A DNA stretch of 34,096 nucleotides from a virus. The stretch covers positions 1 through 34,096 of the IMG/VR virus record IMGVR_UViG_3300030685_000062. One strand, given 5' to 3'. This document shows positions 1-34,096 of the stretch, piece by piece. Each line of letters begins with the position of its first letter. Positions within the stretch are counted from its first letter, which is position 1. The position numbers and the translations under genes are program-made. The notes under the pieces were generated by a model, which was given only the letters and a program-made list of their open reading frames with translations, ran no database searches and was not told where the DNA came from.

Positions 1-126
1 CTTGCCGGCATGCCAACGATCGTGTGAATCTTCGCGCATGGTGTGCTTTTTAGTTCCGTCGAGGATCTTACGTTTGAAATTGGTTTCGGTTCCCCAGGGG
101 AATTTTTTTTTATATCCAAGTATCAT
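1..126 (-). CDS. Partial hypothetical phage protein (N-terminal 42 residues)
   Basis: This reading frame starts at ATG 126 and runs off the left edge of the window, so only 42 residues are visible. They begin MILGYKKKFPWGTETNF and continue into a basic segment, KILDGTKKHTMRED, then HDRW. From memory, a start of this type (KILDGTK-HT-REDxHxRW) occurs in small ASCH/PUA-like proteins of Bacteroidetes phages, but I cannot confirm that from 42 residues. It is the last visible member of the leftward early gene set and is separated from the preceding gene by about 210 bases of repeat-rich DNA. The function is unknown. The overlapping plus-strand frame is treated as a shadow. Confidence 0.6.
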   Translation of the reverse strand, partial: MILGYKKKFPWGTETNFKRKILDGTKKHTMREDSHDRWHAGK

Positions 127-336
127 GTTGATTGATTTATACAGATTAAGAGAATTGATTTATACAGATTTAAGAAGGATTTACACAGATAAGAAAAAAA
201 ATAAAGGAGTGGGTTCATCACCTCCCTGAGACTTCGGGCACATTACTAAAGATTCACTATCAGATGTAAATTTAGATTATTGTCTCACTTCACTCCTATC
301 GACACTGAACGCCTTCAGTGTTTTTTAATATCATTT
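127..336. repeat. Gap with degenerate CACAGATTTA-type repeats
   Basis: No convincing gene is seen here. Positions 128-197 hold three degenerate copies of a GATTTAyACAGATTwAGA unit. The last 34 bases (164-197) are identical to 21629-21662 elsewhere in the window. The stretch also holds a hairpin with a T-run (302-327) and, at its right end, the start of a GGGGACATCGGGGACGAT-type repeat (341-358) that reads into the 3' end of the small membrane ORF. Confidence 0.7.
302..327 (+). terminator. Rho-independent terminator-like hairpin
   Basis: An 8-bp perfect stem, ACACTGAA (302-309) with TTCAGTGT (314-321), has a 4-base loop and is followed by a T-run to about 326. It is oriented to stop plus-strand transcription, although all genes around it are on the minus strand. 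It may block antisense or read-through transcription. Confidence 0.5.
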
Positions 337-462
337 TTATGGGGACATCGGGGACGATACGGACACTGAATTGAGGACATAACATGCGATCGCGATAAAA
401 GTGATCATGAGTATGGCCAGGACAGCGTATTTATAGCCATCCTTTATATGGGTTTTTTTCAT
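337..462 (-). CDS. 41-aa single-span membrane peptide
   Basis: The short frame begins at ATG 462, which overlaps the TGA of the upstream 161-aa gene as ATGA. This layout supports translational coupling. The product starts MKKTHIKDGYKYA and then has one hydrophobic span, VLAILMITFIAIACYVL (about residues 14-30), flanked by lysines on the N-terminal side. A cytoplasmic N-terminus is therefore likely. The last residues (SVSSPMSP) are encoded by a GGGGAC-type repeat that also occurs elsewhere in the window. Small membrane peptides in phage early operons often act in superinfection exclusion or host takeover, but nothing here identifies a target. Confidence 0.55.
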   Translation of the reverse strand: MKKTHIKDGYKYAVLAILMITFIAIACYVLNSVSVSSPMSP

Positions 463-944
463 AATACTGGTTTTTTATTGAGATCGAGTGACGGCTGTTG
501 ATCTTCTAACTTGGTAGGTTCATCGCCTGTAAGTTGTTTTTCGGATGGTTTAAAGATCGATTTATATCCGTTTGAGATAAACAGTTCGAGCATCATGGTG
601 GCACGAGCGGCGTTGTTATCGCTTAGTCGTTTCAGACGTCCCAGCAATATGCCTTCCTGGCGGCTGCGTATTGAATAATTGTGGGTCTCGAGCATGTATT
701 CCTTGTACGTTTTCCACATTTCAGTGAATTCAGAGGTTTCGAAAGGTAATTTGACTTCAATGGCTGCGATCGGATCGAGCAGGTGATCTATTTCATTGTG
801 AATGCCTACGATTTCAGCCCATTTTTTTACCATTTTCGAAAATGCTTTTTGAATGCGAGAATCATTTACATTCTCGTTGAAGTCATTAATCATAAGGGTC
901 ATTTCGCCCATTTGCAGTGAATATTTGTCCCAACGTTGTTTCAT
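459..944 (-). CDS. Hypothetical protein with W-Y-Y-H / LSDNN helical domain (copy A)
   Basis: This 161-aa protein is probably all helical. Residues about 70-131 form a domain that recurs twice more in this window (2800-3030 and 23210-23461). It has W77, Y80, Y83 and H88, then a SRQE segment, and LSDNN at 107-111. The start overlaps the stop of the preceding gene as ATGA (941-944), and its own TGA overlaps the next ATG. It is therefore deep in a tightly coupled operon. The domain loosely recalls the W-Y plus LS..N..A helical segments at the ends of some phage replication proteins. That link is my inference; no function can be assigned. The N-terminal 65 residues have no counterpart in the other two copies. 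Confidence 0.82.
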   Translation of the reverse strand: MKQRWDKYSLQMGEMTLMINDFNENVNDSRIQKAFSKMVKKWAEIVGIHNEIDHLLDPIAAIEVKLPFETSEFTEMWKTYKEYMLETHNYSIRSRQEGILLGRLKRLSDNNAARATMMLELFISNGYKSIFKPSEKQLTGDEPTKLEDQQPSLDLNKKPVL

Positions 945-1228
945 AATTTTTTATCAAAGAGGTTATAGATATCAAGTTTTTCGGGATTTAGAAAAAGGTC
1001 AGCTTTCTTTTGTTCGAGGTATTTAATAAAGTACTCTTTTAATTTTTCAGGTTTACCGGTATGCGGATTGGTTATGCTCCACATGGGTATCATTTCATCG
1101 TGACCACTGTCACCATCATGCGGATATTCGAACCATACCGGTATGTCGGCCATTCGCACTTCAAGTCCCGCGTTACGGAATATTGCAATGGCATCCTTTT
1201 CCGTAAAATTCAAGTCTACATGTATCAT
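941..1228 (-). CDS. Hypothetical protein, 95 aa
   Basis: This acidic soluble protein begins MIHVDLNFTEKDAIAIF and has a central Trp/Pro/His-rich stretch (VWFEYPHDGDSGHDE, about residues 31-45). I do not recognise the family. It lies 3 bases after the previous gene (stop at 1232) and shares an ATGA overlap with the next, so it is translated as part of the leftward early operon. No signal peptide or membrane segment is visible. Confidence 0.75.
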   Translation of the reverse strand: MIHVDLNFTEKDAIAIFRNAGLEVRMADIPVWFEYPHDGDSGHDEMIPMWSITNPHTGKPEKLKEYFIKYLEQKKADLFLNPEKLDIYNLFDKKL

Positions 1229-1231
1229 TAA

Positions 1232-1612
1232 TTAGGGATTAACAATGAGTGATTTTTGTGATTCGCGTTTGAATTCACTTTTGACTCCAGGGAACATACA
1301 TCTCGGTTTTCCGAGGTCGTCGACAATCTGAAAACCACGCAGGGTGAGTATAATCGGATATTCTTTCCCTGCAGTTATATTATACATTTTGGTGCTTGGT
1401 ACGTAAAATTTACGAACGCCATCAAAAACCAAATCATATTCGGGTACCCGTACATTTCCTCGGAAACAATGTCCGGCTGAGCTCCATTCGTGACGTATAC
1501 CGTTGACAAAACCACGGACTTCGTAAATGAAGTCATTGTGTTTCTCAATGGCGGTAATTAACGCGCCTTGCATAAGGATTGCTGATTCAAATTCTTCTGT
1601 GCTGTGATTCAT
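1232..1612 (-). CDS. Hypothetical protein, 126 aa
   Basis: This mixed alpha/beta protein begins MNHSTEEFESAILMQG. Its second half is rich in beta-type segments (KFYVPSTKMYNITAG, YPIILTLRGFQIV). No known family is recognised. It follows the LuxR-type regulator gene after a 78-base gap that contains a strong hairpin (1666-1687). It may therefore be expressed less than, or separately from, the two regulators upstream. No membrane or export signal is seen. Confidence 0.75.
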   Translation of the reverse strand: MNHSTEEFESAILMQGALITAIEKHNDFIYEVRGFVNGIRHEWSSAGHCFRGNVRVPEYDLVFDGVRKFYVPSTKMYNITAGKEYPIILTLRGFQIVDDLGKPRCMFPGVKSEFKRESQKSLIVNP

Positions 1613-1665
1613 AATAAGTAAGTTTTTAGGAGAGATGATGTGTATGTAAAATTTTGTATTCGATA

Positions 1666-1687
1666 CTTCCCCGACGCTTCGGGGAAG
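1666..1687. terminator. Strong intercistronic hairpin after the LuxR-type gene
   Basis: A perfect 9-bp stem pairs CTTCCCCGA (1666-1674) with TCGGGGAAG (1679-1687) around a 4-base loop. It starts a few bases after the stop of the LuxR-type gene. No T-run follows in the minus direction, so it may be an attenuator or an RNA-stabilising hairpin rather than a full terminator. Confidence 0.5.
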
Positions 1688-1690
1688 CCT

Positions 1691-2044
1691 TTAATTTTCT
1701 ACGAATAATTCTGTTTCGGATTTTCGTCGGGATCGCGAACGCCGGATCCTGCAAAAATCGGTGGGATTAAGTGAAAGATCGACCACTATCAGGATCAAAA
1801 TCATGGATGCTAATACCTGCCTTTTCCGCTCTGAAATTTGAAAGGAAATATCGAAAGTTTTACCGCAATACCACAGGACTAAATCGGAAAGTTTACTGAA
1901 GCCTAATTTTGCATACGCATTTTTCATTGTCGTTTCGACGGTGTAAATGCTTCGATGTGTTTTGTAGGCGACTTCCTTCTTTGACTCACCCAGGGCAATG
2001 CGTTCGACTATTTCGAATTCGGAACGGGATAGGGTTGATTCCAT
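1691..2044 (-). CDS. LuxR-type HTH regulator with hydrophobic C-terminal segment
   Basis: Residues 4-60 match a LuxR/GerE DNA-binding domain: LSRSEFEIVERIALGES, KKEVAYKTHRSIYTVE, then KNAYAKLGFSKLSDLV. The order and spacing fit the four-helix HTH. There is no receiver or ligand domain. Instead residues 77-91 (VLASMILILIVVDLS) form one hydrophobic span, followed by a very basic stretch (RIRRSRSRRK, 99-108). The regulator could therefore be membrane-associated. It sits one base after the small HTH gene (stop at 2046) under the putative early promoter at 2373-2404. It probably controls early or host genes, but the target is not visible. Confidence 0.85.
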   Translation of the reverse strand: MESTLSRSEFEIVERIALGESKKEVAYKTHRSIYTVETTMKNAYAKLGFSKLSDLVLWYCGKTFDISFQISERKRQVLASMILILIVVDLSLNPTDFCRIRRSRSRRKSETELFVEN

Positions 2045-2045
2045 G

Positions 2046-2291
2046 TTATTTGAGGGCGTCGGTTGCCTGATTCTGTAATGATTTAATCTCTGTAATCATA
2101 TTTATTGACTCCCGATAGACATCAATCTGTTTTCCTTTCAAATGATCGAATTCATTTGCCTCAAATGTGTTGTATACGGTTCTTAAAGAAACCTTGCATT
2201 TGTTAGCTAATACAGATAATTGTTTACGACTTGAAAGAAATTCCTGTATTTCGATCAAATTTTGTTTAAAAGTTTTTTGTTTATTTACCAT
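2046..2291 (-). CDS. Small HTH DNA-binding protein (Cro-like position)
   Basis: This 81-aa protein has a helix-turn-helix at about residues 24-45 (QLSVLANKCKVSLRTVYNTF). The segments before and after it are basic and helical. It is the first gene of the leftward operon and is divergent from the CI-like repressor at 2449, which is the usual place for a Cro-type or early regulator. The gene starts 82 bases left of the -7 element of its likely promoter (2373-2404). No dimerisation domain is identifiable. The role as Cro equivalent is inferred from position and the HTH alone. Confidence 0.8.
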   Translation of the reverse strand: MVNKQKTFKQNLIEIQEFLSSRKQLSVLANKCKVSLRTVYNTFEANEFDHLKGKQIDVYRESINMITEIKSLQNQATDALK

Positions 2292-2300
2292 TTTCTTTGT

Positions 2301-2332
2301 ATTGTTTTATTATATTTGTCGGTTTATCTTTG
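2301..2332 (+). promoter_or_regulatory. Putative repressor promoter (Bacteroidetes type)
   Basis: A -7 element TATCTTTG (2325-2332) fits TAnnTTTG. An imperfect -33 element ATTG (2301-2304) lies 20 bases upstream. The -7 element overlaps the palindrome TTTGCAAA (2329-2336). The predicted start near 2339 leaves a leader of about 110 bases before the repressor ATG. Confidence 0.45.
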
Positions 2333-2438
2333 CAAATCATATGTATTCTATAAGCATATAACAAACATGATGCAAATATATAGCAATGTTATATATTATG
2401 CAAATAAATATAGATATATTATAGTTAATAATTGCAAA
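2331..2438. promoter_or_regulatory. Four TGCAAA boxes in the switch region (candidate operators)
   Basis: TGCAAA occurs at 2331-2336, 2371-2376, 2399-2404 and 2433-2438, all in the same orientation, within an otherwise A/T-only region between the two divergent regulators. Three of them overlap promoter elements. They are candidate operators for the repressor or the HTH protein. In this AT-rich background some could be chance or parts of the promoters themselves. Confidence 0.35.
2373..2404 (-). promoter_or_regulatory. Putative early promoter (Bacteroidetes type)
   Basis: On the minus strand TTTG (2404-2401) and TATATTTG (2380-2373) are separated by 20 bases, an exact fit to the Bacteroidetes -33/-7 consensus. 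It drives the leftward early operon starting at 2291. Its predicted start (about 2366) lies to the right of that of the repressor promoter, so the two promoters face each other. Confidence 0.6.
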
Positions 2439-2448
2439 CATATTTTAC

Positions 2449-2793
2449 ATGTCAGTAAAAGAACGACTTAAAACATTTATTAAGTATAAAAATATACCTG
2501 TTCGGAGGTTCGAGGAAGTGTGTGACCTCTCATTTAGCTATGTAAACAACATACGAAAGTCCATTCAGCCGGATAAAGTATCGAACATTGCTCAACAATA
2601 CCCTGATCTTAATACAGGATGGTTGTTGACTGGAGAGGGTGAGATGCTTAAAAATAGTAATCCGGAATTGTCACTGCACGAACCATCACCGGTATATGAA
2701 AAAATTGACAAGGATGAATTGATCAGAGAACTGCGGGACAGGGTGAAATTTCAGGAGGGTATTATTACGGAACTACTAACCAAACTAAAATAA
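2449..2793 (+). CDS. CI-like phage repressor (XRE-type HTH)
   Basis: This 114-aa protein starts MSVKERLKTFIKYKNIPVRR. It carries an HTH around residues 16-37 (VRRFEEVCDLSFSYVNNIRK) and then the motif YPDLNTGWLLTGEGEML (51-67), typical of Bacteroidetes phage repressors of the XRE type. Residues about 88-113 are charged and heptad-like and probably dimerise the protein. There is no LexA/S24 peptidase domain, so RecA-stimulated self-cleavage is unlikely; the antirepressor at 22243-22851 is a candidate inducer. The gene is divergent from the early operon. It most likely maintains lysogeny by binding the region 2301-2440. Confidence 0.85.
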   Translation: MSVKERLKTFIKYKNIPVRRFEEVCDLSFSYVNNIRKSIQPDKVSNIAQQYPDLNTGWLLTGEGEMLKNSNPELSLHEPSPVYEKIDKDELIRELRDRVKFQEGIITELLTKLK

Positions 2794-2799
2794 ACGATT

Positions 2800-3030
2800 A
2801 TGAAAATCCTACTGAGTAACCCGGAGTTTGAAGAATTGTGGAAAACGTATAATGAATATTTGCTGGAGAGTCATGGAATAATCTTGAATTTTAAAGAGAA
2901 ATGTGACCGACTGAATGAACTGGATATCCTTTCGGATAATAATCCGGCAATGGCTTATGAAATCCTTGAAATAATGATATGTAACGGCGAAATAATCATC
3001 AAAATGCCTAATGCTAACGAATTTGCATGA
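2800..3030 (+). CDS. Small helical protein, stand-alone copy of the W-Y-Y-H / LSDNN domain (copy B)
   Basis: This 76-aa protein consists almost entirely of the domain found in the genes at 459-944 and 23210-23461. W14, Y17, Y20 and H25 are followed by LSDNN at 44-48, with the same W-to-L spacing of 30 residues as in the other copies. The SRQE segment is replaced by a KEKCDR segment, so it has diverged more. It lies six bases after the repressor stop and is probably co-transcribed with it. It would then be expressed in the lysogen, unlike the other two copies. Function unknown. Confidence 0.75.
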   Translation: MKILLSNPEFEELWKTYNEYLLESHGIILNFKEKCDRLNELDILSDNNPAMAYEILEIMICNGEIIIKMPNANEFA

Positions 3031-3047
3031 TTTTTTTTGACTGAAAA

Positions 3048-3252
3048 ACTGCGGCAAAATTGAGGCAGTAATTTTATAAATGGACTGTATATGAAAAATA
3101 ATATAATTGATAGTGAGGGAGTTGGGAAATTTTTAAGTGTGGAATTTGGAACGGGGGAATCCCTCTCTCTCCGCTTATGTGTATGTAAAACGTTGTATTC
3201 CAAAAGAATGCAGCGTTTTTCTTTTTTGTACTGCGGCAGAAGTGCGGCAGTA
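3048..3252. other. attP: Putative attP site with tRNA-Ser-like core and paired arm sites
   Basis: The core GAATCCCTCTCTCTCCGC (3157-3174) matches the 3' end of a bacterial serine tRNA gene as I remember it (T-arm half and acceptor strand). No other part of a tRNA is present. Two copies of one composite motif flank it, ACTGCGGCA-N4-TGmGGCAGTA, at 3048-3070 and 3230-3252. Each contains two TGmGGCA boxes 11 bp apart, about one helical turn, and an outer ACTGC/GCAGT dyad. This is the layout expected for arm-type binding sites of a tyrosine integrase. The integrase gene starts 74 bases to the right. A 74-aa plus-strand frame across this site is rejected as a gene. Confidence 0.72.
3189..3227 (+). 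terminator. Rho-independent terminator just after the att core
   Basis: A 12-bp stem pairs 3189-3200 with 3206-3217 (two G-T wobbles) around the loop CAAAA, and is followed by TTTCTTTTTT. It lies 14 bases after the tRNA-like core. After integration it would end transcription of the restored tRNA gene and insulate the phage. Confidence 0.8.
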
Positions 3253-3325
3253 CATACCCTGAAAAGGGGTGCAAAAATTGAAGGCGTTGTAAAACAAAGA
3301 GTTAATAATTATTAAATCTTATTTT

Positions 3326-4474
3326 ATGACTATTATCAACGACAATTTTGAACTGAATTATGAGCCGGCACGGATATGCAACGGTAAGGAATTGCTTATA
3401 AAATACTATGCCCGTAACCCTACTGACGGCAAAATGAAGCGGGTGGTGATGCGTTTTAACCACTTAAAAAAGAAGATGAATAAAACGGATATTAACCGGT
3501 TTATGCGTAAAATAATGAACGATATAAACGTAAACCTGGCTGCCGGGAAAAATCCGTTTGTCGAAGCGGAAATGCCTAAATCGTACGAAAAGCTGATCAC
3601 GGCTACTGAAGAATTTTTAAAACTTAAAAAGCGGGATATGCGTCCGGATGGGCACCGGTCGTATACTTCCTACTGCAAAAAATTGAATGAATGGTTGATT
3701 AAACGGGGAATGACTGAATGCTTCGTGGCTTCGTTTACGCCGGAACTGGCCGTGGAACTGATGAACGAGCTGTCGATGAATGAGGGTCTGAATAACAGGA
3801 CGTATAACAACCACTTTGTTTTTTACCGGTCGTTATGGAATTGGCTCATCGCGAATTATTACTGCAAAACGAATGTATTCGCGAAATTTGAGAAGAAACG
3901 GGAGGATGAGAAGTTTAGAAATGTGATCCCTACGAAAACACATGCTCTAATTGTAGCTTACTGCAGGGAATTTAAACCGGAACTTGAGATTGTGATTGAC
4001 CTGGTACGAGCGGCGTTTATACGACCTTCGGAAATGTGCCTGGTTCAAATTAAAGAAATTGACCTGATCAACAAAGTGATTAATATACCGGCATCGAAGG
4101 CAAAGACTCATCATGCGCGATTCGCGTATCTTCCGGACTGGTTGGTGGATAAAATTAAACGTCATTATGTACTGGAGCGGATCCATCCGGATAGTTATTT
4201 TATTGCTTCAGCATTGCATCCGGGACCGGAACCTATTAACACGCGTACAATGGATAAGTACTGGGCGAAAATGAGGAAGGATATCGGCCTATCGATGGAT
4301 ATGCAGCTTTACTCCTACCGCGATACGGGTATTAATATTCTGGAGGAAAACGGGGTAGCTCGAAAAGTGATTATTAAACTGACTGATCATAAGACTGAAA
4401 AAATGCTGGGGAAATATATGCATCAACCGAGTAAGGAGTTAATTGAGGGGGTGGTTAGTCAAATAAAAGAATAA
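3326..4474 (+). CDS. int: Tyrosine recombinase (phage integrase)
   Basis: This 382-aa protein has an N-terminal arm-binding-type region (1-80), a core-binding SAM-like domain (about 85-185) and a catalytic domain (about 200-375). Catalytic residues are visible: R233 (AFIRPSE), K258/K260 (ASKAK), R332 in YSYRDTG, H355 in LTDHKTEKML and the nucleophile Y364 (LGKYMHQ). The usual first His of the HxxR box is Tyr329, a substitution I recall in other Bacteroidetes integrases. The gene is next to the attP-like site and on the opposite strand to the late genes. It should integrate the phage into a tRNA-Ser gene and, with an excisionase not seen here, excise it. Confidence 0.95.
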   Translation: MTIINDNFELNYEPARICNGKELLIKYYARNPTDGKMKRVVMRFNHLKKKMNKTDINRFMRKIMNDINVNLAAGKNPFVEAEMPKSYEKLITATEEFLKLKKRDMRPDGHRSYTSYCKKLNEWLIKRGMTECFVASFTPELAVELMNELSMNEGLNNRTYNNHFVFYRSLWNWLIANYYCKTNVFAKFEKKREDEKFRNVIPTKTHALIVAYCREFKPELEIVIDLVRAAFIRPSEMCLVQIKEIDLINKVINIPASKAKTHHARFAYLPDWLVDKIKRHYVLERIHPDSYFIASALHPGPEPINTRTMDKYWAKMRKDIGLSMDMQLYSYRDTGINILEENGVARKVIIKLTDHKTEKMLGKYMHQPSKELIEGVVSQIKE

Positions 4475-4483
4475 TGAAAACGA

Positions 4484-4544
4484 CCCCCGACCCCTAAAGG
4501 GGAGGAAGAGAAGAAAGAAAGAACCCCCGACCCCTAAAGGGGGG
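4484..4544 (+). repeat. Two copies of the CCCCyrACCCCTAAAGGGG repeat
   Basis: Two tandem-spaced copies (4484-4502 and 4524-4544) of the intergenic repeat lie after the integrase stop, both with CCCCCGACCCC at the left end. They are separated by an AG-rich spacer (gaagagaagaaag-like). Confidence 0.85.
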
Positions 4545-4560
4545 TAAGACCAGGAACAAA

Positions 4561-4590
4561 ACATCCCCGACTCTCACGAGCAGGGGATGT
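4561..4590. terminator. Hairpin between convergent integrase and secreted-protein gene
   Basis: ACATCCCC (4561-4568) pairs with GGGGATGT (4583-4590). An inner CTC/GAG stem extends the hairpin. The T-runs on both sides are weak. Its position between two convergent genes suggests a bidirectional terminator. Confidence 0.5.
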
Positions 4591-4613
4591 ACAAATAACA
4601 CTAAATCTAACTA

Positions 4614-5093
4614 TTATGAAAAAACATGTCGGGTAGTGGAAGAAAGTTTGAAGTTTGGAGTTTGAGTGTTTAAGTTGGGGTACGGTGGTGACTGTGCTGA
4701 CCTGGATACCCAACTTTGTATATTATTAAATTTTGTACTATTCGGTCGATAAGACAGATATATCAATGTCTGATCGTTCAAGGTTATTGGGTTGTGACTG
4801 TTAGACAATAACGCTTTATTTATCATGTATCGGCCAGGGTCTATGAAGAGATTAGCGGTGGACGGTGGGGACTGTAGTGACAATGATACCTTGACCGGCA
4901 CTGAAGCTGAATTTATGACTACCTGAGTAGATTGAAATTCAACAGCGATAAAATTAACCGGCATTACCTGATTGTTAGTTAGCAAACAGGGGGACGGTGG
5001 TGACTGGGATGACCGTGTGCCGGTACCGACATCGGCGACAATCGACATGGACAGGGCCAGTGTGATTGAGAGCAATACAATGAATTTTTTCAT
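4614..5093 (-). CDS. Small secreted protein of unknown function
   Basis: This 159-aa protein opens with a clear signal peptide, MKKFIVLLSITLALSMSIVA, with cleavage likely before DVG. The rest is Ser/Thr/Asn/Pro-rich and predicted mostly beta. Three short Gln-Ser-Pro-Pro segments (29-34, 72-78 and near 133) are encoded by GGGGACGGTGG-type DNA that also occurs outside genes in this window. Repeat insertion has thus shaped the coding sequence. It follows the lysis cassette, has a possible -7 element TAAATTTG at 5174-5167, and ends at a hairpin. It could be lysogenic cargo or simply a late gene. No family is recognised. Confidence 0.55.
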   Translation of the reverse strand: MKKFIVLLSITLALSMSIVADVGTGTRSSQSPPSPCLLTNNQVMPVNFIAVEFQSTQVVINSASVPVKVSLSLQSPPSTANLFIDPGRYMINKALLSNSHNPITLNDQTLIYLSYRPNSTKFNNIQSWVSRSAQSPPYPNLNTQTPNFKLSSTTRHVFS

Positions 5094-5166
5094 GTGAATG
5101 TTTTTAATGATTGTTACTAATTAATTGTAAGGCAAATTTCTAAATTATTTAAGAGCTAATAAAGGA

Positions 5167-5174
5167 CAAATTTA
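5167..5174 (-). promoter_or_regulatory. Possible -7 promoter element for the secreted protein
   Basis: TAAATTTG on the minus strand fits TAnnTTTG, about 74 bases upstream of ATG 5093. I find no TTTG at the right distance, so support is weak. The stretch 5175-5206 beside it is a degenerate GTGATTAACGATTAGTAATT-type repeat. Confidence 0.3.
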
Positions 5175-5206
5175 ATAGTGATTAACGATTAGTAATTAGT
5201 GATTAA

Positions 5207-5788
5207 CTATTTGCGATTAATCCAACTTTTTATTTTTATCCAAATGGCTATAAATGGGATTTTACGGATAAAGAACATCGCGAATAGTCCGATAACGAAG
5301 CCTATTATTATAAATTTCCACCAACTCATTACCGGGGTTTCTTTGTTTTCGGTTTTAGAGGATAGAGATTTATTTATTTTTTGAATACTATCAATTTTTT
5401 GCTGCAACTCTTTTGTAAGGCTGATTTGAATATTGAGTTTATCGGTTAATGTTTCCTGTATCTTAATATCCTTTTGATTTGATTCTGTTTCGATCTTGGT
5501 TGTTTCTTCGATAACGGGTGGTTTACCGGTACCCGGGACAATGGGTTTTGAAGGATCGAATTTTGTTGTTTTGGTTTCGGTGACTTTAGATTTTGTTTCG
5601 GATGAATCGGTTTTTTTATCCATATTTTTAATGGATTGATCATTTATCGTTGCAGCCTGTTTTTCATCTGTTTTTTTTGTGACATTGGTTTCGGCAGCGA
5701 TATCAGACTTAAGGGATGATTTCTCAAGTTTTTTTGTTCCTGAACATGAACAAAAGATAATTAATAAGATAAATATTGCTTTTTTCAT
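5207..5788 (-). CDS. Lipoprotein with C-terminal TM segment, candidate unimolecular spanin
   Basis: From ATG 5788 the protein has 193 aa. I chose this start because it overlaps the endolysin TGA as ATGA; an ATG two codons earlier is possible. The N-terminus, MKKAIFILLIIFCSCSG, is a lipoprotein signal with likely lipidated Cys15. A long Lys/Glu/Thr/Ser-rich, coiled-coil-prone region follows. A transmembrane span lies near the C-terminus (WWKFIIIGFVIGLFAMFFI, about residues 156-174) with an amphipathic tail. A lipid anchor at one end and an inner-membrane anchor at the other is the architecture of a u-spanin, which fuses outer and inner membranes at lysis. Its place after the endolysin fits. 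No sequence relationship to known spanins is claimed. Confidence 0.75.
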   Translation of the reverse strand: MKKAIFILLIIFCSCSGTKKLEKSSLKSDIAAETNVTKKTDEKQAATINDQSIKNMDKKTDSSETKSKVTETKTTKFDPSKPIVPGTGKPPVIEETTKIETESNQKDIKIQETLTDKLNIQISLTKELQQKIDSIQKINKSLSSKTENKETPVMSWWKFIIIGFVIGLFAMFFIRKIPFIAIWIKIKSWINRK

Positions 5789-6330
5789 AACCATCTTGAT
5801 ACTTTATAAATTTGAGTTTTTAATCTTCTTTTCTTGAAACAACCATTTCCTTCACGGCTGCCATCACGGTTGGTGTTTCCTTCGACAGTGACAGTGAACG
5901 AGCTTCCATACTCCCATTTATCGATAAAAAATGTATGAGCAATTCGTTTCATTTTGGGGAAGTAGATACCTCCTACATCGGCCATCTGTGGTGTTTTGCC
6001 TTTTCCGCGGGTATATATTACTTTTTTGGAGGGGAACCATACGGGAGAATAACCGCTGATTACGGTTACTACTCCGGCTTGTTTGAACGACCAACATACC
6101 AGGGCGGCACACCAGGGATCTCCTTTGCGGAGATGGCAGGATGCCAGGAACTGTTCGACACGCGTGCCATCGTTGTGACCTGTGAACTCCTTTACTCCTA
6201 TTTCGGCAGTATAGATATCGTGTACCTTGAGCTGAATTAACCCCGGCCGGCTATTAATATTTTGGCTAATTGCGACAAAATGTACAGCAAACCAAAATAT
6301 ACTGAGTAGGATAAAATAATTCTTTGCCAT
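5785..6330 (-). CDS. CHAP/NlpC-P60-like peptidoglycan hydrolase (endolysin)
   Basis: This 181-aa enzyme has an N-terminal hydrophobic signal (YFILLSIFWFAVHFVAIS, residues 5-22) and a cysteine-peptidase domain. The likely nucleophile is Cys74 in DPWCAALVCWSF, the His is His132 in RIAHTFFIDKW, and the third residue is in VEGNTN (about 150-152). MADVGGIYF corresponds to the usual PGD-hydrophobic strand. It cuts the peptide part of murein and probably reaches the periplasm by Sec or as a signal-anchor protein, so it may not need a large-hole holin. Its first 94 bases overlap the 3' end of the membrane-protein gene in another frame; no later start preserves the domain. Confidence 0.85.
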   Translation of the reverse strand: MAKNYFILLSIFWFAVHFVAISQNINSRPGLIQLKVHDIYTAEIGVKEFTGHNDGTRVEQFLASCHLRKGDPWCAALVCWSFKQAGVVTVISGYSPVWFPSKKVIYTRGKGKTPQMADVGGIYFPKMKRIAHTFFIDKWEYGSSFTVTVEGNTNRDGSREGNGCFKKRRLKTQIYKVSRWL

Positions 6331-6602
6331 GGTGTTAAGTTTTTAAAATCGTTTTTCATGTCGGTTTGGAGATACTTTTGAAAGGTAGAAAAGGCTATTC
6401 CGAGCATTATCCAGCTGGTGGATACGAACAGAATGAAAATAAAAATGGTGAAAATTGGGATCTGGAATACACCGGCATCGAAAAGGGAAGCCGTGGGATC
6501 CCATGTACGAAGTAGTCCGGCACTGAATAACCATACGGCGATAATTACTGTAAGAGTGAAAAATTCGTGGTACTTTTTGAAGAATCTTTTAATTGCTTTC
6601 AT
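6237..6602 (-). CDS. Three-span membrane protein, holin candidate
   Basis: This 121-aa protein has a basic N-terminus (MKAIKRFFKKYH) and three hydrophobic spans at about 14-31, 47-71 and 95-117. It immediately precedes the endolysin and its 3' end encodes the start of that gene in another frame. Size, topology and location fit a holin. There is no sequence signature to prove it, and the 124-aa single-span protein upstream is a competing candidate. Confidence 0.78.
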   Translation of the reverse strand: MKAIKRFFKKYHEFFTLTVIIAVWLFSAGLLRTWDPTASLFDAGVFQIPIFTIFIFILFVSTSWIMLGIAFSTFQKYLQTDMKNDFKNLTPWQRIILSYSVYFGLLYILSQLAKILIAGRG

Positions 6603-6610
6603 AATTTTTT

Positions 6611-6985
6611 TTATTTTATTGCGGTTACTATTTTGGAGATATCTGTTACATAATCATGTCCTCCGCGGAATGCCATTATCAGAACGAGCCCGATAAGAAA
6701 TAGCATTACTTTCACTAATTTGGGATTATCGGCAAGGGATAGGATGGGTTTGAGAAGATTGAAATTTTTCTTTACACCTTCGCGGCAAAGAAAACAATCG
6801 TTATCGACGGCAGTTTTCATTACTGAAATAGCTGATAATATTTGCTGATGTCTTTTTTCGGCATCTGCTTTCATTTCAGATAGTTCCCGGTCAATACCTA
6901 TAGCCAGGTTAACTACAACTTTGGAATATGAACTTTCGTCGTTTCCAAGAATTGTTTTTGTGGTTTTCTCAAACTCGTCGCCCAT
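6611..6985 (-). CDS. Single-span membrane protein of the lysis region
   Basis: This 124-aa protein has a soluble helical first part (residues 1-58), a Cys pair C64/C67 in DCFLCREG and one strong TM helix, KLVKVMLFLIGLVLIMAF (89-106). It lies between the tail fibre gene and the holin candidate, 8 bases from the latter. It may be a second holin, an antiholin or a lysis regulator. Small membrane proteins with an N-terminal helical domain are common after Bacteroidetes tail fibres, but I know of no defined family for this one. Confidence 0.75.
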   Translation of the reverse strand: MGDEFEKTTKTILGNDESSYSKVVVNLAIGIDRELSEMKADAEKRHQQILSAISVMKTAVDNDCFLCREGVKKNFNLLKPILSLADNPKLVKVMLFLIGLVLIMAFRGGHDYVTDISKIVTAIK

Positions 6986-7044
6986 TGTGAATATGTTTTA
7001 CGTGAATTTATATTCCATTTTAGTTATGAATGTGATCTTTTAAT

Positions 7045-10000
7045 TTAAGTAAATAGACCAGCAAGATAACAAGCCCAAAGCTTTGACCCTAAATTATTCA
7101 GATGAATTCCATCAGCAGTCATTGTGTTACCCATAGATGAACTTCCTGTCAAAAATTGTTGGTATGTCATTCCGTAATAAAATGCCTCATTAAGTAGTTG
7201 GTCGCCTAAATTAATGAAGGCTATATTCGTTTCATTTACATTCGTATCTTTAATAGATTGATAAATCTGTCGCCCTCTGTAGTACGGATATGCCACGTTT
7301 GGCAATGATCCGGAATTAATCCAATCAATTGCATCATTACCTAAAAAATAATCAGCGCGCCCGTGCGGAAGTACAACCAGCACTTGAAAATCACTAAAAT
7401 TGTTAGATAGAGTTTTTAAACTGAATGGCAATGCACCTGTCAAATAATTATTATAATTTTGGATGAGGGTTGCATTCGAATATGATGGTGCTCCGACCTC
7501 GTTGGCAACTGGCATTTCAAAAATAACAAAATCGGGTTTTCTATTTGAAATATCGGAAGAATTATACGATAATTTTTCCACTGACCTACCGCCCCTGCCA
7601 AGAGGAGTTACAAATTGACTGTAGCCATTCCAAAGGCATACTCCCCAGAAGTACATAACTCCCGTTGATGATTTTTTTGTTAAGGTTATTGTCTGGATAC
7701 CATTTTTAGCCACGCGTTTTATCCATAAACGTCTATTTCTTTCAGCCCACGTTATCCCTGCTGCCTGACATTGAACGTCTGTTAGACCTGTTGGATTAGT
7801 CTTATGGCTTAATTCATATCCATTCATCTCAACCCAATTTATTTTATCTTCACAACATAGTAGTATACCGTTACCCCCAGATACCGCTATAATGGAAGCA
7901 TCTCCATCACTAAATTTAGCATGTATTATGTTGCACTTTTCATATGCATCTGTATTCATTATGAATTGTGCTGTTGCTTCTGTTGTTGTAGATAAGTTAA
8001 CTACATCCCCATCTGAACTATAGTTTCCCGTCCAATCGGGCGAGTTAAAACGTGCAGCACTCATTTTAGCCCACGTTCCGGAGTACGTAAATATACCAGA
8101 ATCCCACCTATAATAAACAGGCTTATTTTTGCATATCTTATCATAGAGCAGTTTAGTCCAGTGATTATATACATTTGACGGTGGCAGTAATTTAATGGAT
8201 TCCGAATCTATTGCCTGAGAAGCTTGTATTTGTCCCGTAAGGCTGTTACCAACTAAACAGATTTCAATGTCCTTTTCCATTTTCATAAATTTAGCTTTAA
8301 ACGGGATTGGAAGAATATCACCAAAACAATTTTTTGCTAAAATAGATGTTGATTTTGCCTCTAAAGTATTGAGTCTTTTAAATATATCGGAATCATAATT
8401 ATCTGGTAAGTTTTCGAGAATTACGCCAAAGGGGAAAGATGTACTGCTATAATTAGCAATCGTATCCCAATTGATAACTATATCGAAAGTCTTGTTTGTG
8501 TTATATCCAACAACCGTAACTCTTGTTATTCCTGTATTGATCGTATCTTTACTTTCCAAATATTGTGCAATTAAAGCGCCCCCAGTTTTAGCATTGTAAA
8601 ATTGAATTAGTTGACCGTTTGCCCCAATAATATTTTTTACCGACCTTGTATAAATTGTTCCGGTAATAGGGAAGGCGTTATTCGCGTTAATCGACTTACA
8701 CACCGCCAATATAGTCTTACTATCAAATAAAGTATTATCTGAGTCTGAGGAAATATAACCAACTGTATTTAAATTTCTGTTATATATAGCCTCGTTATTG
8801 ATTGCTTTAGCCAAACCCATATGTAAATAAGCCTTAATGTCTTTAGTGGGCTCGAAATTAGGCAATACCGTAAAGTCGAAAGCTATATTTGGAGTTATAG
8901 CTGAGCTCAATAAATCCCAATTAACTTTCAACATTATCCCTCTATTTTGATATGTTGTAGAGCTCGTCTTTGGAACGTAAATTATTTGTATTCCTGTTTT
9001 TGGAGATGCATCGGATGTAATATATTGAAGTATAGCAGTAGAAGAATTGTCCCTAAATTGAATTAACTGACCACTTGCACCCGCTAAATTTTTCATGGTA
9101 TATAGGTTTAACCCATTAACCGCCAATAAAGAAATATCACCAATAACCCACGATTCAAGAATGAATCCATTTAATTTTGGAATATCCAATTCGCTTACTC
9201 CTAAAACCTTATTGGATGTTACATATTCAAGATTAGTTGCTATTTGAGATTTTTGAGTCTGATTTAATGTTTGAGGCAAGACGCTGATGAAGTTATCAAA
9301 CGACATTGATTCTACTGCCAATTTTGCAGCTTCAGCTTTCTCTGCTGCTATATTAGCTATTGTTCCTACATTACTTATATCAACTTTTAATTTCGCATTG
9401 TTTATGTAATTACCTGCGTTTTGGTTTGCAATAAGTGGGTCTAAATAAATTTTTAATGCTGAACTTCCAAATCCCTGTGTCAACATTGTTCCATCTATCG
9501 CTATTTGACAATTAGCGACAGTGTAAATACTTACAGTATTAACAACTGCAATTAAATCCTGTGCATAAAAATAATCTGATATTGTATTGTCTGAAATTAA
9601 CTCTTTTCTTATCCTTATCCGAGTTGCATATGTTGCATGAACCCAAAACAGAACCTCTATATAATATCGATATAATGGGTCATAATCTGACATATATGCA
9701 TCTACTATCGCATCGCTTATAACTTTATTATTTGTCGAGGATACGGGGAACTTATTAGGTACTGAATCTTTCAAATCGAGACCATTCCAATAATAACTTA
9801 TATTTCCAAATAAATAAATAGTTCCGATGCTCGGGGAGAATGAAGATCCCCATGTCAAATTAGAAAGTGATTTGAATAATTTTTTTGATGTAGAGTTATA
9901 ATAGTATTGTCCTTGTAGGGTTGGGGTTATGGCATCTGTGATGGAAAGTAAAGTTACTTTGTCTGCCTTTCCTGCAATGGCAGTAGTGTTGGCTGCAATG

Positions 10001-11208
10001 GCAGGAGTGTTGGCTGCAATAGCGATAGTGTTGGCTGCAATAGCGGTAGTGTTGGCTGCAATTGCAGTCGTGTTGGCTGCAATTGCAGTCGTGTTCCCTG
10101 AATTGTCGAGATTATTAATGTAGTTCCCTATATTTGCATCTGAAATACGATCATCTAAATATATTTTTAATATAGAACTCCCAAATTCGGGTGTCAATAA
10201 TCTGCCATCAACTGCAATTTTACAATTTGCTACTGTAAATACATTTATAATATTTGCTACCCCAACCAAATTTTGAGCATAGTAATAATCTGAAACAGTA
10301 CCATCTGAAATCAATTCTTTTTTAATTCTTATTTTTGTTCCATATGTCGTGTTAATCCAAAACAGGACATCTATATAATACCTATATAATGGATTATAAT
10401 CAGACATATAAGCATCTACTATTGCATCGCTTATAATTTTATTATTTGTCGATGTTACTGGAAATTTATTTGGGTTTAGCTCTTTTAAATCAGTTCCATT
10501 CCAATTGTATATTAAATTTCCAAAAATATAAACAGTGCCAATAACAGGATTCACCCCTGTATCCCAAACAAGACCAGTAATAACTGTATATATTTTTTTT
10601 GTTGCAGAATCGTAATACTTTTGTCCGATAGCTGTTGGAGTTGGCGCGGTGGTGATGGATAGCAATATAACCTTATCGACTTTAGCAGATAAAACGCCAG
10701 CTATATTTACATTTTGAAAAATATAGAGATATGTTGATGGAGAAGTAAAGATAACAGAAACTTTATCCCCTATTTTTGCCGATGGAGTTCCTGCTATCCA
10801 GGATACTACTCCTTCAGTTGAAAATTCGTACCATCCATTTTTAGCAGGTGTAGGAGCAACAGCATTATAGGCTATAGCACCTAAATAACCTGAAAATAAA
10901 CCTACTATCTGATCAGACAACAAAGCATCCGCATTTTGCCGTGCCAACGTTTCGGCATTGACTAACGAGGCAGCAGCACCGGTATTTTCCTTACCATTAT
11001 TTAAATCAAATATAATTTTTGCAAATTCTTCCTGACCTAAAAACAGATAGGATAACTCATTATACTTTTTCAAATCCTTACTTCCTACTTTCATCTTACC
11101 TTCATCCTCTATGCACAGGACGTTATACGGGATGACAGGATTATTGAATTCCCAGTTGTAACGTGAGTCGCGGGCGATGCCGCTATATACTTGATTGGTA
11201 GTTGTCAT
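7045..11208 (-). CDS. Tail fibre / receptor-binding protein with C-terminal SGNH hydrolase
   Basis: The 1387-aa late protein begins with a conserved-looking attachment region (residues 1-110). It contains two long near-repeats (about 179-375 and 416-604), each opening with a YYdsatkKiyt...YxWNG module. Between them are six TAIAANT-type heptads (about 370-412), a trimeric coiled coil by analogy with other phage fibres. The C-terminal 400 residues form an SGNH/GDSL esterase: block I as VGNSL (about 985), a FEMPVANE stretch (about 1232), and DGIHLN (about 1366) supplying Asp and His. It probably binds and deacylates surface glycan. The gene is visibly more AT-rich than the FN3 gene upstream, consistent with exchange of host-range modules. 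It lies three bases after that gene. Confidence 0.85.
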   Translation of the reverse strand: MTTTNQVYSGIARDSRYNWEFNNPVIPYNVLCIEDEGKMKVGSKDLKKYNELSYLFLGQEEFAKIIFDLNNGKENTGAAASLVNAETLARQNADALLSDQIVGLFSGYLGAIAYNAVAPTPAKNGWYEFSTEGVVSWIAGTPSAKIGDKVSVIFTSPSTYLYIFQNVNIAGVLSAKVDKVILLSITTAPTPTAIGQKYYDSATKKIYTVITGLVWDTGVNPVIGTVYIFGNLIYNWNGTDLKELNPNKFPVTSTNNKIISDAIVDAYMSDYNPLYRYYIDVLFWINTTYGTKIRIKKELISDGTVSDYYYAQNLVGVANIINVFTVANCKIAVDGRLLTPEFGSSILKIYLDDRISDANIGNYINNLDNSGNTTAIAANTTAIAANTTAIAANTIAIAANTPAIAANTTAIAGKADKVTLLSITDAITPTLQGQYYYNSTSKKLFKSLSNLTWGSSFSPSIGTIYLFGNISYYWNGLDLKDSVPNKFPVSSTNNKVISDAIVDAYMSDYDPLYRYYIEVLFWVHATYATRIRIRKELISDNTISDYFYAQDLIAVVNTVSIYTVANCQIAIDGTMLTQGFGSSALKIYLDPLIANQNAGNYINNAKLKVDISNVGTIANIAAEKAEAAKLAVESMSFDNFISVLPQTLNQTQKSQIATNLEYVTSNKVLGVSELDIPKLNGFILESWVIGDISLLAVNGLNLYTMKNLAGASGQLIQFRDNSSTAILQYITSDASPKTGIQIIYVPKTSSTTYQNRGIMLKVNWDLLSSAITPNIAFDFTVLPNFEPTKDIKAYLHMGLAKAINNEAIYNRNLNTVGYISSDSDNTLFDSKTILAVCKSINANNAFPITGTIYTRSVKNIIGANGQLIQFYNAKTGGALIAQYLESKDTINTGITRVTVVGYNTNKTFDIVINWDTIANYSSTSFPFGVILENLPDNYDSDIFKRLNTLEAKSTSILAKNCFGDILPIPFKAKFMKMEKDIEICLVGNSLTGQIQASQAIDSESIKLLPPSNVYNHWTKLLYDKICKNKPVYYRWDSGIFTYSGTWAKMSAARFNSPDWTGNYSSDGDVVNLSTTTEATAQFIMNTDAYEKCNIIHAKFSDGDASIIAVSGGNGILLCCEDKINWVEMNGYELSHKTNPTGLTDVQCQAAGITWAERNRRLWIKRVAKNGIQTITLTKKSSTGVMYFWGVCLWNGYSQFVTPLGRGGRSVEKLSYNSSDISNRKPDFVIFEMPVANEVGAPSYSNATLIQNYNNYLTGALPFSLKTLSNNFSDFQVLVVLPHGRADYFLGNDAIDWINSGSLPNVAYPYYRGRQIYQSIKDTNVNETNIAFINLGDQLLNEAFYYGMTYQQFLTGSSSMGNTMTADGIHLNNLGSKLWACYLAGLFT
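9974..10099 (-). repeat. Six 21-bp tandem repeats inside the tail fibre gene
   Basis: Six in-frame 21-bp units encode TAIAANT heptads, with T-to-I and T-to-P changes in single units. The unit length equals one coiled-coil heptad, so unit loss or gain would change fibre length without a frameshift. Confidence 0.9.
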
Positions 11209-11211
11209 AAT

Positions 11212-14208
11212 TTAAATGTTGAAGGATTTAGAATTAAGAATATTCAAAGAATTATCAGACGTACCGGTTAATTTTTTTGCCCAGCCGAATCCATTCCATT
11301 CGTAACTAATCCCGTTGAGTAGCCATACCATCCCTATGTAAGGAAAACGGGGCAGGCCGAGTGAATTGTCGGAAATTGAATCGACTGTAACGGTTATGAC
11401 ATTGCCGTATACCGGACGACCAGCTGAATCAGTAGCAAATGAACGGATATAAAATACAGCGACAGCATAGAGTTTTATGTTTACGTTGGTATCCAAGTCG
11501 CAATTTTTAATGGAATCCATGTGTGACGGTACTTTATTCGTAGACGAATAAACTACTCCATTCATAATAGACACTCCTGTAACCATGAGCGATACATCCA
11601 CCGAACTGTGAGCGTAAACATCGACTTCCGTGGTGACCTGCAAAATGGCATCCTGTGAGGGTGTTGTAAAATCGATTTGATTGCCCCACACAATGCCACC
11701 GATTTCACTTTGTGCAAATGCGCGCGCGTGATAGGTGGTTGATGCTATCAAATCGAATCCGACACCGAAGTTGGCAGACGAACCAGTGTCGAGTTTATAA
11801 CTTCCGTAGGCATCATTGACAGGTTCGGCGGTATCGGATAATGCATTGAGGCTGATGGCAATTCCTTTCCAGATCAGACTGCCATTATTCGCAATGATTG
11901 CAGCATTTATAATACCGTAGTTGCTGGTAACTCCTTTTACCGAAGTAGTGACGGCAGGGGGAGCGATAACGGGAGCCGGATCGGTCATAAAAATGATTTC
12001 GGAATCGGATAATGTAACAATAGTTCCGCACTGAACATACGATTTTACATGATACGTGGCATGTGGAGAAAGGCCCGTAATAACTGCCTTGAATTTATTG
12101 GTTGCTGAATCAGTGGTTCCGATGACAAATTTTCCTGTTACTTTGGCAACAATAGGATTTTCAATGTTATCCCAACAAAATCCTTTTTCAACCGGCGTTG
12201 AATTACCGTTTAACGATGTGATTGTTCCGCTTACATTGGCAGTAGTGGATGCCTTTGTAAATGTAGAGTCGATTGAAATGACAGGGGCGTTGACCGGATC
12301 GGCAATGGTGCGAAAGGATATAATTGCTGATTCATATATATCCGATCCACATGCCAGGTACACCTCAACTTCGTAAGCCGTTTCTTTTACAAGTCCGGTA
12401 ATTGAGTTTAACAGAGTTCCGGCAGAACTTAATCCGGATATCAAGGCATTGACCCATGCACCACCCACGGTACGGTAACGGAATCCTCCCGAAGTGATAA
12501 CCTTACCAGCCAGGTCGGAGATTACTCCATTGAACGTGGCTGATGTATTTGAAATACCGGTGACGCTACCCATTGCAATTACGGGGGAGGTTGGTACTAC
12601 AATACCCATGTCGGGGACATTGAGCGTGTAACTGTTATCGGAATAGCCGGTACCGGTGGAATTGGTGGCGTATCCGCGTACATATAGTTTTGTGCCCTGG
12701 GTGAGTCCGGTGATGGCAACGAAAAATAACTCCATTTCCATGCGGTTGTCTATTTCGGCCTGATGCGATCCGGCGATGGTTGGGTTGCCTGATAAATTCC
12801 AACATACACCTTTAGCAGTAACGGGACTGCCTCCGTTGTCGGTGACCTGTGAACGAACAGTAGCCGCGTTGTAGGAAGCACTTAACAGGGTAACATCTGC
12901 CATTTTGGGGGTAGTCGGGGTAATCAGATTGGTAGTGGTGAATGAAAACGATCTGTCGGCTTCACTGTAAATAACCGTATCATCTGATTTTATGGCATAC
13001 GCCCGGGTGTAATATAGGGTGTTTTTGGTTAACCCGTTTACAATTACATCTTCAGCATCATAGGCGATTCGTTTCGATGATGGCATTTTTCCATTTAAAA
13101 CAGTAGGTAACGGATTGGTACCGTAGCAAACACCCGCTTCTTTGATGGTAAAATCACCTTCGGAAGAAAAACTAAATGAGGTAGTAAATGAAGTATTTGT
13201 AATGTATTTAGGTGAACCTAATATTACTATGGGATTGGAACTGGCAATTGCCGTGGTGATCGGGTACGCTGCCGACAAATAGGTAAATGTAGCCGTTTCG
13301 GATTCACCTAACAAAGGGTTACCGTAACGGGTATAGTATGAACGTACATAATACAGGGTATTGGGAGTTAATCCGGTAAACCTGAGAAAATCAAAGTCGT
13401 GTAAATTTGTACGATTGGTAATTCCGGATTCGACGGTACCTATTAACATGGTACATGCGGCATCGGAATAGACATTTACGCCTTTTGTTTTTAAGTAATA
13501 CCCGTTCCAAAACCCGCCAAACTGAATGGTGAATGATTTTGCTGATAAATCGGATGGATATATGGCAGAATCGTTGGTGCGTGGCATTTGATAGGCATAG
13601 TCCTGGTAAGAGTCGATCATTTGTTGACTGACGCTTATTCCATTGTATGACTGTCCGATAACATAATTTGCCAACCAATTTGTGTTATTGAAATAATCAT
13701 CGCATTGTTTTGGATTAGAAAACAATAAATAATCGGGATCCAGGTGCGGAAAATAGGATACTCCGAGGAAGTAATTGCGACGGCCACCACGATCGAAAAA
13801 ACTACGGGCGACATTGCCGGTGATGGTGTGTGCCCCGGTATCGGTTAATAATTGAAAATCGACGTTGCTTACGAATCCATCGGCAACGCGGATAAATAAA
13901 TCAACAAAATAAATTGGGTTTCCTTTATTGGACCAAATGTGGTTGAACAACTGAAGCTCGCACTTATAATACGGACCTCCTGCATAATAAGAATCGATCG
14001 TGTAATATCCTGTAAGCTTTCCCAGAATTATATTGGGAGAAAGGTCGGGCGATGGAGCTTCAAAATCGTATGGGTATGTATTAATATACGACAGGTACCT
14101 GTCGCATTTACCTACCGTGATGATTGCGGTACCGGTACGGCGAACGATTTTACCGACAATACCAGCATTAAAAGAACCTTGATGATTGATATCACTAATG
14201 AAATTCAT
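11212..14208 (-). CDS. FN3-like repeat tail protein
   Basis: This 998-aa protein has an N-terminal domain of about 300 residues without clear similarity. It is followed by six or seven fibronectin-III-like repeats of about 90-100 residues. The repeats carry the Bacteroidetes signature GVCWn...PT...(a)itgLtp.T.YYVRsYat....YSd (for example KGVCWNLSGNPTIAG, ITGLTQGTKLYVRGYATN). The C-terminus (IGMVWLLNGISYEWNGFGWAKKL) is a short version of the YxWNG module shared with the fibre and the 191-aa protein. It is probably an appendage of the tail tip that binds host surface sugars or carries the fibre. It is predicted to be non-enzymatic. Confidence 0.8.
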   Translation of the reverse strand: MNFISDINHQGSFNAGIVGKIVRRTGTAIITVGKCDRYLSYINTYPYDFEAPSPDLSPNIILGKLTGYYTIDSYYAGGPYYKCELQLFNHIWSNKGNPIYFVDLFIRVADGFVSNVDFQLLTDTGAHTITGNVARSFFDRGGRRNYFLGVSYFPHLDPDYLLFSNPKQCDDYFNNTNWLANYVIGQSYNGISVSQQMIDSYQDYAYQMPRTNDSAIYPSDLSAKSFTIQFGGFWNGYYLKTKGVNVYSDAACTMLIGTVESGITNRTNLHDFDFLRFTGLTPNTLYYVRSYYTRYGNPLLGESETATFTYLSAAYPITTAIASSNPIVILGSPKYITNTSFTTSFSFSSEGDFTIKEAGVCYGTNPLPTVLNGKMPSSKRIAYDAEDVIVNGLTKNTLYYTRAYAIKSDDTVIYSEADRSFSFTTTNLITPTTPKMADVTLLSASYNAATVRSQVTDNGGSPVTAKGVCWNLSGNPTIAGSHQAEIDNRMEMELFFVAITGLTQGTKLYVRGYATNSTGTGYSDNSYTLNVPDMGIVVPTSPVIAMGSVTGISNTSATFNGVISDLAGKVITSGGFRYRTVGGAWVNALISGLSSAGTLLNSITGLVKETAYEVEVYLACGSDIYESAIISFRTIADPVNAPVISIDSTFTKASTTANVSGTITSLNGNSTPVEKGFCWDNIENPIVAKVTGKFVIGTTDSATNKFKAVITGLSPHATYHVKSYVQCGTIVTLSDSEIIFMTDPAPVIAPPAVTTSVKGVTSNYGIINAAIIANNGSLIWKGIAISLNALSDTAEPVNDAYGSYKLDTGSSANFGVGFDLIASTTYHARAFAQSEIGGIVWGNQIDFTTPSQDAILQVTTEVDVYAHSSVDVSLMVTGVSIMNGVVYSSTNKVPSHMDSIKNCDLDTNVNIKLYAVAVFYIRSFATDSAGRPVYGNVITVTVDSISDNSLGLPRFPYIGMVWLLNGISYEWNGFGWAKKLTGTSDNSLNILNSKSFNI

Positions 14209-14221
14209 AATATTTGTTTTT

Positions 14222-14797
14222 TTAGATTTCTACCCAAACTCCAAACCATGTATATATTATTCCATCTTTCACCCATTTGCTACCGCCTTCGACCATGATA
14301 TTATTCGTATTCGTTGAAGGATCGTTGACATCGAACGAAAACGACTGATATACGGTAGTAACGCCTCCGATAACGGGCGGAGCTATTTCGTAGCCATTCC
14401 AATAGAGATATGACCCGCGAAATATGTACACTACTCCAGTGATTGGATTTTCAGGGTTATCCCACATAAATTCGCCATCGGGTTGCGTGATGGTATATAT
14501 TTTTTTGGTAGTGGCATCGTAGTATTTCAACCCGATAGACAACTGGCGTGGATCGGGGGCCGTGGTGATGGATTGCAGGGTGACTTTTGCGAATTCCTTG
14601 ACCGTGGATTCGGTGATGGCTGCCAGGATGAGCGTATTGACTTCTGCGGTGGTGGTGCGTCCGGCCAGTAAGTTAGTCAGCGATATCCAAAAAGGGGACG
14701 ATGTGCCATCTCTTTTTATCATGATGGATTCCGTTCCGGTGAGGGCTTCGACGAATTGAGAGAACCCTGATTTGAATTTTTTTACTATGTAGTTCAT
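14222..14797 (-). CDS. Tail tip/fibre-associated protein with YxWNG module
   Basis: This 191-aa protein starts MNYIVKKFKSGFSQFVEALTG and carries, at about residues 71-140, SITTAPDPRQLSIGLKYYDAT, then KKIYTIT and VYIFRGSYLYWNGYEI. The same module occurs twice in the 1387-aa fibre. The C-terminal part (NIMVEGGSKWVKDGIIYTWFG) is a second Trp-Gly-rich unit. The gene is 13 bases from the FN3 gene downstream and 3 bases from the gene upstream. A role in assembling or extending the fibre is inferred from the shared module and position. Confidence 0.78.
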   Translation of the reverse strand: MNYIVKKFKSGFSQFVEALTGTESIMIKRDGTSSPFWISLTNLLAGRTTTAEVNTLILAAITESTVKEFAKVTLQSITTAPDPRQLSIGLKYYDATTKKIYTITQPDGEFMWDNPENPITGVVYIFRGSYLYWNGYEIAPPVIGGVTTVYQSFSFDVNDPSTNTNNIMVEGGSKWVKDGIIYTWFGVWVEI

Positions 14798-14800
14798 ATT

Positions 14801-15961
14801 TTATACTCCTATCATAAAGTTATCTTCGGTGATTATATATTCGTCGTCCTCAGTAGCGAGGATGGTGTATATGGTGTTGATGTCGGACATCGGTGAATAG
14901 AATTGTTCTGTAGATACCGGTTCGATTTTGAGGGTAACGGTTTCGGGAACGGTCTGGCGAAGGGCGTGGGCGTAGTTGGAGGACGTTACCAGGCACTTTT
15001 GCTTTTTGAGGCGATCGATAAACCACGCGGAAGAAGCGGCCAACATGTCGCCTAAAAAATACAGGTCGTCGGAGGACTTGAAGCCGGTGTCGACATTGAG
15101 GACGTTGAGGACATTGGTGCGTTGACGGGCTTTGCGGAACTCCTGCAAGTCGGTGTCGAAAACATTGTATGTTGAATTATCGCCTGATTCGGGGGCGCGT
15201 GTGGCTTTGCCTGCGACTTCGATAAATTCGTACACGCCCAGGGAATTGCGGAACTTGATCAGGTAGCTTTCTTCTGAAAGTTTATCGGTAAGGCTTATTT
15301 GAATGACGTTGATACCGGCGACCTGAAATAGGATATCGGTTATGGGGGACGATGGGGTTTCGGGGGCCAATGATGCGAGCCATACCGGCAGATTGATCAT
15401 GCAAGGAACACCCTCGGTACCGGCGGTAATGACAAGGCGGTCGGCACGATTGGTGGCAACGGCTATCTCCTGATTGCAGGGTGTCAGGAAAAACATGCAT
15501 GCGAGTTCCTGACGGGTCATTGAAATCACGTTGGCATCGGTACGGGTGGTGAGTAGCCAGTTGGACATTGGATTCATGAACCGGTAGTCGAATGCGTTGG
15601 TACCCTGGTGGATCAGGAACTTTTGATATTCTTTACTTAATCCTCCGGGAATTACTTTGCCGGTAAATGAATATCCGGAAGTATAAACGGTGTAGGATTG
15701 TACGTATCCGGCTAAATTTACCTGACTAACGAGAGTAGCATCGTAGGTGAGGCGTACTATGTTAGCGAGAAGGTCGGAGATATCGAATGATAATTTGTAA
15801 TTAAGCGTTAAAGGTTGGTAACTGGGATATACAGATATTAGAAATGATTGTCCGGCAAAAGTTATGGTGAAAATAATCATAATGGATGAAGTCGTGGTAA
15901 ACTCGAAGACTATCGGGTTACGAACGAAGGAATAAGGGGCCGGGGTACGTGTTACTATCAT
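14801..15961 (-). CDS. Tail tip/baseplate-like structural protein, 386 aa
   Basis: This beta-rich protein begins MIVTRTPAPYSFVRNPIVFEF. It has no signal peptide or catalytic motif. It lies between the 626-aa baseplate-type protein and the fibre proteins, in the order expected for tail-tip components downstream of a tape measure. I do not recognise a family name. A 13-bp perfect hairpin (15977-16012) sits 15 bases upstream of its ATG and may affect its translation or transcript stability. Confidence 0.75.
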   Translation of the reverse strand: MIVTRTPAPYSFVRNPIVFEFTTTSSIMIIFTITFAGQSFLISVYPSYQPLTLNYKLSFDISDLLANIVRLTYDATLVSQVNLAGYVQSYTVYTSGYSFTGKVIPGGLSKEYQKFLIHQGTNAFDYRFMNPMSNWLLTTRTDANVISMTRQELACMFFLTPCNQEIAVATNRADRLVITAGTEGVPCMINLPVWLASLAPETPSSPITDILFQVAGINVIQISLTDKLSEESYLIKFRNSLGVYEFIEVAGKATRAPESGDNSTYNVFDTDLQEFRKARQRTNVLNVLNVDTGFKSSDDLYFLGDMLAASSAWFIDRLKKQKCLVTSSNYAHALRQTVPETVTLKIEPVSTEQFYSPMSDINTIYTILATEDDEYIITEDNFMIGV

Positions 15962-15976
15962 GTTTATTTTTTTAAT

Positions 15977-16012
15977 AACTTTTCCAAAGTCAAAAGAAAC
16001 TTTGGAAAAGTT
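15977..16012. terminator. Perfect 13-bp hairpin between tail genes
   Basis: AACTTTTCCAAAG (15977-15989) and CTTTGGAAAAGTT (16000-16012) form a perfect stem with a 10-base loop, just before the 386-aa gene. No T-run follows in the direction of transcription. It could be an attenuator, an RNA-processing stem or a DNA operator. Confidence 0.45.
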
Positions 16013-16063
16013 GAATAAACAAAAATAGATTAATTAACAGCGGCTTTAAAGGACAAAACACGA

Positions 16064-16082
16064 CCCCCATCCCCTAAAGGGG
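16064..16082 (+). repeat. CCCCTAACCCCTAAAGGGG-family repeat
   Basis: A variant copy (CCCCCATCCCCTAAAGGGG) followed by the usual AGTAAGAAAAGAAAG-type tail, in the gap between two tail genes. Confidence 0.85.
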
Positions 16083-16119
16083 AGTAAGAAAAGAAAGAGG
16101 GAACAATGGGATTTTACGA

Positions 16120-18000
16120 CTATGAATCGAGGTATAGTTTGGTGGTACGGAAATCGGCTTCGGTGACAGTGATGCCATCATCGGATAACTCATATTTTAA
16201 TACTTCACTGACAAGAGGCTGACCGTTCAACATTTTTTGTTTGCTGGGATCCCAGTGTAGTGCCTGGTAGATGGACAGGTTTACGGGGAATATCATCGGC
16301 TGCCAGGAGTTACGGAGGACCTGGTCGAATTTTTTCCAAAAGGTTTCGAATAGGCCATTTGGTCCGTGGTATGTCAGGTTGATGGTTCCCCATGGAGTTC
16401 CGGCATCATTATAACAATGTGTAGTTCCCCAGAAGATTTTACCATTGTTCGGGGCTGGATCACTGACACGTCGTCCGAAATGATAGCACAGCATAATGGG
16501 GTTATCGGTTTGTGAATTGGATTGAGTAGTGTTGTTGATGACAATTGATCCGTTGAGATTAATGGCTGGTCCTACGTAAGGCAGCAAAAAGGGATTAATA
16601 CGTGTAGCAGTTGTCCACAGTGGTTGTAAATCCTTTGATGCACCCAAATCGACCTCAATCATAGGCACAGCTTCATCGGGGCTGGCAAAAGGCATGGCGG
16701 TTACATTATCGGCGGCATAATAGTCGAACAGGTCGTCGGCTAATTCGTCAAACTGGAACGCCATGACTCCATGTTCTGTGGTATATGTCCATAAATGATA
16801 GTATCTTAATTTTTTTTGAACGAAAACAATTTGCTCAAAAAAGTCCACGACATGGGATGAATAATCGGGAAATCCTGCGGAATAAGTTATGGGAAGATTT
16901 CCAAAGGATTTGACCATTTCATTGTAGTTCTTAAATTTAGGAGTGCCCAGACGAAGGGTATAATTTTGTGTCAGCTGAACCGTTTTTTGTGATTCAAAAC
17001 CAACGAGCGGGGTATTCTGAATTGTTTTATCGAGCACTAAGTCGGTTGTAACAAGAAAGTCGTTCCAAAAAACTATTTTTATATCGGTACCGGTTTCGGA
17101 TGTAAAAAATTCGCAGGCAAACTTATACCGCATAAAATTCAGAAATTCATTTATCGTTGTGGAAGGCACCAACTGTCCAAGATCGACACATCCATTCATG
17201 AGGGTATCGGCAACATTATTTAATAATACTGCTTTTTGTAGATCGGGATATTTGACCAGGTAATCTTCGTTGAGAGAATATCCATAAAACCAAAACAGGG
17301 TATGTAAAACTGTTTTTAATTTTATAAAGGGTGTGATACCATAACCGAGCGGAATGTCGACATTATTGGAATCGATCACAAATTGTCGTGCTATAATTCC
17401 GGATAACCGATAATGTGACTGGCCATCTGTATTGTAATTAAGTGAATTCGAAACATGATTTAAAAACCCATTCCGGCAGGTTAAATCCACACCGGTACCA
17501 TCTACTTCGCAACATACGGTGAAGACTTCAAATTCGTTGTCAATAACCTGTCCCGACATGACTTTATCGAGATAAAGAACCCATTGTGCAATTTTAGCAT
17601 CAAGTTCAGGAACAACCATATCGCGTCGCACACCGAAACAGGTTTTCAACGGGATATCTTTCATCCGGTTATAGAATTCGGATTCGTCGAATAAAAATGT
17701 ACCGGTAATGCTTCCTGCAGTAAATGGCGTAGGCCGTTGCGCCTGGGTGATCTGAAGGGATACTTCTCGCTGGTAGGTATTTACCTGAATAATCACTTTT
17801 CTTTTAATAACTTGTTTAATGGCTCGATCGTATCGCGCAGGATATCCCAATAACTGGATGTTGTTATCGGTGTATGGAAACACGATGGGTAATGACACGG
17901 TGCCCTGGGTGGTAAGGAAAGGGTTTGACCTTTCGATACTGATAATGAATTTTTCGGGGGTATCGAAAAGGCGGCCGGTGAGTTTATCGATTATTTTCAT
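16120..18000 (-). CDS. Baseplate/tail-tip-like protein, 626 aa
   Basis: This is the first large protein encoded after the tape measure gene. It begins MKIIDKLTGRLFDTPEKFIIS and has an early beta-rich region (VSLPIVFPYTDNN, residues about 35-47), then a central alpha/beta region. Position and size fit a tail-associated or hub protein of the tail tip. No lysozyme or peptidase motif is visible. The assignment rests mainly on synteny, since I recognise no named domain. Confidence 0.75.
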   Translation of the reverse strand: MKIIDKLTGRLFDTPEKFIISIERSNPFLTTQGTVSLPIVFPYTDNNIQLLGYPARYDRAIKQVIKRKVIIQVNTYQREVSLQITQAQRPTPFTAGSITGTFLFDESEFYNRMKDIPLKTCFGVRRDMVVPELDAKIAQWVLYLDKVMSGQVIDNEFEVFTVCCEVDGTGVDLTCRNGFLNHVSNSLNYNTDGQSHYRLSGIIARQFVIDSNNVDIPLGYGITPFIKLKTVLHTLFWFYGYSLNEDYLVKYPDLQKAVLLNNVADTLMNGCVDLGQLVPSTTINEFLNFMRYKFACEFFTSETGTDIKIVFWNDFLVTTDLVLDKTIQNTPLVGFESQKTVQLTQNYTLRLGTPKFKNYNEMVKSFGNLPITYSAGFPDYSSHVVDFFEQIVFVQKKLRYYHLWTYTTEHGVMAFQFDELADDLFDYYAADNVTAMPFASPDEAVPMIEVDLGASKDLQPLWTTATRINPFLLPYVGPAINLNGSIVINNTTQSNSQTDNPIMLCYHFGRRVSDPAPNNGKIFWGTTHCYNDAGTPWGTINLTYHGPNGLFETFWKKFDQVLRNSWQPMIFPVNLSIYQALHWDPSKQKMLNGQPLVSEVLKYELSDDGITVTEADFRTTKLYLDS

Positions 18001-18043
18001 ACTGTCTGAACTTTGATTTGTGTGATTTATGGGATTAATATGA

Positions 18044-18072
18044 TTAAGAGGGGGACAGTGGGGACTGTGCGG
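18044..18072. repeat. GGGGAC-type repeat upstream of the 626-aa gene
   Basis: The gap between the tape measure gene and the 626-aa gene is a GGGGGACAGTGGGGACTGT run plus CGGACTGT. It belongs to the GGGGAC-N3 repeat family also seen at 341-358, 4989-5011, 27555-27580 and 29062-29085. Confidence 0.7.
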
Positions 18073-18076
18073 ACTG

Positions 18077-21000
18077 TTAGCGTTGACCGAGTTTGTAGCT
18101 GTCGTCGACTACTTTTTCGACATATTTGAATTCATGGTAGTTGATTCCGGCTTCGAGTTTTGTATTCTTCAATCGTTCTAACCAATCTTCTAATCCGGCA
18201 ATGAAATTCGAATTTTGAATGTTATTTCCTACCGGTGAATCATACCCACCATCGGCAAAACCACTGTCGGGCAATGGATTGCTGGAGGTGCGTTGGCGGC
18301 GAACGGACTCTATTTTGCGGACCATGGAGGCGATACCTGGAATAGCCATCTCGGGTTGAGCTACTACATATTCTCCTTTATGTTTTTTATTACCACTTTG
18401 TAAAATACCTGCAGGTTCGTATCTTCCCCCAGCTCCCGTATATCCTGTATCTTTGACCGGATCCCAACCACCATCGGCATAACCTTTATTCAGAACATAG
18501 GATCCGGTAGAGGTGGATGGTGAGGACGCGGGGGACGATGAATCGGTGGAAACTGGATTTTCGTCGGGAATTGGGGTGGCGATGATGGTCGCAATTTCTA
18601 AAGCTCCTGCAACGCCTGCTATAATTGATAATGGTATATTAGGAAGTGCTTCAGCGACTGCCCTTGCGGTATTGATGATGGCACTTACTAAGTTTAACGC
18701 CTTTGCACGCTCGGCTGCCTGATGGTCGATCTTGGCTTTTTTAGCGGCATATTCAGCGTCGAAATTTGCTTTTCCTTTATTTATTTTAGCCCAATTTGCA
18801 AGTTCTTTAGCGCCTAATGCTGAAGCAAAATTTGAAGCACCTGACAGTACATTATTCGCTCCTTCGGCGTATTTTAATACGTTGCCAATTTTGCCCTTTA
18901 GCGCATCATCATCTGCTTTTTTATCCAGGGCATCATAATAATCATTTATCTTTTTTATTTCTTCAGCGCCTCCTTTTGCATTATTGACAGCGTCTTGTCT
19001 TTTTGCCAAATTATAGGCTTTTTCTTCTTTTAGAGATTCTTTATTTTGGATCTGTTTGAGGGCGAAATCATAATCAGCATTTTTCAAATTGGTTTTATAC
19101 ATTTCAGCAATATCCTTATCGGTATCCGTAATGTATTTACCAAATGAATCGACCTGACCTTTGATCAGTTTACTGGTGGCTTCGATGGCTTCTTTAACGC
19201 GTTTTTCGTTGTACTTGATCTGTATATCGAGTACTTCACGGTCGGATGATTCCTGATAGGCTGATTTGAGTTGGTTGTATTGTTCGAGGGTTACCAGTCC
19301 TTTGCCGTACGCCTTATCCAGTTCGTCCACCTTTTTTTGTTGGGATGTGCGTACGACTTCTATTTCGCGTTTTTCGGACTCGGCAATTGCCTGGGTTTTG
19401 GCTTCTAAAAGTTTAAGATTGAAATCGAAGGTTTCTTTGGTGGCTTTTTTATCATTATTTTGAGTATCCGTAATAATTGCATTGCTTTCCTTATTTGCTT
19501 TTTCGCGATCGGCTAATTCTTTTTTTAATGTATTGCCATTCATATTTGCGAGGTTCATTTTTGCTCCTGCAATTAAATCGTCAATCGTTTTTTCTTCTTT
19601 TAAACGTTCGGCATTAAATGCTCGTAGTTTCTCTCTTGATTTTGCACCCTCTTCACCTTCTAATTTTGAGTTTTTTTCATAAATACTTCTTGTATATTCT
19701 GATTGAGATTGCTGATATTTTTTCTGGGCTTCTAATCGTTTTATATTTTCTTCAGTTTCTGCAATGGCATCGCGTTTTGTATATTTAAGTAAAAGGACCT
19801 GATCTTCTACAAATTTACGTGCCTTATCACCGCTGATAGAAATGGCATTTCCTAATTTATCGAATTGAGTGACGGCTCCCGGAATGGTAGCTCCAATTTC
19901 TTTTATGACCGTTTTTAATTCGGATTGTTCATTTTTTGAAAGTTTTGTTTTGTCTTTCAACGTTTCATACCGATCGATCAAACCTGAGGTGGTAGTTGTT
20001 AAATCATGTACCGTCAAATTTTGTTCGTTGAAATCTTTGGTTAAGTCTTTAACCGATAATAATTTCGTAAGACCGTCAGAAATTTTTGAAAATACATTCA
20101 CCATTGGAATCCAAACTTTAAGCAAGCCATCGCCTACAGCTTCCTTTACTTCCTCCCATTTGATTTTATTTTGTTGAATTTGCCCCCACTGGCTTTTCAT
20201 GGCGTCAGTGTTTCCACCGGTGAATTTGGTTAATCCTTCCTGAATAATGCGGTAGTTTTCGGCTCTACTACCGGTATCTTTAAATGCAAGTCCTAACTTA
20301 CCAAGTGCCGAACGTGCCATAACTCCATTGACGGTACCTTTATCCACCGCGGTAGCCATATCATCCAATGATTGTCCTGAAGCGGCTGCAGCATCAACCA
20401 TTAAAGGCATTAATTCTAACACCTGCTTTGTTGATAAACCAAAGTTTAACATTTGTGTTCCGGTTTTCTCAATTTCTTCGTGGCTGAAAATACCCATTAA
20501 TTCCTCTGCTTGTTTTGCCATTTCAGCAAGGTCGGAATCACTTCCATGTCCTACTGTTTTAACGGCAAATCCAAGACGTTGCATTGATTTTTCGGCGGCC
20601 AGTGCATCTTCGGTCATTGAGCCAAAAAATTCGCCTACCTTCATTGCACCTGCGAGCACCATCGCCCATCCTGAAAGGGCTGATTCGGCAAATCCTTTAA
20701 GGCTGAATGTGCTCTGAACTTCCTGCGTTTTTCCTTTTAGCAGGTTCATTTGGTCGTGGGTGGCCTTGAGTTGGGTTTCGAGCTTTTTGTATACTTCGGG
20801 TGCCAGGGCTTTGGAGGTGGTATCCATTTGCCGTTGTAGGTCGGAAGCGGTTTTTTTGAGCTGGGACATGGTCATGTTCTCGAGTCCCATGGATTTCTCG
20901 TGCTCCTTGACCAACAGGGTATTGTTAGCGATTTCTTTTGAATTAGTTTTATAGGTGGCCTCGAGGTTTTTCCACTGATCGGTGTTCTTTTTTCCCTGGC

Positions 21001-21151
21001 CTTCGAGGTCGCGCATGGCTTTGCTGATATCCTTGTTGGTGGATATAAGTTCTTTGTTAGCGACATTGAGTTTTTGGATTTCCTGTTGTGCCTGGTTGGC
21101 ATCTATGGAGAGTATCCATTTTATTTGATCATCGGTTAGTTTTGAGGCCAT
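18077..21151 (-). CDS. Tail tape measure protein
   Basis: This 1024-aa protein has a long helical, coiled-coil N-terminus (residues 1-150, Lys/Gln/Asn-rich). A hydrophobic patch follows (ALSGWAMVLAGAMKVGEFFGSM, about 157-178), then a core typical of tape measures (SMQRLGFAVKTVGHGSDSDL, QMLNFGLSTKQVLELMPLM). A second coiled coil lies at about 490-780 and a hydrophobic segment at about 825-860 (LVSAIINTARAVAEALPNIP). The C-terminus is Gly/Ser/Pro-rich. It sets tail length and helps DNA pass the envelope. With about 1000 residues a tail of roughly 150 nm would follow from the usual 1.5 angstrom per residue. It implies a long-tailed (probably siphovirus) particle, since no sheath gene is seen. 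Confidence 0.88.
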   Translation of the reverse strand: MASKLTDDQIKWILSIDANQAQQEIQKLNVANKELISTNKDISKAMRDLEGQGKKNTDQWKNLEATYKTNSKEIANNTLLVKEHEKSMGLENMTMSQLKKTASDLQRQMDTTSKALAPEVYKKLETQLKATHDQMNLLKGKTQEVQSTFSLKGFAESALSGWAMVLAGAMKVGEFFGSMTEDALAAEKSMQRLGFAVKTVGHGSDSDLAEMAKQAEELMGIFSHEEIEKTGTQMLNFGLSTKQVLELMPLMVDAAAASGQSLDDMATAVDKGTVNGVMARSALGKLGLAFKDTGSRAENYRIIQEGLTKFTGGNTDAMKSQWGQIQQNKIKWEEVKEAVGDGLLKVWIPMVNVFSKISDGLTKLLSVKDLTKDFNEQNLTVHDLTTTTSGLIDRYETLKDKTKLSKNEQSELKTVIKEIGATIPGAVTQFDKLGNAISISGDKARKFVEDQVLLLKYTKRDAIAETEENIKRLEAQKKYQQSQSEYTRSIYEKNSKLEGEEGAKSREKLRAFNAERLKEEKTIDDLIAGAKMNLANMNGNTLKKELADREKANKESNAIITDTQNNDKKATKETFDFNLKLLEAKTQAIAESEKREIEVVRTSQQKKVDELDKAYGKGLVTLEQYNQLKSAYQESSDREVLDIQIKYNEKRVKEAIEATSKLIKGQVDSFGKYITDTDKDIAEMYKTNLKNADYDFALKQIQNKESLKEEKAYNLAKRQDAVNNAKGGAEEIKKINDYYDALDKKADDDALKGKIGNVLKYAEGANNVLSGASNFASALGAKELANWAKINKGKANFDAEYAAKKAKIDHQAAERAKALNLVSAIINTARAVAEALPNIPLSIIAGVAGALEIATIIATPIPDENPVSTDSSSPASSPSTSTGSYVLNKGYADGGWDPVKDTGYTGAGGRYEPAGILQSGNKKHKGEYVVAQPEMAIPGIASMVRKIESVRRQRTSSNPLPDSGFADGGYDSPVGNNIQNSNFIAGLEDWLERLKNTKLEAGINYHEFKYVEKVVDDSYKLGQR

Positions 21152-21168
21152 GGTGTTTATTTAAAGAA

Positions 21169-21187
21169 CCCCTAACCCCTAAAGGGG
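21169..21187 (+). repeat. CCCCTAACCCCTAAAGGGG repeat
   Basis: An exact copy of the intergenic repeat lies between the tape measure gene and the 132-aa gene, with the GGATAAGAGTGGGTTAGTAT tail also found at 29313-29332. Confidence 0.9.
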
Positions 21188-21214
21188 GATAAGAGTGGGT
21201 TAGTATGGATTGTT

Positions 21215-21613
21215 TTATTTTTGTTTTAATTGATTTCCGGCTTCTGTTAGTTGGTCGTGAATGGATGTTTTGATTTCTTCAGTAAGACCGTATTTTAATT
21301 CGGGCAGGGTATCGACATAGAGCTGACCCCATACTTTTTTGTTGTAGACTTTTAGGTTTCCGAGTTTCTTCATATCGAGGAACCGGAGCTTCTTGGTGAA
21401 CTGCATGGAGAATAAGGATAATCCCTGATTGGCGGCTATTGACAACGATCGTGACCGTACATCTGCGAGGATGGTGTCGATATCAGGAAACTTTTTACGT
21501 ACATCGTCACCGGCTCCGGCGATGCGTTCGATCTGGATCTTTAGAACGGCATCCAAGCCTTTTTGAACGGTTTGGACGATGAAGGTGTCTTTGATGATTG
21601 TATCGGATATCAT
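21215..21613 (-). CDS. Hypothetical tail-region protein, 132 aa
   Basis: This helical protein starts MISDTIIKDTFIVQTVQKGL and contains KFPDIDTILADVRSRSLSIA and a C-terminal Lys/Gln-rich helix. It is directly upstream of the tape measure gene, where tail-assembly proteins are commonly encoded, but no chaperone signature or slippery frameshift site is evident. It is preceded by the repeat-rich gap and terminator at 21629-21796, so it may need its own promoter or read-through. Confidence 0.7.
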   Translation of the reverse strand: MISDTIIKDTFIVQTVQKGLDAVLKIQIERIAGAGDDVRKKFPDIDTILADVRSRSLSIAANQGLSLFSMQFTKKLRFLDMKKLGNLKVYNKKVWGQLYVDTLPELKYGLTEEIKTSIHDQLTEAGNQLKQK

Positions 21614-21628
21614 ATTTTTTTGATTTTC

Positions 21629-21720
21629 ACAGATTTAAGAAGGATTTACACAGATAAGAAAAGAGATTTACACAGATAAGAAAAGAGTTGACCACAGATT
21701 ACACTGATTTCCACAGATTA
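21629..21720. repeat. CACAGATTTA-type repeat array
   Basis: Four or five degenerate ~20-base units (TTTmCACAGATTwAGA/AAGAAA) fill the gap upstream of the 132-aa gene. The first 34 bases are identical to 164-197. Confidence 0.85.
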
Positions 21721-21765
21721 TGAAAACAAAGATAAATGAATGAGAAAGGGAAGGAAAGGACAGAA

Positions 21766-21796
21766 AAAGCCCCGGAACTTAGAGTACCGGGGCTTT
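21766..21796. terminator. Bidirectional rho-independent terminator
   Basis: AAAGCCCCGG (21766-21775) pairs perfectly with CCGGGGCTTT (21787-21796), with A-rich DNA on one side and T's on the other. It follows the 130-aa gene on the minus strand and should end the antirepressor transcript. Confidence 0.8.
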
Positions 21797-21833
21797 AAAT
21801 AGTAAATAGTAAATGAAAAAATAGTAAATGAAT

Positions 21834-22226
21834 TTATTCTCCTAATCCAAAATTTTTATGAATGGATGCATTGATGGCGCGTTTGCGATCTTCGGCGTTC
21901 ATAGACTTGTAGGAGTCCTTTTTGCTGTCGATGGTGGATTGTCGAAGAGACGCGCTGAGTTCTGCCTGACCGACTACCCAGCCATCGTTGTATGACTCCA
22001 TTTCGGGGGAATCGGGATCGTTGAGGGCGCGTTCGATATCGCTGAGTGATTGTGAACTGATATGACCGCGCAATATGCTGACGGCATGCGACGCGGGTAG
22101 TGAGTGACGGCCACATTCGTAGAGGATATCGAAGGGGGTTTTATTTTCGATATCGAATGGTTTGGACTGTTTTACGGGTTCCGGGATGATTTCGTCATCT
22201 TCGTCGGGATCTTTGAATTTTTTCAT
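21834..22226 (-). CDS. Hypothetical protein encoded after the antirepressor
   Basis: This 130-aa protein has an acidic, Pro-rich N-terminus (MKKFKDPDEDDEIIPEPVKQ). A helical part follows: PFDILYECGRHSLPASHAVS (about residues 31-50), SLSDIERALNDPDSPE, and a C-terminal KRAINASIHKNFGLGE. It lies 16 bases after the antirepressor stop, so the two are co-transcribed and end at the terminator 21766-21796. I do not recognise the family; partner or regulator of the antirepressor is a guess. Confidence 0.75.
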   Translation of the reverse strand: MKKFKDPDEDDEIIPEPVKQSKPFDIENKTPFDILYECGRHSLPASHAVSILRGHISSQSLSDIERALNDPDSPEMESYNDGWVVGQAELSASLRQSTIDSKKDSYKSMNAEDRKRAINASIHKNFGLGE

Positions 22227-22242
22227 GGGGGTGATAGTTAGT

Positions 22243-22851
22243 TTATTCTTCTAAATCGGTATTTTGCATTTCTAATTCTATAGGTTCTGATTCTTCTAAA
22301 AAATCAAGTTTAAACTGATTCTTATTCATTTTATAATCATCGAATGTATAACCTTTCGCCTGATTCATTTTCTTTTTTGCTTCATCTAAATTAAACCGGG
22401 CATCACGAAAATCATGTTGTAAAGTCTGATACTTGTCTAATTGTATTTCAATGGCACGTCCACGAACTTCGACAAATTCGGCATATTCCGAGAAATAATC
22501 ATAAAGCACATTATAACATTGAAGTTTGTACGCAATAACTTCCGGACGCGCTTCATCTTTTACCCTGCTGGTATCAATTGAAAATAACCATCCGAATACA
22601 AATTTAAGAGGTAAACAGAACATTTCATAGTCTTTTCCATCGCTTCCAGTTGCCTTTGTCATAAAGGCAACTGAATTTAATATTTCATCCCTATTTATTC
22701 GCTGTCTCTGACCCTCAAAATCGACACCTAAAGCTTCACAAAGTGGCTTTATAGGAATAATCTTTTTACTCTTGTTTTCTTCGATCACTACAATCGACAC
22801 ACCGTTTACTTTGGCAATTGATCTTTGTTTAATTTCGGGTTTTGTTTCCAT
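22243..22851 (-). CDS. Phage antirepressor (P22_AR_N-type)
   Basis: This 202-aa protein matches the N-terminal antirepressor domain family P22_AR_N over residues about 18-120: IIPIKPLCEALGVDFEGQRQ, then NRDEILNSVAFM, CLPLKFVFGWLFSIDTSRV and YKLQCYNVLYDYF. A coiled-coil-like region (128-165) follows and the C-terminus is acidic. Antirepressors of this kind bind the phage repressor and trigger induction. The likely target is the CI-like protein at 2449, which lacks a self-cleavage domain. The gene has its own -7 element and a 14-bp palindrome (22886-22929), so it is probably repressed in the lysogen. It lies among tail genes rather than with the switch, and is more AT-rich than its neighbours. 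Confidence 0.88.
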   Translation of the reverse strand: METKPEIKQRSIAKVNGVSIVVIEENKSKKIIPIKPLCEALGVDFEGQRQRINRDEILNSVAFMTKATGSDGKDYEMFCLPLKFVFGWLFSIDTSRVKDEARPEVIAYKLQCYNVLYDYFSEYAEFVEVRGRAIEIQLDKYQTLQHDFRDARFNLDEAKKKMNQAKGYTFDDYKMNKNQFKLDFLEESEPIELEMQNTDLEE

Positions 22852-22885
22852 TTTAATTGATTTAGTAGTTAATAATTCTATGATA

Positions 22886-22929
22886 CAAATATAGTGTATA
22901 TAATTATTATATAACTATATACACTATAT
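22886..22929 (-). promoter_or_regulatory. Antirepressor promoter with overlapping palindromic operator
   Basis: On the minus strand TATATTTG (22893-22886) matches the Bacteroidetes -7 element, 35 bases upstream of ATG 22851. It is overlapped by an inverted repeat whose 14-base arms (22889-22902 and 22916-22929) are perfect complements around ATAGTGTATATA. This is the layout of a repressor operator blocking a promoter. No clear -33 TTTG is seen. Confidence 0.6.
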
Positions 22930-22937
22930 ATTTTTTA

Positions 22938-23213
22938 TTATTCATAGAAGAATCCACGGAGTTTTAGTTTGAATTGTGCGATCAGGCTAAGTGAGTTGTG
23001 GAGTTCGACTAATTCTTCATCGCAATAGTTTTGAATGTTGAGCGTGGCAATGTCCTGTATGTGGGATATCGCGGTGACGTATTCTTTTAAGAGCGTCTGT
23101 GAATTTTCGGTTTCGGGTGACATAAATTCGTCGATGAGCATGACCATTTGCAGGTTGATGACTACTCCGTTAATTGTTACCTTGTTTTCGGCTGGGGTTA
23201 GTGTGATTGTCAT
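22938..23213 (-). CDS. Hypothetical protein, 91 aa
   Basis: This protein begins MTITLTPAENKVTINGVVIN, a beta-hairpin-like start, and continues as helices (LLKEYVTAISHIQDIATLNI, ELVELHNSLSLIAQFKLKL). Its start overlaps the stop of the 83-aa gene (23210-23213) as ATGA. It ends just before the operator region of the antirepressor. No known family; probably cytoplasmic. Confidence 0.75.
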   Translation of the reverse strand: MTITLTPAENKVTINGVVINLQMVMLIDEFMSPETENSQTLLKEYVTAISHIQDIATLNIQNYCDEELVELHNSLSLIAQFKLKLRGFFYE

Positions 23214-23461
23214 TGTGGGCCTCCTTTTCTGAATGTGGTTGAACCGGTAGTGATCATGCCACGAATCATCGAAATGGCGGTGGATTCGTTGTTGATCGAT
23301 AATTTGGATAAACGGATAAGCATTATGTTTTCCTGACGACTACGGATAACTAATGAATGAACGGACGTGTAATGAGTTTTGAAAGCACTCCATGAATCGG
23401 TAAATTCAGGAGAAGTGAATGGATATATCACTTTTACGGGTGAAATAAATTGATTGATCAT
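23210..23461 (-). CDS. Hypothetical protein with W-Y-Y-H / LSDNN helical domain (copy C)
   Basis: I chose ATG 23461 because it overlaps the preceding TGA as ATGA, giving 83 aa; an upstream start 19 codons earlier is possible. W24, F27, H30 and H35, a SRQENIMLIRL segment and LSINN at 54-58 align without gaps to the domain in the 161-aa gene at 459-944, which has SRQEGILLGRL and LSDNN at the same distances. This copy is in the late region, 20 kb from the other two. Function unknown, see the finding on this domain. Confidence 0.8.
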   Translation of the reverse strand: MINQFISPVKVIYPFTSPEFTDSWSAFKTHYTSVHSLVIRSRQENIMLIRLSKLSINNESTAISMIRGMITTGSTTFRKGGPQ

Positions 23462-23742
23462 ATTTCGCCCCCTTCCTTTACTAAGCTTTTTTCGAGTTCC
23501 TGAATGTGAAGGGTACATATAATCCCCTTGCTGATCATGACATAAACCATTTCAACATCACTTTGATGGATGGATAAATCAATGCGTTTGTTACCGTTGG
23601 CCATCTCGCTGATAACATTGAGCATGGTTTCACTAACGGATTGTACACGGGCACGTTTGTGGAAAATTTGTTGTAATGAAGATACAACCGGATGGTTCTT
23701 TTGATTTTTAGCCTCTTTGAGACTGGATCCTGTTTTGTTCAT
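23458..23742 (-). CDS. Hypothetical protein, 94 aa, first gene of a small operon
   Basis: This basic-then-helical protein starts MNKTGSSLKEAKNQKNHPVV. A region KRARVQSVSETMLNVISEMA and a hydrophobic helix (VYVMISKGIICTLHI, about residues 66-80) follow. It opens a three-gene coupled operon (94, 83 and 91 aa). Its ATG lies 2 bases downstream of a 16-bp imperfect stem in the leader (23745-23815), so its translation may be structure-controlled. No family recognised. Confidence 0.75.
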   Translation of the reverse strand: MNKTGSSLKEAKNQKNHPVVSSLQQIFHKRARVQSVSETMLNVISEMANGNKRIDLSIHQSDVEMVYVMISKGIICTLHIQELEKSLVKEGGEI

Positions 23743-23860
23743 TTTGATTGATTATTTGGCTTTTATATGTACAAAAAAACGGCTGTACATTTACCGGTCG
23801 CCAAACCATCAATCATAGAGCAGTGCTCAAAAATCGAAAAGTAAATAATACAGCCGTCGT
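23743..23860 (-). promoter_or_regulatory. Structured leader with mutually exclusive stems
   Basis: In the minus-strand RNA, 23815-23800 pairs with 23760-23745 (14 Watson-Crick pairs, one wobble, one mismatch) and encloses a 7-bp hairpin ATGTACA/TGTACAT (23767-23773, 23784-23790). Alternatively 23857-23849 (ACGGCTGTA) pairs with 23787-23779 (TACAGCCGT), which is followed by a run of T's like a terminator. The two structures cannot coexist. A palindrome GAGCAGTGCTC (23818-23828) lies between. It may be an attenuator controlling the operon at 23742, or a DNA-level cruciform or operator. Confidence 0.5.
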
Positions 23861-23884
23861 TTATATTGACGCAAAAAAGGGAAT

Positions 23885-23906
23885 AAAAAAACCCTCTTTA
23901 AAAGGG
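23885..23906 (-). terminator. Rho-independent terminator after the 133-aa gene
   Basis: On the minus strand CCCTTT pairs with AGAGGG (one wobble) over 23892-23906, and is followed by seven T's (23891-23885). It ends the 133-aa gene. Confidence 0.7.
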
Positions 23907-24023
23907 CGTAGTTTTTAAGACTACTCTACATCTGATAGTTTAGCGATGCAAATGTGAGAATAATATTTTAATTGACAAGCATAAGTTTAGTTAAAAGATA
24001 TTATTTGTTTAAATTCTACTCTT

Positions 24024-24425
24024 TTATACAAATAAACTATTTATTTCAGAATATATCCTTTCAGTATATTTCCCTGTTTTCAAAGCAATAATAAATTCCC
24101 TTTCATTATAAATTATTCTGATAAATAATTCAGATAAATTTTTCTTTTTTGCACCCAAAGCTCCACCAATTAATAATCCAATACCACCGGTTAACATACC
24201 TCCTATTAAAGCACCGGCAACCGTTTTTCCGGCTGATCTTGATGTCGCTTTATCAAATGATACATCTATTATATTATCTTTTTTAATAGATATATTTTTA
24301 CTATTATTTAATAATCCTCTTGATTCTAATTCAATAGTATTATTACAATAATCTATATAAAAACTTGCCTTTTGTGGTTTATTCCAACTTGGATGTCCAC
24401 CATCATATTCAATATCATAAACCAT
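24024..24425 (-). CDS. Hypothetical protein with glycine-rich hydrophobic segment
   Basis: This 133-aa protein has a beta-rich PH-like first part (about residues 1-58: YIDYCNNTIELESRG, NISIKKDNIIDVSFD). A Gly-rich hydrophobic stretch GKTVAGALIGGMLTGGIGLL (66-85) continues to IGGALGAKKK, and a second beta region (FIRIIYNEREFIIALKTG) ends it. It resembles small SHOCT/PH-like proteins with a glycine-zipper membrane segment. It is single-gene, AT-rich, has a possible -7 element at 24465-24458 and strong terminators on both sides, so it looks like an independently transcribed moron. Role unknown. Confidence 0.75.
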   Translation of the reverse strand: MVYDIEYDGGHPSWNKPQKASFYIDYCNNTIELESRGLLNNSKNISIKKDNIIDVSFDKATSRSAGKTVAGALIGGMLTGGIGLLIGGALGAKKKNLSELFIRIIYNEREFIIALKTGKYTERIYSEINSLFV

Positions 24426-24457
24426 AAAATTAAATTTAAAGGGTTAATATTATTTGA

Positions 24458-24465
24458 CAAAGATA
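24458..24465 (-). promoter_or_regulatory. Possible -7 element for the 133-aa gene
   Basis: TATCTTTG on the minus strand, 33 bases upstream of ATG 24425 and right after the terminator of the DUF6261 gene. The -33 TTTG at the proper distance is missing. Confidence 0.4.
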
Positions 24466-24476
24466 TATAAAATTAC

Positions 24477-24508
24477 AAAAAAAATCCTCACATCGCTGCA
24501 AGGATTTT
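24477..24508 (-). terminator. Strong rho-independent terminator after the DUF6261 gene
   Basis: On the minus strand AAAATCCTTGCA pairs with TGTGAGGATTTT (24508-24481, two wobbles) around the loop GCGA, followed by a T-run to 24477. It ends the DUF6261 transcript. Confidence 0.85.
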
Positions 24509-24514
24509 AATAAG

Positions 24515-25252
24515 TTACACCGGTTTAGGGGTAGGGGGTTCTTTTTTCTCGGCGGCAATGCGTGCCAGGCGGTTATCTACCTGTTGGCGAAAATACTCGA
24601 TGTTGTAATTGAGTTTGTCAATCAGGTCATCGTAGGTGTTTTTACCGGATATCACTGCTTTGGCGTTGATAAGCAATACCAGGGAGTTGTAATTGGCGTC
24701 GATATGTTTCCGGTTATCCATTACATTGAGCGTTTTGGCTTTAATTTTTTCGGCTCCACGCTCCTTGAAATAATCGGTAATAACGATGTTCGATTCAATC
24801 AACGAGACTAACAGATTTGACAGGCCAATTTTGGCAATATCATCCTGATAGGTAGATTCTAATTCGTCATGGCGTACGGCAATCAACGTGCTTTGCTCCT
24901 GATACGGAAAAGTACGCATGTTGCCGTATTTATTCATCACGAACAGCACTCTTTTACCGGCATTTCGAATGGTTTCGTCGGGATCGAGCGCGGCTGATTT
25001 TACCTTTAACCTGAGGCTGGATTCTATTTCTCCACGCTGTTGAATGGAGTTTTGAATTTCCAGTGTCTTGTCACTTCCCCGGGTGCGGGACATGGCGGTG
25101 GTTTGATCGAGCACATTATAACTGTAATCGGTCATTACCGGCAATTGATTCATTTCGGTATTAGCGTTTACTAATCCGATCACAATGGTGTGGAACTGGT
25201 GATGCTCGCTGTTGTTGAGCCTCATCAAAGAGAATTTTGAGATTTGTTTCAT
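24515..25252 (-). CDS. DUF6261 family protein
   Basis: This 245-aa helical protein fits the DUF6261 family of Bacteroidetes by its start (KFSLMRLNNSEHHQFHTIVI) and by KRVLFVMNKYGNMRTFPYQE (about residues 100-119), both typical. The C-terminus is charged and Pro-rich (EKKEPPTPKPV). In chromosomes this family is common but has no known function. Here it lies within phage late genes between a SufE-like gene and a strong terminator. With no tail tube or capsid recognised nearby, a structural role cannot be excluded, but host-derived cargo is equally possible. Confidence 0.82.
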   Translation of the reverse strand: MKQISKFSLMRLNNSEHHQFHTIVIGLVNANTEMNQLPVMTDYSYNVLDQTTAMSRTRGSDKTLEIQNSIQQRGEIESSLRLKVKSAALDPDETIRNAGKRVLFVMNKYGNMRTFPYQEQSTLIAVRHDELESTYQDDIAKIGLSNLLVSLIESNIVITDYFKERGAEKIKAKTLNVMDNRKHIDANYNSLVLLINAKAVISGKNTYDDLIDKLNYNIEYFRQQVDNRLARIAAEKKEPPTPKPV

Positions 25253-25281
25253 AATTAATTGATGTTTTTTTAAGAATTCAA

Positions 25282-25482
25282 CCCCTAACCCCTAAAGGGG
25301 GATAAGAGGAAGACTTAGTTGGTTAGATAAATCGTGAATTATTTACTATTTTATTGATCGATCATAAAATATACGCAAAAATATAAGGCAAAATAAATAC
25401 ATAAAAGGACATATTTTAAAGAACCCCTAACCCCTAAAGGGGGATAAGAAAAGAAATAAAGAACCCCTAACCCCTAAAGGGG
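25282..25482 (+). repeat. Three copies of CCCCTAACCCCTAAAGGGG
   Basis: Copies at 25282-25300, 25424-25442 and 25464-25482 occupy most of the gap between the DUF6261 gene and the SufE-like gene, all in the same orientation. The gap also has an AT-rich centre with a possible minus-strand -7 element TATTTTTG (25383-25376). Confidence 0.9.
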
Positions 25483-25494
25483 AAAAAAAGAAGA

Positions 25495-25884
25495 TTAAAG
25501 TAGCAAGTAGAGCATCTGGAGGAGTGCTCCGTATCGTGCGGGGGTGAGGTGGTGAATGAGGTCGGTGCGGAAATGGAAGTCGATCAGGGTGTCGTATATT
25601 TCGTCACGGGTACATCCCTGAAATATTTCTTTGATCACCATTACGAGTCCTGCGGGTATGCATGAGTTAGAACGGCCGTAAATGTGCGCCACGTCGTCGA
25701 TATAGGTGCAACAAAAATAGGTGTTACTCATGCAGCCCTGTATTTTGTGAGCGGGGATAACGAGGTGTTCGGGCATGGGTGGCAATTCGTCGGAGAGAGC
25801 CATGAGGTAGTTGAACCGGTTGGGCCATTCTTCCAGAGAGTTGAATATATCAACAAATTCATTTTGGCGTTGTTTCAGGTTCAT
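25495..25884 (-). CDS. SufE-like sulfur-transfer protein
   Basis: This 129-aa protein fits the SufE fold over its whole length: an N-terminal helix with W20, then KIQGCMSNTYFC with Cys51, SNSCIPAGLVMVIKEIFQG (72-90), and HHLTPARYGALLQML near the C-terminus. These correspond to the conserved (I/V)-x-G-C-x-S, S-x-(A/C)-x-(I/V)-x-G-L and h-L-(S/T)-P-x-R motifs; Cys51 is the sulfur-accepting residue in E. coli SufE. SufE takes persulfide sulfur from the cysteine desulfurase SufS for Fe-S cluster assembly. No SufS or scaffold gene is in the window, so it would act with host partners. It sits among phage late genes, flanked on both sides by intergenic repeats. Confidence 0.88.
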   Translation of the reverse strand: MNLKQRQNEFVDIFNSLEEWPNRFNYLMALSDELPPMPEHLVIPAHKIQGCMSNTYFCCTYIDDVAHIYGRSNSCIPAGLVMVIKEIFQGCTRDEIYDTLIDFHFRTDLIHHLTPARYGALLQMLYLLL

Positions 25885-25902
25885 GGTTTTTCTTGTCTTA
25901 CT

Positions 25903-25920
25903 CCCCTTTAGGGGTTGGGG
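25903..25920 (-). repeat. Inverted copy of the CCCCTAACCCCTAAAGGGG repeat
   Basis: A slightly shortened copy (CCCCAACCCCTAAAGGGG on the minus strand) separates the SufE-like gene from the 184-aa gene. Confidence 0.85.
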
Positions 25921-25925
25921 GTTCT

Positions 25926-26480
25926 CTATTTTACTGAATTTTCATTGTCAAACAGGGCTGTCCAACCCATGCGACCCTCGAATAGTTCGGGGATAATGGG
26001 GACTATGTTGGCGGGAAACTTTATGAGCTTCAGGGCACAGGCGTCGAGGTCGGTTTGGTCGGTCTGCATTTGTTCAAGGATCGCGTTGAGTATGTTGTTG
26101 CAATTGTTCATCAACAGGGCTTCGTTCAGGTTATCGTTGTTGGACATGTTGTATTCGCTGCATACGCTGATTCCCATTTTTTCGGAGACGCCATCGGTGA
26201 CGGTAGAGTCGTATGAAAACGCGCCGTATTCAATGAATAGGGTGATACCGCGTGCATTTTTTACGGAATCGCGTACAAACTTTTCGTTGGAGCTGACAAT
26301 AAAGGCACCGATAGCGTCGATCACGTTATTTTCGCCCTGATCCATGATATCGGCTACCATCTCATCATACCCGGCACTACGGCTGACGGCTGGTTGTGAA
26401 AAATGATCCTGCAACACGGATTTGGGTACGAACCGTGAGTAGTAGCGAAAAATATTGAGTATAAAGTCTTGTTTGGTCAT
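25926..26480 (-). CDS. Tail-completion-like structural protein, 184 aa
   Basis: This alpha/beta protein starts MTKQDFILNIFRYYSRF. It has a pattern seen in phage neck/tail-terminator-type proteins: a hydrophobic strand ITLFIEYGAFSYDS, an N/D-rich turn, a helix with LNAILEQMQTDQTDLDACAL, and a final FEGRMGWTALF motif. The position after the portal and connector genes fits a neck or tail-completion role. The family name is not known to me and the role is inferred. The gene starts at the edge of a tandem-repeat array (26481-26632). Confidence 0.65.
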   Translation of the reverse strand: MTKQDFILNIFRYYSRFVPKSVLQDHFSQPAVSRSAGYDEMVADIMDQGENNVIDAIGAFIVSSNEKFVRDSVKNARGITLFIEYGAFSYDSTVTDGVSEKMGISVCSEYNMSNNDNLNEALLMNNCNNILNAILEQMQTDQTDLDACALKLIKFPANIVPIIPELFEGRMGWTALFDNENSVK

Positions 26481-26632
26481 TGGTTGATTGGTTAATTAGT
26501 TAATTGGTTAATTGGTTAATTGGTTAATTGGTTGATTGGTTGATTGGTTGATTGGTTAATTGGTTAACTGGTTAATTAGTTAATTGGTTAATTGGTTGAT
26601 TAGTTAATTAGTTAATTGGTTAACTGGTTAAT
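26481..26632. repeat. Octamer tandem array (TGGTTRAT)n
   Basis: About 19 consecutive 8-bp units, mostly TGGTTAAT and TGGTTGAT with a few TAGTTAAT and TGGTTAAC variants, fill the gap upstream of the 184-aa gene. The array reaches into the 3' end of the 309-aa gene and supplies its stop codon. The unit begins one base after the ATG of the 184-aa gene (26480). Confidence 0.9.
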
Positions 26633-27549
26633 CGGGTAATGGTGTATGCACTTATGCCGGTTTGGGAGGCGAGTTCGTCGATTTTTACGCCGGAACTGAG
26701 GGCGGTGTTGATGGAATCCTTCAGGGCTTTGACCTGTGCGTTGTAGAATTCGATCACGTTTTTATCTTCGACAAATGAATAGCCTTCTTTTTCGAGGTAA
26801 AGCAGTATTTCGGACATGCCCAGGTTGATCTTGGAACTGTCGTCATCGTCACCGGTTTTTGTTGATTCGTAGAGTACGCTGTAAACAGGATGCTCCCGGA
26901 AGAACATGACAATGGAGGTAAACCAGTACATCACTCCGAAGGGTATTTCGGGCGAGTAGGTCTTGACACGGTGCATGGATAGGTCGTAGAGCACGCACAT
27001 GATTTTATTCAGGCAAAAGGTTTGTACTTTCGGGTCCTCGGCTTCACGGTAGGCATTGAGCAGGTCCACACAGTCGATAAACTTACGTGCGGTGATGTTG
27101 GTCTCCACTGTGACATCGCGGTCGAACGTCGGGGCGTCTATCCATCCTGAGAGTGGGTTGTGGTTGAAGTCGTAATTGGGTACGATCTTGTTACCGTCGA
27201 GGGTGAAGGCAAATTTGATTTGTTCGGCCAGTTGAATGAGGTTGAATTGAATGTTTTCCTCGATTTCCTGTTCGTGAGCGAGCATCTCAATGAACCGTTG
27301 TTTTCCTCTGAATATCCGGTAAAAAGTGAGATAAAACAGGCGTTTGGTGCAAAAAATAAAACCCCTTTTTAAAGATGGTCGGTAGCCGGTGAGGACTATG
27401 AGGACGTTGAGCCGAAACTGAAACGGGGTGATCTCGTTGGAGAATAAGAGCATCAGGTTCCGGAACACGGCGGGGATGTGATCGGGGCGAATGTCATCCC
27501 AGGAGTCGGGGAGGGAAATGGTGGTGCGTTTTAAGGTTATAACTTTCAT
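26620..27549 (-). CDS. Hypothetical late protein, 309 aa, with HTH-like C-terminus
   Basis: This largely helical protein begins MKVITLKRTTISLPDSWDDI. It carries a basic aromatic patch at about residues 62-83 (KRGFIFCTKRLFYLTFYRIF). The C-terminus VKIDELASQTGISAYTITRL (about residues 288-307) looks like an HTH. The last residues are encoded by the octamer array, so the C-terminus may vary between relatives. Its place in the connector region is compatible with a head-tail or tail-assembly role; the HTH hints at a regulatory part. No family recognised. Confidence 0.7.
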   Translation of the reverse strand: MKVITLKRTTISLPDSWDDIRPDHIPAVFRNLMLLFSNEITPFQFRLNVLIVLTGYRPSLKRGFIFCTKRLFYLTFYRIFRGKQRFIEMLAHEQEIEENIQFNLIQLAEQIKFAFTLDGNKIVPNYDFNHNPLSGWIDAPTFDRDVTVETNITARKFIDCVDLLNAYREAEDPKVQTFCLNKIMCVLYDLSMHRVKTYSPEIPFGVMYWFTSIVMFFREHPVYSVLYESTKTGDDDDSSKINLGMSEILLYLEKEGYSFVEDKNVIEFYNAQVKALKDSINTALSSGVKIDELASQTGISAYTITRLTS

Positions 27550-27590
27550 GGTTTAGGGGACTTTGGGGACGTTGGGGACTATATTAGGTA

Positions 27591-28136
27591 TTATGTATTA
27601 TGGATTATAAATGGTTCGCACACTCCAGCCGAATAAAATGCAGCTGCTTTGAGAGCTGTCGATACTTTTTCTTTTGTTGGTATATCATTGCTTTGAATTG
27701 AATGTAAAGCACCTAATGCGTAGGGAGCACCACAACCGCATGACAAAATTCCATTCATGCTTTCGGCAACCTGATAATCTGAATAAATTTCAAATAATCT
27801 GTTTTTATAGGCAACTAAAAAAGTACCTCCCATGTCTTCTCCATCTTTTGTTTTTTGCATAAACCCTCCATCAACAAAACATTTTCGAATAGCATCAATA
27901 AAATCAGTACATAAGTATTCGTAAATATCCTTATTCTTGATTTCAGGTAGTTTTAGTGAAAACCGTAATAACTGAATCATCCGGAATGAAGATGTACATC
28001 CGATTAAGAATGGACCATTTTTAAAGACTTTAGGGTCTTTTCTGATCGTAATTTCATAACCTGAACACCCTGCTGAATCAGCACCCATAGTTACTGTTTT
28101 AGTTTTCTTATCGATAAATCCTACAATACATGTCAT
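27591..28136 (-). CDS. Proteasome/HslV-like Ntn hydrolase
   Basis: This 181-aa protein begins MTCIVGFIDKKTKTVTMGAD. After Met removal Thr1 would be the N-terminal nucleophile. GADSA (Asp19 in mature numbering) and the Lys in DPKVFKN (K35) correspond to the Asp17/Lys33 pair of HslV and proteasome beta subunits. PFLIGCTSSFRMIQLL and a glycine-rich ILSCGCGAPYALGAL complete the family pattern. It should form an oligomeric peptidase ring or a monomeric Ntn amidohydrolase. No unfoldase (HslU) is nearby. Phages of several kinds carry such genes, function unclear. It follows the DUF6712-like gene and the 38-aa frame; the DNA is more AT-rich than that of its neighbours. Confidence 0.85.
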   Translation of the reverse strand: MTCIVGFIDKKTKTVTMGADSAGCSGYEITIRKDPKVFKNGPFLIGCTSSFRMIQLLRFSLKLPEIKNKDIYEYLCTDFIDAIRKCFVDGGFMQKTKDGEDMGGTFLVAYKNRLFEIYSDYQVAESMNGILSCGCGAPYALGALHSIQSNDIPTKEKVSTALKAAAFYSAGVCEPFIIHNT

Positions 28137-28158
28137 AATTACAATTTATTTAAAGTTA

Positions 28159-28275
28159 TTATCTTCCTGATGGAGTTGGTGGATTACATGGGCGTCCGGA
28201 CGGTCTACTGGGTGTAATGCATTGAGCCATCGGTAATGTGCTTTGTGCTAAAATTCTTGGTTTTGAATAATTCAT
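28159..28275 (-). CDS. Possible 38-aa Pro/Arg-rich peptide
   Basis: A short frame from ATG 28275 to TAA 28159 encodes a peptide ending TPSRPSGRPCNPPTPSGR, with Cys19 and Cys30. It lies 22 bases upstream of the Ntn hydrolase ATG and fills an otherwise empty gap of about 190 bases. It could be a real small late gene; codon-level conservation would decide. Confidence 0.4.
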   Translation of the reverse strand: MNYSKPRILAQSTLPMAQCITPSRPSGRPCNPPTPSGR

Positions 28276-28327
28276 ATTAATATGTTTTAATTAGATTTTA
28301 TATTTTGTTATGTATATTCATGACTAA

Positions 28328-29275
28328 TTAATAAACAAATGAATCGTTTTCACAACTTCCTTGTGGTTTATAGGTCTGAGTAGAGGCGCGTCCCTGGGTT
28401 TCGGTGATGGCTTCGGTGGATAGCTTCAGATCCAGGGCACGCCAGTAGGCATCGGCTTTGGTTTGGAACGTGATGGCTACTTTTTCGCGTATATAGGTTT
28501 CGGATAGGTCCTTTTTGTTTTTGGAGTCCATCTCGTTGTTGATCTCGAGGCGAATGGTTTCGGGCAGGCAATAGTAGGACAGGCGAATGCAGGCACGTGC
28601 CATGGTTTCGTAACACACTGCCCGGGCGATGTCGTCGGTCTTTTCAGGGGCTTTCTTGCGGGAGAGTACGCAGTCGTTCCACACTTCGCGAACTATCCAG
28701 GAGGTATTTAGCATAAAGTATTCGTCGGAGATACCGAGCCACTTTTTGAAGTCGTCGAGCTTCACGGGTATTTCGTTGATGGATTTTTGAGCGGCTGAAT
28801 TTTTCCAGTCGGTAAACCGCTCGACATTGGCTTCGAGTACCTTGATCAGCTGATTCATCCAGAACCATGCATCGGTGATGAGTTTATTTTCGAGCTGGTC
28901 CTGTTGGTATTTATAGATCGTTGTTTCGTCGGTACCCTTTTTGATCGTAATGCCGTCGTTCCCGATTTTGGCAATCAGGAATATGGTGTGGTGATACATG
29001 GCGAAATTGGCCATCGCGTACTGCAGGTGATCTTTGGCGAGGGCATTGAGTTCGGCAGCAGTGGGGACGTTGGGGACATCGGTGACGGTGGTGGCTGCCG
29101 TGGAGGTACAAATCTTATCGTACAACGCCTGACCGATAAGCTGAGCTAATTCGACACCGATTTTGAATAACGTACTTTCGATGTTGTCGTAAGCGAGCGT
29201 TACATTAACGCCAGAGAGCTTTGATTTAAAGTCGGCGGCGAAGGAGGAACGGGTGAATGGGATATTTAGGGCCAT
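28328..29275 (-). CDS. DUF6712-like phage structural protein (head-tail connector region)
   Basis: This 315-aa mainly helical protein follows the portal gene. Its segment DHLQYAMANFAMYHHTIFLI, then IGNDGITIKKGT and WFWMNQLIKVLEANVERF (about residues 81-160), fits my memory of the DUF6712 family of Bacteroidetes phage structural proteins. A stretch TDVPNVPTAAEL (about 64-75) is encoded by GGGGAC-type repeat DNA, a likely insertion in a surface loop. Expected role: connector between portal and tail or minor head protein. It is not a plausible major capsid protein by fold. Confidence 0.7.
   Translation of the reverse strand: MALNIPFTRSSFAADFKSKLSGVNVTLAYDNIESTLFKIGVELAQLIGQALYDKICTSTAATTVTDVPNVPTAAELNALAKDHLQYAMANFAMYHHTIFLIAKIGNDGITIKKGTDETTIYKYQQDQLENKLITDAWFWMNQLIKVLEANVERFTDWKNSAAQKSINEIPVKLDDFKKWLGISDEYFMLNTSWIVREVWNDCVLSRKKAPEKTDDIARAVCYETMARACIRLSYYCLPETIRLEINNEMDSKNKKDLSETYIREKVAITFQTKADAYWRALDLKLSTEAITETQGRASTQTYKPQGSCENDSFVY
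29062..29085. repeat. GGGGAC-type repeat inside a coding region
   Basis: GTGGGGACGTTGGGGACATC on the plus strand belongs to the GGGGAC-N3 family. It lies in frame within the DUF6712-like gene and encodes residues around DVPNVP. Confidence 0.65.
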
Positions 29276-29293
29276 GGTTGATTATTTATAGAA

Positions 29294-29391
29294 CCCCTAA
29301 CCCCTAAAGGGGGATAAGAGTGGGTTAGTATTGGTTATTAATTTATCTTTCATAATAAACTTGGTCTTTACACCCCTTTAGGGGCTTGGGG
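29294..29391. repeat. Facing copies of the CCCCTAACCCCTAAAGGGG repeat
   Basis: A forward copy (29294-29312) and an inverted copy (29373-29391, with CTTGGGG end) flank the gap between the DUF6712-like gene and the portal gene. The portal stop codon (29396-29398) lies directly beside the second copy, in a duplicated repeat edge. Confidence 0.85.
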
Positions 29392-29395
29392 TTCT

Positions 29396-30937
29396 TTAGG
29401 GGTTCTTTGGGGCCTCTGCTGTGGCCGTATTCGTCAACCGGTCCTTGGGTGTTGTTTCCTGTTGTTTTGCCGGGATATCGATCCAGAAGCCTAATTTTAT
29501 TCCCTGAGCTTTAGCTGAAGGAAAATTGATCTGAATAGCCCGGTTGAGTTCCTGAAGAATAAAAAATTCGTCCCATGTGAGCGTAGATACATACAACAGG
29601 TAATTGTAGTACACATCGGCACCGGCAAGGGAAATGACGCCATCTTTATCGACTCCAGTTAATGCTCCGGGAATACCCAACGAAGCAAGCACGACCTGGT
29701 CGGACCGCTTATCGTTGCTGTTGATTGATTCGATGAATTCTTTGAACTTACCGGGGAAATCTTCGAACTTCCATGGATTATCACCCCACTGGGTGGTAGC
29801 ATATAGTTTGCCCTGGTTCTTTCCTTCGCCGGACATCAGCGAAGTAATACGTTTGAGTTCACAGTTGATCAGGTCGTCCACCATCGTTTCAAAGAAGCGG
29901 AAAGGTTTACCGATGTCGTCCACCAGCTTAACACCGCGGTATTCGGTTTGCAGGGGCGTATCAGGATCACCCATCAGGTTGTTGGAACAAATGCTCTCGA
30001 GTATCGTTTTTTGCTGCATGTACCAGTCGCCCGGGATAATGACGTGAACGTGGGCATTGAGGGCATTTTTATAATATGAGTTGGTGTACTTTGGTGCCAG
30101 GTTGGACGACTTAATGTATTCGGAAGCTCCCTTGAACCAGTCGGAATATGCGTATACCCATTTGGTAAAATTTTCGTCGGCATTGAAAGCGATCGAATAC
30201 GGATATTTAAACGGGGCGCGTGGATCGAAACGCGGGAAAACGTCGTACTGGTGAGAAGATATGTATAACCAATCACCAACGATCACGGACTGGCAATCTT
30301 CCATTTTAATGCGACGATTGACGAAATCACCTACGGCAGCGGGACGGGCTTCGTCGGAACCGACATACGACAATGCATCAATCGAAGCGGGTGCACCGAT
30401 ACGACGTCCTTTGTTCATGTTGTATTTTGTGACACATGTTTTGACGAAATAATAGTCGGTAGCGAGTTTTTTGAGGTATTTCCAATAATGTGGATATCCT
30501 TTTTCTTCCCAACTTTCGAGCCAGTTTTCAATGTTTGAATCAACCCAGGGAACCCTGACGCGGCGTTTGTCTTTTCCTTCGCCAATGGTTTGCTCCTGAT
30601 ACAGGCGCGGACCTTTTCCGAATAAGAAATTAACCTGTTTTTTTATCAGTTGAGGGATTAACTTATGTTCGCCTGTTGTGGCTGCCACTTCCTGAGGGTA
30701 CAAGTTATGTCCTTCGCCCCAATAGGGTACATTAAAATCACCAAGGCGCATCGAAACGCGATCGTTTGTGTATTTGCTGTACAGGGTCTGAAATTCGCGG
30801 GTAGTGATATCCTGACGTTCGGATACTCCCTGGATCTCGAAAGTTACGACATTGGCCTGTGAAATAGCCACACCGCGATGGTTGTTTACCCAATCGACTT
30901 TTATTTCACTTTCAGGGATTAATTTTTTCATATTCAT
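29396..30937 (-). CDS. Portal protein
   Basis: This protein of about 513 aa forms the dodecameric portal through which DNA is packaged. I start it at ATG 30937, just after the upstream stop; in-frame ATGs at 30955 and 30970 (overlapping the 104-aa gene) are possible and would give up to 524 aa. Recognisable portal-type features include ELKRITSLMSGEG (a loop/helix near the tunnel), KQVNFLFGKGPRLY in the N-terminal wing and a helical C-terminal part (YYNYLLYVSTLTWDEFFIL). Order terminase, portal, connector supports it. The final residues (APKNP) are encoded by an intergenic-repeat edge. Confidence 0.85.
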   Translation of the reverse strand: MNMKKLIPESEIKVDWVNNHRGVAISQANVVTFEIQGVSERQDITTREFQTLYSKYTNDRVSMRLGDFNVPYWGEGHNLYPQEVAATTGEHKLIPQLIKKQVNFLFGKGPRLYQEQTIGEGKDKRRVRVPWVDSNIENWLESWEEKGYPHYWKYLKKLATDYYFVKTCVTKYNMNKGRRIGAPASIDALSYVGSDEARPAAVGDFVNRRIKMEDCQSVIVGDWLYISSHQYDVFPRFDPRAPFKYPYSIAFNADENFTKWVYAYSDWFKGASEYIKSSNLAPKYTNSYYKNALNAHVHVIIPGDWYMQQKTILESICSNNLMGDPDTPLQTEYRGVKLVDDIGKPFRFFETMVDDLINCELKRITSLMSGEGKNQGKLYATTQWGDNPWKFEDFPGKFKEFIESINSNDKRSDQVVLASLGIPGALTGVDKDGVISLAGADVYYNYLLYVSTLTWDEFFILQELNRAIQINFPSAKAQGIKLGFWIDIPAKQQETTPKDRLTNTATAEAPKNP

Positions 30938-30945
30938 TGATTTAT

Positions 30946-31260
30946 TCAAAACCATTTTATTGTAAGCCACTCATTTGAGGGTGGGAAAGCTATTTTGCGG
31001 ATCAGTTTTTTAAAACAGGTACGGGCTTCACCGGTATTGACATTTTCGAAGAATAAGTAATGATCGGAATTTACGGCTAATCCTTCGGTTTTCATTGCTG
31101 GCCGGATACGGCAATCTTCGTATTTGCGGATTTGTCCGTACTCATTTCGCTGTAAATCGCAGGTTATGAAAATAATGGCAAATGTGGCTCCGGGAATGAG
31201 TTTAATATTGCGGATCCGCGTAAATGCATCGGTACCTGAAATTGTTTTTTCCATATACAA
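30946..31260 (-). CDS. Conserved-type phage hypothetical protein, 104 aa
   Basis: The protein begins MYMEKTISGTDAFTRIRNIK and has LIPGATFAIIFITCDLQRNE, a Cys-rich centre and the C-terminal motif CFKKLIRKIAFPPSNEWLTI. Short proteins with the ending KLIRxVAFPPxxxWxxxxW are familiar to me from Bacteroidetes phages next to the portal gene. The function is unknown. The stop is 8 bases upstream of the chosen portal start, so the two genes are tightly linked. Confidence 0.75.
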   Translation of the reverse strand: MYMEKTISGTDAFTRIRNIKLIPGATFAIIFITCDLQRNEYGQIRKYEDCRIRPAMKTEGLAVNSDHYLFFENVNTGEARTCFKKLIRKIAFPPSNEWLTIKWF

Positions 31261-31305
31261 AAAAAGTCGAAATTGAGGGATTTTAAAAGGACAGAAAAGA
31301 AAGAA

Positions 31306-31324
31306 CCCCTAACCCCTAAAGGGG
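31306..31324 (+). repeat. CCCCTAACCCCTAAAGGGG repeat
   Basis: An exact copy in the gap between the 104-aa and 64-aa genes, directly next to a terminator. Confidence 0.9.
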
Positions 31325-31330
31325 AATAAG

Positions 31331-31362
31331 AAAAGCCCCGAAGAATGAACGTCGGGGCTTTT
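31331..31362. terminator. Bidirectional rho-independent terminator
   Basis: AAAAGCCCCGA (31331-31341) pairs perfectly with TCGGGGCTTTT (31352-31362). It follows the 64-aa gene on the minus strand and lies between the terminase and portal genes, so late transcription must pass it or restart. Confidence 0.8.
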
Positions 31363-31368
31363 ATTGAA

Positions 31369-31563
31369 TCATTCAGCAAATGATTGATTAATAAATTTAC
31401 CATTTAAATCAAAATATATATTTGAATAAAAAAAGGTATAACCTATTAATTTTTTATGTTCGCCACTTTCTAAATGTAAATAAATTGTATCACTTAATTT
31501 TTTTTCAGTAAGTTTAATACCAACCGATTTGTAAAGTTGTTTGAAATTTTCTAAGTCGTTCAT
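31369..31563 (-). CDS. Small hypothetical protein, 64 aa
   Basis: This AT-rich gene encodes MNDLENFKQLYKSVGIKLTE and a beta-rich remainder (TIYLHLESGEHKKLIGYTFF, YFDLNGKF). It lies 15 bases after the terminase large subunit and is closed by the terminator at 31331-31362. The two together suggest an insertion (moron-like) between terminase and portal. No family recognised. Confidence 0.6.
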   Translation of the reverse strand: MNDLENFKQLYKSVGIKLTEKKLSDTIYLHLESGEHKKLIGYTFFYSNIYFDLNGKFINQSFAE

Positions 31564-31578
31564 AATATAGTTATTTAG

Positions 31579-33291
31579 TTAGTTTGTTGAATAGGTCCCC
31601 GCTCCCATGACTGTGACAGTACGACGGTCTGAATCGGGTAACAGGCGACTGAATTCGCCCCATAACAGGTACATAAGAGCAGATGCGATCTGGGTGGAGT
31701 AGAATGCCTGATCTTTATAATCGAGCAACTTTTCGGAGCTTTTGTCGAGTTCAATTTTACCTTCAGTACGTTTGAGCGGTGAATGGTAAATACTCGATAC
31801 GGTTGCTTCACACTCATTTTCGTCAATCATTACATCATCCCGGTTGCCTTCGTTTTTGCCGAATAACAGATTTAACAGTCGGTAATGTTGTGAATAGAAA
31901 ATCGTGGGTTGTCCCAGGCTCATCAGGGTAACGTTCCAACCGAGCTTCTGTAAGGCCGTTTTAAGCAAGATGGCATCGGTGTCGTTCAAATCCCCGTTCA
32001 GGGCATAATACTTGCGATAATGGGGGTCACGTTGATTCGCTGCCCTATCGTAGTGCAAGATGATTGTCTTTTTTCGTTGATATTTGAAGAATTCATTGAA
32101 TTTAAGTGCCATTTCTTCGTGTTGCTCCGGATGAATGACCCACATATCTTTAATAAGCCTGAATTTCTTTTCTTTTTTATTGCGCTGGGCGATGACCATG
32201 CTCGAGAACGGTCCGGGATCCAGTCCGATGATCAACGGTTGATTTGCATCCCAATATTTCAGATTTTTGCAGGAATGATCAAACTTCTGATCGACTGACA
32301 ACTTATCGATGTGCTTGTAATTGTATCCATCGTCGAATGTGTGTTCTTTGCCAAATCGACCGAAAAAACGGTCTTTAACCATGTTTTTACGAATGGCCAG
32401 AATCGACGTGTTGAGTTTATCGATATCCTTAATGGATTTAATTTGATTTTCGATATAGTCGATCCCTAAAATCTTAAGGTTCGAAAATGAGGATGCCCGG
32501 GCATAGAAAGTCTGACCACGTCGGAGTTCTGTCAATCGTTTTTCCCATCGATCGATAAATGCAGTTAGTTTTTTGATGTTCTTTTCATCGAAATTCTTCT
32601 CGGCAATTATCAGGTCCGATTTACGCATGTCGACCTCCCTGGCAATTTCCTGAATGCATTTAATGAGTTCGATATTCATATTCGCTTCATAGCGTATCCA
32701 CCAATCGTGGTCGGTCTCAAAATTGGGAGTGGATGATATGCCGGTAATGCCCATAAAGTAATGAGAATGCCCAAATTTTGAACGATCGGCACGCAAAGCA
32801 GGGATAATGCGTTCGGTGAATTTATCTTCAGGAATACGCAGCATTTCGTCCACTAATAAATGAGCGGCATTCTTACCCAACATGGATTCAGGTCGATCGC
32901 AGGATACGAATTGAACAACGCACCCATTGACAAAACTGATGGTATGCTTCCAGTTGTCAATATAGGTCGAGCATTTAGCGAAATGTTTAGGGGGTTGTTT
33001 GCCTATTTCGAAGTAAATACCGCGCTCATAATGCTCATAGAAGTACTCCATAAGACCAGGCAGAATGTTTTCGAATATCGATATGTAGGTCGATGCAGCC
33101 AGTACAATGACAGCACCCGGCATATCATTCTGTATACGATCCAGGCGGGGGGCTAATATGTGGGTAGTCTTACCCGATCCACGCCCTAACTCACAAAATA
33201 GAAAGGTAGGATCGGCTAACTTTATCTGGATCTGAATAATGGTCAGGTAGACAGTCAGGAAGATATCCAGTGCATACTTACGTATTTTCAT
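31579..33291 (-). CDS. terL: Terminase large subunit
   Basis: This 570-aa packaging motor has an ATPase domain with Walker A GRGSGKT (36-42) and Walker B HLLVDEM (144-150). A nuclease domain starts at about residue 350, with first acidic residue D358 in LIIGLDPGPF, a second in LHYDRAAN (D415), and likely a third near LLDYKDQAF close to the C-terminus. It cuts and pumps DNA into the prohead through the portal. The start overlaps the small-subunit stop by 14 bases. The visible motifs are intact, so the enzyme is probably active. Confidence 0.93.
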   Translation of the reverse strand: MKIRKYALDIFLTVYLTIIQIQIKLADPTFLFCELGRGSGKTTHILAPRLDRIQNDMPGAVIVLAASTYISIFENILPGLMEYFYEHYERGIYFEIGKQPPKHFAKCSTYIDNWKHTISFVNGCVVQFVSCDRPESMLGKNAAHLLVDEMLRIPEDKFTERIIPALRADRSKFGHSHYFMGITGISSTPNFETDHDWWIRYEANMNIELIKCIQEIAREVDMRKSDLIIAEKNFDEKNIKKLTAFIDRWEKRLTELRRGQTFYARASSFSNLKILGIDYIENQIKSIKDIDKLNTSILAIRKNMVKDRFFGRFGKEHTFDDGYNYKHIDKLSVDQKFDHSCKNLKYWDANQPLIIGLDPGPFSSMVIAQRNKKEKKFRLIKDMWVIHPEQHEEMALKFNEFFKYQRKKTIILHYDRAANQRDPHYRKYYALNGDLNDTDAILLKTALQKLGWNVTLMSLGQPTIFYSQHYRLLNLLFGKNEGNRDDVMIDENECEATVSSIYHSPLKRTEGKIELDKSSEKLLDYKDQAFYSTQIASALMYLLWGEFSRLLPDSDRRTVTVMGAGTYSTN

Positions 33292-33901
33292 TGTCTTCCC
33301 CCTCTATGTCTATGTCCAGTTCACGCGATACCTCTGTCCTTAACCTGTCCTTATCGGTACTACTGATATCAAAGTCATTGATTAGTTTCATTGCCTTTTC
33401 GTATGCAGGCAACAGTCCTTGCTTCTCTATGCCCATACGCATGAGCTTCATATCGGCACTAACAATCTGAGGTTTGAACTTAATACGATCGGGGTTTACT
33501 GCATTGCCCGATGCCAACAGATTCCATGCCCTGGCATCTTCTATGCATTCACGCGCTTCCTTAAAGTCATGAGCAACCAGGTTAACTTCAAACAAACGCA
33601 TAACCTTATCGGCATAGAACAGGTTCCATGCTTCTGAGGTTACGGAACAATCGGCATTCAGGTAGTTGATAGCATCGTATATCCGATCCTTGCAGGTGGA
33701 TACAGATAGCATGCGATATACACGTTGTAGTTGTTTGGCACATTCGGTAATCGATTGATACTTCTTAAGCAGGTTGGATGCTTCATTTACCTGGAGTATG
33801 TACTCTGCCAATGGTTGTGGAATACCAACCTGTTTAAAGTCTCGTGTATCCAGGAATCTTTCTACAACTTCAACAGGCAATTTACGTAAGTGATCTATCA
33901 T
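33278..33901 (-). CDS. Probable terminase small subunit
   Basis: From ATG 33901 the protein has 207 aa. A longer frame from 33976 would run through the promoter at 33919-33949, so I prefer the downstream start. It begins MIDHLRKLPVEVVERFLDTR and is all helical, with KRLSV-type central helices (QLQRVYRMLSVSTCKDRIYD) and an acidic C-terminus (RELDIDIEGEDNENT). The position directly before TerL and the helical, charged build suggest the DNA-recognition subunit, but no HTH signature is clear. The first gene of the late operon. Confidence 0.7.
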   Translation of the reverse strand: MIDHLRKLPVEVVERFLDTRDFKQVGIPQPLAEYILQVNEASNLLKKYQSITECAKQLQRVYRMLSVSTCKDRIYDAINYLNADCSVTSEAWNLFYADKVMRLFEVNLVAHDFKEARECIEDARAWNLLASGNAVNPDRIKFKPQIVSADMKLMRMGIEKQGLLPAYEKAMKLINDFDISSTDKDRLRTEVSRELDIDIEGEDNENT

Positions 33902-33918
33902 TGTTGATTTGTTTTGTT

Positions 33919-33949
33919 CAAAGTTAATAGATGTGCTTTTGTACCCAAA
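33919..33949 (-). promoter_or_regulatory. Late promoter (exact Bacteroidetes consensus)
   Basis: On the minus strand TTTG (33949-33946), 19 bases, then TAACTTTG (33926-33919) match the -33/-7 consensus exactly. Transcription should start near 33912, leaving a leader of about 11 bases before ATG 33901. Confidence 0.7.
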
Positions 33950-34054
33950 GGACGAAACGAATGGTTTTTGAAACAAAACGAATCGTTTTTGGGATGTTTT
34001 TCCTGTTTATTCAATTGAATGTGTAACTATCTGATTGATAGGTGTAAATCATAT

Positions 34055-34072
34055 ATCCCCTTTTTCGGGGAT
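34055..34072. other. Short ATCCCC/GGGGAT hairpin at the right edge
   Basis: ATCCCC (34055-34060) pairs with GGGGAT (34067-34072) around a T-rich loop. It may end a gene to the right of the window. The rest of 33977-34096 shows no gene. Confidence 0.35.
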
Positions 34073-34096
34073 CCTTGCATTCCAAACCGCGATCTT

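Follow-up and report, generated by a model that had tools for sequence, protein, structure and literature searches.

That a lambda-type phage attachment site (attP) can lie in the 3′ end of a tRNA gene is, as a kind of arrangement, already known. In the lambda-type attP, a core sits between two arms, P and P′, whose arm-type sites are read by the N-terminal domain of the integrase (PMC4880445). The attP of the Cluster K mycobacteriophages – CrimD and its kin – has, according to PMC3203893, a tRNA core with arm-site pairs on both sides, a putative stem–loop terminator between the core and the right arm, and an arm consensus that varies with N-terminal residues of the integrase. ICEKp1 of Klebsiella, an ICE residing at tRNA-Asn, displaces the tRNA terminator to its far end and carries stem–loops between the tRNA and int, which attenuate read-through into int from the tRNA promoter (PMC13023037). 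Within Bacteroidetes, the NBU1 integrase uses the 3′ end of a tRNA-Leu gene as its insertion site (a title cited in PMC8138268), and the CTnDOT integrase, IntDOT, possesses an arm-binding domain; both, however, belong to conjugative or mobilizable elements rather than to phages. For the Bacteroidales group formed by Paludibacter and its kin, no phage site was described in the literature searched.

Here, we describe such a site in the virus record IMGVR_UViG_3300030685_000062, whose positions 1 to 34,096 – the entire stretch of 34,096 bases analysed – we call the window. With a probability of about 95%, positions 3048–3252 make up a complete attP that belongs to the lambda-type tyrosine integrase gene at 3326–4474 and is directed to the 3′ end of a Bacteroidales tRNA-Ser(UGA) gene. 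The site shares with lambda-type attP sites the core flanked by P and P′ arms but each of its arms bears a single pair of sites, both pairs in one orientation; unlike in lambda, its core is a tRNA 3′ end. It shares with Cluster K the tRNA core, the pairs on both sides, the stem–loop between core and right arm and, across its own family, the varying arm consensus, while differing from it in the host (actinobacterial in Cluster K), in an unrelated arm sequence and in the orientation of the right arm pair, which is inverted in CrimD (PMC3203893). In the phage collection, no direct DNA relatives of the window were found; the window itself contains no tRNA gene and no exact terminal repeat of more than 10 nt.

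The elements of the site all lie on the plus strand. A repressor-like regulator gene (2449–2793; phrog_8 transcriptional regulator, 6.6e-9) reads towards attP and is among the last phage genes before attR once the phage is integrated; a related prophage contig (G001) has a regulator-like ORF in the corresponding position at its far end. Between this gene and the P arm, the ORF list contains a small ORF of unassigned function (2800–3030), with a 41% identical stretch in the related contig L011. The P arm (3048–3070) is the composite site ACTGCGGCA-AAAT-TGAGGCAGTA, with boxes at 3050–3056 and 3061–3067, and the P′ arm (3230–3252), 55 nt past the core, is ACTGCGGCA-GAAG-TGCGGCAGTA, with boxes at 3232–3238 and 3243–3249. 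Between them lie the 18-nt core GAATCCCTCTCTCTCCGC (3157–3174), in which 3160–3174 are the 15-nt minimal core common to relatives, TCCCTCTCTCTCCGC, and a predicted phage-borne intrinsic terminator (3187–3229), consisting of a 14-bp stem (3187–3219) and a T tract (3220–3229) and backed by covariation in eight relatives. The 382-aa tyrosine integrase follows at 3326–4474 (PF00589 6.2e-14, phrog_1 1.5e-27). Elsewhere among the early phage genes, the minus strand encodes a LuxR-type (GerE) helix-turn-helix protein (1691–2044).

An earlier, sequence-only reading had placed the core at these same positions and an arm on either side of it within 3048–3252, and its account of two TGmGGCA boxes per composite site, one helical turn apart, proved correct for both arms, with a spacing of 11 bp. 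It had called the two arm sites identical: they follow one pattern, in the same orientation and at an offset of 182 nt, but agree at 20 of 23 positions, so that three differ. Likewise, the terminator that it saw after the core is present as a hairpin with a T tract, although the stem begins 12 rather than 14 nt past the core. The composite pattern is expected less than once in shuffles of the window, and its exact form occurs in only three other stretches among 2.9 million viral contigs, each of them with the core as well. For bending-protein and Xis sites, we know of no consensus for this host.

The same reading had taken the core for the 3′ end of bacterial serine tRNA genes, and a check against the tRNA-Ser genes of Bacteroidetes, set in advance as a test of that claim, bore it out. 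Within the family of Paludibacter sp. UBA5753, 96 of 150 genomes contain the exact 18-nt sequence GAATCCCTCTCTCTCCGC; of 296 genomes sampled across the phylum, 47 do, and the reversed pattern gave no match in either set. In 26 of 30 inspected loci, it forms the exact 3′ end of a tRNA-Ser(UGA) gene; at the remaining four it is followed by CA, as in CCA-encoding genes, which a one-base rule for calling the tRNA end would miss.

This tRNA gene appears to attract other elements as well. Directly past the native tRNA-Ser(UGA) terminator begins a different Bacteroidetes-type integrase-like gene, both at the attR of the Paludibacter sp. UBA5753 prophage described below (L033 in genome G009, reverse strand) and at the empty site of genome G010 (L036); its presence there in both Paludibacter genomes makes this tRNA look like a shared insertion hot spot. 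In a 75-kb viral contig (L007:3187-3212), the same tRNA-Ser core is followed by ACGTTG and a hairpin and adjoins a 400-aa integrase-like ORF on the opposite strand, which suggests a second phage lineage with the same target; as this integrase is unrelated and on the other strand, the contig was set aside as a relative. A related integrase in G010 (L024/L035, contig C56) is accompanied by the core in a non-tRNA, attP-like context cut by the contig end, and in that genome tRNA-Ser(UGA) is unoccupied.

The whole-attP reading is upheld by the attL and attR sites of relatives, with their core and arms. The same anatomy is found at integrase relatives of 52–66% identity, either as unintegrated attP sites with the element order of the window (L011 and L012) or at integrated ends, such as the attL of the viral contig L010, which begins inside tRNA-Ser(UGA) and at its far end stops just beyond the regulator that precedes the P arm. 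Both ends of one prophage are captured on a single contig of Paludibacter sp. UBA5753 (G009, a MAG; DIFH01000149.1), where a 39.2-kb prophage with a 64% identical integrase has its two cores 39,163 nt apart, the P arm near one and the P′ arm near the other. In its attL, a complete tRNA-Ser(UGA), of which the 15-nt core forms the end, is followed by the phage hairpin, the P′ arm and int; its attR consists of the P arm, the core and a different hairpin terminator. A second lysogen, G1121, shows the same attL and attR anatomy, its two ends sharing a variant core, TCCCTCCCTCTCCGC. The assemblies of the two lysogens are drafts, and in G1121 the two att sites fall on separate contigs. Thus, the check for prophage relatives using this very repeat – also specified beforehand – gave complete attL and attR pairs in two lysogens. 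The P arm is conserved in L011, L012 and L004 and at the attR of both lysogens, lying 80 or 89–90 nt from the minimal core where measured.

As the core alone is also present at attL and attR, the locus might in principle be the attL or attR of a prophage, or what is left of a decayed one; this is almost certainly wrong, since the two arms and the core form an unbroken stretch with phage genes on either side, in the order of the L011 and L012 attP sites, and the tRNA and host flanks are absent. The 358 family genomes searched included no close lysogen of the window phage, the best integrases there being 64–66% identical. The tape-measure (18077–21151) and large terminase (31579–33291) proteins of the window are only about 25–30% identical to those of the G009 prophage, compared with 64% for the integrase, so that the integration cassette is much better conserved than these virion proteins.

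The hairpin behind the core (14-bp stem, 5-nt loop, T tract; z = −4.3) is maintained as a structure. Across eight relatives, 99% of cells are paired, five pairs are altered on both sides, with nine double-sided changes, and the covariation score was reached by none of 500 shuffles. The stem sequence AAAACGTTGTAT hardly varies among most of the close relatives, and int is preceded by a further, related ACGTTG stretch, as might be expected of a double-stranded binding site – for Int, Xis or an int regulator – that merely looks like a terminator. We regard this as unlikely, because the stem of G1121 is largely rewritten in the same place and register, with compensatory changes and the T tract kept, because G–U pairs and a T tract fit RNA, and because the stems that distant relatives carry here, at Ser, Glu and Met tRNAs, are unrelated.

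The claim that the phage brings its own terminator for the tRNA gene is supported by both lysogens, in which the native host terminator is displaced beyond attR. That the attR terminator is the host's own follows from two observations: a terminator of the same kind lies behind tRNA-Ser(UGA) in another Paludibacter genome, where the site is unoccupied, and joining the host flanks of the Paludibacter sp. UBA5753 prophage restores an ordinary tRNA-Ser with its native terminator, as in natural empty sites. The comparison shows a reciprocal exchange, visible directly in the two lysogens: the tRNA is now followed by the phage hairpin, and the rightward regulator operon of the phage by the host terminator. 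This swap is no new principle, as the displacement in ICEKp1 and the stem–loop of Cluster K were already known; a comparison of a swapped terminator in lysogens was not found in the available part of PMC3203893.

The parallel with ICEKp1 (PMC13023037) also raises the possibility that the hairpin is a partial attenuator which, in the lysogen, adjusts how strongly int is expressed from the tRNA promoter. The host tRNA terminator is displaced in the same manner and the hairpin has the same position upstream of int, but a strong 14-bp stem with a T tract, 12 nt after the tRNA, speaks for termination, and we hold attenuation to be a tentative, minority possibility – one not mutually exclusive with a terminator within a complete attP.

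The integrase aligns with its family at the catalytic residues R233, K260, R332, H355 and Y364; Lys replaces the catalytic Arg at position 332 of the window protein in 12 of 72 aligned integrases. Its AlphaFold model (pLDDT 88) has strands at residues 12–19, 23–30 and 37–43, followed by a helix at 53–72, and hence a predicted arm-binding domain of the three-stranded-sheet type at approximately residues 12–72. Full-length lambda Int (1z1b, 1z1g, 5j0n) is among the best PDB matches of the model in a fold search, and a sequence search of solved structures with a close-relative profile found none at E ≤ 0.01. Residue 43, an Arg in the window protein, falls at the end of the third strand of this N-terminal sheet. 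In the lambda and Tn916 integrases, the three-stranded N-terminal sheet is the DNA-reading element.

Paired boxes recur throughout a wider sample of 40 loci, whose integrases are mostly about 26–36% identical to that of the window and which lie beside Ser, Gln, Lys, Thr, Arg, Glu, Met, Val, His, Leu and Ala tRNA genes. A strong pair of heptamers at exactly 11 bp is present in 27 of 31 non-redundant intervals from tRNA (or core) to int; each other period from 7 to 31 is represented in at most three, and letter-shuffled intervals give on average 0.7 pairs at 11 bp (maximum 3). The consensus of the boxes is mostly YGnnnC[AG], with a sequence that varies by lineage, and in some distant relatives (L107, L135 and L136) a clear pair was not found. 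In one clade of related integrases (L098, L104, L105, L108, L115–L123 and kin), no tRNA lies directly upstream and the boxes have the form TGTCCCG/TGGCCCG. Distances from the tRNA end to the first box in the L069–L108 intervals cluster at 42–47, 55–61 and 65–67 nt, and the short-distance class (Gln, Lys, Thr, Ala and Arg tRNAs) is often without a clear hairpin terminator. Helical-turn quantisation of these arm-to-core distances is not claimed here, as the period test had no sharp peak and tRNA type is a confounder.

What ties the boxes to the integrase is a covariation between the first box position and a single residue. In a mutual-information screen for box position 1, residue 43 stood far above all others (z = 11) in the first set; with 28 further loci, fetched after that screen, it reached z = 30.7, the next best residue scoring 5.9. 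Among the 47 loci with a readable pair – those without a clear one being excluded, and boxes in non-standard cases being assigned by eye among pairs of period 11 – all 29 with Arg43 have T as the first base of one box or both, and all 18 with Lys43 have it in neither. The "T in either box" form of the rule was fixed after locus L095 had been seen, this locus being the one exception to a first-box-only version. On a tree built without the N-terminal domain, residue 43 and the box trait each change 11 times, and all nine well-supported independent contrasts agree (sign test p = 0.004). Three loci fall outside the rule: L131, and L085 and L087, which have Leu and Tyr at position 43. The boxes of the latter two start with CC or TC or are off-pattern, rather than starting with YG, which fits the rule, if anecdotally, and would suggest an influence of residue 43 on box position 2 as well. 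Other box positions covary with integrase residues in a weak and scattered manner (z at most 7.9, with most of the residues lying outside the N-terminal domain), which we took to be shared ancestry.

The covariation at residue 43 is the best evidence short of bench work that the integrase reads the composite sites. It also bears on the proposal that they bind a repressor or excisionase instead: the outer ACTGC/GCAGT is palindromic, and RDF sites, too, may be direct repeats one turn apart, as for Apl of phage 186 (PMC7498355), but a box position that tracks an integrase residue through 11 changes on the tree, and arms that flank the core on both sides as they do for lambda and mycobacteriophage integrases, make this highly improbable.

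Taken as an integrase-read attP, the site would work as follows. The integrase would recombine the 15–18-nt core, which presumably contains the crossover point, with the matching end of the tRNA-Ser(UGA) gene of its Bacteroidales host, its N-terminal domain binding the paired heptamers of each arm (YGnnnCA, 11-bp period), and residue 43 would sit at box position 1, perhaps in direct contact with it – Arg with T, Lys with C. Integration would keep the tRNA coding sequence complete and place the phage hairpin 12 nt behind it, where, if as strong as predicted, it would end the tRNA transcript and shield int from the tRNA promoter, while the original host terminator would move to the far end, behind the phage repressor operon.

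The elements that are new here, as judged from comparison of genomes, are the heptamer pair of 11-bp period in this integrase family and its tracking of residue 43. We think it likely that there is a large Bacteroidales family of tRNA-targeting integrases in which the heptamers of the arm sites come in pairs, exactly 11 bp in period, and residue 43 sets the first base, Arg reading T and Lys reading C. As the residue and the box have switched together about 11 times, arm specificity would be predictable from sequence and could probably be reprogrammed by one substitution. For Paludibacter and its kin, the locus provides a complete attP–integrase cassette with comparative support and, for arm-site recognition by integrase N-terminal domains, a one-residue hypothesis that can be tested at the bench; arm specificity is one determinant that keeps related integrases off each other's sites.
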